Position numbers and translations under genes: made by a program
Source of the DNA: Thiomicrorhabdus xiamenensis
GTDB taxonomy: Bacteria > Pseudomonadota > Gammaproteobacteria > Thiomicrospirales > Thiomicrospiraceae
NCBI RefSeq assembly: GCF_013282625.1
Contig: NZ_CP054020.1
Location: 2,356,001 to 2,420,000 of the forward strand
Reading direction: 5' to 3'
Length of the DNA: 64,000 nt
The notes under the pieces: model-generated
Seen by the model: only the letters and a program-made list of their open reading frames with translations
Database searches by the model: none
Told to the model about the DNA's origin: nothing
Shown here: piece after piece, positions 1 to 64,000 of the stretch
Layout: every line of letters starts with the position of its first letter
Position numbering within the stretch: position 1 is the first letter of the stretch

Positions 1-1
1 G

Positions 2-400
2 TTCATTAAGATCATGCTGGTGGCGATCGTCCTTATCAGCGTAATGAACGTGATGATTATGGCAGTTTATGAACGTGTCCGCGAAATCGGAACCCTTGCG
101 GCAATGGGCACCCAGCCGGGAACCATCCTCAAACTGTTCATTACCGAAGGGCTATTGCTCGGTATCGCCGGCGCTTTGATCGGCGTATTGATCAGTGCGC
201 TGGTGATTTTCGGCCTGCAACAGGCGGAACTGAGCTTCTCCTTCGGCCGCCAGAGCGGTTTGATTCTCGATCCGCAACTGGCGCTCAAAGACGTCCTTTT
301 CGCCTCGCTAATCGTCATCGCCGCCGCCGTAATCGCCAGTTTGCAGCCGGCGTGGAAAGCATCCAAATTGAACCCGGTCGACGCTTTGCGTCAAGTTTAA
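2..400 (+). CDS. ABC transporter permease, FtsX/MacB family, C-terminal part (5' truncated by window)
   Basis: The reading frame is already open at base 2, so only the last ~132 residues are present. Two or three hydrophobic segments are visible, one near the start, one in the middle and one just before the end. The cytoplasmic segment after the first reads YERVREIGTLAAMG, the hallmark of the FtsX-like permease domain shared by LolC/LolE and MacB. The protein ends KLNPVDALRQV, also typical of this family. Such permeases pair with an ATPase and usually move lipids or lipoproteins out of the inner membrane. The next gene is a LolA-like periplasmic protein 19 bases downstream, which supports an envelope-trafficking operon. 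The exact substrate cannot be read from sequence. Confidence 0.9.
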   Translation, partial: FIKIMLVAIVLISVMNVMIMAVYERVREIGTLAAMGTQPGTILKLFITEGLLLGIAGALIGVLISALVIFGLQQAELSFSFGRQSGLILDPQLALKDVLFASLIVIAAAVIASLQPAWKASKLNPVDALRQV

Positions 401-419
401 CCCGCACGGAGTCCTACTG

Positions 420-1169
420 ATGAAATCTTTGCTCGTCCCGTTTTTCCTGCTCATAAGCAGTTTAAACTTAATTTCCGCTCAGGCGCAGGATGCAACTGCG
501 GCTAATGCCCTGCTGCTGGAAGTCGACCAGCGCTTACAGCCGCAAAGCTACGAAATGTATCGCAAGCTGATCAATATCGAGCCGAACGGCAAGCAGAAAT
601 CCTTTGTGCTCTACACGGTCAAAAAGGGCAAGGATAAAATGCTGGCGCTGTTTCTCGACCCGGCCAGCGAGCGTGGACGTTCCAGTCTGCGTATCGGCGA
701 GAATATGTGGCTATACATCCCCAATGTCGGCAAGCCGTTGCGTATCACCAGCCTGCAATCGGTGGTCGGCGGCGTTTTCAATAACTCCGATATCCTGCAA
801 CTTGACTACAGCGTCGAATACGACGCCACGGAAATGCTCGAAGAAGCACAGCACTACCTGCTGACACTGAAAGCGAAAAGCCGCAGCGTTGCCTATGACC
901 AGCTGAAAATGTGGGTCGACAAGGAATACAAAACACCACTAAAAATCGAAGCCTATTCGGCCAGCGGCATGCTCATCAAAACACTGCACTACAGCAAAAT
1001 CAAAGACTTCGGCAACGGCTATATCCGTCCGGCCATGCTGGAAACCGACAGTCCTCTGTACAAAGGCTACAAATCGGTCATGCTGTTCGACGGCATTCAA
1101 CCGCGCGAGTTCAATGACGAGGTTTTCTCGCTGAACTATATGAACAAGGTCGGCGAGCTTAGAGAATGA
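420..1169 (+). CDS. Outer membrane lipoprotein-sorting protein, LolA-like
   Basis: 249 residues with a Sec signal peptide at about 1-23 (hydrophobic core LLVPFFLLISSLNLIS, cleavage near AQA). The mature part has the alternating beta-strand pattern of the LolA/LolB-like fold, and GENMWLYIPNVGKPLRI is typical of the large 'outer membrane lipoprotein-sorting protein' family that sits beside FtsX permeases. It probably binds an acyl chain or lipoprotein in the periplasm and works with the upstream permease. It overlaps the next gene by four bases (ATGA), indicating translational coupling. It is not canonical LolA, and its cargo is unknown. Confidence 0.85.
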   Translation: MKSLLVPFFLLISSLNLISAQAQDATAANALLLEVDQRLQPQSYEMYRKLINIEPNGKQKSFVLYTVKKGKDKMLALFLDPASERGRSSLRIGENMWLYIPNVGKPLRITSLQSVVGGVFNNSDILQLDYSVEYDATEMLEEAQHYLLTLKAKSRSVAYDQLKMWVDKEYKTPLKIEAYSASGMLIKTLHYSKIKDFGNGYIRPAMLETDSPLYKGYKSVMLFDGIQPREFNDEVFSLNYMNKVGELRE

Positions 1170-2422
1170 GGTTTTCACTTGCACTGCTGATCGCCCTGAC
1201 GGCATTCAACAGTCAGGCGGAAGACTTCAGTTTCGACCTGCAGGCTTATCAGAAGAAGCCGTATGAGTTTTTCGGTCATGCCGACCTGACCGCAACGCAT
1301 CTTCAAGTTGACGAGAACGCCGCTCTTAGCCGTTTAAGCTTTCGCGATCAAACTCCCGAAGACTTGCAACGTTACTACGGAGAACTGGAACTGAACGGCC
1401 TGTACCGTTTCGATAACAGCCTAATCAGCTTCCGCGGCTTAGGAAGCTATCAGCACGATACTTTACAAACGCTGAGCAATCGCACCATTCAGGAATTGTA
1501 CTGGCAGCTTCAACCGACAACCTCATGGCAGTTCGACATAGGTAAAAAAGCGGTCAAATGGGGCAAAGGCTATGCATGGAACCCGGTCGGTTTTATCGAG
1601 CGCCCTAAAAACCCCGACGACCCTGAAGTAAACCGAGAAGGTTATGTCATGCTCGGTTCGGAGTGGACACATAGCCTCAACGGCCCAATCCGTAATATCA
1701 GTGGTGGCCTGTACGCGTTACCGAGAAGTGAAGCCGTCAACAGCGACCTGACCGACAGCGATACGCTTTTAATGGCGGCCAAGCTTTCGCTGCTGATCGA
1801 TATGACCGATCTCGACTTTTATCTGAGCCGTTCTTCAACCAACAAGAATGCCTTGGGCGTCAGTTTTGCCAGCAACCTTAGCAGCAACCTTGAAGTACAC
1901 GGAGACTTCGCCTGGCGCGAAGCCGTTGAACGCCCTCTTCTGGTGGACAACGTCATACAAAACCAAAGGGATGCCCAATTCCAGAGTCTGATCGGCTTAC
2001 GTTATCTGGACAGCCGAGAAATCACCTGGATTCTGGAATGGCTGCATCAGCCGCAAGCTTATAGCACCGATGAAATGCGCACCTTCTATCAACTGGCCTC
2101 CAGCGAAGACCTAAACGATCTGCAACTGGCGCAGCAAGCGAGAACGGCCGGTTACGGCCTCAGCAATGTCGGGCGCAACAGTTTGTACCTGCGCGCCAGC
2201 CTCAAAGACTGGTGGGACATAGTGTACCTCAACGCCGCGCTCACGCTTTTCTACAACCCGGAGGATCACAGCAGCGCCGTGACTCCGGAATGGGTTTACA
2301 CCCCTTTGAAAAATCATGAATTGCGGTTCAGAGCCGGTTTTCTGCAAGGAAGTCGTTGGAGCGAATACGGTGAAAAACTGAGTGACCGTAAAATCGAATT
2401 ACGCTGGCGCTGGTATTTTTAG
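1166..2422 (+). CDS. Outer-membrane beta-barrel protein of the same operon, function unknown
   Basis: 418 residues with a short signal peptide (about 1-18, ending SQA). It is rich in alternating amphipathic strands (for example QELYWQLQPTTSWQFDIGKK and ITWILEWLHQ) and ends in an aromatic residue (RWRWYF), the usual C-terminal BAM signal of a beta-barrel. The ATGA overlap with the LolA-like gene shows co-translation. By position it could be the outer-membrane partner of the permease/LolA-like pair. I do not recognise a specific porin or transporter family, so function is inferred from context only. Confidence 0.75.
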   Translation: MRFSLALLIALTAFNSQAEDFSFDLQAYQKKPYEFFGHADLTATHLQVDENAALSRLSFRDQTPEDLQRYYGELELNGLYRFDNSLISFRGLGSYQHDTLQTLSNRTIQELYWQLQPTTSWQFDIGKKAVKWGKGYAWNPVGFIERPKNPDDPEVNREGYVMLGSEWTHSLNGPIRNISGGLYALPRSEAVNSDLTDSDTLLMAAKLSLLIDMTDLDFYLSRSSTNKNALGVSFASNLSSNLEVHGDFAWREAVERPLLVDNVIQNQRDAQFQSLIGLRYLDSREITWILEWLHQPQAYSTDEMRTFYQLASSEDLNDLQLAQQARTAGYGLSNVGRNSLYLRASLKDWWDIVYLNAALTLFYNPEDHSSAVTPEWVYTPLKNHELRFRAGFLQGSRWSEYGEKLSDRKIELRWRWYF

Positions 2423-2433
2423 ACAGTACGGTT

Positions 2434-2766
2434 TTAGTGCCCGGAGCTTCTCGAAAAGAGATTAATCACCATCACACCGGCGAGAATCAAAGCGATGCCC
2501 AGCATCGCCGCCGGATCCAGTTTCTGATCGTACAGCCACCAGCCGATCACGGCAATCAGGACAATCCCCAGCCCTGCCCAGACTGCGTAGGCAATCCCGA
2601 GCGGAATCTGTTTCAGACTCAGCGAAAGGAAATAGAAGGCGATTGCATAACCGATGACAACCACTAGCGTAGGCCCTAAACGGGTAAAGCCGTCACTGGC
2701 TTTCAGTGCCGAAGTGGCAAAAACTTCCGCCACCGTCGCCAAAGCCAAAAAAAGCCAGTATTTCAT
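2434..2766 (-). CDS. Small multidrug resistance (SMR) family transporter
   Basis: 110 residues forming four transmembrane helices. The conserved membrane Glu lies in the first helix ([17 protein letters not shown]) and the second-third region has [12 protein letters not shown], both SMR hallmarks (EmrE/QacE/SugE type). The family exchanges protons for cationic compounds as a dimer. EmrE-like and guanidinium-exporting (Gdx/SugE) subtypes are hard to separate by eye; the motif favours the EmrE/QacE side. Its stop lies 11 bases from the stop of the convergent beta-barrel gene, leaving no room for a separate terminator. It is encoded just downstream of the antiporter gene on the same strand. Confidence 0.9.
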
Positions 2767-2798
2767 AGTCAGTCCTTCTATTCCTTTATCTCTTTGAA

Positions 2799-4472
2799 TC
2801 AGATCTCGATATCGATCGGCTTACGGCTGTGAAAAGCGGTCTCGAGCTTATCATAGAGCATCTCCAGCGTATCGCCGGTGGCATATTCGGCCACGGCAAT
2901 ATGCAAATCCCCCAAACGATCCTTAAGCTTATGGGCAAAGATGGTCGCAGCATCAATATCCGAGTAAGTGGCCAAAATGGCGTACCGCTGAGGACCAAGT
3001 TTGCCGAAATAATCCGACTTCCTCAAAAAGGGCAGCACTTTATGTTTAATCAGTTTGACGTCCTCGGTCTCAAACGCCAAAAGTGCAAACGGTTCCAGAT
3101 GGCGTTGCGAGCGCGCCATCTCCTTTTCGACCAGCTCCTCGAATACCAGGGCATTATAAGCCTGCGTCTTACTGTCTTTCTGCAGAATTTTCTTCAATTG
3201 CTCTTTAGCTTCCTGGTCAGAATAGTGATGCCGGTCGTCCGCTTTGTCGAGTGCGAAACCGGCCGCATAATATTTCAGAAAGGGAACCAACAAGCCGGTA
3301 TAGACGAACATCGAGAGCATCACTACCCCGAGAACGATCGCCATAAAAGCCTCCCGATAGATAAAATCTTCGGGCAGAGCAAAGACCATAATCACTGCCA
3401 GCCCGCCTTTCATTCCGGCCAGCGTCAATGCGCCGGACCAGCGAAAAGGATGTTTCTTCCACCAGATCAGCGGCGAAATCATCAAAAAGCGAATCAATGT
3501 CGTCAAAACAAAGACCAGCAGAATTTCCAGATGATATTTCCACAGCAGCTGCAAATCGACCACACTGGCAATAGCGACAAAAATCACCCCGTTGGCAAAG
3601 AAGCCGAGATAGTGCGCCTCTTTTCGATAGGCGCGGAAATTGACCTCGGAAGCACTTTCGCTGTTCAGAAAACCATACAACGACGAAGCATCCAACTTTT
3701 TATAGTGACCTTCCTTGTCGAACAGATATTTGAACAACAGAATGGTGACCACAACGCCCATAATCCCGGAGACCCCCTGATGCTCGCTGACCAGAAACGC
3801 CATACTGGCCATGATATACAGCGAAAGGAACTGTTCGACACTGTCGGAGAAAAACTTGAACGCATAATAGCCCATCAAGCCGACCGCCAGCCCGATCAGC
3901 ACCGACTCAAACAGCATCTTGCCGAAATTCAGTGTGAACTGTGAAAAAGCGAAATCATGGCCCGATATCAACGGCAATGCGACAAAGAAGAAGATCATCA
4001 TCGCAGTAATATCGTTGAACAGACTCTCTCCCTCGGCATACAGCTTGAGTTTTACCGGCAGCTTGAAATGTCCGAAAATCGAAGTCACCGAAACGACGTC
4101 GGTCGCCATTAAAGGGGCGAATAGCGCCAGCAGAACGCCGACCGCAAAATAATATTCCGGCAGCACCAGATAGGTGATGCCGATCGCCATTGCGATCGAA
4201 AGAATGACCGCAATCAGCGACAGATAGGTAATGGCCACCAGATTGTTTTTCAATTCACTGCGCGACACTCCCAGAACGTCAGGAATCAGAATAATCGGCA
4301 GCATCAGATAGACGATTTCGGGGAAAAAGTCGCCAAACGTCTGAAGATCGAAGACAAAATTGGCCAGATAGGCTAAAAAAATCGAGCTTAAGGCAAAGGG
4401 AACCCTGAAACGCTCTTCAAAAAAGCGTGCCAGCAGCACCACTGAAAGAATCAGGGTAAATAACAGCAGCAT
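2799..4472 (-). CDS. Na+/H+ (cation:proton) antiporter, CPA1 type, with C-terminal degenerate GGDEF-like domain
   Basis: 557 residues. Residues ~1-395 contain about a dozen hydrophobic segments with the CPA signatures ATDVVSVT (~123-130, putative ion-binding Asp125) and EGESLFND (~147-154). They form the inner-membrane exchanger. Residues ~425-550 are soluble and follow the layout of a diguanylate cyclase domain: [15 protein letters not shown] matches the DxLTxLxNR start, and [10 protein letters not shown] (493-497 = GPQRY) sits where RyGGDEFaiL would be. The catalytic residues are missing, so cyclase activity is not expected. The domain may be a regulatory module. The exchanger call is firm; the GGDEF relation is my reading of the pattern and needs a profile search. 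The SMR gene follows 32 bases downstream. Confidence 0.88.
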
Positions 4473-4523
4473 ACGGACTCCCTAAGAATGCCAAATTCCC
4501 TTATCAGATAAGGGTCTTTGTTA

Positions 4524-5774
4524 TTAAACCCGATTTTCGTTGCGAATCAATTGAGAGATATTATGAATCCGCGTCTTTTCGATCTGTTCGGCAATCTCTT
4601 TACCTTGATACCCTTGCGCGATAATCGCCTGATTATCGACTTGCGAAGCCGCTGCCAACACTTCCAGCCAGAAGGCCTTCTGCGGATAAGGCGTCTCCTC
4701 AAAACCCAAACGTCCGCGCGCATCCGCCATACAGGCGATAAGGATTTTCTCGAAGCTTTCCGCGTCTTTATAGGCGCCGCAGTTCTGCAAAACCTTATGA
4801 TAGGTTTTCGGTTTCAGGTAAGGTTTAGCGTCCTTGTCCAGCCCGTTATGAATCAGACCGTGGTATTCGGTTACCTTAAGCGCAAACTGTTCGATCTTTT
4901 TCGGCACGCGATAACGTTGGCATAACGCCTTAACCAGCGGGATACCGGCCGCCTCATGACCGTGATGTTTCGGCCACAGCTCTTTTGGCGTGATCCCTTT
5001 ACCGAGATCATGTACCAGGGCGGCAAAACGCACCGACAGATCACCGCTTAACCGGCACGCCGCTTCCAGCACCATCATAGTATGAATCCAGACATCCCCT
5101 TCCGGGTGATGTTTCTCCGGCTGTGTCACGCCGTGCAGCGCATTCAGTTCCGGAAAAAGCACCTCGGTGGCTCCGACAGCGTCGAGTACCTCGAAAAAAC
5201 GGCTTGGCTGCGGCGAATTCAAGACCTTAACCACTTCCTGCCAGACACGCTCCGGCGTCAATTCGGCTAATTCGCCGCTGGCGGTCATGGCACTCATAAG
5301 CTCTCGAGTCTCCTCGGCCAGTTCAAAGCCGAAAGGCGCCAATTTCGCGGCAAAACGCGCCACTCTCAATACTCGCAAAGGATCTTCGCTGAAAGCCGGA
5401 GAGACATGACGCAGAACCCGCGCCTGAAGGTCCTTCTGTCCGCCGTAAGGATCGATAATCGCGCCATCCTCACTGCGAGCCATAGCATTAATCGTCAGAT
5501 CGCGGCGGATCAGATCATCCTCTAACGTCACCGAAGGATCGGCAAACACCTCAAAGCCGTGATAACCGCTGCCCTGCTTACGCTCAGTACGCGCCAGTGC
5601 ATATTCTTCATGCGTTTGCGGATGCAGAAAAACCGGAAAATCCTTTCCGACCTGTTCAAAGCCTTTACCAAGCATCGCCTCTGGCGTCGCTCCGACGACG
5701 ACCCAGTCACGATCATAAACCTCTATCCCCAATAGCGCATCACGGACCGCGCCGCCGACCAGATAAACCTGCAT
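4524..5774 (-). CDS. cca: Multifunctional CCA protein: tRNA nucleotidyltransferase with HD domain
   Basis: 416 residues. The N-terminus [14 protein letters not shown] is the nucleotide-binding signature of class II CCA-adding enzymes. YDRDWV supplies the catalytic acidic pair and [10 protein letters not shown] the second conserved block. The middle (~110-220) is the helical neck/body with [10 protein letters not shown]. The C-terminal half has an HD phosphohydrolase domain ([11 protein letters not shown]), so this is the long gammaproteobacterial form that also has phosphatase/phosphodiesterase activities. It adds or repairs the 3' CCA of tRNAs. The start was set at 5774 (MQVYLVGG) because it matches the family N-terminus; an upstream ATG at 5786 is in frame but has no better ribosome site. 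Confidence 0.93.
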
Positions 5775-5809
5775 CCCTAAACCCATCTAAAAACGGTGCT
5801 GAAAAATAA

Positions 5810-5836
5810 AAAAAGCCGTCAAGTGACGGCTTTTTA
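5810..5836 (-). terminator. Rho-independent terminator of the NDUFA9-like gene
   Basis: Inverted repeat AAAGCCGTCA-AG-TGACGGCTTT. On the minus strand it is followed by a T-rich run. It lies directly after the stop of the minus-strand reductase gene and upstream of cca, separating the two units. Confidence 0.85.
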
Positions 5837-5862
5837 TGAAATCGTTTCGTCCTGTATCAGGA

Positions 5863-6819
5863 TCAATCACGATTCGCGTACTTACGGTAGCTATTATAGC
5901 GTTCGCGCAGATGTTTTGGCGCGGCGTAACCGGCAATCACCCACTCAATGCTGGCCGGTTCGAAACCGAAAAGCTCGGCAAACGACTGATCGGTCACCGC
6001 ATCTTTCTTCAAGGTCAGCAACTGCGACTTGTTCACCGACTGGAACGGAGCCAATCCGCCCAAAGCCGCCATAATTCTGGCATTCAGATTACACATCGGG
6101 AAAACCACCGCATCTTCGATCTGCATTTTTTCGGCAACCAGGCGACCCAGTTGTTTCAAACTCATCGCTTCATTACCGGCGACTTCCAACTTGTGACCGA
6201 AGGTAGCCGGATTTTTGATCGACGCGACCATCGCTTCGGCAAAATCCCGAACCCATAGAGGCTGAACTTCGGTGCTCGAATTTGCAACCATCAGCACCGG
6301 CATGCGTTGCAGCTGTTTGACAAACGGCGCGGTCGTATCGTCATCTTCACCGATCAACAGACCGGCTTTGAAGACGGTAACCTTGGCATTTGCCACAGTA
6401 TTCATATGGTTGTCCAGTTCGGCCAGCGAACCCAGCCAGCAGTGGCTGTCCTGCTCGGTGCTCGCACCGATACGCGACAAGCTCAGAACACGCTCGACTC
6501 CGGCGCTCTCCATAGCGGTTTTCAGCTTAAGCGAGACATAATCAAGATCGTCCTTTTCCACCAATTCGGTGCCGGTAGAACGATCAGCAATCAGATTAAT
6601 AACGATTTTCGAGCCCTTCAACAGCGCTGCCAGCGCCTCGGCATTATCATACGAATCCAGCTGAACAAGCTTGGTTTGCGGATAAAGAGCAAACTCGCGG
6701 AAACGCTCCGGACGGCGAACCACGACCTGTGTCTGGTAGCCTGCTTTCGAAAGCTGATTCACCACCGCACGACCAACAAACCCTGTGCCGCCAAAGACGG
6801 TGACTTGATTTCCTAACAT
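5863..6819 (-). CDS. Complex I NDUFA9-like NAD(P)-binding SDR protein
   Basis: 318 residues, atypical extended short-chain dehydrogenase. The N-terminal Rossmann motif VTVFGGTGFVGRAVV binds NAD(P). VINLIADRS and VLSLSRIGAS follow as the usual next core strands. This matches bacterial 'complex I NDUFA9 subunit family' proteins, which lack the YxxxK active site and bind a nucleotide structurally or act on quinone or other small substrates. Nothing in the neighbourhood points to complex I itself. Start ATG at 6819 gives a family-type N-terminus. The gene stands alone with its own terminator. Confidence 0.85.
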   Translation of the reverse strand: MLGNQVTVFGGTGFVGRAVVNQLSKAGYQTQVVVRRPERFREFALYPQTKLVQLDSYDNAEALAALLKGSKIVINLIADRSTGTELVEKDDLDYVSLKLKTAMESAGVERVLSLSRIGASTEQDSHCWLGSLAELDNHMNTVANAKVTVFKAGLLIGEDDDTTAPFVKQLQRMPVLMVANSSTEVQPLWVRDFAEAMVASIKNPATFGHKLEVAGNEAMSLKQLGRLVAEKMQIEDAVVFPMCNLNARIMAALGGLAPFQSVNKSQLLTLKKDAVTDQSFAELFGFEPASIEWVIAGYAAPKHLRERYNSYRKYANRD

Positions 6820-6969
6820 CTTTAAAATCCAATTTTATTTTTCAAATCCGCAAAGGATAATCAATCATCCGCGTGTTGGTCAAGTATTTCATGGTCTCGG
6901 CCTGCGGAAGTTTTTGGTACAATAGCCGGCTAATTAATTTAATAATTTCAGTGAAATAGGCTTTTTTAT

Positions 6970-7266
6970 ATGCAAGCAATAAAAGTTTCTGCGTACCGCA
7001 GCCCAAAAAAAGAGGAGCTTTACCTCTTTGTTCCGCATGAGGATGGACTCGAGAAACTGCCTAAAGAACTTTTAGTAATGTTCGGCGAGCCGCAGCATGT
7101 CATTGACTTTGACCTGAGCCCGGATCGCAAAATGGCGCGTGAAGATGCCGCCGAAGTTTATCAATCGGTAACCACCAAAGGCTTCTTTATGCAGATGCCC
7201 CCTACGGAAGTCGAAAAAATCAGCGACTACGCACCACCTCCGGAAAACCTGGACAATATTTATTAA
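6970..7266 (+). CDS. YcgL family protein
   Basis: 98 residues matching the YcgL (DUF709) family: starts QAIKVSAYRSPKKEELYLFV, then LPKELLVMFGEPQHVIDFDL, and ends with the conserved GFFMQMPP near the C-terminus. It is a small cytoplasmic protein common in gammaproteobacteria, without an established biochemical role that I can state. It is read divergently from the NDUFA9-like gene. A -10-like TACAAT lies at 6918-6923, but the matching -35 is weak. Confidence 0.9.
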   Translation: MQAIKVSAYRSPKKEELYLFVPHEDGLEKLPKELLVMFGEPQHVIDFDLSPDRKMAREDAAEVYQSVTTKGFFMQMPPTEVEKISDYAPPPENLDNIY

Positions 7267-7285
7267 AACAGCAAGGCTACGTGTA

Positions 7286-7313
7286 TTTACAAATAGCAGG
7301 CGCTAGCTACAAT
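7286..7313 (+). promoter_or_regulatory. Probable sigma70 promoter of sodB
   Basis: TTTACA (7286-7291), 16-base spacer, TACAAT (7308-7313), followed about 40 bases later by an AAAGGA ribosome site and the sodB ATG. Spacing and hexamers are close to consensus. Confidence 0.6.
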
Positions 7314-7356
7314 AACTATTCGACGTTTTAATTCACCGAGATAAAAGGAAAACATC

Positions 7357-7968
7357 ATGGCATTTACGCTACCGGATCTACCTTATGATTACGATGCGCT
7401 GGAAGTCTCTATCGACGCGCGTACCATGGAAATTCACCACACCAAACACCACAATACGTACATCACTAATCTGAACAACGCCATTGCAGATACCGAATAT
7501 GCGGACAAGTCTCTGGAAGAACTGGTTAAGAATGCCGGATCAATTTCTCCTGCGGTGCGTAACAACGGTGGTGGTCACTGGAACCACGCTTTCTTCTGGG
7601 AAATCATGACCGGCGACAGCATGGGCACACCAAGCGGCGCTTTGGCTGACGACATCAACGCGACTTTCGGTAGCCTTGATGCGATGAAAGAAAAATTCAA
7701 CACCGCCGGTGCAACCCGCTTCGGTTCAGGCTGGGCTTGGCTAACCGTTTCTGCAGACGGCAAACTGGAAATCTCTTCTACGCCAAATCAGGACAACCCG
7801 CTAATGGACGTTGCCGAAACCAAAGGGACGCCTATTCTTGGTCTTGACGTTTGGGAACACGCTTACTACCTGCGTTACCAGAACCTGCGCCCTGCATACA
7901 TGCAAGCGTGGTGGGATGTCGTCAACTGGAACAAGGTTGAAGAGCTGTACACTGCCGCTAAGAAGTAA
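7357..7968 (+). CDS. sodB: Superoxide dismutase, iron type
   Basis: 203 residues, full length for Fe/Mn-SOD. Metal ligands are visible: His in [13 protein letters not shown], His in WNHAFFWEI, and Asp/His in [14 protein letters not shown]. The segment [13 protein letters not shown] favours the Fe-type (SodB) over the Mn-type. It dismutates superoxide in the cytoplasm. A strong AAAGGA ribosome site precedes the ATG, a promoter is seen upstream and a terminator at 8004-8033, so it is probably a single-gene unit. Metal preference is inferred from sequence only. Confidence 0.95.
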
Positions 7969-8003
7969 TTCCAAGCGACTGCAAACACAAGCAGACAAAA
8001 CCC

Positions 8004-8033
8004 AAAAAGCCGGATTTCACTCCGGCTTTTTTA
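8004..8033 (+). terminator. Rho-independent terminator after sodB
   Basis: AAAAAGCCGG-ATTTCACT-CCGGCTTTTTT hairpin with a T run. It lies between convergent sodB and the SMP-30-like gene and could serve both directions. Confidence 0.85.
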
Positions 8034-8056
8034 TTACTTCGAAAACGTCGGAATCC

Positions 8057-8923
8057 TTAATCCTGCAGATCTCTGATCCAAACTTTGTTCTCCATAAATG
8101 ACGGAATCAACACTCGGTTGCGCTGGCTGTCCAGCCCCAGATCGGCTGGCGACTGCATATTCTCAAACAACGCTTTCGGTGCCTCTCCGTCCTGCCACTG
8201 CAGCACGGCCTTGGCGGTCCAGCTTGAAAAAATCACTTTCCCGGTGACATCTTCAATCAGCCCGTCCAGACGGTTGAAAGGCATTTTTTCGCTGCGCAAC
8301 AGCTTTCCTTTAAGATCGAAGTGGTGCACCTCCCCGCTACCGATGGTCACCATCAACAATTCGTCATTCTTTTCCAAAATACCGTTCGGACGCCCCAGAT
8401 CCATATCCTTGACCAGAGTCGTCAACTCGCCTTGCGGGCTGATATGGTAAATGGCATCCTTACCGTTCGGCTTAAAGCCTTCCTTGACACCGCTGTCGGT
8501 CACCCAGACACCGCCTTGCGAGGCCGGCGTTACACCATTCAGAAAGCTGGCGTCCGGTACCGGGATTTCCAGCAACGGCTTACCTTCCGGCAAAGAGAAA
8601 ATACGCACCCGGTCGATATCGGCCACATACAGACGGTTACCGATCGCCACCATCCCTTTTGGCGCATTCAAAACCACACCATGCTTTCCGCCTTCAACCC
8701 ATTTCAACTGCTCTACTTCCCCCTGAGGATTCAGCAAGGAAATAAAGCCGTTATTATCCTTGCCGAACGGACTGCCGTTAATATTGGCAACATAATAACG
8801 ATCCGTCTTAACCGAATACTCGACAGACTCCGGCGTCGCGAAACCGACATTTTCAACGGTCATATCGGCATTCGCCGTCAGCGAAAAACAGCCACAAAGC
8901 AAGCCAAGCCATAATCGTTTCAT
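8057..8923 (-). CDS. Exported SMP-30/gluconolactonase-like beta-propeller protein
   Basis: 288 residues from the ATG at 8923, chosen because GGAGAG lies eight bases upstream and it begins a clear signal peptide (MKRLWLGLLCGCFSLTANA). An in-frame start exists at 9007 but would bury the signal. The mature protein has repeated blocks such as GVWVTDSG, RPNGILEKNDELLMVTIG and FNRLDGLIEDVTGKVIFSSW, typical of six-bladed SMP-30/NHL-like propellers. It is likely periplasmic, and the ligand or reaction is not evident. It is transcribed alone, convergent with sodB. Confidence 0.8.
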   Translation of the reverse strand: MKRLWLGLLCGCFSLTANADMTVENVGFATPESVEYSVKTDRYYVANINGSPFGKDNNGFISLLNPQGEVEQLKWVEGGKHGVVLNAPKGMVAIGNRLYVADIDRVRIFSLPEGKPLLEIPVPDASFLNGVTPASQGGVWVTDSGVKEGFKPNGKDAIYHISPQGELTTLVKDMDLGRPNGILEKNDELLMVTIGSGEVHHFDLKGKLLRSEKMPFNRLDGLIEDVTGKVIFSSWTAKAVLQWQDGEAPKALFENMQSPADLGLDSQRNRVLIPSFMENKVWIRDLQD

Positions 8924-9177
8924 AAGATGTTCTCTCCAAAATAATCCTGAAAATCGTGCCATTCCAATCATACGATTTTTTACGCAAATCTGGATAGCTA
9001 TTTTCACCTGTCATTCGGCCGAATCAACTGCATGAGCAGCATACTGCAAGCATCCCCGCTATAATAAAATTCGATCGGCCGACTCTGAACGCCCCCGGCC
9101 TCTGCACAGAGAGCGGTACAACCGGAAAACACAGCAGCACAACGTTTTATTTTGAGCATTCAACAAAGGCGAAAACC

Positions 9178-9804
9178 TTGCTACCACCAGAGATATTGAT
9201 TCCTTTCATTGTCGCTTCGGCCCTGCTCAGCATCGCGCCCGGCCCCGATAATTTGTATGTCCTGACCCAATCGGCGCTTTCCGGGGCGAAAAACGGCTTA
9301 ATCATTACCCTTGGACTGTGTACAGGACTGATTGTACATACCACACTGGTTGCCGTCGGCGTGGCGGCGTTGATACAAGCGTCCCCGGCCGCTTTTACGG
9401 TATTAAAAGTTATCGGTGCGCTCTACCTTCTCTATCTCGCCTGGCAGATTTTATCCTCTCCGGCCGCAAGACTTTCCGGCAGCAAAACGCAGTCGCTAAC
9501 GCCGTTTCAACTGTACCGTCGCGGCATATTAATGAACATTTCCAACCCGAAAATTCTGGTCTTTTTTCTGGCCTTCCTGCCGCAGTTCGCTTTGCCGCAA
9601 AACGGGCCGCTTATGCCGCAACTCTTTCTGCTCGGCGCGCTCTTTATTGTGGTCGGATTTAGCATTTTCAGCGCCATTGCATTCTTATCCGGAAGACTGG
9701 GAGACTGGCTCAAACACTCCCCCAGAGCGCAGCTCTATTTGCACCGCATCGCCGGCGCGGTATTTATCGCTCTGGCGATTAATCTTCTCGCCGCGCAGGT
9801 ATAG
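9178..9804 (+). CDS. LysE/RhtB family amino-acid exporter
   Basis: 208 residues, six hydrophobic segments. The family signature SIAPGPDNLYVLTQSALSG follows the first helix, and ISNPKILVFFLAFLPQF sits before the C-terminal half, as in RhtB/LysE translocators. These export amino acids or homoserine lactone-like compounds from the cytoplasm. The start codon is TTG at 9178, with AAAGG eight bases upstream; no ATG fits. Upstream 8924-9177 holds no other gene. Confidence 0.88.
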   Translation: MLPPEILIPFIVASALLSIAPGPDNLYVLTQSALSGAKNGLIITLGLCTGLIVHTTLVAVGVAALIQASPAAFTVLKVIGALYLLYLAWQILSSPAARLSGSKTQSLTPFQLYRRGILMNISNPKILVFFLAFLPQFALPQNGPLMPQLFLLGALFIVVGFSIFSAIAFLSGRLGDWLKHSPRAQLYLHRIAGAVFIALAINLLAAQV

Positions 9805-9895
9805 CCTTTTCAGGCACCTGCATCAGCAAAGTGCTTTGCCATTGAATTTGCAATAAAATGCCACTAACCCAACACTTTAATCAGGAGAGAGACAA

Positions 9896-10054
9896 ATGGT
9901 CAGCTTAACAACCCCGGTCTGTGAATTCGGCAAAGACGCCATCGACTTTAATCTGCCCGGCGTAGACGGTCAGAACTGGACGCTGGAAAAAGCCAAAGGA
10001 GAAAACGGTCTGCTGGTGATGTTTATCTGCAGAACCATACCAACCCCTTTCTAA
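9896..10054 (+). pseudogene. 5' fragment of a thioredoxin-family gene, truncated at the island edge
   Basis: An AGGAGAGAGA ribosome site precedes ATG 9896. The first ~45 codons encode MVSLTTPVCEFGKDAIDF through GENGLLVMFIC, closely matching the intact minus-strand homologue at 10178-10744. Similarity stops at about 10030, exactly where the CxxC segment (CNHCPY in the homologue) should follow. The frame then adds RTIPTPF and a stop. The missing 140 or so codons were not found elsewhere in the window, including just beyond the island near 18.0-18.3 kb. The fragment is GC-rich like the core genome, while the sequence after 10030 turns AT-rich, so this is the left island junction. Confidence 0.85.
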
Positions 10055-10060
10055 AAAGGG
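10041..10060. repeat. Short inverted repeat at the left island junction
   Basis: CCCTTT-CTAA-AAAGGG, about ten bases inside the break in the truncated thioredoxin-family gene. It could be a scar or end of a mobile element; no matching copy was found at the right side. Confidence 0.35.
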
Positions 10061-10177
10061 TACTTTATAAAAGCACTTAATTCGTTTCACCACATTTTTG
10101 TAAAGATACAAATTTTTTAATTATTCCTGTACAAAACTCCACCATCAACATACAAATTGTTAAGAAAGTTAACCCCA

Positions 10178-10744
10178 TTAATTGTTTTCATCTTTCCACT
10201 TAATTGAACATCCCATAGATGGAACTTGTTCTAATGGCCCTTTACCGGTTTCAGCGACTTCCTTCATGGCTTGAAACAAATCTCTTCTAGAGCCTTCTGG
10301 CGCAGCGTCTTTTCGTGAAGCATCGAAACGACCACGATACTGAAGCTTTAAATACTTATTGTATCCAAAAAAATCGGGAGTGCAGACGGCACCATAATCT
10401 TTGGCGACTCCTTGTGATTTATCCATAACGTATGGAAAAGAAAAATTCATTTCCTCAGAAACTCTCTTCATATTTTCGTCCGAATCTTCCTCATAAAGAG
10501 TTTGGTCATTTGACATTATTGCAATGGTGTTAACCCCAAAATCCTCTTTTAATATTCTGGCATCCTCAACCAGTCTTGGAAGGATCGCTTTTATGTACGG
10601 ACAGTGATTGCACATGAAAACCACCAAAAGGCCATTTTCGCCTTTGGCTTTCTCAAGCGTCCAAACCTGGCCATCTACGTCAGAAAGATTGAAATCGATG
10701 GCCGGCTGGTCGAAGTCGCAAACCGGCGTGGTCAAACTAACCAT
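10178..10744 (-). CDS. Thioredoxin-family (AhpC/TSA-like) protein, island copy
   Basis: 188 residues, complete. VDGQVWTLEKAKGENGLLVVFMCNHCPYIKAILPRLVEDAR carries a CxxC-type motif (CNHC) in the thioredoxin fold, and a central IAIMSNDQ strand follows. This family of cytoplasmic thioredoxin-like proteins is probably a thiol oxidoreductase or peroxiredoxin-like enzyme; the substrate is unknown. It is a homologue of the broken gene at 9896 but lies in the opposite orientation. Its first ~45 codons are G+C-richer and closer to the core gene, whereas the rest is AT-rich like the island, suggesting a chimera. A perfect 8-3-8 inverted repeat sits 15 bases upstream of the ATG. Confidence 0.85.
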   Translation of the reverse strand: MVSLTTPVCDFDQPAIDFNLSDVDGQVWTLEKAKGENGLLVVFMCNHCPYIKAILPRLVEDARILKEDFGVNTIAIMSNDQTLYEEDSDENMKRVSEEMNFSFPYVMDKSQGVAKDYGAVCTPDFFGYNKYLKLQYRGRFDASRKDAAPEGSRRDLFQAMKEVAETGKGPLEQVPSMGCSIKWKDENN

Positions 10745-10758
10745 AACGCATCCCCTTT

Positions 10759-10777
10759 ACTTGTTTTCTAAACAAGT
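10759..10777 (-). promoter_or_regulatory. Perfect inverted repeat, possible operator of the thioredoxin-family gene
   Basis: ACTTGTTT-TCT-AAACAAGT, located between the gene's AAAGGGGA ribosome site and its presumed promoter. Size and symmetry fit a dimeric repressor site. No regulator is assigned. Confidence 0.45.
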
Positions 10778-10881
10778 CCAACTAAAGGCATAGATCGCCT
10801 CAAATTACTTATAAAAAACAGAAACAATCTATTTATGTTTTTGCTATTTAATGACACATTCCCAATAAAAAAATCACAAAC

Positions 10882-11277
10882 TCATGTAAGAATAATACTC
10901 AATAGCTCTTTAGCCTTCTGACTTCCAACCTTCTCAACAAGACGCTTTGACAAAAGATTAATCTCATCACCTTCCTTGCTTACCATTTCACTTCTTTCGA
11001 TTTCCTTTTCTCCCTTAATAAGAACCGGTTCTTCCCCTGTAATAATGAAATGAATGTTAGGATGCTCCCCTTTATTATTTGTCAGACTTCCAAACAACTG
11101 AAGTTTATCTGGACCGATAAACCCCTTCCTATTCCTGACTTTCGTTAATGTTGATTGATTTTTATACCCCAACTCATCTGCCAACCGTTTCATCGACAGA
11201 CCGAGATAATTTTCTGAAACATCTAAAAAGCGATCACAAATATTTATTAATGCATTTTTATCTATCTGATTTCTCAT
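10882..11277 (-). CDS. CI/Xre-like helix-turn-helix regulator, probable control protein of the adjacent methyltransferase
   Basis: 131 residues from ATG 11277. The N-terminal half contains a helix-turn-helix pattern (LSMKRLADELGYKNQSTLTK) and then PNIHFIITGEEPVLI, resembling the NxxWLLTGEG block of CI-like phage and Xre regulators. The C-terminal third is charged and helical and is unassigned. It is divergent from the methyltransferase, with palindromic DNA in between, an arrangement typical of controller proteins of restriction-modification systems or of phage repressors. A longer start at 11340 is possible but would overlap the other gene's promoter. No obvious Shine-Dalgarno precedes 11277. 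The role is inferred. Confidence 0.7.
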   Translation of the reverse strand: MRNQIDKNALINICDRFLDVSENYLGLSMKRLADELGYKNQSTLTKVRNRKGFIGPDKLQLFGSLTNNKGEHPNIHFIITGEEPVLIKGEKEIERSEMVSKEGDEINLLSKRLVEKVGSQKAKELLSIILT

Positions 11278-11283
11278 AACTAA

Positions 11284-11290
11284 ATATGAT
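11284..11290. promoter_or_regulatory. Second half-site ATATGAT, putative operator of the divergent region
   Basis: The same heptamer as in the palindrome at 11326-11342, in direct orientation and 42 bases away (about four helical turns), within the AAATATGAT context shared by both. It would suit cooperative binding of a regulator. Confidence 0.4.
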
Positions 11291-11302
11291 TTTATAAAAG
11301 AA

Positions 11303-11332
11303 TTGACTGGATTATACACCGTAAAATATGAT
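11303..11332 (+). promoter_or_regulatory. Probable promoter of the methyltransferase gene
   Basis: TTGACT (11303-11308), 18-base spacer, TATGAT (11327-11332). The -10 element lies inside the palindrome at 11326-11342, so a protein bound there would block RNA polymerase. It implies transcription starts near 11339, which rules out the earlier in-frame start at 11328. Confidence 0.6.
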
Positions 11333-11342
11333 AAAATCATAT
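11326..11342. promoter_or_regulatory. Perfect palindrome ATATGAT-AAA-ATCATAT, putative operator
   Basis: A 7-3-7 perfect inverted repeat overlapping the -10 box of the methyltransferase promoter, 49 bases from the start of the divergent regulator gene. This is the expected position for an autoregulatory or control-protein site. Confidence 0.6.
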
Positions 11343-11369
11343 AAAATAAGGAAATTAGTAGTAGAACCT

Positions 11370-12569
11370 ATGAAAAAATCAAAACTTGGTCAGTTTTATA
11401 CCCCTGACAACATAAGTAAACTCATGGCCAAACTGATTACGTCACCTTCAACCAAAGAGCCTTTGAATATTATTGACATGGCTTGTGGGACTGGATCTCT
11501 ACTAACACCGTTACAAAAAATTCTGCCGAACAGTAACTTCGAAGCTTGTGACATTGATAGCGAAAACATCGAATATTTGAATAAAAAGCATCCCAATTGG
11601 GATAAAAAGAATATAAACGCACTTTCACAAGAATTTAAAAAAGAGTTCTATGACATAGCTGTAGGCAATCCTCCGTTTATTAAAACGAAAACAACATCAC
11701 ATATAGCCAATTTAATTGAACGGAACTATGAATCCACTTCATTAAAAAACAGCAGTACTGTTCGTGCAGAAATTGTCTTTATTGCCAAATATATTGAATC
11801 AACAAAAATTGGTGGAATGGTTTCATTGATCATTCCTGAATCAATAGTTTCGAATGAAAAAATGAAATTCGTAAGAACCTTTATTTTTAAAAATCTCAGC
11901 AACATAAGACTATATGAGATTTCTTCTAGGTACTTTGATTCAGCAGAAGTTAAAACATATTTGATTTCAGGAAGGAAAACGGTTAATCCTGATCATAATA
12001 TTTCCATAGGACACGTCACAGCTAATGGCGACATTATTGACGACAGGGAAATTTCCAAAAAGTTTTGTATTGAAAGGGCAGATATCAAATACCTATCACA
12101 CCTTGAACAAATTAAAGAAATGAGAGCTAAATATCTCTCTCTAGGAGATCTTACATCCTCCATAAACCGAGGAAATAAAACAAAAAATCAACTTGAAAAA
12201 GAAAACACCGTTTTCTTTCATACATCTTCATTTAAAGAATTCACATCATCGAATATTGAATTAGAAGGGAATCTAGACTTAATAAAAAAATACAGCCCCA
12301 AACATGTCGCTCAAAAAAGCGATATTTTAATTCCTCGCATAGGGCGTAAGTGTCATCAACATCAAGTATTCATATCGGAAGGCAATGCCGTTGTTACTGA
12401 CTCTGTATTTAGATTAAATGTACCCGAGAGCCTGGCTTTAAAAGTTTTTGATGCGCTTCAAACTGAAGAAAACCAATTCTGGAGAGACCTTCATTCAAAA
12501 GGAAGCTGTACAAAATTACTTACTACACAGGACATATTCAATATGCCACTAGTAGGCCTAACTCGTTAA
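11370..12569 (+). CDS. N6-adenine DNA methyltransferase, gamma-class layout
   Basis: 399 residues from ATG 11370. LGQFYTPDNISKLM is the start typical of Eco57I/TaqI-like N6-adenine methylases. Motif I (SAM binding) is IDMACGTGSLL (~35-45), and catalytic motif IV is VGNPPF (~98-103). The C-terminal ~200 residues would be the target-recognition part. It methylates adenine in DNA, presumably as the protective half of a restriction-modification or other defence system. No recognisable endonuclease gene is adjacent. The gene is AT-rich and divergent from an HTH regulator. Its last 12 bases overlap convergently with the end of the unknown gene at 12558. The start was chosen because it lies downstream of the inferred promoter and begins the conserved region. 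Confidence 0.88.
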   Translation: MKKSKLGQFYTPDNISKLMAKLITSPSTKEPLNIIDMACGTGSLLTPLQKILPNSNFEACDIDSENIEYLNKKHPNWDKKNINALSQEFKKEFYDIAVGNPPFIKTKTTSHIANLIERNYESTSLKNSSTVRAEIVFIAKYIESTKIGGMVSLIIPESIVSNEKMKFVRTFIFKNLSNIRLYEISSRYFDSAEVKTYLISGRKTVNPDHNISIGHVTANGDIIDDREISKKFCIERADIKYLSHLEQIKEMRAKYLSLGDLTSSINRGNKTKNQLEKENTVFFHTSSFKEFTSSNIELEGNLDLIKKYSPKHVAQKSDILIPRIGRKCHQHQVFISEGNAVVTDSVFRLNVPESLALKVFDALQTEENQFWRDLHSKGSCTKLLTTQDIFNMPLVGLTR

Positions 12570-13520
12570 ACTATACAGATACACATTCCCAACTCCTGAT
12601 GACCTATGAGAAGATTTATTTGGGAAATCATACTGTAACGATATTTGCAATATCCCTGAAAAATCACCTGCTAACATTTTTTCATTTTGCTCCAATAGCT
12701 TTTCAACAGCATAAACTGACGCTCCAATGGAGCTAGGCTTAGTTCCATATGCAGCTATTTGAAGCACGTCATTGTCTTCAATAACAGGCTCAATCCTATC
12801 TGCTAGAAACACATATGTAGATAATGGGGAATATGCAGAAATGAACTCCGCCTCTCCGCAGACACTCTCTTCAAGAAACTGAGCATGTTGAAAAATTGAA
12901 TGATTTTCCCATCCTGACTGAAAAGGGGGCACAGCAAATGCAATCAACAAATTTTTAATAGTAGCATTTTCATCATCATTCAAAACCCTACCAACCCTAC
13001 TTCCTTCGAAGCCGACAAAAGCCACTAAACTAACTTTGCTGCCGTGAGAGCCTAACATAGGGGTAAAGCCAGGAACCGGCATGGATTTCTTAAAGGAATC
13101 ACTTAATTGAAAGTCATGAGTATTTATAGAAGGAGAGAAGCCTTTACCATAAGAATCAGGAGATAAATATAAAAAATCAATTGCATCAACTTTGCCATAA
13201 AGTTGTTTCAAAATAAAAGTAAGTTCAACAAAATCAATTGTTGTGCACTCTATCAAAACACTCTTTCCCGCGACCTCACTTATTAAATTAAAAGCTTGAT
13301 CCAAGGTATAGATCTTGCCATTAACTTGCATTTTGAAACTCTGACTATCATAAAAAACATAAAAAATTTTCTTTTTAGAAAAGCCTTTTAATATGTATTT
13401 ATTTACCAATTCAGAACGGTCATCTAAGTCTACACAGCTACCAATAAATATACTGTCATACCCATCTCTAAACTCGATTTGATCTATTGAGCTGGTCTTT
13501 TGATCACACAAAAACTTCAT
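12558..13520 (-). CDS. Unknown protein, third gene of the PRTase-ATPase operon
   Basis: 320 residues, not recognised. The N-terminal half alternates strands and helices as in a Rossmann-like fold (DSIFIGSCVDL, IFYVFYDSQ, SVLIECTTIDFVELTFILKQ, AIDFLYLSPDSY). The C-terminal half has VSLVAFVGFEGSRVGRVL, LIAFAVPPFQSGWENHSIF and a final RSSGVGNVYLYSL. No signal peptide, no membrane helix and no clear nuclease or methylase motif is visible. It starts 11 bases after the ATPase stop and so is surely cotranscribed. It may be a sensor, an adaptor or the effector of the module. Composition is AT-rich like its neighbours. Confidence 0.75.
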   Translation of the reverse strand: MKFLCDQKTSSIDQIEFRDGYDSIFIGSCVDLDDRSELVNKYILKGFSKKKIFYVFYDSQSFKMQVNGKIYTLDQAFNLISEVAGKSVLIECTTIDFVELTFILKQLYGKVDAIDFLYLSPDSYGKGFSPSINTHDFQLSDSFKKSMPVPGFTPMLGSHGSKVSLVAFVGFEGSRVGRVLNDDENATIKNLLIAFAVPPFQSGWENHSIFQHAQFLEESVCGEAEFISAYSPLSTYVFLADRIEPVIEDNDVLQIAAYGTKPSSIGASVYAVEKLLEQNEKMLAGDFSGILQISLQYDFPNKSSHRSSGVGNVYLYSLTS

Positions 13521-13531
13521 CAGTTAACTTC

Positions 13532-15526
13532 CTAAAACTCAATTACACTTTGATGAAGAATCGACTCAACCCCTTCATTTTCTGCATTTTTCCATCGAGC
13601 CAGGTAGTGCTTATACACGCTTTCAAAGTCTTCCTCACTTCCGAGAAAAAGAGCCTTAACTTCTCCCTCATTAAACTCTACCTTTCGTATTTTTCTATAA
13701 CTAATACCATAAAAAGGAGCGAAAATAGGGTTTAGCACATAATCTTTATCTGCAATATCATCCGACTTACTTTTCGTTTTGTTTTCCTCAAAAAGAACAT
13801 TCCAAACCTTTGCACTTCTTATTAATTCTTGAAGTTCAGAAGACAGACAAGAGCCCGAAGATATGTTAATTGAAAAATGATTGATTTCAGGCTCACTCTG
13901 CGAATATCTTTTCGCAGCGACTGAAAATATCATTCCTAGCCTAGCAACAAATGTACGCAGGCTTTCTCCATGTTCACCAAGGCTTGGAACGACCTCAATT
14001 AAGTTCTTCTCACTTACTTTTCTAGCAGCCTGCGCTTGGATAGGAATCGGAATTGAACTAAAGCCGTCGGGCATTTCAGCCAATGATTCAATTAAAGCCT
14101 CATGACAAAGCTCTTGAAAATGCCTCATATTTTTTCTAGAAAGTGTGCAAAATCGTTCAAACCCAGCATACAAAGGAGTTGTTCGCTTCGGGAACGATTT
14201 ATAAATCATAAAAATCACTCCGAATATATTATTTTCAATCCACCCCTTAAACTTGTTATCTTCTTTCCTGCCATCAGCCCATTGCAGAAGCTCACTCAAC
14301 ACCTGTTTGGGATCTTGGTTTTTTCTATTTAGGATCGCTGCGGTTACAATCGAAGCTTCAGGCTGACTATCAATAACAAAATCCTCTGGCTTAATATTGC
14401 TATTCGCATTCTTTAAACCCACTTTTATTATATTTAAGAGTTTATTTCTTAAAGTCTTATCACTCAAAATCTCTTCAGCCACTTCACCCGAACTCATAGA
14501 AGGGAAAATTGCAGATGCTATATCTACAAATTTTTGCACTCTATAGTCATCTAATCTCAAACTTAACTGTTTTTCCTCAGTAAGAATTTCGGGATTGTCA
14601 TAATCTGGGTCTGCCTCAATTGCTCCAACCTGCCTAAGCCTATAAACAACAAATTCAGCAGCCATTAACTTAAACTCTTCAGCAGTGGTTTCAGTATCCA
14701 AATCTATAGTTTTAAAATCATGAGTTTCGCTTATCTTTTCAGTCGCACTCGTATCTCGAGACACCTCAGCATATTTCTTCATAGCAAAACTAAATCGTAG
14801 TCGAGGCCTGCTGTGCTTGATAAAATCATTTATTAAAGCTTGTTGAACTTTGGCCAAATTCTCATACTCGTCGACGTAAACCATATAAGACATATCCGAT
14901 AGTTCATCAATATGCTCTACTATCCCGTCTATAAGAGTAGGGATTAGTGGAAATGGAGATAAGAACTTTGGTTGCTCAACAACATTAAAATTATTCAACC
15001 AAAAGGATAATTGAAACTTTTGCTTGTTACAGAAGTCCTTTAAATCAGAGATCTTTTCTATAGGTTGCTCAAAACACTCTTTTAAAATAGAGTCTATTTT
15101 AATTTTTAGTAAATCTCTTCCACCTAAATCAAGTTTTGATTTTTGGATACTTTTGATTGAATGGTAAATTTCCTCAAGCAAAATTAAGGTCAAATAGTGC
15201 AAAAAAGCCATCTTCCACTGCGGTCCGAGCCAACTATCTGAAATCAGGGAACATAGCTGTGTATCTGGCCTCCAATAAACACCAATATTTTTAACCGACT
15301 CTATACTTACATCACTTCTCTTTGGCGAAAACACCGTTGCATGACAAAGAGACTTCAAAAACATCGTCTTGCCAGTCCCTCTGGCGCCAACTATTCTCCA
15401 TGACTGATTGATATTTAGAAAATTATAGTTTTTTACAAAAGGAGGAATTGCAAACACGCCATAAACATCATCTGGATAATATTCAGCTCTATTCTTTGTA
15501 AATGCATCTTTAATATTGTCTTTCAT
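13532..15526 (-). CDS. Large P-loop ATPase (ORC/Cdc6-like AAA family), conflict-system type
   Basis: 664 residues. Walker A is GARGTGKT (~47-54, within SWRIVGARGTGKTMFLKSL) and Walker B is YMVYVDEYENL (~214-223, catalytic acidic pair D219/E220). An Arg-rich strand HSRPRLRFSFAMKK follows as in AAA/STAND sensor regions. The remaining ~400 residues are helical, without recognisable motifs. The YVDEYE Walker B and overall layout resemble ORC/Cdc6-like bacterial ATPases that I recall from surveys of conflict systems, often paired with phosphoribosyltransferase-like proteins. It lies three bases after the PRTase stop (TAAGCGATG), so expression is coupled. It likely senses or remodels something at the cost of ATP; the target is unknown. 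Confidence 0.8.
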   Translation of the reverse strand: MKDNIKDAFTKNRAEYYPDDVYGVFAIPPFVKNYNFLNINQSWRIVGARGTGKTMFLKSLCHATVFSPKRSDVSIESVKNIGVYWRPDTQLCSLISDSWLGPQWKMAFLHYLTLILLEEIYHSIKSIQKSKLDLGGRDLLKIKIDSILKECFEQPIEKISDLKDFCNKQKFQLSFWLNNFNVVEQPKFLSPFPLIPTLIDGIVEHIDELSDMSYMVYVDEYENLAKVQQALINDFIKHSRPRLRFSFAMKKYAEVSRDTSATEKISETHDFKTIDLDTETTAEEFKLMAAEFVVYRLRQVGAIEADPDYDNPEILTEEKQLSLRLDDYRVQKFVDIASAIFPSMSSGEVAEEILSDKTLRNKLLNIIKVGLKNANSNIKPEDFVIDSQPEASIVTAAILNRKNQDPKQVLSELLQWADGRKEDNKFKGWIENNIFGVIFMIYKSFPKRTTPLYAGFERFCTLSRKNMRHFQELCHEALIESLAEMPDGFSSIPIPIQAQAARKVSEKNLIEVVPSLGEHGESLRTFVARLGMIFSVAAKRYSQSEPEINHFSINISSGSCLSSELQELIRSAKVWNVLFEENKTKSKSDDIADKDYVLNPIFAPFYGISYRKIRKVEFNEGEVKALFLGSEEDFESVYKHYLARWKNAENEGVESILHQSVIEF

Positions 15527-15529
15527 CGC

Positions 15530-16444
15530 TTATCGCCTAAAGATAGGTTTCCATTTTGCTTCATCCTCATCATAATAAAAAATTGGCAGACTGTTATTGG
15601 GAACAGAAGCATTCGAGAAAAAGCACGTCAGAGCTTGTTTTTTAAACCCTAAAGGACCGCTTAATTTTATCCCCCTACTTATGAAAATATTTTTATAAAA
15701 CTCTAATGCATCTGACACTGAATTTATTCCATCCCTGAATAAACCGTTTTTTGAATAGAAAAAGCTATGCTCATCACTTAACACTTCTACAGGAGAGACA
15801 TAAACTGAGGGAAATTTGCTAATTTTTGCTAGAGCCTTTGTATGACCAACTAATGGACAGTAAATAATCAATTTTTCACTATATATTTCACATAGCCTTT
15901 GTCCTTTTTTCCCATACACTTTATTCAAACACGCTGAAAACTGAGTCCCGGTACCGGTTATATCATCGATAAATACGAGTACATCTATTTGGTCAACGAT
16001 TTCGGCAGCTTTAGCTAAACTAATTATGTGTGATTTGTGTATTCGAAGACTCTTTTTAAAATTTCGTATAAATAAATCTCCACTAGCTCCAGGAGAGTCT
16101 TTTTCAACCGTGACAAACTTTATTGAATAAGGTTCTTTTATCTTTAACTTCTCATGGTAATCATCTAATAGACTTACGTATCCTTTGTATTTTAGAATCC
16201 TAGGAATAGTTTGATAAAAAATTTCAAAGAAACTGGAATTTATCATCTTATCGCTTCGAAAAATCAATGCATCCAATAGGTGTGCGGCAAAATACTTCTC
16301 TTCATCAGTATTAAAGTTTCTTAACCAAGTATCGAAAGCAAGCTTGTCAATTTCACCCCAAACTTTCTTTGAAATTAGAATTTGCACCTTTCGAACAGTT
16401 TGTTCGAAAAAATGATATCCACTCTCCGGTATATGAAATGCCAC
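15530..16444 (-). CDS. Phosphoribosyltransferase-like protein (PRTase), first gene of the conflict operon
   Basis: 304 residues from a GTG at 16444 preceded by AAGGTAAGG. The segment VLVFIDDITGTGTQF (~155-169) is the PRPP-binding loop of type I phosphoribosyltransferases (hydrophobic strand, DD, then TGTGT). The preceding VTVEKDSPGASG (~111-122) could be the flexible or PP loop. The N-terminal ~90 residues and the C-terminus (after ~200) match nothing I know. The family is usually metabolic, but linkage to an ATPase and a methyltransferase on an AT-rich island fits the PRTase proteins recalled from computational defence-island studies. It may produce or consume a nucleotide signal; that is inference. 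Confidence 0.78.
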   Translation of the reverse strand: MAFHIPESGYHFFEQTVRKVQILISKKVWGEIDKLAFDTWLRNFNTDEEKYFAAHLLDALIFRSDKMINSSFFEIFYQTIPRILKYKGYVSLLDDYHEKLKIKEPYSIKFVTVEKDSPGASGDLFIRNFKKSLRIHKSHIISLAKAAEIVDQIDVLVFIDDITGTGTQFSACLNKVYGKKGQRLCEIYSEKLIIYCPLVGHTKALAKISKFPSVYVSPVEVLSDEHSFFYSKNGLFRDGINSVSDALEFYKNIFISRGIKLSGPLGFKKQALTCFFSNASVPNNSLPIFYYDEDEAKWKPIFRR

Positions 16445-16509
16445 AACCTTACCTTTTTCAACTTACATATATTCTTAAGAAATAATAAATATCATAACAT
16501 GTGTAAAAC

Positions 16510-16752
16510 TTAACCTTTTGGTGGATGAGGATCATTACCATGACTATCTTTCCGTGCAATCTTTCCGTCTTTGTTATGAATAACCAATTCAGTTTCTTGG
16601 TTGCGACTAATTTCTCGCGCCCGAGCCTCTGCGTCCCTCTTGTTATCAAAATGACCGGAAGACCTCTCTGAACCAGATTGACGAATATCCCAACCACCTC
16701 GTTCTTTATTGGGAACTACATGAGTGCATTTCTTAGTCACAACAATCTCCAT
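16510..16752 (-). CDS. DUF2188 family protein
   Basis: 80 residues with the DUF2188 pattern: HVVPNKERGGWDIRQSGSER, then HFDNKRDAEARAREISRNQ, then ELVIHNKDGKIARKDSHGND. These small proteins are common in bacteria and mobile DNA, with no defined function. It is separated from the PRTase gene by 65 bases. It is G+C-richer than its neighbours, so it may be a separate cargo gene. Another overlapping frame (16458-16697) is not credible because it lacks the family match. Confidence 0.8.
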   Translation of the reverse strand: MEIVVTKKCTHVVPNKERGGWDIRQSGSERSSGHFDNKRDAEARAREISRNQETELVIHNKDGKIARKDSHGNDPHPPKG

Positions 16753-17016
16753 AGAATTAACATTTCAAAATTGAGTTATCTAACAAGGATCATAATCTAT
16801 TAAATTTTTCAAAAACACCGCCTATGACACTCTCACCCCTAATCTTCGCCCTGTAGAGTATGAAACCGACTTATAGGGAAATTACTTGGGGTTTATTCAC
16901 TACCTGATAACGTTCATTTAAAACCGAGCTATTTAAAGCTAAGGAAACACAGATTAAGTCTCCAATCATCGTAGCTATGCGATAATTTGGCCAGTTTTTG
17001 AACTCAGGTACTCATA
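16753..17016. other. Gene-free gap before the transposase
   Basis: No coding potential or clear promoter was seen. GGAAACACAGATTAAGTC at about 16944 resembles a left end of an IS5-family element, but no convincing inverted partner was found on the right. Confidence 0.4.
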
Positions 17017-17985
17017 ATGACTCAACTCAGCTTTTCAGACAGTGAGCTCACTCACAAAAAAACGCCAGACACGCAAAGAGAAGTTTCTTGGTCGAATGGA
17101 AAAGCTGATGCCGCGGAAACGGTTTGAAGCAATTATTGAGCCGTATTATCCAAAAGCTGGCAATGGCCGCAGACCTTATCCGCTTTCAACCATGTTACGA
17201 ATTCATTGCATGCAAAACTGGTATAACCTTGCTGATGAAGCGATGGAGGATGCGCTCTATGAGATGTCTTCAATGCGTCAGTTTGCAGGTTTAAATCAGT
17301 CTGTGCCTGACAGCTGTACCATTATGAATTTCCGACACCTACTAGAAAAACACCATCTCTCACGAAAAATCTTTGAGGAAGTGAACCAGTGGTTAACGGA
17401 TGCCAATGAGTTTTTGCGCGAAGGCACCTTGATTGATGCCACCATTATCGACGCCCCGAGTTCAACCAAAAACAAAACGGGCTCACGAGACCCCGAGATG
17501 CATCAGACCAGGAAAGGCAATCAATACTACTTCGTTATGAAAGCGCATATTGGCGTGGATGCCAGATGCGGTATTGTGCATTCGTTTAGCACCACAGCAA
17601 CGAATGAACATGACTTAAACCAAGGCACACGTTATTGCATGGGAATGAATCGGTGGTGTTTGCGGATGCAGGATATTTTGGGGCACAGAAACGAGAAGAA
17701 CTCAAAGATCATGACGTTGATTGGTTTATTTCGCAACGCCCAAGCAAAACTGCTGCACTGAAGAAACATCCTCGAAAAAACAAAGTCGCGTTGAACATTG
17801 AATACGGCATATCGAGTCTTCGTGCAAAGGTCGAGCATCCGTTTCAAGTGATCAAACGACAGTTTGGTTTTACCAAAACCCGTTATCGTGGATTGGCGAA
17901 AAATGATAACAAGCTTTCAATGTTATTTTCGCTCGCTAACGTGTTCAAGATTGACCAGCTGATTCGACGAAATGCAGGGTAGGTG
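16944..17985 (+). mobile_element. Remnant IS5-family insertion sequence
   Basis: Approximate span of the element around the frameshifted DDE transposase. Terminal inverted repeats and a target duplication could not be confirmed by eye, so both ends are approximate. Confidence 0.5.
17017..17982 (+). pseudogene. IS5-family transposase, broken by two frameshifts
   Basis: Joined across frames the product is ~320 residues, the normal size. It starts at ATG 17017 (MTQLSFSD, typical N-terminus). A run of seven A (17055-17061), where six would keep frame, shifts the reading into the frame that continues [20 protein letters not shown] second shift near 17628-17634 moves from GTRYCMGMN to the frame of [21 protein letters not shown] residues can be placed: Asp in [12 protein letters not shown], Asp in VFADAGYFG, Glu in [11 protein letters not shown]. 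As written it is inactive unless the A7 run supports frameshifting. It lies at the right side of the AT-rich island and may have helped assemble it. Confidence 0.85.
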
Positions 17986-18310
17986 TGTCTAAAACCACCT
18001 GAATTCCCTGTTTTCAGTGAAATTCAAGTGGTAAATGGCAGAATAATGACCGGAATTCAGTCAATTTTAGAATTTCAGCTCAAGCAATCGAGGAAACAGG
18101 ACTTATTTGGCGTTTCCATAAACAAGACACTGTTAATTTCTTTCATGTTCTGACCAAGAAAGGGGGTAAGAGCGAGAATAATCGCTCTTTACTACTTAAC
18201 ACTCCCTTATCCCCCTCATAAATCACACTTGTGCGACAATTTGTCACAGGCAATTTTGCCCGTCTCCCGGTACAATTCCGCCATCTGATTAAACTTACCG
18301 AAAAAAGACG
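17986..18310 (+). other. Right island border with a 3' gene remnant
   Basis: Contains a start-less open frame (about 18021-18221) encoding RISAQAIEETGLIWRFHKQD and further residues to a TAA at 18219. It looks like the tail of a gene whose front is lost; no family was recognised and it does not match the missing part of the thioredoxin-family gene. From about 18240 composition returns to that of the core genome and leads to the TonB receptor. Confidence 0.4.
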
Positions 18311-20515
18311 ATGAAAAAAAAGTTACTCGCTTCCCTAATTCCTTCTTTAATGGCGACTTCGGCCTTTGCTGCGCAGGATCTGCCGGCAATCACCGTTGTT
18401 GAATCCTCAGAAAATTCTGAAATCAACCTGAGCAATATTTCCAAAGAAGCCATTCAATCCGGCACCTCTTCGTCCAGTGATCTGACCGGCATCTTGAGCG
18501 AATCGCCAAGCGTCTCCGTCAATCAGGCCGGCGGTATCTCCGGATTTCCGGTCATCCGCGGTATTGCCGACAACCGCCTGAACGTTCAGCTGGACGGTAT
18601 GCAGCTTGTCGCTTCCTGCCCGAATCATATGAACACGCCTCTGTCTTATGTCTCTCCGACACAGGCGGAATCAATTGAAATCTACCCGGGCATCACTCCA
18701 GCCAGCGTCGGCGGCGACAGCATCGGCGGAAGTATTCTGGTCAAAACTGAAGATCCGGTATTTGCTCCGGCCGGCGAACAGATCACCCAGGGTGAATATG
18801 GCGGTTATTTGCGCAGCAATGGACAGGCAAAAGGCGCCAACCTGACTGTAACCACCGCCAGCGACAAACTGAATCTGACCTACAAAGGCTCTTACGCGGA
18901 GTCGGGCAACTACGATGCGGCGAGTGATTTCAAAACTTTCACCACCACTACCAACCCGGCGGCCGGCACCCTTTTCACATCCGGCACCGAAGGTTCAACG
19001 ACCGATAAAGACGAAGTGGCCGGAACCGCCTACAAGGTCATGAACCACAAGTTCAGCGCGGCCTATAAAGGCGATGACAGCCTGTTGACCGCCAGTGTTA
19101 CCAAACAAAACACGCCTTACGAGCAGTATCCTAACCAGCGAATGGATATGACGGCCAACGACAGCACCAAGCTCAATGTCTCTTTCGACAAATCACTAAA
19201 CTGGGGTGAAGTTCATCTGCAAGCCTATAACGAACAGGTCGATCATGAAATGGCGTTTATGGATTATAAAATCCAGACCCAGATGCCGATGGTGACGGAA
19301 AGCACGACTAACGGTTTTAAACTGTCTGCCGACCTGCCTTTAAGCGCGAGCAGCGACCTGGTCGTCGGTACTGAAATCCAGCAGTTCGCTCTGGATGATT
19401 ACTGGGATCCGAACCCGGCTTCAGCAGGGATGAGTCCGAACACTTTCTGGAACATTAACGACGGAACCCGTGACCGCTACGCGCTTTTTGCGGATTGGGA
19501 AAAGCAGCTTAACAGCGCATGGAAAACCCGTCTGGGCGCTCGCTTTGAGCAGGTACTAAGCGATGCCGGTGACGTTCAGGGGTATCATGACAGCGATACC
19601 TTCACCAAACCGAACAACCAGGTTGTGACCACCAATGAACTTACGGAATCCGAAGCCTTTAATGCCTCTGACCGTTCCAAAACCGATAACAACCTGAACC
19701 TGACAGCTCTGGCCAGCTATCAGCACAGCGATACCTTTGATCTGGATTTCGGTCTGGCGCGTCAGGTGCGTTCGCCTAATCTGTATGAACGTTACACCTG
19801 GTCAACCTGGACCATGGCGGCGGTCATGAACAACTTCGTCGGTGACGGCAACGGTTATGTCGGTGACATCAACCTGAAACCGGAAGTCGCCTATACCGTC
19901 AGCGCCAATCTGGACTGGCATGCAGCAGACCGTAGCTGGAGCCTGCAGGCTATGCCGTATTTCTCCTATGTTGAGGATTATATCGATGCACTGGCGCTTA
20001 CCGGCTTCGACGGCTTTAACGTTCTGCAATACACCAACCAGACGGCGCGCATTTACGGTATCGACATCGCCGCAAACACCCATCTTGGCAAAAATGCATA
20101 CGGTGACTGGAATGCGAAAGCGAAAGTCAATTACGCGCGCGGCGAAAATCTGGATACCAACGACAACCTGTACAACATTATGCCGTTGAATGCGACGGTG
20201 ACACTGATGCAGAAAATCAACCGCTGGAGCAATGCACTTGAAGTGGTTATGGTAGAAGCCAAAGACAGTGTTTCCGACGTCCGCAATGAACTGGATACCG
20301 CCGCTTATACGCTGGTAAACCTGAAACTGAGTTATGCGGTTAAACGTTTCCGCTTCGATATTGGTGTCGATAACCTGTTCGACAAGGCCTACGATCTGCC
20401 GACCGGCGGCGCCTATACGGGTGAAGGTAAAACCATGTCAATCAGCGGTGTTCCACTGTTAGCCGTACCGGGTGCAGGACGCAGCCTGTATCTTGGCTTC
20501 AACGCTAAATTCTAA
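18311..20515 (+). CDS. TonB-dependent copper receptor, OprC/NosA-like
   Basis: 734 residues. Signal peptide 1-20 (LIPSLMATSAFA), a short TonB-box region (ITVVES), plug domain ~40-150 (VIRGIADNRLNVQLDGMQL), then a 22-strand-type barrel ending in GFNAKF. Cys103-Pro-Asn-His-Met107 (CPNHM) gives the CxxxM motif and His312-Glu-Met314 gives HxM, the two copper-binding elements known for Pseudomonas OprC. It should therefore import or bind copper at the outer membrane with TonB energy. It sits next to the island but has core-like composition. No other copper gene is adjacent. Its terminator is at 20559-20588. Confidence 0.85.
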   Translation: MKKKLLASLIPSLMATSAFAAQDLPAITVVESSENSEINLSNISKEAIQSGTSSSSDLTGILSESPSVSVNQAGGISGFPVIRGIADNRLNVQLDGMQLVASCPNHMNTPLSYVSPTQAESIEIYPGITPASVGGDSIGGSILVKTEDPVFAPAGEQITQGEYGGYLRSNGQAKGANLTVTTASDKLNLTYKGSYAESGNYDAASDFKTFTTTTNPAAGTLFTSGTEGSTTDKDEVAGTAYKVMNHKFSAAYKGDDSLLTASVTKQNTPYEQYPNQRMDMTANDSTKLNVSFDKSLNWGEVHLQAYNEQVDHEMAFMDYKIQTQMPMVTESTTNGFKLSADLPLSASSDLVVGTEIQQFALDDYWDPNPASAGMSPNTFWNINDGTRDRYALFADWEKQLNSAWKTRLGARFEQVLSDAGDVQGYHDSDTFTKPNNQVVTTNELTESEAFNASDRSKTDNNLNLTALASYQHSDTFDLDFGLARQVRSPNLYERYTWSTWTMAAVMNNFVGDGNGYVGDINLKPEVAYTVSANLDWHAADRSWSLQAMPYFSYVEDYIDALALTGFDGFNVLQYTNQTARIYGIDIAANTHLGKNAYGDWNAKAKVNYARGENLDTNDNLYNIMPLNATVTLMQKINRWSNALEVVMVEAKDSVSDVRNELDTAAYTLVNLKLSYAVKRFRFDIGVDNLFDKAYDLPTGGAYTGEGKTMSISGVPLLAVPGAGRSLYLGFNAKF

Positions 20516-20558
20516 AGCGGGTTTCGAATGAAACCTCAGAGGAAATAACAGCACCAAC

Positions 20559-20588
20559 AAAAAAACGGCACTTCATGTGCCGTTTTTT
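20559..20588. terminator. Bidirectional terminator between TonB receptor and glycerate kinase genes
   Basis: AAAAAACGGCAC-TTCAT-GTGCCGTTTTTT, perfect stem with A and T runs on both sides, between two convergent genes. Confidence 0.9.
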
Positions 20589-20623
20589 GTTTTCGCTGGG
20601 GCGAAATGCTTCGCCGACCCGAT

Positions 20624-21754
20624 CTACTTTAAATTCATTAACGGCAGCAAATTCTGCAGGCATGCGGCAAAAAGCGGTTGGGCATTGGTCATCGCATCCA
20701 CTTCATGCATCGGCGTATTGACGATACTGAACAGCGAGGTAAAAGCCTCCAGCTCACTGACCCCGAGACTGCCGCAGATTCCGATACAAGGAATACCACG
20801 CTCCTTTGCCATTTCGGCAATTCGCATCGGCAGCTTGCCATAAGCGGTCTGCTCATCGATCCGACCCTCGCCGGTAATGACCCAATCAATCGCCTGACCA
20901 TCCACGGCTTCCATCGCTCTATCGATCTGCAAACTCTGTCGCAAGACTTCAAAGCCCGGTTCGATTTTGGCATCAAGAAGCCCGATAAAGCCGGCAGCCA
21001 TACCGCCGGCTGCGCCCGCACCCGGAAGATCGCGAACATCTCTGCCGGTCTTTTGCAGAATGACATTCGCCCAGTTTTCCAACCCCTTTTCCAGAATATC
21101 GAACTGCTGCGGCTGCAAGCCTTTTTGCGGGCCGAACACGGCCGTCGCGCCATGATCACCTAAAAGCGGATTGGTGACATCGCAGGCCAATACCCATTCA
21201 ATCTCCAAAAGATGCGGCGGAATGTCGCCGATTTCGGCAATCTGCCCGAGCCCTTGCCCGCCGAGCATCACTTCCTTGCCCTTGGCGTCAAAGGTAGAGA
21301 TTCCCAAAGCGCTTAAGGCCGCGGCGCCTCCATCGTTGGTCGCAGAGCCTCCCAGACCGAGAATAATCCGCTTCGCTCCCTGTTGAATGGCCGCTGAAAT
21401 CAATTGCCCCGTACCGAGACTGTGTGTCTGTAAGGGGTTACGCTCTTCCTGACGAATTTTCGGCAGACCGCTTGCCTGCGCCATCTCGATAATCGCGGTG
21501 TGCGTTTCCTGTTGCCAACCATAGGCTGCTTTGATTTTACGCCCCAGAGGATTGCTGACCCACAGCGTTTCACGACTTGCCAGACCGGCAGTCACATAGG
21601 CATCGACAAACCCTTCTCCGCCATCGGAGAGCGGCAGACTGATCACTTCGGTCTGCGGTGCGTAAGCTTCAATTACCTGCGAGGCAATCTGACAGAATTG
21701 CGTGGCGCTCAGAGAGCCTTTAAAACTGTCCGGCGCCAGTAGAATTCGACTCAT
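20624..21754 (-). CDS. Glycerate kinase (GlxK/GarK family)
   Basis: 376 residues. N-terminal LLAPDSFKGSLSATQFC and LPLSDGGEGFVDAY, then GLGGSATNDGGAAALSALG, are the signatures of the GarK/GlxK-type glycerate kinase family; IDWVITGEGRIDEQTAYGK is the C-terminal active-site block. It phosphorylates D-glycerate with ATP. It is the last gene of a minus-strand cluster for glucosylglycerate, so it most likely recovers the glycerate released by the phosphorylase just upstream. It starts 21 bases after that gene's stop. Whether 2- or 3-phosphoglycerate is formed cannot be read by eye. Confidence 0.92.
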   Translation of the reverse strand: MSRILLAPDSFKGSLSATQFCQIASQVIEAYAPQTEVISLPLSDGGEGFVDAYVTAGLASRETLWVSNPLGRKIKAAYGWQQETHTAIIEMAQASGLPKIRQEERNPLQTHSLGTGQLISAAIQQGAKRIILGLGGSATNDGGAAALSALGISTFDAKGKEVMLGGQGLGQIAEIGDIPPHLLEIEWVLACDVTNPLLGDHGATAVFGPQKGLQPQQFDILEKGLENWANVILQKTGRDVRDLPGAGAAGGMAAGFIGLLDAKIEPGFEVLRQSLQIDRAMEAVDGQAIDWVITGEGRIDEQTAYGKLPMRIAEMAKERGIPCIGICGSLGVSELEAFTSLFSIVNTPMHEVDAMTNAQPLFAACLQNLLPLMNLK

Positions 21755-21775
21755 GTATCCTGTAACTCCCGTTGT

Positions 21776-23569
21776 TTAGCTGGTTGAGAGTGCCCAAAGC
21801 GCACTTTCTCCGTCTATCTGTTCCGGCATCAACCATAACGACTGATAAGGTTGCAGAACAAACTTGTCGCTCTGCGACTCGACCATCGTCGCATCCAGAA
21901 GATTGACCCAGACCGGATGGTCGTTAAAACCGTCAATCTGCGACAGATCGAGCATCTGTATATCCGGTGTCAGGTTATGAATGGCCAGTATCGGGAATTT
22001 TACGTCATCTCCGGCGCGCCACAAGGCAAAAAACTCTTTGCCGAGATCCAGAATCTGTTGCGGCGTATTCGGATCAAAGGCTTTATGTTTTTTACGCAAG
22101 GTCAGCAAACGCGTCAGACGTTTGATCACTTCGGCATTCGAACTGCGCCCGCTGTCGATTAGAGCCTGCAAATAAGGGTATTCCCATTTTCGACGGTTAA
22201 TCGAGCGCGTTCTTCCCGTTTTTTCGACCCCTTCATGGTCGTTCGGCGTCGCCACCAGTGAATGGATATAAAACGCCGGAACCCCTTGCAGACACATCAT
22301 GATATTCTGCGAACAGATGAAGCGCTCCACCTGCCACTGATCGGGGCCGTTACTGTTATGCGTCTCGCGCAAAGCGCTGAAATAGGTGATATTGATCTCG
22401 TACGGGCTCTGGCTGCCGTCCGGATTACTCTTCATCGAAACGAAGCCGCCGAGACGGTGCATATTAGTGACCAGATCCTCAACTTCTCGTTGCGGCAGGA
22501 TGCCCTCTACCGGACGCAGACCGATCCCGTCGTGCGATGCGGTGAAATTCAAAAAGGTACAGCCTTGCGGAGGCGGCTCAAGATTGAACGCCCAATCGGT
22601 CAGATAATTTCCGTCGCCACGGTGCAACGCATGCAAAATCAGCGGCGCCAGACTGAATTGATAGACCATATGCGCCTCGTCCGACTCCCCGAAATAGGAC
22701 AGGTTTTCAAGATGCGGTACATTGGTTTCGGTCAGAATAATCGCATCCGGCGCAACCATCTCGACCAGATCGCGCATCAGCTTGACCGCCTCGTGAGTCT
22801 GCGGCAGATGGATACAGTTGGTGCCGATCTGCTTCCACAGAAAAGCGATCGCATCCAGACGAATAATTCGCGCACCCTTACTGACATAAAACAGCAGAAC
22901 CGAAAGCATTCGCAGCAACACCAACGGATTGGCAAAGTTCAGATCGATCTGGTCGGCACTGAAAGTCGCCCAGACCTTTTTGCGTCCGCGATGGGTATAG
23001 GCGGGAACCAGAAGCGGGGTATTTCGCGGCCGCGTTACCTGCGACAGATCCGGCTCGCCTTCAACTTCGATAAAGAAATCGGTATAGGGTGAATTATTGG
23101 CTTTGTAATCGGTAAACCACAGACTTTCGCGCGAAACATGGTTGATCACCAGATCGAACATCAAATTATATTGCTGACTGATTTCGTCGACATGCTCCCA
23201 GTCGCCCAGATCGGGATCAACCATACAGTAATCGATGACCGAAAAACCGTCATCGGAGCTGTACGGAAAAAACGGTAGTATATGCACACTACTGATCGCG
23301 CCCTTAACATGCTCGGACAAAAAGCGCTGCAAAGTGGTCAGAGGCATCTCGCCTTCCTGCAAGAAGGTATCACCGTAGGTGATCAGTACCGCATCGGTCT
23401 GGTCCCATTTCGCTTCTTTGTGCGGAGTTCTTTTGGCCTGTTTGGCCAGCAGCTCGATAATGCCTTTATAAGCAATCTCGACCTTGACAGAGTCTTGATA
23501 AATCGCGTCCAGACGCTTTTTGATCCGATCCAGACCGGAATCTGCGCTGAGGTCTCGAGGTTCGGTCAT
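21776..23569 (-). CDS. GH13 subfamily 18 phosphorylase, probable glucosylglycerate phosphorylase
   Basis: 597 residues. (beta/alpha)8 amylase-type barrel with LMFDLVINHVSRESLWF (region I), GARIIRLDAIAFLW (nucleophile Asp239), ILTETNVPH (acid/base Glu281) and FTASHDGIGLRP (transition-state Asp). The DGIGLRP block and the LPFFPYSSDDGFSVIDY start place it in GH13_18, the sucrose phosphorylase-like subfamily. The length near 600, instead of about 500 for sucrose phosphorylase, and the neighbours (glucosyl-3-phosphoglycerate synthase and phosphatase, glycerate kinase) point to phosphorolysis of glucosylglycerate into glucose-1-phosphate and glycerate. Sucrose phosphorylase is the main alternative. 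Confidence 0.85.
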   Translation of the reverse strand: MTEPRDLSADSGLDRIKKRLDAIYQDSVKVEIAYKGIIELLAKQAKRTPHKEAKWDQTDAVLITYGDTFLQEGEMPLTTLQRFLSEHVKGAISSVHILPFFPYSSDDGFSVIDYCMVDPDLGDWEHVDEISQQYNLMFDLVINHVSRESLWFTDYKANNSPYTDFFIEVEGEPDLSQVTRPRNTPLLVPAYTHRGRKKVWATFSADQIDLNFANPLVLLRMLSVLLFYVSKGARIIRLDAIAFLWKQIGTNCIHLPQTHEAVKLMRDLVEMVAPDAIILTETNVPHLENLSYFGESDEAHMVYQFSLAPLILHALHRGDGNYLTDWAFNLEPPPQGCTFLNFTASHDGIGLRPVEGILPQREVEDLVTNMHRLGGFVSMKSNPDGSQSPYEINITYFSALRETHNSNGPDQWQVERFICSQNIMMCLQGVPAFYIHSLVATPNDHEGVEKTGRTRSINRRKWEYPYLQALIDSGRSSNAEVIKRLTRLLTLRKKHKAFDPNTPQQILDLGKEFFALWRAGDDVKFPILAIHNLTPDIQMLDLSQIDGFNDHPVWVNLLDATMVESQSDKFVLQPYQSLWLMPEQIDGESALWALSTS

Positions 23570-23608
23570 GGGCCCACCTTTTCCTTTTTGTGCTATAAAA
23601 ATCCGCGG

Positions 23609-24820
23609 CTACCGGTTATCCAGCTCAACCGCCTCGTAAAGTTCTTCCAGAATGGTCGGACAAGCGCTGGTTACCCGGTTCCAGTTTGGCAGGAAAGGGC
23701 GTTCCTCAGTGTTATCCAGGAATATATCTCCGGCGGCAAGAATACTGCGTGCAAACAGTTCTATCGCCTGCTCTTCGGCATGCAGGTCGAGCTCCAGACC
23801 GTTCATCTCAGCATCAAAGGCATAGCTTTCCAGCTGATCCAATGCCGTACGCAGATAAACCGCACGCACCGAACGCATGGTTCCACGCGAGAAGACATGC
23901 CCGCGTGTCGCTAATTTTCTGAACAGCGATTTGGCGATATCCTGGCTCATTCGCGCCAGTCCCTTATTCTGATCATCCAGCGACAGATCCTGATGCTTGT
24001 GATCATAAACATCGGCGATATCGACCTGACAGATGCGGCGATTGGAGAAATTACGGCGCATCTCCGCCAGCACCCCCATTTCCAGCCCCCAGTCGGCCGG
24101 GATACGCATATCCTTCAGCGCATGCGTATGAATGGCAAACTCGCCAGCCAAGGCATAGCGGAAACTGTCCAGATAGACGAGCAGCTCATCCGGCCCTAAA
24201 ACATCCTCCAGCGCACGCAAAAGCGGCGTTACCATCAATCGCGCTACGCGGCCGTTCAATTTCCCTTCAGCGTGTCGGGCATAGAACCCTTTGGAAAAAA
24301 CAAAATTAAACGTGGGATGCGCGACGGGGTAGAGGAGACGTGCGAGTAGGTCACGTTGATAAGTGATAATGTCACAATCGTGTAACGCAACCACATCCAC
24401 CTGCTTTGCCGCCAACACATAACCATAACACCCCCAAACATTGGTTCCTTTTCCAGGTTCAGTCGGTGCCAACTCCATTGCCTTGAGCTTATTCATGACC
24501 TTTTGCAAGCGCGGTCCGTCGTTCCATAAAATCCGATGCTCCTGTCCCAGGTCGGCAAAAAAGCCTTTGGCAAACTCAAACTGCTTTTTGTCGGCCCGAT
24601 CCAGACCGATAACGATCTGGGAAAGGTAAGGAACCTTAGAAAGTTCACTGACGATGTTTTTTAAAGCGGGTGCTTCTAATTCACTAAATAAGGAAGGCAA
24701 AATCAGCCCCAGCCGATTCTGTTGAGAAAACTTTAGCAAATCCGATTCCAACTCTTCGATTTTGCGGTCGGTTAAGTTATGGAAAGTCGTTACTGTTCCG
24801 TTTTGAAAAAAATCACTCAT
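23609..24820 (-). CDS. Glucosyl-3-phosphoglycerate synthase-like glycosyltransferase (GT81)
   Basis: 403 residues, GT-A fold. LGLILPSLFSELEAPALKNIV begins the nucleotide-sugar-binding part. VVALHDCDIITYQRDLL contains the metal-binding DxD (Asp148-Cys-Asp150). GKGTNVWGCYGYVLA and WGLEMGVLAEM match glucosyl-3-phosphoglycerate synthases. It makes glucosyl-3-phosphoglycerate from a nucleotide-glucose and 3-phosphoglycerate, the first step to the compatible solute glucosylglycerate. The phosphatase gene ends two bases before this gene starts, a tight coupling. Mannosyl-3-phosphoglycerate synthase is a weaker alternative. Confidence 0.85.
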   Translation of the reverse strand: MSDFFQNGTVTTFHNLTDRKIEELESDLLKFSQQNRLGLILPSLFSELEAPALKNIVSELSKVPYLSQIVIGLDRADKKQFEFAKGFFADLGQEHRILWNDGPRLQKVMNKLKAMELAPTEPGKGTNVWGCYGYVLAAKQVDVVALHDCDIITYQRDLLARLLYPVAHPTFNFVFSKGFYARHAEGKLNGRVARLMVTPLLRALEDVLGPDELLVYLDSFRYALAGEFAIHTHALKDMRIPADWGLEMGVLAEMRRNFSNRRICQVDIADVYDHKHQDLSLDDQNKGLARMSQDIAKSLFRKLATRGHVFSRGTMRSVRAVYLRTALDQLESYAFDAEMNGLELDLHAEEQAIELFARSILAAGDIFLDNTEERPFLPNWNRVTSACPTILEELYEAVELDNR

Positions 24821-24822
24821 AG

Positions 24823-25704
24823 CTATTGCCTCTCAAGCTGGCTGTTTAATGGAATTAACAAGTGCTGCTGAACGGCCTCCGCCCAGCCCTCAGGAGCCGG
24901 TTTATCGGCCTCAAAAGCACTTTTTTTATCAATTTTCAGGGTATTTCCTTTCTGCGCCGGAAGAATCAGGCTTAAGTCAGCCTCTTCCAACATGCGTCGA
25001 TCATTCTCGCCGTCACCCAAAGCGACAATATAAGGCGACCGCCCAAAGACATTGAATGCCGTTTGCTGCACTCCGGGGTCAGAGGGATTATTTCGGGCGC
25101 TCTCACTGCGTTCCACGACCCATTTAAGTGCACTTGCCTTATCATGGTGCGACATCACATGGTAAAAACGCCCGCCTTTAAGCAGTCGCAGATCATGGTG
25201 CTCTAACGCCTGTTTGAATTTGAGCAGATTCGCGTCACTGTCCTGCCAGCTGATGGGTTCGCTCACTGCGCGACGCTTTGCCATCGCAGCCGATTCGTAA
25301 TCCAAAGAAGTGGAAGCCATAACCTCCTCGACCGAGCAGTCACCGAATCCGGTAAAACGCCAATTGTATTGCTCGCGAATCTGCCCAAGAATTGTGCGAA
25401 TCTCCGCGTAATCCCGACCCAGAAGATATTTCTGTTGCGGATCCTCTTTGGAGAAATAGATCACCCCGCCATTCTCCGCAATAAACGGCGGCTGCAGATC
25501 AAGGCGATCAAGCCATTGGCTGATTTCGGCAAAGGTTTTACTGGAATTCAAGATCAGCGGAATCCCGAACTGTTTAAGCTGTTCGATCGCCGGCAGAACA
25601 GGGGCATATTGATAGTCGTGGTGCCCCAGTAAAGTTCCGTCCAGATCGGTAAAAACATAGACGCCGCTTTCGGAAATGGAATTTACATAATTAAACTGAT
25701 TCAT
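24823..25704 (-). CDS. HAD phosphatase, glucosyl/mannosyl-3-phosphoglycerate phosphatase family
   Basis: 293 residues. HAD motif I is VFTDLDGTLLG (nucleophile Asp20, Asp22), motif II LILNSSKTFAEI, and the C-terminal IVALGDGENDRRMLEEADLS gives motifs III/IV. A C2 cap of the Cof type lies between, with FIAENGGVIYFS as in mannosyl-3-phosphoglycerate phosphatases. Next to the GT81 synthase it most likely removes the phosphate to release glucosylglycerate. Start ATG 25704 was chosen over an in-frame TTG at 25716. It is the first gene of the four-gene minus-strand operon. Confidence 0.87.
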   Translation of the reverse strand: MNQFNYVNSISESGVYVFTDLDGTLLGHHDYQYAPVLPAIEQLKQFGIPLILNSSKTFAEISQWLDRLDLQPPFIAENGGVIYFSKEDPQQKYLLGRDYAEIRTILGQIREQYNWRFTGFGDCSVEEVMASTSLDYESAAMAKRRAVSEPISWQDSDANLLKFKQALEHHDLRLLKGGRFYHVMSHHDKASALKWVVERSESARNNPSDPGVQQTAFNVFGRSPYIVALGDGENDRRMLEEADLSLILPAQKGNTLKIDKKSAFEADKPAPEGWAEAVQQHLLIPLNSQLERQ

Positions 25705-25993
25705 AGCCGAACCCAAGCAGTAGCCATGCCATAAATTTCAATATACGCGGAATATCAGCTTTAAACAGGTGCAAAACGCCTATTTTTGGTGCGCAACAAA
25801 GACATTAGTCTTTTACACTCTAACAGATCCGCGAAATAAAAAATCGTCAGGAAGAAAACTATCTTATGACTAAGCGTTTCTGTCATTTTCCTGTTACCTA
25901 AGCTTCACTCGAAGTTCACTTATCTTGCCAGCCGGTCTCCTAACATAACCTTGGATTTTTCAAGATAGTGCACGTTCACGGAAAAATCTTTTG
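25705..25993. other. Divergent intergenic region
   Basis: Separates the glucosylglycerate operon from the phosphoesterase gene and must hold promoters for both. I see AT-rich tracts but no confident promoter pair, no operator and no small gene. Confidence 0.4.
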
Positions 25994-26971
25994 ATGAAGA
26001 ACAATGCAAGGCAAAACATGAATAGCCCTCGTATCGAAAACGCATCAAAACCGAATTTTCCGCTTTACAAGAGCTCCCTTATGACACAGTGGCAAAACAC
26101 CGATACCGCTCTCGATAGAGAACATTGGCTCGCGTCGACATTGACCGAAGAGGCTCACTCAGAAAACCTCACTGAAGACCCCATCCGCTACCGGACGATT
26201 TGGATTTCCGACTGTCACCTCGGCTCCAAAGGCTGTAAAGCGGACTTTCTCAGCGACTTTCTAAAACAGCACGACTGCGAAAAACTGATCCTTAACGGCG
26301 ACATTATCGACGGCTGGCGCATGCGCAAAAAGATTCACTGGCCACAGGCGCACACCAATGTCATCCGTCGCATTCTGACGCGCGCCAAACGCGGTACTCA
26401 GGTAATCTATATCACCGGAAACCACGACGATATGCTGCGTCGCTATTCCGGCATTGATTTCGGCAATATTCACCTGGTCGATGAACATGTCCATATCACC
26501 GCCGACGGCAAAAAATTGTGGTGCATTCACGGTGACCAGTTCGACGGCGTGATTCAATGCCATCGCTGGCTCGCCTTTGTCGGCGACTTTCTGTACGAAA
26601 CCGTCCTGACCTGGAACCGCTGGTTCAATAAAGCCCGCGCCCGCCTCGGCTTCGGTTACTGGTCTTTATCGGCCTACCTCAAGCACAAGGTCAAACGCGC
26701 GGTCAACTTCATCTCTGACTTCGAACACGCTGTCGCCAAAAGCGGCAAACAGAAAAAAATGGACGGCGTCGTCTGCGGCCATATCCATCACGCTGAAATC
26801 CGTGAAATGGAAGACGGTGTAATGTATTTCAACAGCGGCGACTGGGTTGAATCCTGTACCGCTCTCGCGGAAGATTTCGACGGTAGAATCCACCTGATCC
26901 GCTGGATCGATATCGATCATCAGAGTGTTAAACAGCTTACTGCGCAAGAGACTTCCGCCGAAGCGGCTTAG
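25994..26971 (+). CDS. UDP-2,3-diacylglucosamine diphosphatase-like metallophosphoesterase (LpxH-like)
   Basis: 325 residues. The calcineurin-like metal motifs are all present: IWISDCHLGSKG (Asp73, His75), LILNGDIIDGW, YITGNHDDMLRRY, CIHGDQFDG and VCGHIHHAEIREM. The layout matches UDP-2,3-diacylglucosamine pyrophosphatase family proteins, which cleave UDP-diacylglucosamine in lipid A synthesis. Members with a long N-terminal extension like this (~60 residues of polar sequence) are often second, LpxH-like copies. The start at 25994 is tentative; later Mets at codons 9 and 30 are possible. A hairpin over the stop codon (26956-26980) lacks a T run. Confidence 0.8.
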   Translation: MKNNARQNMNSPRIENASKPNFPLYKSSLMTQWQNTDTALDREHWLASTLTEEAHSENLTEDPIRYRTIWISDCHLGSKGCKADFLSDFLKQHDCEKLILNGDIIDGWRMRKKIHWPQAHTNVIRRILTRAKRGTQVIYITGNHDDMLRRYSGIDFGNIHLVDEHVHITADGKKLWCIHGDQFDGVIQCHRWLAFVGDFLYETVLTWNRWFNKARARLGFGYWSLSAYLKHKVKRAVNFISDFEHAVAKSGKQKKMDGVVCGHIHHAEIREMEDGVMYFNSGDWVESCTALAEDFDGRIHLIRWIDIDHQSVKQLTAQETSAEAA

Positions 26972-27076
26972 GCTTCGGCGAAAATTGCTTGCGGCAGAAG
27001 CGAATTCAGATAATTTTTGCACGCCAGACTGTTAGAATAGGGCCTTTGTTTTAAGTCACTACAAATCGCTATCCAA

Positions 27077-28156
27077 ATGAGCAATGCACAACTAATCCTG
27101 ATTGATAAACGTAACCAACCGCTCAAAGAGTATATTGTTGCGGTTGCCGCATCCGACGGCCTTAATATTAAAGGCGTAGAAATCATGGCTTCGCCGGCCA
27201 AAGGCGAAACCTCTTTGCTGAATGCACAGGTGATTATCCCGCCTCTGGAGCAGCACGACTTTAATCTGAAAAAGCTGGTTAAAGAAACCTTGAAAGCCGT
27301 CAGCGTCAAAGACGAAATCATGGACATCGATACCTTTATCGAGCGTTGCTCGGAAGATGAAACGGTGCGCGCAGCTTTGAAACGTTCGGTTCCGAAACTG
27401 AGCAAAAAGATCGAAGAGCTGCTTAAAGAATTCCTCGATTCCGAAGTCATCCCGTTAATTCTGGAACGCCGCAACGATGCACTGTACAAGCTTAAAGAGC
27501 ACGCACAAGAGCTCAAAGGCAAAAAAATCGTCTGCATCGATATTGAAGCGACCAATATTTCAACCGATCCGGATGCCGATATTATCCAGCTTTCCGCCTG
27601 CGACGGTGATGGGAAAGAGCTGTTTAACCAGCTGATCAATCCGGGCTACGATATTCCGGAGAACGAGAAACACAACATTACCACCGAAATGGTTGTCAAT
27701 GAACCGCTTCTGGCCCAGGTATGGGACCAGATTCACGATACCCTGCGCGACGCCGATGTGGTTCTGGCTTACAGCACGGAAAGCGATTTTATGTATCTGG
27801 AAAAGAGCGCGGAAAAGAAAATGCTGCGCTTTGAACTGGATTACAACACTTGGCTGGATGTCGCCGAACTGAGCCGCGACCTGAACGGCGCCATTCGATG
27901 GCACTCCGAACGTATGTACTGGTTCTACAAAACGCCGAAATTGACCGATGCTTATGAAAAAGTGCTCGGCAAGCCTTTCCCGGGTGATGCACACGATGCA
28001 CTGGCGGATGCTCAAGCAACCGTCGATCTGTTCAACGCCATGCTGGACAAAGGCCGTAAATCGCAGATCGGCGAGAAGAAAAAACCGAAACAGGTTAAGC
28101 AGGAAATCACCAACAACCCATTTGCCGCCGCTTTCGCGAACGCCAAACGCAGCTGA
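27077..28156 (+). CDS. DEDDh 3'-5' exonuclease (RNase T/DnaQ-like) domain protein
   Basis: 359 residues. The C-terminal half (~150-335) is an exonuclease fold: VCIDIEATNISTDPDADIIQL (motif ExoI with Asp and Glu), VVLAYSTESDFMYLEK (ExoII), and DAHDALADAQATVDLF (ExoIII, DEDDh His). The N-terminal ~145 residues are not recognised and may be a binding domain. It degrades nucleic acid 3' ends; the substrate is unknown. The hisI gene starts 15 bases after its stop and is probably cotranscribed, with no functional link that I know of. Confidence 0.82.
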   Translation: MSNAQLILIDKRNQPLKEYIVAVAASDGLNIKGVEIMASPAKGETSLLNAQVIIPPLEQHDFNLKKLVKETLKAVSVKDEIMDIDTFIERCSEDETVRAALKRSVPKLSKKIEELLKEFLDSEVIPLILERRNDALYKLKEHAQELKGKKIVCIDIEATNISTDPDADIIQLSACDGDGKELFNQLINPGYDIPENEKHNITTEMVVNEPLLAQVWDQIHDTLRDADVVLAYSTESDFMYLEKSAEKKMLRFELDYNTWLDVAELSRDLNGAIRWHSERMYWFYKTPKLTDAYEKVLGKPFPGDAHDALADAQATVDLFNAMLDKGRKSQIGEKKKPKQVKQEITNNPFAAAFANAKRS

Positions 28157-28170
28157 TTTCAGGAACCGTT

Positions 28171-28611
28171 ATGAGTGATATCAATTTCAAGCAGCTTGAA
28201 AAAGCCAAAAAGGGCGCGCACTTCGAGTGGCAGGATCTGAAAGACAAGGTCAAATTTGACCAAGACGGCTTAATTCCAGCCATTGCCCAGCAGTACGACA
28301 GTAAAGAAGTACTGATGATGGCCTGGATGAACGAAAAGTCTCTACAGGAGACTCTACAGACTGGCCGCGTCTGTTACTGGTCGCGTTCGCGTCAGAATTA
28401 CTGGCGTAAAGGGGAAGAGTCCGGACAGATTCAGGTATTGAAGGAGCTTCGCTTCGATTGCGACGGCGACGCCATCCTGATGCTGGTTGACCAGACCGGA
28501 CCAGCCTGTCACACCGGCCGCCGCAGTTGCTTCTATACTCTGGTGGAAGGCGATCAGGCGACCATTACTTCCGAACCGCTGATCGCGCCGGAAGATCTGT
28601 ATAAGAAATAA
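28171..28611 (+). CDS. hisI: Phosphoribosyl-AMP cyclohydrolase
   Basis: 146 residues. VLMMAWMNEKSLQETLQTGRVCYWSRSR is the diagnostic start region. FDCDGDAILMLVDQTGPACHTGRRSCFY holds the metal-binding Asp and Cys residues. Only the cyclohydrolase domain is present; the pyrophosphohydrolase (HisE) part is absent and must be encoded elsewhere. It catalyses the third step of histidine synthesis in the cytoplasm. No other his gene is nearby, so it stands outside a his operon. A strong terminator follows at 28643. Confidence 0.95.
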   Translation: MSDINFKQLEKAKKGAHFEWQDLKDKVKFDQDGLIPAIAQQYDSKEVLMMAWMNEKSLQETLQTGRVCYWSRSRQNYWRKGEESGQIQVLKELRFDCDGDAILMLVDQTGPACHTGRRSCFYTLVEGDQATITSEPLIAPEDLYKK

Positions 28612-28642
28612 CAGAAAGCCGTCGCCGAGAATCTCTGCGCAT

Positions 28643-28676
28643 AAAAAAGCCGCTCTTTTGCGGCTTTTTTATTTTA
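28643..28676. terminator. Bidirectional terminator between hisI and truD
   Basis: AAAAAAGCCG-CTCTTTTG-CGGCTTTTTT. Its end touches the truD stop codon, so it serves both convergent genes. Confidence 0.9.
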
Positions 28677-29816
28677 AGCCCCGGCAGATTGTTCGCTGTC
28701 GTTATAGACGCGAAGAGGTTCTTTGGCAATCAATAACTCGCGCAGAACCATGGTGGCAAAGGCTCCGGCCGGAAGAATAAATTCCAACTGCAGGTCCAGC
28801 CTTTGTTCACCGCTTTGCGAATTAACCGGCAGCCACTGCCACTGAAGCTCCTGCGGCATCAGACGCAGAGCACGATAATCCGCTTGTACACCGAGTTTAT
28901 CAAGCCCTTCCCGCCATGCATTAAACGCCTCAATCCAGCGCTGATAAACTTCAACAGCGGCTTTTTCCGGAAGCAACGTTTTTGCGTTCATTCGACCAAT
29001 TAACATCCCCGCCGGGTGAATATCGCCCTCTTCAAGGCGTTGCGGCAGATTGTCCGAGCCGTCATCCGCAAAACAGCGACTGGATCCCTCAAGCTGAAAA
29101 ACATCCCCCGCCAGATAGCGGCTCCAGTTTCCTTGTTCGATGCGTTCGCTGACATAACAGTTAAATGCCCATGACCGCAGTGCTGAAAGATAGAGGCTCT
29201 TCTTATGTCTGGGCACTCTCTGCCCGCCTTCAAGCATTTGCAACGCTTTGGGAATATTATTACCGTTCTTGCCAAATCGCTGCGGGCCGAAATAGTTTGG
29301 GACGCCTTCGGACTTAACGGTTTCCAGACGAGCGGTCAGCTCATCGATAATCTTCCCCGGGTCCTGCTCGGCAAACGATTGAAGATCACGCAAGCGAATA
29401 ATAAAACGATTACCGCTCAGCCCGCCTTTTTGCAACTTGCGATTATGCCGCGTGGATTTAATCAATTGCACCTGGGGATGCGGCCACACACTCCAATCCG
29501 GATCGCTTTTGCCTGGCAAATGCACACTGAGCCACTGTCGGGTAACGGCATGTCGATCCTTCTGTCCGGCCATACCGACCGCTGAGCGGGATACACCTGC
29601 CCATCTGGCGATTTCTTTGGCCAGCCATTCGCTGTTCTCACCGGTTTTCTGCAGATAGAGCCACAGATGCTCGCCTTCACCACTCAGGGTGTAAGGATTC
29701 ATTTCCTGAACCTGGAAATCCTCTGGCTGTTCTTTAAAAACCGCCTGCAGTTGCGGAGGCGAAATCGCGTAGGCGAGCCGGGAAAAATCGGCTTGGTCAA
29801 TCGTTGGCTTACTCAT
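28674..29816 (-). CDS. truD: tRNA pseudouridine(13) synthase TruD
   Basis: 380 residues from ATG 29816. The family block VGMAGQKDRHAVTRQWLSV contains the catalytic Asp (KDRHA). GVPNYFGPQRFGKNGNNI is a second hallmark. The TRUD insertion domain lies at about 155-300. It makes pseudouridine 13 in tRNA-Glu and some others. An in-frame start at 29864 would add 16 unsupported residues, whereas MSKPTIDQ fits family starts. It is transcribed apart from the lipoprotein gene, which has its own terminator at 29837-29874. Confidence 0.93.
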   Translation of the reverse strand: MSKPTIDQADFSRLAYAISPPQLQAVFKEQPEDFQVQEMNPYTLSGEGEHLWLYLQKTGENSEWLAKEIARWAGVSRSAVGMAGQKDRHAVTRQWLSVHLPGKSDPDWSVWPHPQVQLIKSTRHNRKLQKGGLSGNRFIIRLRDLQSFAEQDPGKIIDELTARLETVKSEGVPNYFGPQRFGKNGNNIPKALQMLEGGQRVPRHKKSLYLSALRSWAFNCYVSERIEQGNWSRYLAGDVFQLEGSSRCFADDGSDNLPQRLEEGDIHPAGMLIGRMNAKTLLPEKAAVEVYQRWIEAFNAWREGLDKLGVQADYRALRLMPQELQWQWLPVNSQSGEQRLDLQLEFILPAGAFATMVLRELLIAKEPLRVYNDSEQSAGA

Positions 29817-29836
29817 AATTCTTTCTTTACTCAAAT

Positions 29837-29874
29837 AAAAACCCCGGACGCCTGGAACTTCCAAACATCCGGGG
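29837..29874 (-). terminator. Terminator of the lipoprotein gene
   Basis: CCCCGGA...TCCGGGG outer stem with an inner TGGAA/TTCCA stem. On the minus strand it ends in GGGGTTTTTA, after the stop at 29905. Confidence 0.8.
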
Positions 29875-29904
29875 CTCTATTTTAAAGCCTTAATGCCGAC
29901 CGGC

Positions 29905-30357
29905 TCAGAGATTATTGAATACCTTTTCGGCAATCGGCGGTTCTTTGCCTTGCGGCTTTTCGTTATATATCTGAATCAGCAACTGGCGTACATTGCCCGG
30001 CACCATATAATCTTTAATTAAAGCTCGCGCATCGATCGGCGAGTCTTTATTGATATACAGATAAAGGTTACGCACATAACAGGGATTATCCGGATCGGAC
30101 GCCATAGGCTTGAGAAGTCCGTCACCTTCGATTTTGAGGTTCTCTTTGGAGATAATTACCATCTTGTGATAGTAAGTTGACGTCAAAGGCTTATCGAAAC
30201 AGACTTCAAACAAACGGTCGAAATTACCGGATCCGCGATCCATCGTATCAACCATTTTGGCACTGACAATTTTGACCGGCTCTTTCGAACACGCCGTCAG
30301 ACCGAACACCCCCAAAATAAAAAGCGCACCGATCAGCCATCGTTGGGAAAGATGCAT
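29905..30357 (-). CDS. Small lipoprotein of unknown function
   Basis: 150 residues from ATG 30357. Preceded by AGGAGGGGGT, a strong but close ribosome site. The signal peptide ends in the lipobox LTAC (GVFGLTACSKEP), so it should be lipidated at that Cys and placed in the inner or outer membrane. The mature part (~130 residues) contains GNFDRLFEVCFDKPL, DNPCYVRNLYLYIN and ALIKDYMVPGNVRQLLI. I do not recognise a family. The longer open frame to 30630 runs through the terminator of the next gene and is not used. Confidence 0.75.
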   Translation of the reverse strand: MHLSQRWLIGALFILGVFGLTACSKEPVKIVSAKMVDTMDRGSGNFDRLFEVCFDKPLTSTYYHKMVIISKENLKIEGDGLLKPMASDPDNPCYVRNLYLYINKDSPIDARALIKDYMVPGNVRQLLIQIYNEKPQGKEPPIAEKVFNNL

Positions 30358-30410
30358 ACCCCCTCCTGATTTTTCAAATAAGCACGCCAGCATTTTACGG
30401 CCTGCAAAAT

Positions 30411-30442
30411 AAAAAAGCCTTAAAACGTATTTTAAGGCTTTT
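30411..30442 (-). terminator. Terminator of the Tim44-like gene
   Basis: AAAAAAGCCTTAAAA-CGT-ATTTTAAGGCTTTT, a long perfect stem. On the minus strand it is followed by T-rich DNA after the stop at 30470. Confidence 0.9.
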
Positions 30443-30469
30443 ACATAAGAGGGGTAAACCGGCTGCGGC

Positions 30470-31432
30470 TTAGCGAGATTCCTGCTGAATCCCCGCGACC
30501 TGCCAATTACCTTCACCCTCCTGTAAACGGCGAATGTGCCATACTTCGCTGAAGGCGTGCGCCCCTTCACCGGCGCTTTCTTCAATAAAGCCACTGTAAC
30601 GTACGCTGACAATAAAATAGTTGTCCTCAATCACCTTATCGGCAATTTCGGCATAGACTGAATCAACACTGGTCTGATTATCTCCCGGCTGAACACCGTC
30701 CAACTCTTCACTCAAAGCTTTGAACAGTTCCGGCGTACAGTAACTTTCAAGGGCGGCCATATCGACATCATCCCAGGCTTTTTGCAGTGCAATGAAATGG
30801 TCTTTAGCCGCTTCGACAAAACCTTGTTCGTTAAACCATTCCGGCATTTCAGACACCGGCTGCGCTTTATCCGATGGCGCTTCTCCGCTCAATCCGGATC
30901 CAATAATGGAACCACCGGCATTCGGGTCGTAGGCTGCATGGCTGTCACGCTGCTGGAGCTGCATTGGTTCTGGTTGAGATGGCTGTTGCGACGAATACTG
31001 CTCACGCTGATAGCTTTCATAGGCAGGTTGATATTGAGCTTGTTGCTTTTTACGCGCAAACATCTTGAACAGAATAAATGCGATCAGAGCAAACAGAAGA
31101 ATATCGAGAATCTGAATACCTTCAAAGGCATCACCAAAAATCATCGCTGCCAACAGACCGCCAACTGCCAGACCGGCAAGCGGTCCCAGCCACTTGGCGG
31201 CACCGGATTTGGCCGCCGCCGTTCCTGCAGCACCAGCGGTTGTACCGGCTGTCTGAGTCGTTTTGCTGTCGGTCGTCGATTTCTGAGTATACGATTTAGG
31301 CGCTACCTGTTTGTTGTATCCAAAGGTTTTCCCTCCCCCTAAACGTTTTGCCTCCGCCGTCTGACTGATCGCAAACAGTAACGCGAATACGCTTATCATC
31401 ACCAACCAAAAACGTGTACCGCTCGTACTCAT
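30470..31432 (-). CDS. Tim44-like domain membrane protein
   Basis: 320 residues from ATG 31432 (GGAG six bases upstream). The N-terminal hydrophobic segment (FWLVMISVFALLFAISQ) is followed by KRLGGGKTFGYNKQ, typical of bacterial Tim44-like proteins. A Gly/Ala and Thr-rich linker, then another hydrophobic region (WLGPLAGLAVGGLLAAMIF and ILLFALIAFILFKMF), lead to a C-terminal Tim44/Mba1-like domain (~180-320, FVEAAKDHFIALQKAWDDVD). These sit in the inner membrane; the role is unknown. Its own terminator makes it a single-gene unit. Confidence 0.85.
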   Translation of the reverse strand: MSTSGTRFWLVMISVFALLFAISQTAEAKRLGGGKTFGYNKQVAPKSYTQKSTTDSKTTQTAGTTAGAAGTAAAKSGAAKWLGPLAGLAVGGLLAAMIFGDAFEGIQILDILLFALIAFILFKMFARKKQQAQYQPAYESYQREQYSSQQPSQPEPMQLQQRDSHAAYDPNAGGSIIGSGLSGEAPSDKAQPVSEMPEWFNEQGFVEAAKDHFIALQKAWDDVDMAALESYCTPELFKALSEELDGVQPGDNQTSVDSVYAEIADKVIEDNYFIVSVRYSGFIEESAGEGAHAFSEVWHIRRLQEGEGNWQVAGIQQESR

Positions 31433-31545
31433 CAAGAACTCCATTCCAATTTTTATGAATTTACCTTAATGGCATTGTACTTAATTTTATAAGGATTTCA
31501 TCAAATTCTATAAACTCAGTTTATTACAAAGCCATTACGTTTAAT

Positions 31546-32952
31546 TCAAGCAAATTTATAACGGTTTTTTCCAGCCTGTTTCGCAGCATACATTGCCTGA
31601 TCGGCAAGCTTAAGAAGCGTCTCCGGATCCGACGCATTAAGCGGATAAAGCGCCACTCCGAGACTGCAAGACAACTTGATCGTGTGTGCATTCAGCTCAA
31701 TCTCGCTTTCCATCTCCAGCAAAACCCGTTGCAGATACGGTTTAAGCTGCTCTTTATCTTCGAGATCTTCAATTACCGAAATAAACTCATCCCCGCCCTG
31801 ACGGACAACCGCATTTTCACGCCGTGTAATATTCCGTAAACGCTCAGCCAGAATCTTCAGCACAATATCGCCCGAATCATGTCCATACAGATCATTAACG
31901 TCTTTAAATCCATCCAGGTCGATAAAGCAAACGGCAACCAATTTATCATGCCGCCATGCTCGCGCCAGCGCTTCGAGAATTTTCTGTTTCATGGCGTTAC
32001 GGTTGAACAGACCGGTCAAGGGATCATACAACGCCATCTGTGAAAGCAGACGCTCGCTCGCCCTTCTCTCTTCAAAGAGCACGCCGAGAATCAGCGCCAG
32101 AAGAATTAAAGAAAGCACAAAATAATTCAGTTCGATCAACTGCTCAAAGCTACCTTCTTTAAAAGGACCGAAGCCCTGATATGTCTGATACAAAATAGTC
32201 ACGGTCAGCACATTTACGGCAAACCCGGACAGAGCAACGCCTTTCTTAGCGGCAATCAGAATGACCAAAGGCGTCATCAGGGCCATTATCAATACAAAAT
32301 TGGACGCAATTTCATAACGGGTAAACAGGTAAGTCGTAACCGCGAAAAAAATCCCGATCGCCGCCAACTCAATCCTTTTATGCCGAACTCTTCCCGAACT
32401 GAAGGCGAGCAGCATGGGCACAAGCAGGATTTGCCCCATGGCATTCCCGAACCACCAGGACAACCAACTTACCGGATAACTTTCCCAGAACAAAAGCCCA
32501 CTGGAAACTAAAGAGAGCGTTCCGAGCGTAGCGCTAAAAGGTTGCAAGATAAAAAGAATCAACAGCAGAATACCGCCCAGATCACGCATGGTTTCCATTT
32601 TTCGATTAAGCTTCAGTAACTGAAACAGAGTAATCCCAATCCAGGCTTCTAGGGTATTGATAATCGAAACAGCAAGACTGGTTTCCAGAAGCAGGCCGTT
32701 ATGCCAGGCGAGCGCCAGTTGGCCGAAGAAAATTCCTGGGAGAATGCGCTTACCGAAAATCAAAGCGCCGGCCAGAGCAAATCCTTCGGCCGCAAAAATG
32801 ACAATCGTAATAATACTGTGCTCGTATGAGAACGCAAAACTGAGCTTGCCGGAAACGAAATAGGTCACCGCCATCAACAGGTTTAAAGTCAGAAAACTGT
32901 AAACCGACTTATCATCCTTGTCAGTGATCAGGCCTTGAAATCCTTTTAACAC
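31546..32952 (-). CDS. Diguanylate cyclase with MASE1 membrane sensor domain
   Basis: 468 residues from a GTG start (32952; GGAG nine bases upstream). Residues ~15-300 hold eight or more hydrophobic segments of a MASE1-type sensor. The GGDEF domain (~305-468) starts MALYDPLTGLFNRNAM. The active site is VRQGGDEFISVIE and metal binding is CFIDLDGFKDVND, so it should be active. At the I-site position before GGDEF the sequence is RREN instead of RxxD, so product inhibition may be absent. It makes c-di-GMP at the inner membrane. The signal sensed is unknown. The Lap-like secretion locus 9 kb away is a plausible c-di-GMP output. Confidence 0.9.
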   Translation of the reverse strand: MLKGFQGLITDKDDKSVYSFLTLNLLMAVTYFVSGKLSFAFSYEHSIITIVIFAAEGFALAGALIFGKRILPGIFFGQLALAWHNGLLLETSLAVSIINTLEAWIGITLFQLLKLNRKMETMRDLGGILLLILFILQPFSATLGTLSLVSSGLLFWESYPVSWLSWWFGNAMGQILLVPMLLAFSSGRVRHKRIELAAIGIFFAVTTYLFTRYEIASNFVLIMALMTPLVILIAAKKGVALSGFAVNVLTVTILYQTYQGFGPFKEGSFEQLIELNYFVLSLILLALILGVLFEERRASERLLSQMALYDPLTGLFNRNAMKQKILEALARAWRHDKLVAVCFIDLDGFKDVNDLYGHDSGDIVLKILAERLRNITRRENAVVRQGGDEFISVIEDLEDKEQLKPYLQRVLLEMESEIELNAHTIKLSCSLGVALYPLNASDPETLLKLADQAMYAAKQAGKNRYKFA

Positions 32953-33184
32953 TCGCTTTTCTCCCGTTTCGAGACAAATAAAAATTCTAGCACTGCCTAT
33001 CAGGCCTCACTCTATTCGTAATCAACAAAAACGCTCTTATTTATCGGCAAAATCTAAAGATCGAAAACTTTACCACCCGCAAGAAATACTTAAATTCAAT
33101 TGATTACTGCTTGAGTTTATCGGTATTAACGGCAATGATTCTATAAACCAAGACATCACAAATGCACTCATAGGAGGGGTTACC

Positions 33185-34231
33185 GTGTTATCAACAAAGC
33201 ATTCTTCAATCAGAGTTCTGGTTTCGACAGGACTGTTAATCTCTCTTGCCGGCTGTGGCGGCGGCGGTGATGGATCATCTTCGATTGCCATACCGACCTC
33301 GGCGGAAGTTTTCATCACCTACGAAAACTCCGAAGCCGTCGCCAGCTCGGCACTCGACGCGACTTACGGCACTGCGGAAGTCTCCGCAACCTACGGAGAC
33401 TTGATTCCTGTCGGAGCTGAGGTCTAATCCGGCGAAGAGAGTGTCGAATTCAATATTAACCAGGAACTCTATAAACTCTTCAAACTCACTGCGGAAAAAG
33501 CCAATTTGCCAAGCCGTTCCACGGCCGTCGGCGGAGAGGTTTCCAGCAGCGAGAACTGTGACAGTGGCTATATCAGTGTCAGCGGGTATGTAGCCGACGA
33601 TTACTATCCCTTCGAAACGGCCGGAGACTATGCCTATGCAACTTTCAACAACTGTTATTTCACCGACTTTGGAACCTACAACGGCGAACTCTATTTCAGA
33701 TTGGACAGCTATTCGGACAGCCTGATTGAGTTAAGTATGGAACTGACGGACTTCAGTTTTGAAGATGACCTGTATAACTTTGGACTGCAATCCGGCAATC
33801 TGTTCACGCAGACCGCGCTTTCTCATTTTGACGATTATGGCGATCCGGGCATCATCAATTCTACGGCGACCGGCGACTTAAGCGTTATGGAAGACGGCTT
33901 GACACATACACTGGCCCATAACGACTTCCTGACCATTTACGAAGACGGCGTCACCCTCAGCGAAGCCTTTTATGCCCGATACAGTGCCTACGGCCTGACC
34001 TCCTACATGCTTAACGGTCAGGGCATTGGAGCGATTGATATCAATACCCTGATTCCTTTCGAAGAGGGGTACGATTATAACTACACCATTCAGGGACAAG
34101 CCGAGATTTACGGAATCTTGGGACAAATGCTGATGACCGCCAATCCCGACGGAACCATCACGCTTGATATCGATTCGGACGATGACGGCTTCTATGAAAC
34201 GACTAAGACCGTCAATTGGGAAGATCTATAA
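33185..34231 (+). pseudogene. Lipoprotein gene with an in-frame TAA stop at codon 81
   Basis: GTG start at 33185 with AGGAGGGG just upstream. The lipobox LLISLAGCGGGGDG predicts a lipoprotein. The frame stops at TAA 33425-33427 after GAEV and then continues without any further stop to 34231, encoding EESVEFNINQELYKLFKLTA and a Tyr/Asp-rich mature part rich in short beta segments (DSGYISVSGYVADDYYPFE, FDDYGDPGIINS). The single stop and intact remainder suggest a recent nonsense mutation, a sequencing error, or rarely readthrough. An internal restart is possible at TTG 33506 but would lack a signal. Function unknown; the following beta-barrel gene overlaps the stop (TAATG). Confidence 0.75.
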
Positions 34232-35031
34232 TGCGGCACTCTCCCGGCCACACGAAGGTGTATGTGGCCAAACGCTTTAAAGTGAAGCACTTATTTTACG
34301 GCTTCCTGCTTGCATTAAGCGCCTTTCCGGCACGAGCGGAAGTTCAAATCGGCCCTGCCCTGCAGTATTTTCATCTGGAAGAAAGGAACAGCGATGGACA
34401 CTTTCTGGATAGCGAAAAAGGCTTTTTGCCGACAATCGGCCTCTCTGTGCAAACCGAGAACCTTATCGTCAACGCCTCCTTTGCCCAAGCGGACATCGAC
34501 TATTCCGGTCAACTGCAAAACGGTACGCCTTATTCAACCGATACGGCAACGACACTTTTTGATATCGCCTTGTTCTATAAACTTCCCGTTGTCCGGCAAG
34601 CAGGCTATGCCTTGCATGCCGGCATGGGATTCGCTTTCTGGAAAAGAGACATCACCTCAAGCCGAGAAGACGTCCTTCCTCTGTACGAAGAATACCGCAA
34701 CCCGTACTTGAGTCTTTCGGCGCGGATTCCGCTCAAAGATATGACGCTCAATTTAGGAATAAAACATCATTTCAACGCAGAAATGGCTTTGGAGATACCG
34801 GACACGGGAAGCGCCGATCTGGATTTACCGGACAGTAATGAACTCATTGTCGGACTCAATTACAACATTGCGCCCCAATGGACTCTGTTTTCACAATACA
34901 GCTACCAGCTCGTATCGCGTTCGCAAACCTTCCCGCTCAAAAACAACGTCGGAGAGATCATCGGCCTGGCGAGGGAACCGGAGCACGATCTGCAGAAATT
35001 GATAATCGGCGTGAAATACGGATTTGAGTAA
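34231..35031 (+). CDS. Outer-membrane beta-barrel protein, small porin-like
   Basis: 266 residues from ATG 34231, which overlaps the stop of the preceding gene (TAATG). Signal peptide about 8-35 (FLLALSAFPARA). The mature sequence alternates short hydrophobic strands (LIVNASFAQADIDY, GYALHAGMGFAFWKR, MTLNLGIKHHF, WTLFSQYSYQLVSR) and ends VKYGFE, close to the usual aromatic terminus. The strand count fits an 8- to 10-strand barrel, OmpW/MipA-sized. Function is unknown; pairing with the interrupted lipoprotein suggests one unit. Confidence 0.72.
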   Translation: MRHSPGHTKVYVAKRFKVKHLFYGFLLALSAFPARAEVQIGPALQYFHLEERNSDGHFLDSEKGFLPTIGLSVQTENLIVNASFAQADIDYSGQLQNGTPYSTDTATTLFDIALFYKLPVVRQAGYALHAGMGFAFWKRDITSSREDVLPLYEEYRNPYLSLSARIPLKDMTLNLGIKHHFNAEMALEIPDTGSADLDLPDSNELIVGLNYNIAPQWTLFSQYSYQLVSRSQTFPLKNNVGEIIGLAREPEHDLQKLIIGVKYGFE

Positions 35032-35149
35032 AGGGCAATAAAAGGCCTTTTCTCTTCAAAACCCGCAGTGCACTTCTTAACAGAGATCCCTTTACGGCGT
35101 GCGAAGCGGGTTCAAAGGAAACACTCACCTCTACGCCATGAGATTCCAC

Positions 35150-35734
35150 TCAGGACTCTTTAACACATCTGGAGATGGTGTAGTCCTTGCCCTGTTTGAC
35201 TTTTTGGTAGTTACCAAAAACTTCTTTAAAGTTTCGTTTCATATAGTCGCGCAATCCGTTAATGGTCACTACGACCAATTGTCCGCCCGGAGCCAGCTGC
35301 TGATGAATATCGTGCAGCATAATACTCAGCATCTCTTTGCCGACCTTGGCCGGGATATTGGAAATCACCGTGGTGAATTCCAGATCCTTGGGCACATTAC
35401 TTAAACCGTTGGACAGATACGCTTTGGCGTGGCTAAGGTGGTTCAGTTCGGCATTTTTATTGGCATATTCGACCGCGACAAAATCCTTGTCCACCATATG
35501 AACTTCTCCTTGCGGCGCACTGGCGGCAATCGCCAATCCGATTGGCCCATAACCGCAACCGATATCCAGCGCAACCTCATCTTCCTTGATCTCCAGATAG
35601 CGCAACAGCAAGTCCGTTCCGGAATCAATCTCGCGCGGGCTGAAAATCCCCCAGGTGGTGGCAAACTTCAAAGGTTTGTCCATCAGCTTCGCTTCAATAT
35701 GTAAGTCCTGTTTGAGTTGTTCGATTGTTGCCAC
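35150..35734 (-). CDS. Class I SAM-dependent methyltransferase, RsmC-like
   Basis: 194 residues from a GTG (35734; AGGATAGGA upstream). Motif I VALDIGCGYGPIGLAIA binds SAM. FSPREIDSGTDLLLRYL matches the RsmC/methyltransferase-small entry region. The catalytic motif position reads ISNIPAK instead of the usual NPPFH, so either the target differs or activity is altered. RsmC-type enzymes methylate guanine in 16S rRNA. The N-terminal duplicated domain of RsmC is missing, so this is a single-domain homologue and the substrate is unclear. Confidence 0.8.
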   Translation of the reverse strand: MATIEQLKQDLHIEAKLMDKPLKFATTWGIFSPREIDSGTDLLLRYLEIKEDEVALDIGCGYGPIGLAIAASAPQGEVHMVDKDFVAVEYANKNAELNHLSHAKAYLSNGLSNVPKDLEFTTVISNIPAKVGKEMLSIMLHDIHQQLAPGGQLVVVTINGLRDYMKRNFKEVFGNYQKVKQGKDYTISRCVKES

Positions 35735-35888
35735 TTTGTCCTATCCTAAATGTTTTTTCGCGCCGAATATTCAAGGCGGTTCAGAGAAAATTTGCTAGAA
35801 TATTGTACTCTTTATTTCCCAACTGTGCCCGCGGCTTAAGCGCGACAGCACGGCAATTCCGACAACCATCACGATTACTGTTTTTCAG

Positions 35889-37925
35889 ATGCACGGATTA
35901 AACGACAGACAATTACAAGCGGTACTGCATATTGATACGCCGGCACTGGTTCTCGCCGGAGCCGGATCCGGAAAAACTCGCGTTATCACCGAGAAAATCG
36001 CACACCTGATCCGCAAGCATGACTTCCAGCCGCATCACATTTATGCGGTGACCTTCACCAACAAATCCGCCAAGGAGATGAAGGAACGTGTCAGCAAGCT
36101 GCTCAAGGATGACAACAGCAAAGGATTGAATGTTTCGACCTTCCATAACCTGGGGTTGAATATCATCCGCCGCGAATATAAAGCGCTTGGCTACAAATCC
36201 AACTTCAGCATTATGGATGCCGCCGACGCCGGCCAGATCCTCAAAGAACTGATGCACAAACAGAACATCGATCCGGAAGTGGTTGACGGCGTTCAGTGGG
36301 ACATATCCAACTGGAAGAATGCCCATATATCGCCGGAAAAAGCGCTGGATATGGCTGAAGACAACCAGCAGCAAGCGCGCGCCATCCTTTATCAGGCATA
36401 TCAAAAACAACTTAAAGCGTACAATGCCGTCGACTTCGACGACCTGATCGGCCTGCCGGTCAAACTTTTCCACGAGCAGCCACAGATTCTCGACAAATGG
36501 CAGAACCGTGTCCGCTACCTGCTGGTGGATGAGTATCAGGATACCAATGCCGCACAGTATGAACTGGTCAAACAGCTGGTCGGAATTCAGGCCCGATTCA
36601 CCGTGGTAGGCGATGACGATCAGTCAATCTACGCCTGGCGTGGCGCCCAGCCGGAGAACCTGGCACTACTGAAAGAGGACTTCCCGTCTCTGGAACTGAT
36701 CAAACTGGAGCAGAATTACCGCTCCAGTAACCGCATCCTGCAATCCGCAAACAAACTGATCGCCAATAATCCGCACGTGTTTGATAAAAGCCTGTGGTCC
36801 GAAATGGGCCAGGGAGATCATTTACGCGTCATCTCCTGCGCCAACGAAAACCAGGAAGCGGAACGTGTGGTTTCGGAAATTATCCTGCACAAGTTCAAAC
36901 ACCGCACCAAAAACCGCGACTACGCAATTCTGTACCGCGGCAATCATCAGGCGCGACTGATCGAGCGTGCACTGCGCGAAAACAATCTACCATATGTTAT
37001 TTCCGGCGGAAAATCCTTCTTTGACCACGCCGAAATCAAAGATGTGATGTCGTATCTGAAACTGATCGTCAACCCGGATGACGACGCAGCATTCCTGCGG
37101 GTTATCAACACACCGCGTCGCGAAATCGGTGCCTCGACATTGGAAAAACTGGCGACCTACGCCACCAATCGCGGCATCAGTCTGTTTGACGCCACCCAGG
37201 AATTCGGCCTGACCAATGTCCTCGCCGACAAACCGCTACGCCGAGTGCAGCTCTTCGGCGAACAACTGCTGAAATGGATCAAGGAAGCCGACGCCGCACA
37301 GGGCGAAGAAGTTGTGCACTTTGTCCGCGGCCTGATTGAAGAGATCGAATACGACAATTGGTTACATGAAACGGCCACCACGCCGAAAGGTGCGGAAAAA
37401 CGCATCAATAATGTCCGAGACCTGATTCTGTGGATCGAACGGATTATTAACAAAGCGCTGGAAGAGGACGGCGAAGAGAAACGGCTGTCGACCATCGTGA
37501 CGCATATGACACTGATGGACATGATGGAGCGTAACGAATCCGAAAAAGAACATGACATGATCAGCCTGATGACCTTGCACGCCTCAAAAGGTCTGGAGTT
37601 CCCGCACGTTTTCCTGATCGGTATGGAAGAGGAGCTCTTGCCGCATAAACAGAATCTGGAATCTCCGGGTCTGGAAGAGGAACGCCGCTTGGCCTATGTC
37701 GGCATTACCCGCGCCAAACAGACACTGACCATGACCTACGCCAGCAAGCGCCGTAAATACGGTGAAGACATGGCCTGCGAACCGAGTCGCTTCCTGCACG
37801 AACTGCCGCAGGAACTGCTGCATTGGGAAGGCAAGCCGGGCGTCGTTATCAGTGAAGAAGAAAAACTCAAACACGGTAACGAAAATCTGGCCAGCTTAAG
37901 ATCCATGCTCGCCGGTGGGCCTTAA
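35889..37925 (+). CDS. rep: ATP-dependent DNA helicase Rep
   Basis: 678 residues, SF1A helicase. The Q-motif LNDRQLQAVLHI and Walker A VLAGAGSGKTRVI are at the N-terminus. LLVDEYQDTN (motif II), GDDDQSIYAWRGA (III) and LEQNYRSS (IV) follow. LMTLHASKGLEFPHVF (V) and EERRLAYVGITRA (VI) complete the set. The length and ending favour Rep over UvrD (a separate UvrD is encoded at 59862). It restarts stalled forks and displaces bound proteins. ADH starts 15 bases after its stop. Confidence 0.92.
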   Translation: MHGLNDRQLQAVLHIDTPALVLAGAGSGKTRVITEKIAHLIRKHDFQPHHIYAVTFTNKSAKEMKERVSKLLKDDNSKGLNVSTFHNLGLNIIRREYKALGYKSNFSIMDAADAGQILKELMHKQNIDPEVVDGVQWDISNWKNAHISPEKALDMAEDNQQQARAILYQAYQKQLKAYNAVDFDDLIGLPVKLFHEQPQILDKWQNRVRYLLVDEYQDTNAAQYELVKQLVGIQARFTVVGDDDQSIYAWRGAQPENLALLKEDFPSLELIKLEQNYRSSNRILQSANKLIANNPHVFDKSLWSEMGQGDHLRVISCANENQEAERVVSEIILHKFKHRTKNRDYAILYRGNHQARLIERALRENNLPYVISGGKSFFDHAEIKDVMSYLKLIVNPDDDAAFLRVINTPRREIGASTLEKLATYATNRGISLFDATQEFGLTNVLADKPLRRVQLFGEQLLKWIKEADAAQGEEVVHFVRGLIEEIEYDNWLHETATTPKGAEKRINNVRDLILWIERIINKALEEDGEEKRLSTIVTHMTLMDMMERNESEKEHDMISLMTLHASKGLEFPHVFLIGMEEELLPHKQNLESPGLEEERRLAYVGITRAKQTLTMTYASKRRKYGEDMACEPSRFLHELPQELLHWEGKPGVVISEEEKLKHGNENLASLRSMLAGGP

Positions 37926-37940
37926 TCCAGGAACAGAATA

Positions 37941-39146
37941 ATGAATGCACAACCGATGATCGCCCCTTTTGAATACGCTCCCATGCCGCACCTGTATTTC
38001 GGCTGGGGAATTCGCCAGCAATTTCTGGCTTCGGCAAAACAGCAATACCGTCGAAGCGTCGTACTTATCAGCAGTCGTTTTCTTGCCGGATCGGGACAGT
38101 TTGCCGCACAGATAAAAGACGAACTCGGTCAGCAATGTCAGGTGCTGCTGTTCGAGGTCAGTGGAGAGCCTTCGCCGGAGCTGGTCGATCAAATCGTCAG
38201 CCAGTGTCCACGCGATTGCGAAGCTGTAATCGCCATCGGCGGCGGCAGCGTATTGGACGCAGCCAAAGCCGTAGCCGGACTGATCCCATCGCAAACCAGC
38301 GTGATGGATTATCTGGAAGGCGTCGGTGCCGGCAAACCGTTTGACGTTGAGGTCTGTCCGTTCGTCGCAATACCGACCACTGCCGGAACCGGCAGCGAAA
38401 CCACCAAAAATGCCGTTTTATCACGTATCGGACAATTCAAAAAATCGTTCCGCGACAATAAGCTGCTGGCCAAAGAAGCCTGGCTTGACCCGGAACTGCT
38501 GCAAACCTGTCCCAAGGAAATCCTCTACTCCACCGGCATGGATGCCTTTACGCAGCTGTTGGAAAGTTATGTCACCCTCAAAGCCAACCCGATTAGCGAT
38601 GCGCTTGCCTGGCAAGGGATGCAGAAATTTCTCGGCGCTTTTGAAATGATCAATCTTGGCAATGAAGAACAGCGCAAAATCGGCTATGGCAACCTGATGC
38701 TGGCCGCGACCCTTTCCGGAACCACCTTAGCCAATGCCGGGCTGGGAGCCGTTCACGGACTGGCCGGACCGATCGGCGCTTTTTTCGAGGCTCCGCACGG
38801 CATCGTTTGCGCCAAACTTCTAAACCCGATTACCCGGGCCAATATTGAAGGCCTGCAGCAACACCCGAATCAAACCTTTAGTCGTCCGATTCTGGGGAAA
38901 TATGCCGAAGTGGGACGTCTAGTCAGCCAGAACTCCGACCTGCAAGAGGATCAGGCACTGGAAGCCCTGCTGGAGTATCTGCAGACCTTAAGTGATACCT
39001 ATGCACCACAAGGCTTAAAGCAATATGGCTTGAGCAGCCAAAACATCGATCCGGTTCTGGCCAATTGCCGCAGTGGAAGTATGCTCGGCAACCCTTTGGA
39101 ATTATCGGACTCAACCCTGCGACAGGCGATAATCAGCAGTTTATAA
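37941..39146 (+). CDS. Iron-containing alcohol dehydrogenase (group III)
   Basis: 401 residues. N-terminal GWGIRQQF and the NAD-binding AVIAIGGGSVLDAAKAVAG (GGGS) are typical. IPTTAGTGSETTKNAVLS is the second hallmark. The metal-binding region GMDAFTQLLESYVT (Asp/His positions) and GAVHGLAGPIGAFFEAPHGIVCA (His ligands) are present. It oxidises or reduces small alcohols/aldehydes with NAD(P) in the cytoplasm. It lies 15 bases behind rep, probably in one transcript, without a known link. The substrate is not determinable. Confidence 0.9.
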   Translation: MNAQPMIAPFEYAPMPHLYFGWGIRQQFLASAKQQYRRSVVLISSRFLAGSGQFAAQIKDELGQQCQVLLFEVSGEPSPELVDQIVSQCPRDCEAVIAIGGGSVLDAAKAVAGLIPSQTSVMDYLEGVGAGKPFDVEVCPFVAIPTTAGTGSETTKNAVLSRIGQFKKSFRDNKLLAKEAWLDPELLQTCPKEILYSTGMDAFTQLLESYVTLKANPISDALAWQGMQKFLGAFEMINLGNEEQRKIGYGNLMLAATLSGTTLANAGLGAVHGLAGPIGAFFEAPHGIVCAKLLNPITRANIEGLQQHPNQTFSRPILGKYAEVGRLVSQNSDLQEDQALEALLEYLQTLSDTYAPQGLKQYGLSSQNIDPVLANCRSGSMLGNPLELSDSTLRQAIISSL

Positions 39147-39209
39147 ACTCGCCTTATCCTATTTAGAATTAATTTTTTTCTAAAAAGGGCTTTTGTTACA
39201 TAACAGGCT

Positions 39210-39239
39210 TTGCGTTTTAAACAATAAAACGTGTATGAT
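39210..39239 (+). promoter_or_regulatory. Probable promoter of the OmpA-family gene
   Basis: TTGCGT (39210-39215), 18-base spacer, TATGAT (39234-39239). It is followed by about 90 bases of AT-rich leader to the ATG at 39333. Confidence 0.55.
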
Positions 39240-39332
39240 GGTTAGAAATTAAGATTCTATACCTGTATACGTAAAAAAATTAAACACTATCACTATATTA
39301 TCTAAATCTAAAAAATTGAGAGACGGATACTC

Positions 39333-40055
39333 ATGAAAGTTCAGAAAAACGCATTCAAACTTGGCCTTATCGCAGCGGGCGTTGCATTTGCTTCGGCATC
39401 TTATGCCGACAGCAATGCCATGAAAAGCTTAAACAGTAATGACGTTGAAGCCATGGTTCAGTTCTATGACGATATGGATCAGGATGGCGTCAACGACGCT
39501 CAGGATCATTGCCCGAACACGGCGATGGGCGCATCGGTTGATGCCAACGGTTGTACCCCGGTTGCTCAACCGGAAATGAATACCGTCATCGAAGAAGTAA
39601 CCATTTACGAGCCGGTTGTTGCAGAGAAGATTGAAGCACCGTTACCTGAACCGGTATTCACTATGAGCAGCACTTTCTTCGACCTTGATAAAGCAACGCT
39701 TCGTGCCGATCAGATCGGTGAGCTGCGTGCAAACCTGAGCAAGCTGAACAGCATGAAACCGACCGACAATCTTCTGATTATGGGGCATACCTGTGATCTT
39801 GGTCCGGATGCATATAACATGCGTCTTTCATGGCGCCGAGCCAACACAGTTCAAAAATTCATCACTGCCGAAATGCCAAATCTTGCAGATCGCATCTATA
39901 TCGTAGGCCGTGGTGAAAAAGAACCAATGGTTGCCAACACCAGCGAAGCAAACCGCAAACAGAATCGTCGCGTTGAATTACGCGTCCTTCCTGGCAATCA
40001 AATCCTACCATCGGATGCAACGAAAATGATGCCGTCATCCATGGCGAAACGTTAA
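39333..40055 (+). CDS. OmpA-family outer-membrane/peptidoglycan-binding protein
   Basis: 240 residues. Signal peptide ends ASASYADS (~1-25). A thrombospondin type 3-like Ca-binding block DMDQDGVNDAQDHCPNTA (~47-64) follows, then a Glu/Pro-rich linker and a C-terminal OmpA domain (~110-225): TFFDLDKATLRADQ, GHTCDLGPDAYNMRLSWRRA and NRKQNRRVELRV. GHTC replaces the usual GHTD, but the peptidoglycan-binding residues around the Arg are kept. No beta-barrel is present, so it is a periplasmic or outer-membrane-attached protein. The strong upstream promoter and terminator suggest high single-gene expression. Confidence 0.9.
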   Translation: MKVQKNAFKLGLIAAGVAFASASYADSNAMKSLNSNDVEAMVQFYDDMDQDGVNDAQDHCPNTAMGASVDANGCTPVAQPEMNTVIEEVTIYEPVVAEKIEAPLPEPVFTMSSTFFDLDKATLRADQIGELRANLSKLNSMKPTDNLLIMGHTCDLGPDAYNMRLSWRRANTVQKFITAEMPNLADRIYIVGRGEKEPMVANTSEANRKQNRRVELRVLPGNQILPSDATKMMPSSMAKR

Positions 40056-40077
40056 TATTTTCTTGTACAAATAAACA

Positions 40078-40117
40078 TAAAAAAGCCCCTAGACAGCGGT
40101 CTCGGGGCTTTTTTTAT
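40078..40117 (+). terminator. Terminator after the OmpA-family gene
   Basis: AAGCCCC-T-AGAC-AGCG-GTCT-C-GGGGCTT hairpin followed by TTTTTTT. Confidence 0.92.
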
Positions 40118-40343
40118 TTGGAGGCATCCTGTTATTGCACTTCTATCAAAAAAATCAATATTTGATATAGCAACATAAAGTTAATTAATCGCAAAAAAGC
40201 GTCGTAAAAGTTGCAACTATTCCTGTTACATCTCTTTTCCTGCGCCCTTAATTTGCTATACTTGCCTGCATAATAAAAATAAAAACAAGCTTGGCTCAGT
40301 CAGGCTTCTATCATTCCTTATCCGATAAGAAAGACATTATCCC

Positions 40344-42542
40344 ATGACAATAAATTCAGAGGCTAAGGCGACAAGCGAAGCAGCAAACGCATCGCAGCAA
40401 ACAAAAATTAACGCCACTCACATCGAACTCAAGAGCCCTCTTCTAGATTGTTTGGTCATATACACCAAACTCAATCGTAAACCTTACACTAAAGATGCTC
40501 TGATCTCGGGTCTTCCGATCAAAGACGAGAAAGTTACCCCGGAAATTTTTCAACGCGCGGCCGAACGCGCCAATCTGAATGCCGCTTTCAAACAGCGCCA
40601 GCTTGAAGACATCTCCAATCTGGTTCTTCCCTGCATTCTGATTCTCAAAGATAAACAGGCGTGCATACTTGAAAGCATCGATCTGAATAAAGGGCTGGCC
40701 GAAGTTATTATTCCGGATGCAGACCATGGTAAAACCGAAATTGATCTGGAAAACCTGAAAGCCAACTATACCGGTTATGCCGTGTACCTGACCAATCGTC
40801 ATAACTTCGACAAAAAACAGGAAAACCTGCTCGGCTTTGAAGAAGGCCATTGGTTCTGGAGCACGATCTGGAAATCAAAATCCATTTATCGCGATGTATT
40901 GATCGCCTCCTTCCTGATCAACCTCTTTATTATCGCCACTCCGCTATTCATCATGAACGTCTACGACCGTATCGTACCGAATAACGCAGTGGAATCGCTT
41001 TGGGTTCTGGCAATCGGTATTTCGGTGATCTACCTGTTTGATCTGACACTTAAATACTTGCGCTCGTACTTCCTGGAAGTCGCCGGCAAGAAAAGCGACA
41101 TCCTGATGTCCTCCAAGCTTTTCGAGCAGACGTTAGGGTTGACCATGCCGAATCGCGTCGGCTCGATCGGTGCGTTTGCCAATATCTTGCGTGAATTCGA
41201 CAGTATTCGTAATTTCTTCACTTCTGCGAGCGTGACCGCCATTATCGATCTGCCGTTTGTCGTCATCTTCCTGCTGGTCATCTATTACATTTCCGGCTGG
41301 ATCGTGATGGCACCGATCGCTATCATCGCCATCATTATGATCTACAGCTTTATGATGATGGGGCCGATCCAGCGCAGTATCGAAGCGACCTACGAGGCCA
41401 ATAACGAAAAAAACGCCATTCTGATCGAAACCTTGACCGCAATGGACACCATTAAATCGATGGGTGTTGAAGCCCGATCGCAGTGGCAATGGGAGCAAGC
41501 CGTCGGCGAAATCGCCCGCGTCAGCTTGAAATCCAAAATGCTGCAGGCCTCAATCGGCCGTGCGACAGAGTTTTTATCGCAGCTCAGTACCGTCGTCATC
41601 ATTATCGCCGGCGTTTATATGATCACTGAAGGCGATCTGACAATGGGTGGACTGATCGCGGCCGTCATGCTGAGCCAGCGTGCTGTCGGGCCGATGGGAC
41701 AGTTTGCTAATTTGGCGACCTCCTACCAGCAGACTCGCACCGCACTGAACTCTTTGAACAGCCTGATGGAAAAAGAGATCGAACGCCCGCGCAACAAACG
41801 CTTTATTCAGCACTCGAAGTTTGAAGGAAAAATCGAGTTTGTTAACGTCACTTTCACCTACCCTGGCGATAGCAAACCAGCCTTGAGCAATGTCAGCTTC
41901 ACTATTCAGCCCGGCGAACGCGTCGGGGTGATCGGACGTATCGGCTCCGGAAAATCGACGATCCAGAAGCTGATTCTCGGTTTTTATCAACCGAATGAAG
42001 GAAGCATTCTGATTGATGGCATTGATATCACCCAACTCGACCCGGCTGAGCTGCGTCGCAATATCAACTATGTTCAGCAGGATGTCACACTGTTCAGCGG
42101 CGATGTTCGCGACAACATCGCTTACCGCGCACCTTTTATCGAAGACAGCCGAATTATCGAGGCAGCCCGTATTGCCGGTGTGGATGATTTTGTCAAACGC
42201 CATCCGGCCGGCTACAGCATGAAAATCACCGAAGGTGGGAAATCGCTCTCCGGCGGTCAGCGTCAGAGTATCGGCGTTGCGCGCGCACTTTTGGTTGATG
42301 CCCCGATCTATATGCTCGATGAGCCGACCAATGCAATGGATGCGAAATCCGAACAGATTTTGATCGAACGTTTGAAAGAAAACCTATCCCAAAACACCCT
42401 GATGGTCGTTACTCATAAAATGAGCATTTTGCAATTGACTGACCGATTGATGGTTATGGAAAACAGCAAACTGGTTGCTGACGGTCCGAAGTCAACCGTT
42501 CTTGAAGCGCTTAAAGCGGGCAAAATACAGAAGAGTAGCTAA
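40344..42542 (+). CDS. Type I secretion ABC transporter (permease-ATPase), LapB-like
   Basis: 732 residues. N-terminal ~25-155 is a C39 peptidase-like domain without a catalytic Cys (a substrate-docking CLD, as in LapB/HlyB). Residues ~175-445 hold six membrane segments (LIASFLINLFIIATPLFIMNVYDRIV). The nucleotide-binding domain (~485-725) has VGVIGRIGSGKSTIQKL (Walker A), SLSGGQRQSIGVARALL (signature) and IYMLDEPTNAMD (Walker B). It exports large unfolded proteins through the inner membrane. The adaptor gene overlaps its stop by one base, and a TolC gene follows, completing a type I system. No RTX substrate is visible in the window. Confidence 0.92.
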   Translation: MTINSEAKATSEAANASQQTKINATHIELKSPLLDCLVIYTKLNRKPYTKDALISGLPIKDEKVTPEIFQRAAERANLNAAFKQRQLEDISNLVLPCILILKDKQACILESIDLNKGLAEVIIPDADHGKTEIDLENLKANYTGYAVYLTNRHNFDKKQENLLGFEEGHWFWSTIWKSKSIYRDVLIASFLINLFIIATPLFIMNVYDRIVPNNAVESLWVLAIGISVIYLFDLTLKYLRSYFLEVAGKKSDILMSSKLFEQTLGLTMPNRVGSIGAFANILREFDSIRNFFTSASVTAIIDLPFVVIFLLVIYYISGWIVMAPIAIIAIIMIYSFMMMGPIQRSIEATYEANNEKNAILIETLTAMDTIKSMGVEARSQWQWEQAVGEIARVSLKSKMLQASIGRATEFLSQLSTVVIIIAGVYMITEGDLTMGGLIAAVMLSQRAVGPMGQFANLATSYQQTRTALNSLNSLMEKEIERPRNKRFIQHSKFEGKIEFVNVTFTYPGDSKPALSNVSFTIQPGERVGVIGRIGSGKSTIQKLILGFYQPNEGSILIDGIDITQLDPAELRRNINYVQQDVTLFSGDVRDNIAYRAPFIEDSRIIEAARIAGVDDFVKRHPAGYSMKITEGGKSLSGGQRQSIGVARALLVDAPIYMLDEPTNAMDAKSEQILIERLKENLSQNTLMVVTHKMSILQLTDRLMVMENSKLVADGPKSTVLEALKAGKIQKSS

Positions 42543-43927
42543 TGATGAAAGTAACCGATATTAAGAACGCTCTCAAAGCCGTCAAAAAAGATAAACCACT
42601 GAAAGACGAAATTCAGGAACAGGATATTGAGTTTATGTCCAGTCTGAGCCAAGCCAGTCTGGAAAAACCGACAATACGCTCCCAACTGGTTGTTTGGATC
42701 ATGCTTCTGGTCGTTATCTGGCTGATTATCTGGGCAAGCTACGCGGAACTGGACAAAATCGTCCGCGGCGATGGAAAAGTCGTACCATCCAGTCAAATTC
42801 AGGTGATTCAAAACCTTGAAGGCGGGATTGTCGAAGACCTTTTCGTACATGCCGGTGACAAGGTAGAAAAAGGGCAAACCCTTTTGAAGCTGGATAATAC
42901 CCAGTTTGCCAGTTCTTTCGGTGAAAGCGAAATCCGAGAAGGACAGTTGATCGCTCGCGCTCAGCGTCTTGCTTCGGAAGCGAACGACAAAGAATTTCAG
43001 CCACCGCAAACTTTCAGCAATCCGAAAGTACAGAAACTTTTTGAACGTGAATACGAGCTTTATAAGGCACGACAAAAACAGCTGAAGAGTAACGACACCA
43101 TTATTGTCGAACAGATCGAACAGAAGAAATTCGAGCTTCGCGGCGCACTGGATCAACGTTCCCAGTTAAAACGTTCTTTAGAGCTGATTACCAAAGAAGT
43201 TAACCTGATGCGACCACTGGTTAACCAAGGCGTGGCCTCTGAAGTTGATCTGCTGCGTATGCAACGCGACCAGAACGAAGTCCTGTCCAAACTAAAAGAT
43301 GTTGAAAGCTCCATTCCACAGTTACGTTCGGTGATTACCGAATACAGAGCGAAACGTGTGGAAGCCAAAGAAGACTTCATGAACCAGGCACAGGAAGAAC
43401 TTAACGACGTTCTTGCCGAAAAAGCACAGCTGGAAGAGTCAAAAATCGCCCTTGCCGACAGAGTTAAGCGTACCGACGTCAAATCGCCGGTACACGGAAC
43501 CATCAAGCAACTTTTCGTGAATACGATCGGCGGGGTTGTCCAACCGGGAAGCGATATCGTTGAAATCGTACCGGATGACGACACTCTGGTTCTGGAAACG
43601 AAAATTTCACCGGCGGATATCGGCTTCCTTTATCCGGGACTTTTGGCCAAAGTGAAATTCACGGCTTATGACTTTGCTATCTACGGCGGTCTGGATGCCA
43701 AGGTAATCAGTCTTTCTGCCGACACCATCACGGACGAAGAAGGCAACAGTTTTTATCTGGCCAAGATTGAGACCGTACGCAACCACTTGGGAAGTGAGCA
43801 AGATCCTTTGTACCTTCTCCCCGGTATGACCGCCAATGTGGATATCATCGTCGGTAAACATACCGTCCTGGATTACATTCTTAAACCAATTATCAAAGCA
43901 AAAGATCTGGCATTAAGAGAGTCATAA
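42542..43927 (+). CDS. HlyD-family type I secretion adaptor, LapC-like
   Basis: 461 residues. One transmembrane helix (~46-63, LVVWIMLLVVIWLIIWASYA) follows a cytoplasmic N-terminus. The periplasmic part has a lipoyl half (GDGKVVPSSQIQVIQNLEGG and VHAGDKVEKGQTLLKLD), long coiled-coil helices (~130-300, rich in Glu/Lys/Gln) and the second lipoyl half with RVKRTDVKSPVHGTIKQL, followed by the beta-barrel. This bridges the ABC exporter to TolC. Coupling to the exporter by a one-base stop/start overlap indicates equal synthesis. ATG 42542 and ATG 42545 are both possible starts. Confidence 0.92.
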   Translation: MMKVTDIKNALKAVKKDKPLKDEIQEQDIEFMSSLSQASLEKPTIRSQLVVWIMLLVVIWLIIWASYAELDKIVRGDGKVVPSSQIQVIQNLEGGIVEDLFVHAGDKVEKGQTLLKLDNTQFASSFGESEIREGQLIARAQRLASEANDKEFQPPQTFSNPKVQKLFEREYELYKARQKQLKSNDTIIVEQIEQKKFELRGALDQRSQLKRSLELITKEVNLMRPLVNQGVASEVDLLRMQRDQNEVLSKLKDVESSIPQLRSVITEYRAKRVEAKEDFMNQAQEELNDVLAEKAQLEESKIALADRVKRTDVKSPVHGTIKQLFVNTIGGVVQPGSDIVEIVPDDDTLVLETKISPADIGFLYPGLLAKVKFTAYDFAIYGGLDAKVISLSADTITDEEGNSFYLAKIETVRNHLGSEQDPLYLLPGMTANVDIIVGKHTVLDYILKPIIKAKDLALRES

Positions 43928-44099
43928 TGTTTTACTAGTAAAATAAAAATCCAGAAAATATGCTTATTAATAGATTCAATTAGTGATTTTGCTTGATAAA
44001 AGATAACATCCATTCACTCTGGGTTTAAAATCCGGTTGCATATGGCACAATTTTACATTTAGAATAACTTACATCATATTATTGGCGACCAATTGATAG

Positions 44100-44696
44100 A
44101 TGAAACCTCTATTGCTCTATATAAAAGATAAAAATGCGTTAGAAAATTGGGTTTCAACTTGTTCCGGAGAATGTTTAACCTTAAACAATCTAGATGAAAT
44201 AGTTGACTTTCCAGCACAGGATCAATTAATTTTTATCCAGATTGACGATACGGCGCCAACTGATGAAATCATCAGATTAGCCAAACAGGGATACGGAGTG
44301 GTTGCCTTGAGCAATACCCCTAACGATGCGGAAGGCATTAAGTTATTCCAGAATGGCATCAGAGGTTACGCCAACACTTTTGCCGCGAAGCAACGAATTG
44401 AACAGATTGTTGCAACGGTAAAAGCCGACAGCGTCTGGCTGGGACCTTCGATCATGCAGGCGATTTGCCAATCCCTGATGGTCAATCAGGAACCGAAGGA
44501 TGAGTGGAAAGATCCACTGACCGAACGTGAGATTGAAACCACCGAATTGGTATTACAGAGCAAAAGCAATCGTGAAATTGCTGAACAACTTGGGATTACA
44601 GAAAGAACCGTTAAAGCGCATTTGCGTAATGTTTTCGAAAAATTGGAGGTCACGGACCGACTTTCTCTGGTTTTGAAAATTAAAAACTGGCCTTAA
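44100..44696 (+). CDS. LuxR-type transcriptional regulator in the type I secretion locus
   Basis: 198 residues. The C-terminal LuxR helix-turn-helix is clear (~135-195): PLTEREIETTELVLQSKSNREIAEQLGITERTVKAHL. The N-terminal ~115 residues resemble a receiver domain (LLLYIKD, QLIFIQIDD, GIRGYANTF) but lack the usual phospho-acceptor Asp in a DxxMP setting, so it is probably not a standard response regulator. It lies between the adaptor and TolC genes and may regulate secretion or the adhesin. The target is unknown. Confidence 0.82.
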   Translation: MKPLLLYIKDKNALENWVSTCSGECLTLNNLDEIVDFPAQDQLIFIQIDDTAPTDEIIRLAKQGYGVVALSNTPNDAEGIKLFQNGIRGYANTFAAKQRIEQIVATVKADSVWLGPSIMQAICQSLMVNQEPKDEWKDPLTEREIETTELVLQSKSNREIAEQLGITERTVKAHLRNVFEKLEVTDRLSLVLKIKNWP

Positions 44697-44728
44697 ACAT
44701 TTTTAAAGATTTTGCATTGATAGAGACG

Positions 44729-46054
44729 ATGACTATGAACAAACGCTTTCCTAAACTACTTGTCGCGCTAAGCAGCGCTCTTGCCCTCAACAGTTTTGCA
44801 ACTTCCGCGCAGGCAATTGAGCTGGTACCAACGGTTGAAGACGCAATTCTGCACAGCCCTGAATTCAGACAGCAAGTCAAAGAAAAACAAGGGGTTGAAG
44901 CTGACTTAAGAGGCGCTGAAGGCGGCTGGTTGCCATCTGTAGACCTGGGTGCAGGTATCGGTAAGGAAAAACTGGAGATCGAAGGCCAGGAAGAAACCGA
45001 TCTAGATCGCAGAGAAGCTTCCATCAGCCTGACCCAAAACCTATTTGAAGGTTTCGGTACGCAAAATGAAATCAAACGTCAGGAAGCGCGTTTAGAGTCC
45101 TCTAAATTCGCAACCAAAGCGGCGGCGAACAAAGTTGCTCTAGATATGGTTTCCGCTTATATGAACCTGTTGAAAGAACAGCAGCTTCTTAACCTGGCCG
45201 AAGAAAACAAACTGACACACGAACGTATTCTGGATCAGATCGTTCAACGCAGTCAGGCCGGTGTCGGAAACCAGGTTGAAGTCGATCAGGCAAAAGCTCG
45301 TCTAGCCCTGGCAAACGCTAACGTTACCGCAGCGAAAAATAACTATCAGGATGTACTGACTCGTTTCCACCGAGTTCTTGGCCGTTTCCCTGACAGTGAC
45401 TTGATCAAGCCAAACATGGACATCACGATTCCAAACACACTGGAAGAAGCAATTAACACCGCCCTAATGCAGCACCCTACTCTGCGTTCGGCCAATGCTG
45501 ATATCACCAGTGCACGCGCTCAGTATGCTACGGCACAAAAGCTTTACTATCCTCGCGTAGATGTTGAAGTCATGCAGACGTTTGACGAAAACATCAACGG
45601 TATCGAAGGCAAGTACGAAGACTTCCAGGCCATGCTGCGCCTTCGTTACAACCTGTTTAACGGTGGTAAAGACCAGGCAGTTGTCGACCGCGCGGCGGCT
45701 GATATCTACCAGTCTGCAGAAGTACGCAACAACACTCGCCGTGAAGCGATCGAAAACCTTCGCTATGCATGGGAAGCGACAAACTTCCTAGGCGAGCAGC
45801 TAATCTTCCAACAGCAGCAAATCGACTCCACTTTGGAAACCTTGAAAGGTTACCGCCAGCAATTCAGCCTGGGTCGCCGTTCATTGCTTGACCTATTGAA
45901 CACTGAAGACGAATACATTCGCGCTAAAATTGCGCTTGTTACCAGTGAAAACGATTACATGATCGCAAAATACCGCGTTCTGAACGGTATGGGTTCATTG
46001 GTTGAAGCCTTAGGCATTCAGTTGAACTACGAGAAAGCTCCTGAACAGAAATAA
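44729..46054 (+). CDS. TolC-family outer-membrane channel of the type I system (LapE-like)
   Basis: 441 residues from ATG 44729 (ATG 44735 is an alternative). Signal peptide ends NSFATSAQA. The mature protein shows the TolC double repeat of long helices: LVPTVEDAILHSPEFRQQ and ISLTQNLFEGFGTQNEI, then TLEEAINTALMQHPTLRSA and RLRYNLFNGGKDQAVVDR. The beta strands ending LFEGF/LFNGG are diagnostic. It forms the outer-membrane tunnel for the exporter encoded 2 kb upstream. The terminator at 46075 ends the locus. Confidence 0.93.
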   Translation: MTMNKRFPKLLVALSSALALNSFATSAQAIELVPTVEDAILHSPEFRQQVKEKQGVEADLRGAEGGWLPSVDLGAGIGKEKLEIEGQEETDLDRREASISLTQNLFEGFGTQNEIKRQEARLESSKFATKAAANKVALDMVSAYMNLLKEQQLLNLAEENKLTHERILDQIVQRSQAGVGNQVEVDQAKARLALANANVTAAKNNYQDVLTRFHRVLGRFPDSDLIKPNMDITIPNTLEEAINTALMQHPTLRSANADITSARAQYATAQKLYYPRVDVEVMQTFDENINGIEGKYEDFQAMLRLRYNLFNGGKDQAVVDRAAADIYQSAEVRNNTRREAIENLRYAWEATNFLGEQLIFQQQQIDSTLETLKGYRQQFSLGRRSLLDLLNTEDEYIRAKIALVTSENDYMIAKYRVLNGMGSLVEALGIQLNYEKAPEQK

Positions 46055-46074
46055 TCCCTTTCTGTCAGGACAAT

Positions 46075-46102
46075 AAAAAAGCCCTCATATGAGGGCTTTT
46101 TT
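46075..46102 (+). terminator. Terminator after the TolC-family gene
   Basis: AAAAAAGCCCTCATATGAGGGCTTTTTT, a perfect palindrome with T tail. It sits between convergent genes and is usable in both directions. Confidence 0.93.
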
Positions 46103-46180
46103 ATTTGTCGGCTCTGCTTGATGATTCAACCACTAAATCAGTCAATGACTGACTCAGTGTATAAAAGCAGTGGCAGTAGC

Positions 46181-47287
46181 CTATAACGAACGCGCTTTCA
46201 GGAAAGCCCCTTCGGATACAGCCGTCCATTGAGAAACCTGTTCCTTAAAGGCTTTCTGCGACGCCCAGACTTTCTCTGACAGCGGATCCGCCTTGGCTTC
46301 TTCCTCAATCACCTGTTCGGAAATTTTCTTCAACTCAATAAGCACTTCATCCGGGAAGTGGCGCAGTTCAACTTTATGCTTGTTGATAAGCGTCTGCAAT
46401 GCCTGCTGGTTACGAGCCGTATATTCAGCCAGCATATCGGCATTCGCCACCTTAAGCGCATTGCGCACGATACTCTGAAGATCCTCAGGCAATTCGTTAA
46501 ATGCTTTCTCGTTGATCATGCACTCCATAGTGGTCCCCGGCTCATGCCAACCTGGAGTGTAGTAGTATTTCGCCACTTTATAGAGCCCGAACGCCAAATC
46601 ATTGTATGGCCCGACCCACTCGGTCGCATCCAAGGCACCGGATTGCAATGATGGGAAAAGCTCTCCACCCGGCAAAGTCACCGGAATTCCGCCGGCCCGT
46701 TTCAAAACTTCGCCGCCCAGTCCCGGCATACGCATTTTCAGACCTTTCAGATCATCCAGGGAATTGATTTCTTTGTTAAACCATCCGCCCATCTGTGTAC
46801 CGGAGTTACCACCCGGATTCGGAATCAGACCGAAAGGCTTATAAGCCTCTTCCCAAAGCTCCATACCTCCGCCGTAGTAAAGCCAGGCGTTCATTTCCTG
46901 AGCCGTCAAACCGAAAGGAACCGACGAAAAGAAAGCCGCCGATGGGATTTTTCCTTTCCAATAGTAAGCGCCGGCGTGGCCCAACTGTGCATTCCCCTGG
47001 GAAACCGCATCGAAAACCTCAAAGGCACCGACCAGCTCTCCGGCTCCATAAACTTTAACCTTGATTCGGCCACCGGACATCTCATTAATCAACTTCGCAA
47101 TATTATTTGCGCCCGTTCCCAATCCCGGAAAGTTTTTCGGCCAAGTGGTAACCATTTTCCACTCGTAGGTTTTCTGTGGCTGCATCGCCTGCGCAGCCTG
47201 AGTATTGTCTTCACCGGAACCACAAGCCGTTAACGCCGTGGCAGCAGTTGCGCCCGCCACAGCTCCTAAAAACTCTCTACGTTTCAT
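46181..47287 (-). CDS. TRAP transporter solute-binding protein, DctP family
   Basis: 368 residues from ATG 47287 (GGTAGAG upstream). Signal MKRREFLGAVAGATAATALTACGSG is a twin-arginine type (RREFLG) with a possible lipobox LTAC. The mature part has WKMVTTWPKNFPG, GALDATEWVGPYNDLAFGLY and WHEPGTTMECMINEKAF, typical of periplasmic TRAP binding proteins of the subtype close to keto-acid/sialic-like binding (TakP-type). The membrane components are not in this window. Ligand unknown. An upstream in-frame ATG at 47335 is unlikely as it precedes the RR motif. Confidence 0.9.
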   Translation of the reverse strand: MKRREFLGAVAGATAATALTACGSGEDNTQAAQAMQPQKTYEWKMVTTWPKNFPGLGTGANNIAKLINEMSGGRIKVKVYGAGELVGAFEVFDAVSQGNAQLGHAGAYYWKGKIPSAAFFSSVPFGLTAQEMNAWLYYGGGMELWEEAYKPFGLIPNPGGNSGTQMGGWFNKEINSLDDLKGLKMRMPGLGGEVLKRAGGIPVTLPGGELFPSLQSGALDATEWVGPYNDLAFGLYKVAKYYYTPGWHEPGTTMECMINEKAFNELPEDLQSIVRNALKVANADMLAEYTARNQQALQTLINKHKVELRHFPDEVLIELKKISEQVIEEEAKADPLSEKVWASQKAFKEQVSQWTAVSEGAFLKARSL

Positions 47288-47443
47288 GTGTTTCTCTACC
47301 TTTTTATCAAAAATCAACCGTGCCATTTTAAGCAAAAAAATAAGGTGAAATAAGTTTTTTGGCTTTGTTACTACCAGCCCATTAGCGTAGTTGTTCGAAA
47401 GACATATAATAACCTTACTTTTAAAAATGGATTGGGCATCACT

Positions 47444-50137
47444 ATGAAACTGCTCCCAAAACTGATCATCAGCTTCCTTCTTATCGGTTTAATCCCTCTG
47501 TTTATTTTCGCCTCTCTGGCTATCCATAAAGCCGATCAGGGGTTACACACTCTCGCAGTCCAACAATTGGAATCGGTGCGCGATAACAAGAAAGCTTCAG
47601 TCCAAAGATATTTCGAAACGGTACGCCGTGAGGTGCTGACCCTTGCCGATACGCAGGTTATCCTCCAAGCAATGTTTTATCTGCCACCCCAGGTCAAAAG
47701 CTATCAGGCACTGTCCGATACCCTCTCCGACAACGACAAGCAAGCTATTCGCGAGAAACTGAGCGCCAAACTTGCTTCGGAAGCAGACAGCGATGCCGCC
47801 AAAACCTGGCTTAGAAAAGCGGTTACTCAGCTTGACGACATTGCCCTATTGATGCAGAGCGACTATATCGCCGGCAACGAAAACCCGAAAGATCAACGCT
47901 GGAAACTGCTTAAAGGGACCAGCAAATCCGCCTACCACGCCATTCACGCTTCAATGCAGCCGGTGGTGCACAAATTCATTACGAACAGCCATTTCAACGA
48001 CCTCTATCTGCTTGATAAAGATTCTGCACGCGTTCTCTATTCCGTCAGCAAACAGGGCGACTTCGGGATTGATCTGCAACAACCGAACTGGCAAGGTTCC
48101 GCACTGGCTCAGGCCTGGCAAAAAGCCCGCAATCTGACCGAAGGTCAAACCGCTTTTATCGATTTCAGCCAATACGCCCCTGCTGGCAAAACGCCGGTCG
48201 CATTCATGGTTGCTCCGGTCGTATTTGAAGGAAAAAAAATCGGCCTGCTTGCCGTTGAGTTTACCTATGAGGAACTCAATGCCATTATGAGCGACCGCTC
48301 GGGAATGGGCAGTAGCGGCGACAGCTTCATTATCGGCAGCGACGGCCTGATGCGCACCGATGCCAGCCTCGACCCAAAACACAGCGTACTCTATGCCTTT
48401 ACCCATCGTAACGAGACTGGCGCCCATCATACCTTTAAGACGGCTTTGCAAGGCGACAGCGGCGTACAAACCGGCAGCAGCTTTCAAGGCACCGAAGTCA
48501 TCAGTGCCTACACGCCACTGAAAATTGAAGAAACTGAGTGGGTACTGGTAACAGAGATGTCGCAGGAAGAAGCTTTTGCCAGCTCGGAAGCGCTACAAAA
48601 ATCGACCTGGTGGATGGTTATAGTTGGCTTGTTGCTTATCAGCACGGCGGCCTATCTGATTGCCCGCAGTATCTCGCGTCCGGTGCAGGATTTGGTCGAA
48701 ACCATGAAAAACATCCAGCAAAGCGGTGATTTCAGCCAACGGCACCCGGTATCCGGCAAGGATGAAATCGCCGAAGCGGCTCAAGCACTCAATCATCTAA
48801 TGCAGAGTCTGGATATGGCCTTTAAGGAAATCCGTCTTGTGATGCACTCCATCAGTCAGGGTCAATTCAATCTACGGGTCAACAGCGATCTACATGGCGA
48901 TTTGTCCGATCTCAAGGAGGATATCAATCTCTCTGCGCAAAGCGTGGAAACGACCATGCAGGCCCTATCGGAAGTTATGCTCGGTATCGCCGAGGGCGAT
49001 TTCTCGGTACGTTTGGATCAAAACGTCAAAGGAGAACTTAAACAGCAGGTTGATAACGCGATGCAGCAGATGGATGTTGCCGTGAATACAATTTCCGAAG
49101 CGATGGAATTCGCAGCAAAAGGTGAATTTTCGCATCGAGTAACCGGTGATTTAAAAGGCGATATGGTCAAGTTAAAACATTCGGTCAACGCCTCACTGGA
49201 AGAAATTGAAAAAGCGATCGATGAGATTACCTTGTCGGCCAAAGCCATGTCGGAAGGCGATCTTACCCGTCTGGTCGAAGGCAAATACGACGGTGAGCTG
49301 CTGGAGCTGCAAACGGCGCTGAATCACTCTATCGACCACCTGTCCGAAATGGTCGCAACCATCCGCAACGCCTCCGACGAAGTCACCCGCGGTGCAGACC
49401 AAATCTCTCACGGCAGCATGGACCTGAATGAACGCACGCAAAATCAGGCCGCCGCACTGGAACAGACCGCTTCTTCGATGGAACAGATGACCTCTTCGGT
49501 ACGCAGCAACTCGGACAGTGCGCAACAGGCTTATCAACTGGCCGAGAAAGCTCAAGACAAAACCCAACAAGGGGTTTTGATCATGAACCAGACTATTGAA
49601 GCGATGCACGGTATCGAAAGCGCCAGCGAACAGATCAGTAATATTATCGGCCTGATCGACAGCATCTCTTTCCAGACCAACCTTCTGGCGTTAAATGCCG
49701 CGGTTGAAGCCGCTCGAGCCGGTGAAGCCGGGCGCGGTTTTGCGGTCGTTGCCGGAGAAGTCCGCAATCTGGCAGGTAACTCGGCCGATGCCGCCAACCA
49801 GATCAAACAACTAATCGACAATACTGTAGAGCAGATTCACAAAGGGACCGAACTTGCCGGACAATCCAGTGAAGCCTTACAGGAGATCCGCTCGGCCATT
49901 CACGAGGTCAACGAGCTGATTGCCAGAATCAACCAATCCAGTTCGGAACAAGCAACAGGCATCACTCAAGTCAATCAGGCGATCAGTAATATCGACCAGA
50001 CGACTCAGCAAAACGCCCATCTTGTAGAATCGCTCTCGGAATTTTCCGGCGACGTCGACCGCCAATCCAAAGCCTTGCAGCAGACGGTTTCCGGATTTGC
50101 CATCAATCTAAACCGTCGCTTGCCGAACAAGTCGTAA
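47444..50137 (+). CDS. Methyl-accepting chemotaxis protein with large periplasmic sensor and tandem HAMP region
   Basis: 897 residues. TM1 (~8-27), a large periplasmic sensor (~30-385, probably dCache-like), TM2 (~388-408: [21 protein letters not shown]), then HAMP ([17 protein letters not shown]) and further HAMP-like helical repeats to ~640 ([45 protein letters not shown]). The signalling domain (~650-890) contains the conserved tip [21 protein letters not shown]. It senses a periplasmic ligand and signals to CheA. No C-terminal CheR tether is seen. Start ATG 47444 rather than TTG 47432. The repeated GDFS/GEFS/GDLT units look like three or four stacked HAMP domains. Confidence 0.9.
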
Positions 50138-50156
50138 AGGAAGCCACAGCACAAAT

Positions 50157-50196
50157 AAAAAAACGCACACCAGACTCATCCGGAGTGCGTTTTCTC
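50157..50196. terminator. Bidirectional terminator between chemoreceptor and cbpA-like genes
   Basis: AAAACGCAC...GTGCGTTTT with loop ACCAGACTCATCCGGA and A/T runs on each side. It sits between convergent genes. Confidence 0.8.
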
Positions 50197-50217
50197 TCTA
50201 ACAGAAGCGCGTAACAA

Positions 50218-51147
50218 TTACACGGTCTGCACACCCTCTTCTCGAGGATTGAATGGCATAATTTCAGCCATTTGCTCATACAATGCCTTAGCCTGCTCTG
50301 AATCGGCCGGTGGCGTATGAATTTGGATCACTACGTACTGGTTTCCCGGCTCTTTACCTAACCCGCGACCTTTCAGGCGCATTTTCGCACCCGATTGTGT
50401 GCCCGCTGCAATCGACATCTTGACCTTTCCTTTCAGGGTCGGAATTTCCACCTTGGCACCCAAAGCGGCTTCCCATGGCGTAACCGGAAGCTCAACGATC
50501 ACATCCTTGCCGTCCACTTTAAAATTCGGGTGCTTCTGCAGATTGATTTCAATAATCACATCACCGCGTGGACCGCCATTCACGCCCTGAAATCCTTTTT
50601 CCTTAACGCGAATCTTCTGGTCCTGCAGGACTCCAGCCGGAATACGCACCTTAATCGGCTTCGTATCATAGGAATGACTGCGCGAGCTGGAGACGCCGGT
50701 TTCGACATTGATTACGCGCTCACAACCTTCAATGGCCTCCTCCAGACTGACCATAACTTTGGCAACCTGATCTTCCCCCTTACGTGGGCGCGCTTGACGC
50801 TGACCGCCAAAACCGCCTGCGCCACCGAAACCACCAGCACCGCCACCAAACATATCGCCAAAGATATCCCCGAAGTCAGCGCCGCCGAATCCACCTGCGC
50901 CACCGAAACCGCCACCAAAGCCTCCTGCACCGGCCTGCTGATAATTCGAACCGAACTGGTCATACATATTACGTTTTTCCGGATCGCTCAGGGTTTCATA
51001 AGCTTCGGAAAGTTCTTTAAACTTGGCTTCATCCCCGGTCTTCTTATCCGGATGATATTTAGCCGCCAGCTTACGATAGGCTTTTTTGATTTCCGCATCA
51101 CTGGCCGCTCGCGACACACCTAAAATCTGGTAATAATCCTTGCTCAT
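50218..51147 (-). CDS. cbpA: DnaJ-type co-chaperone, CbpA-like
   Basis: 309 residues. J domain at 1-70 with the HPD tripeptide ([15 protein letters not shown]), Gly/Phe-rich region ~75-125 (repeated [12 protein letters not shown]), then the two C-terminal peptide-binding domains (~130-300, [20 protein letters not shown]). The zinc-finger Cys region of DnaJ is absent, so this is the CbpA class. It stimulates DnaK ATPase activity and binds curved DNA in E. coli; here only the chaperone role is safe. It is a single gene. No cbpM follows within 50 kb upstream on this strand. Confidence 0.9.
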
Positions 51148-51324
51148 TCAAGCTCCTTAACGAATTCTTTTTCTGCCCGCATATATAAGGACTCTCTAAA
51201 CAAATTTCAAGGATTCTTGTTCTACTGGCATCAATATTGCGTTAACAATCATAAAGCGTTCACAAAATGTCAGTAAAATTCAATCCAATTTGCCTAAGAT
51301 CCACTTCTTTTTCAGGAGGCGTTT

Positions 51325-51510
51325 ATGTCAAACCCCAATTATATCCTGATTGCCAAAGGCCGTAAGCACCTGACCTTTAAAGCAACCCACTCCAATTACC
51401 ACTATCTTGAGGAAATCGGAGCCTTAATCTTGAAACAACCCAAAAGCAGCTACCTGCGATATGATATTTTCGAAACAGAAAACGCAACACTTGCACTAAC
51501 TTCAGCGTAG
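51325..51510 (+). CDS. Small protein of 61 residues, unknown
   Basis: Starts MSNPNYILIAKGRKHLTFKA and ends TLALTSA. A strong AGGAGG ribosome site lies seven bases before the ATG, and a terminator begins 25 bases after the stop, so it looks expressed. It has no membrane helix or signal. The pattern (basic N-half, hydrophobic patches ILIAK, EIGALILK) could be a small regulator or structural protein, but no family was recognised. It lies convergent to the TonB receptor with cbpA-like divergent. Confidence 0.65.
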   Translation: MSNPNYILIAKGRKHLTFKATHSNYHYLEEIGALILKQPKSSYLRYDIFETENATLALTSA

Positions 51511-51534
51511 TACGCCTCTTTTTTGGGCAAAAAA

Positions 51535-51564
51535 AAACCCCGGAGCGAAATCGCGCCGGGGTTT
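51535..51564. terminator. Bidirectional terminator between the 61-residue gene and the TonB receptor gene
   Basis: AAACCCCGG-AGCGAAATCGCG-CCGGGGTTT with A run upstream. The loop itself has a smaller GCG/CGC stem. Confidence 0.88.
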
Positions 51565-51587
51565 CAAAACAAATCTACAAGACTTTT

Positions 51588-53771
51588 TTAGAAATCCACG
51601 CGCAGATTCAATTTGAAGTTCCGTCCTTGCGCCAAAGTATAACCTTTATAGGTATCCAGGAAATCGACATAGGACTTGTCAAACAGATTCTCGACAGCCA
51701 GATTCATATACAGTTTCTGATTCTGCGAGCCTTTAATCATCGCCGAGTAACGCAGATTCCAAAGTGCATAAGCCTCGGTTGAAGCGCGACCGATCGACAT
51801 ATTGTCGAACTGAGAGAAAGGCTCATAAGCACCGGCCGAGTCTTTATCCGCCACCAGTTTGGTTTCCACGGTCCACTTCTGACGGGTAAAGCCGTTCCAA
51901 TCCGCCGGCAAATAACTGTTTTGAATCAGCATATTATGCGCCGGAATCAGAGGCAGATCACGCGAATTATCTTCGTCGCGCCCCTCAATCCACTCCAAAG
52001 CCAAAGACGACTGCCACTGCTTGTTCCAGCGGTGATCAATGTTGAATTCAAAACCGCGAATAACCGCATCCGTCTGCTGCGCCTGCATTTCAGGCAAAGC
52101 TCCGCCCGAATCACAGGCGACAATTTCACCTTCATTTGGCGAACCTTCGGATCCGCGACACAGCCCTGTATTGGCCAGATAAATATAATTATCGACCCAG
52201 TTCTGATAAGCGGTCGCCACCATACGGGTAGATCCGTTGTCCCAGCGCAAAGACAGATCGGTGTTCAACGCCGTCTCTTCTTCAAGCTCCGGATTTCCGA
52301 TCTGATACGCCTGAACACCGCCGTGCTCACCACCGGCATAGAGTTCGAAAATGCTCGGGGCACGGAAACCGCGGGCAATATTCCCAGCCAGGCTCCAGCT
52401 GTCATTCAGGCGATAGGTGGTACCGAGCGACCCGGACCAAACTGCGAAATCGCGTTCATTATTGGACTCGTCAAAAATACCCGCTTCTTCGGTAAAGTGT
52501 TCATTATTACCGTCTACCGGCGCATATACATGATGCCAGTCATAACGCGCTCCGACCTGCACCAGCCAGCGATCATAATCCGCCTCTTCAAACAGATACA
52601 CCGCCTGTTTGCTGACATCGGCGCTTGGCGTCAGATGCCCGGACAACAGACGCTGCTCTTTTTCGCTGAACTCAACCCCGATCTCCCCCTCGAAATCACC
52701 GAATGCAGGGTGTTCTGCAGCCATTTTCCAGTCGTGGCGTTTCACTTCCAGATTTAGATAATGGTCTTCGCCTTCATCCTGCGCCATGGTTTCATATGGC
52801 AAATCGTGCGCCGCTTCACGTTTGTTCAGCGTATACACCCAGGAAGGCTTCAAAATCCAGTCGCCGGAAAAAATTTCCGCGCTCAACTGGGTTTCCTGAT
52901 TACTCAACTTCTGTCCGGTCGGCAATGCCTCAAATTCGCTATTCGGCCCGTCCGCTTCAATTCCCAAATAGTTCTGTTTCGACTGCCAAATCTGGTGGCG
53001 CAAAGTGACTTGACCCCAATCCTGACGCCAACCTAAACCGATATTCGCTGCCCGATTTTCAAAATTGGTATAGGGAACCGTACCGACAAACAAGGGACGA
53101 TCATCCGCCGGAGAGGCCGGAGTTGGACTGACGGCGGTATCCGCATTCGGAACCTTGAAATCGTCTGCTTTGCGGATGCTCGCACCGGCGCTGATAGCGA
53201 AATTACGCGAGCCGGCACCGACCTTAGTACCGAAATGCATCTCATCATTATTGCTATTAAGTTCAAAATCCACTTCGCCGTGCTGTTCCTGCTCAAACGG
53301 CAGCGGATCGGATAATACATTGACCACGCCCCCCAAGGCTTCCGAACCGTACAGAACACTCTGCGGCCCGCGGATCACCTCAATACGTCCGGCAAGGTAA
53401 GGATCGACATTCGGCAAATGACGTGTTCCATAAGCCTGATAATCTGTGCTGCTCCCGTTCGATAAAACTTTTACACGCTCGCCGGTCATGCCGCGAATCA
53501 CAGGCTTGCCGGATTGTGGGCCGGCCGACAGGTTGTTCACTCCGGGCGTCTGCGACAGCATTTCACCTAAAGAGCCGCTTTGCAAAGCGCGTTTAGCCTC
53601 TTCATCCACCGCATCAATTTGCGACGGCACTTCAAAAGCTTCATGCTCGTGAATCGGTGACGCCGATACGGTAATGTTTTCCAGTACGGTGCCGCTTGTC
53701 TGATCTGCATAAGCAGACAAAGGTATACCACCGGCCATCGCAATAGCCAGCGTTAATCGATTTAATCTCAT
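51588..53771 (-). CDS. TonB-dependent receptor, ZnuD-like
   Basis: 727 residues. Signal peptide 1-22 (IAMAGGIPLSAYA), TonB box ITVSASP, plug with KPVIRGMTGERVKVL and GRIEVIRGPQSVLYGSEALGGVVNVL, then a barrel ending in LNLRVDF. SPIHEHEAFEVPSQ at the start of the plug and several His-rich loops resemble the zinc receptor ZnuD family. ASRPVIRG/GPxSVLYG-like blocks are shared with both zinc and heme receptors; the zinc reading rests on the His motifs and the His/Cys-containing gene upstream. It should import a metal or metal complex at the outer membrane with TonB. It lies 92 bases behind the small membrane protein gene and likely shares its transcript. Confidence 0.85.
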   Translation of the reverse strand: MRLNRLTLAIAMAGGIPLSAYADQTSGTVLENITVSASPIHEHEAFEVPSQIDAVDEEAKRALQSGSLGEMLSQTPGVNNLSAGPQSGKPVIRGMTGERVKVLSNGSSTDYQAYGTRHLPNVDPYLAGRIEVIRGPQSVLYGSEALGGVVNVLSDPLPFEQEQHGEVDFELNSNNDEMHFGTKVGAGSRNFAISAGASIRKADDFKVPNADTAVSPTPASPADDRPLFVGTVPYTNFENRAANIGLGWRQDWGQVTLRHQIWQSKQNYLGIEADGPNSEFEALPTGQKLSNQETQLSAEIFSGDWILKPSWVYTLNKREAAHDLPYETMAQDEGEDHYLNLEVKRHDWKMAAEHPAFGDFEGEIGVEFSEKEQRLLSGHLTPSADVSKQAVYLFEEADYDRWLVQVGARYDWHHVYAPVDGNNEHFTEEAGIFDESNNERDFAVWSGSLGTTYRLNDSWSLAGNIARGFRAPSIFELYAGGEHGGVQAYQIGNPELEEETALNTDLSLRWDNGSTRMVATAYQNWVDNYIYLANTGLCRGSEGSPNEGEIVACDSGGALPEMQAQQTDAVIRGFEFNIDHRWNKQWQSSLALEWIEGRDEDNSRDLPLIPAHNMLIQNSYLPADWNGFTRQKWTVETKLVADKDSAGAYEPFSQFDNMSIGRASTEAYALWNLRYSAMIKGSQNQKLYMNLAVENLFDKSYVDFLDTYKGYTLAQGRNFKLNLRVDF

Positions 53772-53863
53772 CTCTCTTTTCCTGAATCAGTTAATTTGTA
53801 CGCAATCCTCCCTGAACGTTACTGCCTCGAATGCAGACGAACGGGTTCATTACGTATGAAGGA

Positions 53864-54190
53864 TTACGGATTCAGGCTTGGTGGCGCGCGGACGGAATAG
53901 GAGGCATAAGCCCTAATTTGAACGACAAACGAATAGAGTGTCGGAAGATACTCCGGCGTGGAAAAACCGGGAGCCAAAAAACTGAAAAAAGCACTGTGAA
54001 CTCGCGGCTCGGAAGCCTGATCAAAGGCATCACAGTACGCAGAGTGTTCATGGAAAGGGTGAACCTCGGCGTGAATGACCGCCGCCGTCTGCGCCAATAC
54101 AAATAGCAACAAAATCCATTTCCAGAAGCGGAATGGATTTAAGAAAAATCGCGATTGCAGCGTTGGCGAAGCGGCTTGAGAGAGTTCCAT
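53864..54190 (-). CDS. Small membrane protein with His/Cys cluster, upstream of the ZnuD-like receptor
   Basis: 108 residues from ATG 54190. One hydrophobic segment (FWKWILLLFVLAQTAAVIHA, ~21-40) is followed by EVHPFHEHSAYCDAFDQA, a cluster of three His and one Cys that could bind metal. Such short proteins often precede zinc-type TonB receptors in gammaproteobacteria; this is from memory. The upstream in-frame start at 54286 adds a basic, unlikely N-terminus. It is the first gene of a two-gene minus-strand unit with the receptor. Zur-site searching was not possible by eye. Confidence 0.65.
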   Translation of the reverse strand: MELSQAASPTLQSRFFLNPFRFWKWILLLFVLAQTAAVIHAEVHPFHEHSAYCDAFDQASEPRVHSAFFSFLAPGFSTPEYLPTLYSFVVQIRAYASYSVRAPPSLNP

Positions 54191-54549
54191 TCTTTGGATT
54201 ATAAAGGAATTTTGGTTAAAAGCAGTCCTGTAATTCGCAGAAAGCGCCTTTCCCTGCCTACAGAAATTTATCCTCCGAGCATTCATCTATAAAAAAAACT
54301 AATTATCCAAGAAAAATTTTAAAAACGATTTCACTTCCTGAATATAGATAAAAGCGTTCTTAGCCTTTACCATGCCTCAGTAAGCAAATTTTACTAGTCA
54401 GAAATACCACCCTTTATTTTTAATGGGAAATCCGGAATTTCGCTTCCGGAGCTTTCTTGCCGGCAAGTTTGCGAACCTGAATCGATACGCGATTTAGAAA
54501 ATATATCAATAACTTATTAACAATAATTACAGACGAAGGATAATAAACC
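54191..54549. other. Divergent intergenic region with inverted repeats
   Basis: Separates the metal-receptor unit from the low-complexity gene. Two repeats are visible: TCCGGA-ATTTCGCT-TCCGGA (54431-54450) and the perfect 12-base palindrome CTTGCCGGCAAG (54456-54467). They are possible operator or mRNA leader structures. No small gene was seen. Confidence 0.5.
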
Positions 54550-55713
54550 ATGGCAATGCTATTTACAGGCACTCCATTTGAAACAGAAACGCCTGAAGGA
54601 ACGCTTTTTAACAACTTTCCCGGTGAAGCAGCCAATCCGCTTAGCGGGTTGGAAATGCTAACCGGACTTATCTCTTCAGGTATCGGCGAGTCACCTTTCT
54701 CAGGCCTAGGCGAGATGCCAACCCCTTCCTTTCCTGGAATGGGCGATGCCGGACTTCCTGGCCTTGATTCTCTGACCGAAGGCGGACTGCCGACAGCAGC
54801 CGAAGTGGGAAACAGTATTCTTTCGGGTGTGACCGGCGGCTTCGATCAGGCACTGGCGACTTTCAACGGAGATGTACTGGGAGCGGTTACCGGCGGTATT
54901 TCCCAAGGGACTGCAGCGTTTGCCGGAGGACTTGAGGTACTGAACACCGAGGTTATCGGCGCAATTCCGGGGGCGATTGAAACACTCAGCGAGAACATGG
55001 GACCTTTGCAGGAAGCGCAAACAGCTCTACTAGGCCTTCCTGCTCAAGGCACAGGTATGTTTGTGGAAGGCATCAGCAATGCAGCGGGAACCATCTCCTA
55101 TGCCGCAACGGCCGTTGGAAGCCTTCCGCAAATCGCCAGCTCCGTTATCGGTTCAGTAATCTCCACAGAAGACGGTTCGGCACTGCCGCAAATGGTTAAC
55201 GCTGCGAACGAAATCGTAAGCACGGTAGCCACAACTTCAGGATCCATTGCGACACTGACCCAAACGCTGTTCGACGCATCCGGCATGATCGATGTTCAAG
55301 GCACGCTGACCGGCATTGCCGAGAGTTTTGATCCTGAAACCGTCGCAACCGCATTTCAAGATTCTGCGACAGCCGTAGTCACTAGCCTGGAAGGCCTTGC
55401 AAGCATGCCTGAAAGCATGGCTGGCTTCGGCCAGGAACTGATTGCCAGCCTTCAAGAAACCGGCGGCTATTTAAGCGATGAATTCTTTAGCGGAATTATT
55501 GATCCGCAAGCACCTGAATCCGGATTGATCGGCAGCTTCATCGCAGAGGCAACCGCTCCGGCACAAGCATTTGTCGAAGGAGCAAACCCAATGCCGGCAG
55601 CGCCTGGCGATATGGGCAATCCTCTAGAAGGACTTATGAGCGCATTCGACGGTTTACAGCCACCACAAGGCTTCAACCCGGCTCAATCTTTCCAAGACTT
55701 CTTCGCAGGCTAA
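54550..55713 (+). CDS. Low-complexity helical protein 1, unknown function
   Basis: 387 residues with an AAGGA ribosome site. It contains no Cys and is rich in Gly, Ala, Pro, Ser, Thr and Glu. The N-terminal ~85 residues are Pro/Gly-rich (GMGDAGLPGLDSLTEGGLP). The middle ~85-330 looks like repeated amphipathic helices with Gly hinges (GNSILSGVTGGFDQALATF, VTGGISQGTAAFAGGLEVL, EGISNAAGTISYAATAVGSL). The C-terminus ends PPQGFNPAQSFQDFFAG. No signal peptide is visible. A similar gene follows 150 bases downstream. It may be a phasin-like, carrier-associated or surface protein; this is speculative. It is followed by a terminator. Confidence 0.7.
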   Translation: MAMLFTGTPFETETPEGTLFNNFPGEAANPLSGLEMLTGLISSGIGESPFSGLGEMPTPSFPGMGDAGLPGLDSLTEGGLPTAAEVGNSILSGVTGGFDQALATFNGDVLGAVTGGISQGTAAFAGGLEVLNTEVIGAIPGAIETLSENMGPLQEAQTALLGLPAQGTGMFVEGISNAAGTISYAATAVGSLPQIASSVIGSVISTEDGSALPQMVNAANEIVSTVATTSGSIATLTQTLFDASGMIDVQGTLTGIAESFDPETVATAFQDSATAVVTSLEGLASMPESMAGFGQELIASLQETGGYLSDEFFSGIIDPQAPESGLIGSFIAEATAPAQAFVEGANPMPAAPGDMGNPLEGLMSAFDGLQPPQGFNPAQSFQDFFAG

Positions 55714-55742
55714 TATTAAGCCTTAAAGAAGACATTAAGAAA

Positions 55743-55770
55743 GGCGTAATTTCGCGTTACGCCTTTTTTG
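55743..55770 (+). terminator. Terminator of low-complexity gene 1
   Basis: GGCGTAA-TTTCGCG-TTACGCC followed by TTTTTT. Confidence 0.85.
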
Positions 55771-55774
55771 CCGT

Positions 55775-55824
55775 CTAGCGTTTAAGTAATACCTTATCGA
55801 AATATGGCATTACTTAAACGTTAG
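55775..55824. repeat. 16-base inverted repeat between the two low-complexity genes
   Basis: CTAGCGTTTAAGTAAT (55775-55790) and ATTACTTAAACGTTAG (55809-55824) differ by one base as inverted copies, separated by 18 bases. It begins right after the terminator and ends 35 bases before the next start. It could be a regulator site or an mRNA leader hairpin. Confidence 0.7.
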
Positions 55825-55859
55825 AACGACACCATGTCGCTTAGACAACTTAACCGGAC

Positions 55860-56855
55860 ATGATCATGCCAATAGACATTTTGAACAAAAATATCACCGC
55901 GTTCTCTGAACTTTTCGAGAGACACCTAAATAACCTGCACAACACCGAATTGCTGGAAAATCATTTACAAAACCTGCAAAACACCGAACTGTTAGAACGT
56001 CATTTGAACAATGTGCACAGTCTAACGCCTTCCGGAGTTAAGCCCCCCTCTGAGCTGCCGTCCTTGGACACACTGATCGAACCTCTGAATAAAGTGCCGG
56101 AAACACTTGTCTCTCTGGCTAAGACGGTATCTGCTGAAGCTTCGAACATTCTGGGTGATAAAACGGACCCACAAACCGTAGCAGAAGCGCTTAACCAGCT
56201 GGGCGAAATCAACGGACAAGCAATGGAAGTGGTCCAATCGGGAATCGGTGATTTCGCGCAAACGCTCAACCCGATGAGCGCCACTTTAATCGACATTGCC
56301 AGAACCGATCTTAAAGCGGTACCGGTATTAATCGATGAACAGGTTACGCCGCAGGTGACACAAGTATTCGACGTCTTAAATGAGCTTGCCCCCGAATACC
56401 AGCAGAGCCTGCTTTCATTATTCTCGGCAATCCGTACCGGCTCCGGCGATTTTCAGCAGACCGTTGAATCCGGCTTAACCGCTTTGCCGCAATCAATCGC
56501 CAAAGAGTCAGTCGCAATACTCGAAACGGGGCTGCAATCGGTCGATTTCATCGGCGAACAGATGCTGCCGGTAGCGAATGCGGCTTTGAAGAGCATGCTA
56601 TATGAATCAACCGAACCGACAGCGGCTTTTATTGACAAGCAGCTGTACCTGATCGATGGCAGCGCAGGTTTACTGGTCGAGAATGAAGAGATTCTTCCAC
56701 TGGAACAGCTTCCAATGCAGGCGCTCTCCTCGTTTATTGAACCGGGCAACGAGTTTGATAATGCCGCAGGAGGGCTAAACCCGACAGGAGCCGCCGAGTT
56801 TTTACTGCTTGCAAGTCAACAGATCACTCCAGTTTGGGATACGGCTGTTAATTAA
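55860..56855 (+). CDS. Low-complexity helical protein 2, with N-terminal 13-residue repeats
   Basis: 331 residues (ATG 55860, or 55866 in the same frame). Residues ~17-55 are three tandem copies of a 13-residue unit: ELFERHLNNLHNT, ELLENHLQNLQNT, ELLERHLNNVHSL. A Pro-rich stretch follows, then ~240 residues of amphipathic helices (AKTVSAEASNILGDKT, AEALNQLGEINGQAMEVVQSG, LPQSIAKESVAILETGLQ). No Cys, no signal peptide and no known family. It resembles the neighbour at 54550 in helical style and size, so the two are probably functional partners. The neutral name is used because neither has a recognised homologue. Confidence 0.7.
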   Translation: MIMPIDILNKNITAFSELFERHLNNLHNTELLENHLQNLQNTELLERHLNNVHSLTPSGVKPPSELPSLDTLIEPLNKVPETLVSLAKTVSAEASNILGDKTDPQTVAEALNQLGEINGQAMEVVQSGIGDFAQTLNPMSATLIDIARTDLKAVPVLIDEQVTPQVTQVFDVLNELAPEYQQSLLSLFSAIRTGSGDFQQTVESGLTALPQSIAKESVAILETGLQSVDFIGEQMLPVANAALKSMLYESTEPTAAFIDKQLYLIDGSAGLLVENEEILPLEQLPMQALSSFIEPGNEFDNAAGGLNPTGAAEFLLLASQQITPVWDTAVN

Positions 56856-56885
56856 CAAAAACATCCGCAACGGAGCTTTTCATCT

Positions 56886-58148
56886 TTATGGAAGTTCAGC
56901 GGTCGAGGCAGCCTGCAAAAGCTCTTCGAGTTTGAGCAAGTGATGCTCGGCCTGCCAATCAGTACCACCGAAAAGCGCAAAGCGGATAACGCCTTCGGCA
57001 TCGATTACGTAACTGCTCGGATAAGCAAAGACTTTCCAGTCTTTTACCGCTTTACCTTCGGGGTCGAGCAAAACAGGAAAATTCAGCTGATGCTGGCGAT
57101 TAAACGCTTGCACCGTTTCGCGGTCTTCGCCCAGATTAACTGCGAGAATTTCAAAAGGCCGGTTTTTCAGCTGTTTTTTCAATGCCGCCATCGACGGCAT
57201 TTCATGCACGCAAGGCGGACACCAGCTGGCCCAGAAGTTCAGCAACACAACCTTGCCCTTGAGACGCTGCAAATCGACCGTCTCGCCCTGCAGACTCACC
57301 AGCTTTAATGGCAGATTCTGAATCCCCTGATAAACATTTAACTCTATGGAACGTGTTGCTTTCGGCTGAGCCTGTGCACTCGCTTTATGAATTTGTCGTG
57401 ATTCAGTCAGGTAAGGAAGCTGCCAATGCATGGCATCGATAAGCTGTTCGGCGAGCCGATCCGCCGCCTGCTTCTCGCGCGGCAAGGCATCCGGACGGAA
57501 ATAGAAACGGTCCCGCAATTCCGGCATCAACTGAATGAAAACATCACTTCCCTGAAGACTTAGGGTTTCCTGCAACTCCAGCAAATGCCAACGCCACGGG
57601 GAGAGTTCCGCCTGCAATACAGATATCGGTAAATTTGCATTGCTGACCTGCGGCCAGTAATCGGCCGATTTCCCCGGTTCCGGCGTATTGAGATAGAGAT
57701 TGGGGTTGATCAGCAACAGACCAACCTGACTGAGCGGCTCGGAGCGCTGATAAGCCTCCAAAGCCTTTAACGCCAGAATACCGGCCCGGTTCGGGGCAAG
57801 AATCCACAGAGGTTTCTGCCCGTCATGCAAACGCTCAATCAGAATTCTGATCCAGTCCGTCGGTATTTTCTCAAAAGCGCTGGGAGTCGGTGAAAGGAAC
57901 AGCGCTTCATAAGGATCCAGCATCGTCACTGAAAATCCTTTGTCCGCCAGTTGCTCGGCGATTTTTCGTTCCTGACTCAGAACGCCGTATTCCGACGGTA
58001 ACCACAGAATCTGTGCCTGAGCGTCCTTCGGCTGCAATTCGAAAAGCGGAATTTCCGCATCGCCTATCTGCTCAAGACGCCCCTGCCACTCGGCCGCCTG
58101 AGACGACCCGAAGCAAAACACAAACATGAGCAGATAAACGATACGCAT
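56886..58148 (-). CDS. Fusion of an alpha/beta-hydrolase-like domain with a TlpA-type thioredoxin
   Basis: 420 residues. Signal peptide 1-18 (YLLMFVFCFGSSQA), so it is periplasmic. Residues ~20-245 have the strand/helix rhythm of a hydrolase-like fold (ILWLPSEYGVLSQER, PLWILAPNRAGILALKAL, VGLLLINPNLYLN), reminiscent of DUF3530-type proteins, without an evident serine nucleophile elbow. Residues ~270-415 are a TlpA/ResA thioredoxin: VVLLNFWASWCPPCVHEMPSM with the WCPPC active site, and VFAYPSSYVIDAEG with the cis-Pro. It could reduce periplasmic disulphides. The fusion is uncommon to my knowledge. Its stop lies near the end of the low-complexity gene on the other strand; the FetB-like gene is directly upstream (one base from the stop). 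Confidence 0.82.
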   Translation of the reverse strand: MRIVYLLMFVFCFGSSQAAEWQGRLEQIGDAEIPLFELQPKDAQAQILWLPSEYGVLSQERKIAEQLADKGFSVTMLDPYEALFLSPTPSAFEKIPTDWIRILIERLHDGQKPLWILAPNRAGILALKALEAYQRSEPLSQVGLLLINPNLYLNTPEPGKSADYWPQVSNANLPISVLQAELSPWRWHLLELQETLSLQGSDVFIQLMPELRDRFYFRPDALPREKQAADRLAEQLIDAMHWQLPYLTESRQIHKASAQAQPKATRSIELNVYQGIQNLPLKLVSLQGETVDLQRLKGKVVLLNFWASWCPPCVHEMPSMAALKKQLKNRPFEILAVNLGEDRETVQAFNRQHQLNFPVLLDPEGKAVKDWKVFAYPSSYVIDAEGVIRFALFGGTDWQAEHHLLKLEELLQAASTAELP

Positions 58149-58958
58149 CTATTTTTTCGCCTTTTCAAGAACACTCAAGTGTAAGCGCTGGCGCTCGTCA
58201 AACAGCTTCTTAGCCGCCATTTCTACCGCAATCAAAGTCCCCGCCGCGGTCGATGTCGCAATCAACAGCATAATCATAATCTGGTATTTAACCGCTTCCA
58301 TCGGACTGGCACCGGCAAGAATCTGTCCGGTCATCATTCCCGGCAGAGAAATGACCCCGGCTGCGACCAACATATTGATTACCGGAATCATCGAGGCGTG
58401 CAGACTCTGCTGTTTAATAAACTTCATCGACTCTTTGGCACTGTAACCCAATGCCAGTTGCGCTTCGACCTTATTCTTAAGCTGTTTGGTATTGCGGGTT
58501 AAATTATCCAGGCCGACGCCGATCGCCGTCATGCTGTTACCGAGCAACATCCCGAGAAGCGGAATAGCGTATTGCGGTTGATACCAGGGATCTGGCTGAA
58601 TGACCAGCGTCAAAACGGCGACCAGCAACACCAGTGCGGTAACGGAAAGGGACATAAGCCCGATCAGAATACTGCTGTACTTCTGAAAACGATACTGCTG
58701 CCGCTTGGCAATCTCATAACCGGCTGCCAGCAGCATAATCAACCCCACCAGCGCAACCCAGAGCGGGTTATCGGCATAAAAGACCCAGGTAAGCCAGACG
58801 CCCATAAAAGAGAGTTGCGCCACCGCCCGCACATTGGCCCAAAAATACTGGCCGACATGGGTAAATCCCTGCAACCATAAAACGCTGCCCATTAATACAA
58901 CCAGTACTGAAAGCATTGCCAGATCCCAGTAACTAATCAGAATCATCTGCGTTTCCAT
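58149..58958 (-). CDS. ABC transporter permease, UPF0014/FetB family
   Basis: 269 residues with about seven hydrophobic segments. IPLLGMLLGNSMTAIGVGLDNL and PGMMTGQILAGASPMEAVKYQIMIMLLIA are the diagnostic blocks of the YbbM/FetB (UPF0014) family. The E. coli FetAB pair promotes iron export and peroxide resistance; the metal here is not evident. The ATPase gene is two bases upstream and the fused thioredoxin gene abuts it downstream, so these three form one operon. Confidence 0.9.
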   Translation of the reverse strand: METQMILISYWDLAMLSVLVVLMGSVLWLQGFTHVGQYFWANVRAVAQLSFMGVWLTWVFYADNPLWVALVGLIMLLAAGYEIAKRQQYRFQKYSSILIGLMSLSVTALVLLVAVLTLVIQPDPWYQPQYAIPLLGMLLGNSMTAIGVGLDNLTRNTKQLKNKVEAQLALGYSAKESMKFIKQQSLHASMIPVINMLVAAGVISLPGMMTGQILAGASPMEAVKYQIMIMLLIATSTAAGTLIAVEMAAKKLFDERQRLHLSVLEKAKK

Positions 58959-58960
58959 CG

Positions 58961-59584
58961 TCAGGCCTCCTGTACTTGCGGCGACTTATGCAACTCCTCA
59001 ATGGAGCAGCAATAGGTCGGACATGCTAAGCGCTCTCTTTGCGATTGATCGTGGCTGATCCAGATCGCAGCTCTTTGCTCCTGCCGTAAATAGTCCTGCA
59101 ACAGCGTTTCCACCTGCAAGGTACTCTCCGGATCCAGATTGGCACTGGTCTCATCCAAAAGCAACACTTTCGGTTCGAATGCCAACCCCCTAAGCAACGC
59201 CAAGCGCTGTTTTTCGCCGCTGGAAAGCTGATCCGGATGCTGCTGCAGAATCGATTTATCCAAGCCGATTTTCTGCAGCGTCTGCGTCGAAGGCGATTGG
59301 ACAAAATGCTCGCCAACGGTTTCCAGCCACCAGGCAGTTTCCGCCGAAAAATACATCACCTGCCGTCGCCAAACCGGGGCAGGCATGGAATCGGACGCCT
59401 GCTCCTCAAGCAAAACCTTGCCATCATGCGCGATCAGATCGGCCACTGCTTTCAGCAATTGCGATTTACCGCTGCCGGAAGGCCCGTACAGCAACCATAG
59501 CTGCCCCGCATCAATCCGCCAGTTAACCGGCTGGCGCATTCCCGGCGCCTGTAAGTCAGCGATTTCCAATAAAGCTTGCATCAA
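58961..59584 (-). CDS. ABC transporter ATP-binding protein, FetA-like
   Basis: 207 residues. Walker A LWLLYGPSGSGKSQLLKAVA, ABC signature DQLSSGEKQRLALLRGLA and Walker B VLLLDETSANLD are complete. IWISHDQSQRERL provides the switch His. It pairs with the adjacent UPF0014 permease as in FetAB/YbbLM. It is the first gene of the three-gene minus-strand unit. Just upstream lies the palindromic repeat region. Confidence 0.9.
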   Translation of the reverse strand: MMQALLEIADLQAPGMRQPVNWRIDAGQLWLLYGPSGSGKSQLLKAVADLIAHDGKVLLEEQASDSMPAPVWRRQVMYFSAETAWWLETVGEHFVQSPSTQTLQKIGLDKSILQQHPDQLSSGEKQRLALLRGLAFEPKVLLLDETSANLDPESTLQVETLLQDYLRQEQRAAIWISHDQSQRERLACPTYCCSIEELHKSPQVQEA

Positions 59585-59599
59585 TATCCCACTTTATTT

Positions 59600-59638
59600 A
59601 ATTCTAGAACACTCTGAAGTTTTGCTAATCAAGGCGCT
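59600..59638. repeat. Repeat copy 1 (about 38 bases)
   Basis: ATTCTAGAACACTCTGAAGT and following bases to AAGGCGCT, repeated almost identically at 59758-59795 (one visible difference at the end). It begins 16 bases before the FetA-like start (minus strand). Confidence 0.8.
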
Positions 59639-59757
59639 CGGAGCGCGGTTTATAAAGCACATCCATGTGCTTTACCCCTTTGGGGCTTACGTTCAAAACC
59701 GTTCCAGACGTTTTTGCAGTCACTCTAAATAAGCGACGAGCAAAACCAGACCTTAAA

Positions 59758-59866
59758 ATTCTAGAACACTCTGAAGTTTTGCTAATCAAGGCACTTGAAG
59801 CGAAGTTTAGCTAGACTAAATGAGCGCCAAGTAACACAGAGTAGCAAAACTTCAGGAAGTTCTAGC
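59758..59866. repeat. Long imperfect palindrome ending on the uvrD stop codon
   Basis: About 105 bases from CTAGAACACTCTGAAGTTTTG to its near-inverse CAAAACTTCAGGAAGTTCTAG, with a smaller internal stem (GTTTAG-CTAGA-CTAAA) and CACTTG/CAAGT arms. The right end TTCTAG contains the uvrD stop codon. The left half is a repeat of 59600-59638. It looks like a REP/MITE-type palindromic unit. Confidence 0.75.
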
Positions 59867-62120
59867 GTTTTTCCAGGCGGGCATAGGCCAATACCAGCCA
59901 CTTGCTGCCGAACTCGGTGAAATTCACATGAATCCGCGCATGCTCGCCGCTGCCTTCGTAATTCAGCACGATACCGTCCCCGAATTTAGCGTGACTGACC
60001 CGTTCTCCAATCTGAAAACCGGTCTCATTCTGTCTTGCACTCGAAGTAAAACCGGCCGAACCTTCACGCTCCATCGTCGGTTGCACGCGTCCGGAAAGAC
60101 GCACTTCCTGAATATACTCCGGCGGAATCTCTTTGATAAAGCGCGACATCACCGGAAAAAACTCGGAACCGTGCAAACGGCGGCGTTGAGCGAAGGTCAT
60201 AATCAGCTGTTTCTCGGCACGGGTAATACCGACATAGGCCAGACGACGCTCTTCTTCGAGACGCGAAGCATCTTCCTGCGACTGCTGCGACGGGAAGAGC
60301 CCTTCTTCCATGCCGATCATAAATACCAACGGAAACTCCAACCCCTTGGCCGAGTGCATTGTCATCAGCTGCACACAGGACTCCCAGGCATCTGCCTGCT
60401 GTTCGCCCGCTTCCAATGCTGACTGTGCCAGAAACTCTTCCAGAGTACTCTGTTCCGGATTATCAATAAGGGTCGTGCCGTCCAGTCGGACAGACTCATC
60501 CTCGGCCGCCATAACCGATTCTTCGGTATTGATTCCGGCAGCCGTCTGCTGTTTGGCGCGATTATCGAATTGCGCGGCGGCGCTGATTAATTCATCAAGG
60601 TTTTCCAATCGCCCCTGTCCCTGCTCGGATTGATCCTTTTCAAAGTGCGCCTGCAACCCGGACAGCGAAATGGTTTTAACGAACTGTTGTTCAAGATCCT
60701 GTGCGTGCAAGGCATCCTGTAGCTGCTCGATCAGATCAATAAACCCTTGAACCGCCGTCTTGGCTCGTGCTTTCAAACTGTTCTCAAGCAGCATCTGAGA
60801 AGCCTGCCACAGCGAAATCTGCTGATCGCGAGCCACCTGCCGGATCGAATCGGCGGTTTTCTGACCGATACCGCGCGGCGGATGGTTGTAGACCCGCTCG
60901 AAGGCAGCATCGTCTTCGCGATTCACCACCAGACGCAAATACGCCAGTACGTCTTTGACTTCAGCCCGGTCATAGAAGCGCAAGCCGCCATAAACACGGT
61001 ACGGAATCTGCGCCTGCATCAGCGCCTGCTCGATCATTCGCGATTGTGCGTTGGAACGGTACAAAACCGCGACTTCATCACGCTGACCGCCCTGTTCAAC
61101 CCAGTTTTCGATCTGTGAGGTGACATAACGCGCCTCGTCAAACTCGTTAAACGCCTCATATAGAAGGATCGGGTCCCCTTCTTCGCCGGCACTCCATAAC
61201 TGTTTCCCCATACGGCTGTCGTTATGCGAAATCAGCGCATTGGCCGCTTTCAGAATCGTACCGGTCGAACGATAATTCTGCTCCAGACGCACCATCAGCG
61301 TGCCGGCAAAATCCTGATCGAACTGACGGATATTTTCCACCCGCGCTCCGCGCCAACCGTAGATCGACTGATCATCGTCGCCGACGACAAACAATTTACC
61401 GCTGGCGCCAGCCAAGACACGCAGCCAGGCGTACTGAAGGGTATTAGTGTCCTGAAACTCGTCGACCAGAATGTGACGGAAGCGCGCCTGGTAATGACCG
61501 AGAATATGCGGTTTCTTCAGCCACAGCTCATGCGCGCGCAACAGCAATTCGGCAAAATCCACCAGACCGCCGCGCTGGCAGAGCTCTTCATACTCCTTAT
61601 AGATTTCGACCAGTTTGGCGACATAAGGGTTATGACCGATTTCGATATGATGCGGGCGTCGCCCTTCTTCTTTTTCACCGTTAATAAAAGCCTGCACCTG
61701 CTTGACCGGCCATTGCGCCTCGTCCAATTCCATTGCTTTCAAAAGCCGTTTCAAAACGCGCTTCTGATCGTCGGCATCGAGAATCTGGAAATTATTCGGC
61801 AGATTCGCATCTTGGTAATGCTGACGCAAAATTCTATACGCAATGCCATGAAAGGTTCCCATCGTCAAGCCGCCGGCCTGCTGCCCGATCAGGTTTTCAA
61901 CACGCCCGCGCATTTCGTTGGCGGCTTTATTGGTAAAGGTCACCGCCAGAATATTGTACGGCGAGTACCCCATGACTTTGGTCAGCCAGGCGATGCGATG
62001 CACCAACACCCGCGTTTTTCCGCTGCCGGCTCCGGCCAGAATCAAACCGTGACTTTCATCCAGCGTCACCGCTTGACGCTGGGCATCGTTTAAATCATCT
62101 AAAATAAAGGAGATATCCAT
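59862..62120 (-). CDS. uvrD: DNA helicase II, UvrD
   Basis: 752 residues, SF1A. LNDAQRQAVTLDESHGLILAGAGSGKTRVL carries the Q-motif and Walker A; HILVDEFQDTN (II), GDDDQSIYGWRGA (III), VRLEQNYRSTG (IV), LMTMHSAKGLEFPLVF (V) and RRLAYVGITRAEKQL (VI) follow. The C-terminal ~60 residues (GERVSHAKFGDGIVLNYEG) are the UvrD/PcrA Tudor-like tail, absent from Rep. It acts in nucleotide excision and mismatch repair. Its last codons overlap a palindromic repeat. ATG 62120. Confidence 0.94.
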   Translation of the reverse strand: MDISFILDDLNDAQRQAVTLDESHGLILAGAGSGKTRVLVHRIAWLTKVMGYSPYNILAVTFTNKAANEMRGRVENLIGQQAGGLTMGTFHGIAYRILRQHYQDANLPNNFQILDADDQKRVLKRLLKAMELDEAQWPVKQVQAFINGEKEEGRRPHHIEIGHNPYVAKLVEIYKEYEELCQRGGLVDFAELLLRAHELWLKKPHILGHYQARFRHILVDEFQDTNTLQYAWLRVLAGASGKLFVVGDDDQSIYGWRGARVENIRQFDQDFAGTLMVRLEQNYRSTGTILKAANALISHNDSRMGKQLWSAGEEGDPILLYEAFNEFDEARYVTSQIENWVEQGGQRDEVAVLYRSNAQSRMIEQALMQAQIPYRVYGGLRFYDRAEVKDVLAYLRLVVNREDDAAFERVYNHPPRGIGQKTADSIRQVARDQQISLWQASQMLLENSLKARAKTAVQGFIDLIEQLQDALHAQDLEQQFVKTISLSGLQAHFEKDQSEQGQGRLENLDELISAAAQFDNRAKQQTAAGINTEESVMAAEDESVRLDGTTLIDNPEQSTLEEFLAQSALEAGEQQADAWESCVQLMTMHSAKGLEFPLVFMIGMEEGLFPSQQSQEDASRLEEERRLAYVGITRAEKQLIMTFAQRRRLHGSEFFPVMSRFIKEIPPEYIQEVRLSGRVQPTMEREGSAGFTSSARQNETGFQIGERVSHAKFGDGIVLNYEGSGEHARIHVNFTEFGSKWLVLAYARLEKR

Positions 62121-62510
62121 TAATCTTTATCGTCCGCTTGGAAGCTTTTTACCCGTTGATCGGGTTGTTTGAATAATTCGTATATCCTACGCCAATTTGA
62201 TCCTTTTTTCCGCCTAACTCCCTCCAAATACACCTTAATAAGGAAGCGTAGAAAATGCCCGCAAATAACAAAAAAATTCCAACGATATCTCTTGCTATTT
62301 AATTTTAAATAATGTAATAATTAACAAATTCAAAAAACTTCATTGATTCAAAGACTCTAAAAAACGCTCGTCTTTGAGTCTTTTTAAGTCATTTCAGACA
62401 AAAAAGCTCCGCAACTCTTCCCCCTATTTTGCTTTCAAAACCAAAAATTTTGGGCGAGGTGTATTTGCGCAAGGAGCTAAATAAAAGTATGCAAGAGAGA
62501 AGGAGAAAAC
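62121..62510. other. Divergent intergenic region between uvrD and trxA
   Basis: 390 bases without a gene. Contains a possible short transcript: TTGCTA (62292-62297), 17-base spacer, TAATAA (62315-62320), then a hairpin at 62349-62385. The trxA start is preceded by GAAGGAG. No recognised RNA family. Confidence 0.45.
62349..62385 (+). terminator. Hairpin with T run, possible end of a short RNA
   Basis: AAAGACTC ... GAGTCTTTTT with a 17-18-base loop. It is followed by AAGTCATTTC, so the T run is short. It is the only terminator-like element on this strand and no gene precedes it. Confidence 0.5.
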
Positions 62511-62825
62511 ATGATTTCTACAAGCGACGCGAACTTTGAAGCGGAAGTGCTACAGTCAGACGTACCGGTACTGGTCGACTTTTGGGCAGAATGGTGTGGC
62601 CCGTGCAAAATGATCGCGCCAATTTTGGATGAAATTTCCACTGAGTTTGAAGGGCGAGTAAAAGTTGCCAAACTGAATATCGATGAAAACCCGACAACTC
62701 CTCCTAAATACGGTGTACGTGGTATCCCGACCCTAATGTTGTTCAAGAACGGTGAAGTGGACGCAACTCAGGTCGGCGCACTATCAAAATCTCAACTGGT
62801 TAAATTCCTAGACGATAACCTATAA
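62511..62825 (+). CDS. trxA: Thioredoxin 1
   Basis: 104 residues. [20 protein letters not shown] contains the classical WCGPC site; [14 protein letters not shown] supplies the cis-Pro. Size and sequence match TrxA. It reduces cytoplasmic disulphides with thioredoxin reductase. It has a GAAGGAG ribosome site. The trxA-rho order is common in gammaproteobacteria. Confidence 0.96.
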
Positions 62826-62943
62826 GAATTTTCTTGCACTTCCGGGCACCGCTCGGGAGTGAACCCTTCACAGACACATCCTATACGACTGCGACTGCAG
62901 CTTCCCAGCTACACGCTCACAATTAAACAATCGAAATTGAAGT
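62826..62943 (+). promoter_or_regulatory. rho leader region
   Basis: 118 bases. ACTTCCGGGCACCGCTCGGGAGT forms a small hairpin without T run just after trxA. The later part is C-rich and G-poor (CTGCAGCTTCCCAGCTACACG), the kind of sequence Rho binds, so autogenous control is possible. This is inference. Confidence 0.4.

Positions 62944-64000
<1,057 letters not shown>

Follow-up and report, generated by a model that had tools for sequence, protein, structure and literature searches.

A divergent cation/proton exchanger with a degenerate GGDEF tail in Thiomicrorhabdus xiamenensis, and c-di-GMP as its putative ligand

Results

Identification of an exchanger gene with a GGDEF-like tail

In the window, that is, the whole stretch of 64,000 nucleotides of T. 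xiamenensis DNA analyzed here, one gene encodes a divergent cation/proton exchanger whose C-terminal tail is almost certainly a degenerate GGDEF domain. We consider it possible, at somewhat less than an even chance, that this dead domain has been kept as a regulator of the exchanger, with c-di-GMP as the favored, putative ligand. A sequence-only reading of the same DNA had proposed an antiporter with a degenerate GGDEF-like C-terminal domain, and sequence comparison and a predicted structure bear out both the fold and the absence of the catalytic residues. The gene and its two parts are located as follows:

2799..4472, minus strand: the whole gene (557 aa), running from its ATG at 4472 to the last base of its stop codon at 2799; it encodes the divergent cation/proton exchanger together with its degenerate GGDEF tail
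3258..4472, minus strand: membrane exchanger domain, residues 1-405 (PF00999)
2802..3257, minus strand: C-terminal tail, residues 406-557, comprising the FALDKA junction, a linker helix and a GGDEF-like fold (from alignments, profiles and the predicted model)

The open reading frame at 2799-4472 was confirmed as real; it encodes 557 residues on the minus strand, which had previously been left unstated. It is one of three PF00999 places in the genome, a single contig of 2.59 Mb. PF00999 covers residues 12-400 with 94.8 bits (E 6.4e-27) against a gathering score of 26.2, and the protein is thus a member of this family. With the TIGR00831 (a_cpa1) model it reached 68 bits, far from the equivalog cut-off of 279.6, so the exchanger is divergent, related to the CPA1 equivalog without being a member of it. 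Among solved structures, the closest in sequence carry the names "Sodium/hydrogen exchanger 7" (E 1.1e-7) and OsSOS1 (E 0.0014). The residue pair N153-D154, which we take to be a mark of CPA1 exchangers, is invariant across the seven fused proteins of one alignment. Judging from these sequence features, the protein probably exchanges Na+ or K+ for protons. Relatives align over residues 1-557 with 59-98% identity, among them the proteins of Thiomicrorhabdus sp. 6S3-12 (98% identical) and Thiomicrorhabdus marina (75%); in all, ten fused proteins were collected.

The tail has the GGDEF fold

Scanned singly with PF00990, the window protein scored 12.4 bits as a whole, 17.9 bits over residues 415-557 and 17.6 bits over residues 406-557, below the gathering cut-off of 23.8, and automatic annotation could therefore miss the GGDEF tail. 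Homology to GGDEF domains is detectable all the same, and the fold is predicted. Both PF00990 and TIGR00254 were found at E≤1 in all ten fused tails, with best E values of 1.3e-15 and 4.3e-13, and four of the five other fused proteins scanned whole passed the PF00990 cut-off, the fifth (L009) falling short with 22.4 bits. An HMM trained on the genome's own GGDEF domains, 27 in number, gave the window tail 29.2 bits; the match comes in two collinear pieces and passes over the substrate loop. Of 2000 shuffled tails, 1762 returned a score, none above 8.0 bits, and the reversed tail gave 2.0. The sequence-only reading had named a GGDEF-profile comparison and a structure prediction among its checks. 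In the first, hhalign aligned eight tails (six after the program's own filter) to the 27 domains with a probability of 99.1% and a score of 112 over 131 columns; the proposed length of about 130 residues for the GGDEF-like course is right. The 30 column-shuffled controls stayed at or below 3.7% probability and a score of 20.5. A chance resemblance was ruled out by these two sets of controls. Searched against PDB sequences at E≤1, a profile of the ten tails had 45 matches, the best at 9.2e-17; we take almost all of them to be GGDEF proteins by entry name or by recognition; the clear exceptions were 4ysk (E 0.26) and 9ksg (E 0.45).

A match to TrkA-C, USP or another known antiporter tail had been named as the outcome that would speak against a GGDEF tail, and such models are absent from the Pfam and NCBIfam lists of the window tail at E≤10; TrkA_N, TrkA_C and Usp models gave no match in either library at that threshold, and a tail of the TrkA-C/USP kind was ruled out on this basis. 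At E≤10, and with HMMER filters discarding most weak matches, these libraries returned only diguanylate cyclase/phosphodiesterase models and DUF5733. The same Pfam library does detect TrkA_N (90.5 bits) and TrkA_C (22.0 bits, below its cut-off of 27) on another exchanger of this genome. DUF5733 gave a weak match to the linker and first helix (E 0.033 on the whole protein, 0.058 on residues 415-557, 0.0052 on residues 406-557) and appeared in two of the ten tails; seven further Pfam families, each in a single tail of the ten with best E values of 0.016 to 0.12, were taken as chance.

For the second check, an AlphaFold model of the tail was built from an alignment of three orthologous tails, without GGDEF paralogues. 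One of the five models was confident (pLDDT 80.7; the others 55.4, 47.0, 46.5 and 39.4), and it resembles GGDEF structures with Z up to 18.7: the best 50 Foldseek rows had E values of 4e-9 to 4.4e-6 and the 50 listed VIA-align entries had Z of 18.7 to 15.2, all of them presumably GGDEF-domain proteins, by title or by recognition. The full-length model (pLDDT 40) was useless for contacts between tail and membrane part. After the last membrane segment come FALDKA, invariant in eight of the ten tails, and a predicted helix.

The active site is lost and a putative I-site is retained

The positions on which a reading of the tail's function turns are these:

2982..2996, minus strand: GPQRY, residues 493-497, opposite GG(D/E)EF when aligned with the genome's own GGDEF domains
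3012..3023, minus strand: RKSD, residues 484-487, RxxD I-site motif (spacing rule given in the excerpted text of PMC2170427)
2928..2930, minus strand: K515, candidate third I-site residue, 28 positions beyond D487 and unchanged in 8 of 10 tails

As the sequence-only reading had it, GPQRY replaces GGDEF: the alignment places residues 493-497 opposite GG(D/E)EF, and within this stretch R496 alone is invariant in all ten tails. Compared with the domains of its own genome, the window tail has also lost by deletion the stretch that holds ND..GH..GD, is shortened where these domains have S.G, and lacks the final AK..GRN. It thus has neither the GG(D/E)EF motif nor the substrate-binding loop of a diguanylate cyclase, and an active cyclase was ruled out, the active site being absent; with the loop deleted, GPQRY in place and AK..GRN missing, what is established about these residues excludes catalysis. 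An acidic residue persists at E468 (E in nine tails, D in one), in the column which we take to be the first metal-ligand position of the GGDEF active site.

R484 and D487 stand nine and six residues before the glycine of GPQRY. This is the canonical -9/-6 spacing of the cyclase I-site RxxD from the GGDEF position, according to the excerpted text of PMC2170427. An RxxD of this kind, as in degenerate-GGDEF receptors of the PelD/PopA type, is present in the window tail and in eight of the ten tails. K515 follows the F/Y of GGDEF/GPQRY by 18 residues and presumably has a counterpart in the I-site of PleD; at its position the genome's own GGDEF domains have K or R in 11 of 27 cases, and those with GGEEF in 8 of 13. 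All three residues are invariant in the eight tails, where 49 of 152 positions are invariant and 103 vary; by chance, three given positions would all be invariant with a probability of about 3%, with the reservation that they were picked after being seen.

Two more distant fused proteins (from genomes G223 and G427) have SxxD, with serine for the I-site arginine, so the I-site is not retained throughout the fused clade. The automatic alignment puts another arginine in the I-site column of both, and its "invariant R79" is misleading for them. In both, the tail retains a longer part of the domain. The more distant fused exchangers, whose GGDEF remnant lies over the Pfam cut-off, are located as follows:

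L036 208-2058, plus strand: distant fused exchanger
L068 1501-3360, minus strand: distant fused exchanger

Their tails carry AENRA or ATNRA for GGDEF and SxxD for RxxD. Among the GGDEF domains of the T. xiamenensis genome itself, RxxD occurs in 19 of 27 and the arginine is missing in 6 of 27 (27 of 34 matches, 30 of which were fetched as loci, a recognizable GGDEF motif being required). The arginine is therefore not needed for the fold. The frequency of the motif also means that RxxD in the tail may be inherited baggage, and its aspartate may be structural; inheritance accounts for where the motif came from but does not explain why it outlived the active site.

Distribution and selection

Of the 62 genomes searched in the order, 7 have a match over all 557 residues, a patchy distribution made up of 3 of 32 genomes of the same genus (the T. 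xiamenensis genome included), 4 of 11 of a second genus and 0 of 19 of the other five genera. Wider searches scored at most three candidates per genome and left out four frames of more than 500 aa (in genomes G524, G574, G615 and G645). In the class sample of 369 genomes, four matched at E≤1e-20 (T. xiamenensis, G043, G206 and G223); two of the five genomes in the order of G223 match (G223 and G427), and the order of G206 contains no genome besides it. In the phylum sample of 398 genomes, 63 matched at E≤1e-30, and the whole tail was covered only in T. xiamenensis: in the other 62, no best match extends past residue 429, and a further place in genome G611, which has a cyclic-nucleotide-binding tail, stops at residue 448. 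Twenty-nine of these phylum matches were placed in a tree and have 11-29 residues beyond the aligned part. A plasmid search returned 21 records, none with a single place covering 80% of the query; the matches of the 20 records listed lie mainly in the exchanger part.

In a quick tree of 47 exchanger domains, the ten fused proteins lie on one side of a branch with SH-aLRT support of 95, which is consistent with a single fusion event behind the clade; the tree holds 47 of 49 rows (L104 and L105 were dropped for lack of a match), L037 sits on a very long branch, and a warning that long branches meet was issued by the program. When the window protein is compared with its nearest relative, the tail has a dN/dS of 0.023 and the membrane part one of 0.025; for a second pair (L007/L008) the corresponding values are 0.080 and 0.032, dS in the tail being saturated against more distant relatives. 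These values indicate that the tail is kept by purifying selection, somewhat less tightly than the membrane part, and on them a pseudogene tail was ruled out. Identity to the T. marina-type protein (genome G029) is 66% in the tail and 78% in the membrane part. None of the ten fused proteins has a stop codon inside its open frame.

Gene neighborhood and c-di-GMP setting

The exchanger gene is flanked by two genes of the same direction:

4524..5786, minus strand: cca-type tRNA nucleotidyltransferase gene, upstream and co-directional, 51 bp away
2434..2766, minus strand: small multidrug resistance (SMR) family transporter gene, downstream and co-directional, 32 bp away

The shared direction and short gaps make one transcript of the three genes possible. 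Both neighbors occur in the window and at the loci of strain 6S3-12 (L003) and of G029 (L102). At a distant fused locus (L036), the gene after the exchanger matches LPG_synthase_TM.

Above cut-off, GGDEF is matched 34 times and EAL 15 times in the genome, which implies extensive c-di-GMP signaling. One further GGDEF domain lies in the window itself, at 31561-32034 on the minus strand (G000:C1:2387561-2388034), in a frame of 486 aa; it scores 157.4 bits, with GGDEF intact and RREN for RxxD. In two genomes that are close relatives of each other, a PAS-GGDEF-EAL gene lies upstream of the fused exchanger:

L100 2415-4328, minus strand: PAS-GGDEF-EAL gene (genome G011)
L101 6063-8867, minus strand: PAS-GGDEF-EAL gene (genome G012)

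This gene lies 40-50 bp upstream on the same strand, with GGDEF and EAL motifs intact, and the G011 copy has 638 aa against 935, apparently cut by the contig end. It is a candidate for a cotranscribed regulator of the exchanger, judging from position and motifs; it was seen in these two close relatives only and is absent beside the window gene. In G006, a gene with two receiver domains and GGDEF (by domain scan) is the second one downstream, with a single convergent gene in between, and a gene that looks similar occupies the same place in G009. Next to the fused genes of G206, G223 and G427, in fetched stretches that were partly short, no GGDEF gene was identified. With so many GGDEF and EAL genes per genome, such neighborhoods are suggestive only.

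Discussion

The sequence-only reading had suggested that a nucleotide such as c-di-GMP controls the exchanger allosterically, and allosteric control by c-di-GMP is also what we infer. It gains support from the retained RxxD I-site, a point absent from that reading, and is weakened by the loss of the arginine in two of the ten fused relatives and by the base rate of RxxD in the genome. In the mechanism we propose by analogy with GGDEF-type receptors, c-di-GMP would bind the tail at the retained I-site, R484 and D487, probably together with K515. Exchangers of this kind form dimers. Bound c-di-GMP might cross-link the two tails of such a dimer and so alter their packing, and the signal would then pass through the FALDKA junction and the helix after the last membrane segment, shifting transport; that coupling and its direction are conjectural. 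As the ligand of the tail, c-di-GMP is a tentative assignment. The fuller proposal, an exchanger family whose dead GGDEF tails have a working I-site through which c-di-GMP itself gates transport, is more doubtful still, though it stays within reach.

The alternative to be taken most seriously is that the tail needs no ligand and is a module of GGDEF fold that serves to keep the exchanger dimer assembled or to dock a partner, for instance a GGDEF/EAL protein, RxxD being inherited and structural. We rate its chances as appreciable, if below even, and nearly as likely as c-di-GMP binding; the two roles are not mutually exclusive. The high frequency of RxxD among the recognizable GGDEF domains of the genome fits such a module, as do G223 and G427, which retain the tail without the I-site arginine, and the GGDEF-EAL protein encoded upstream in G011 and G012 is a possible partner. 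It accounts less well for an arginine and a K515 that stay invariant in eight tails varying at 103 of 152 positions, the more so since six of the genome's own GGDEF domains do without the arginine and the fold does not need it.

Sensing of another nucleotide (GTP, ppGpp or c-di-AMP) through the remains of the active site appears very improbable: the acidic first metal-ligand position is kept at E468, but the other A-site elements are missing from the window tail. The ND/GH/GD loop and AK..GRN are gone, and GPQRY, with its invariant R496, has none of the acidic residues of GGDEF. Slighter still is the chance that the tail is a decaying, nonfunctional remnant. Its faster evolution, in identity to the G029 protein and in the dN/dS of the L007/L008 pair, points that way, but the tail dN/dS is far below 1 in both pairs and the ten frames are free of internal stops.

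Both a transporter with a GGDEF-matching C-terminal part and GGDEF-type receptors without an active site are known already. The former is an ammonium transporter (PDB 8qj3, 8qj4 and 8qpf), likewise a membrane transporter, whose C-terminal residues 458-623 match residues 17-146 of the tail profile (E 7e-7). It differs in being named as another transporter, known here by its entry names, and it presumably belongs to an unrelated family and has an intact cyclase domain. No paper on an ammonium transporter with a GGDEF domain was among the matches listed in our literature search. An exchanger-GGDEF fusion was likewise not described in the titles and abstract openings of the matches listed in this full-text search, whose scope leaves out most subscription journals.

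Regulatory tails of other folds also occur on exchangers: SLC9C1, SOS1 and CpaA carry TrkA (RCK) or cyclic-nucleotide-binding tails. These differ from the window protein in their regulatory fold and presumably in their ligand. In the same genome, the exchanger L104 combines PF00999 with TrkA_N and a weak TrkA_C and resembles the window gene in joining an exchanger to a ligand-sensing kind of cytoplasmic domain. We also observed, in a genome of the phylum (L107, on contig 24 of G611, 1-2535, minus strand), a PF00999 exchanger with a C-terminal cNMP_binding domain (PF00027, 70 bits), a layout that presumably resembles sperm NHE/SOS1-type exchangers.

The targets of known c-di-GMP receptors are for the most part transcription, motility, polysaccharide synthesis and the cell cycle. 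Among these receptors, PelD and PopA are like the window tail in domain type, with RxxD and without a GGDEF catalytic site, according to excerpts of PMC2170427 and PMC12564702; the latter excerpt gives PopA an RxxD with a degenerate A-site. They differ in their partners, Pel polysaccharide and the cell cycle rather than a transporter, and in that c-di-GMP binding has been demonstrated for them and is predicted here. In PelD, R367A, D370A and R402A each abolish c-di-GMP binding (KD 1 μM; excerpt of PMC2170427). The third I-site residue needed there is thus an arginine, and the lysine K515 at that place in the window tail counts against the c-di-GMP reading. BcsE is another GGDEF-type receptor without an active site, as described in the excerpted PMC7439463, and a salt response of Halomonas involves a cyclase without a canonical I-site, not an exchanger, in the excerpt of PMC12421958. 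In the main text of a 2025 review of c-di-GMP effectors (PMC12564702), the words "transporter", "antiporter" and "ion channel" do not occur.

The small tail and its three residues R484, D487 and K515 make for a sharp prediction. A direct link between c-di-GMP and the exchanger, if true, would tie this messenger to pH and salt balance: the signal of surface attachment would then also set the cytoplasmic pH or cation content without a change in gene expression.
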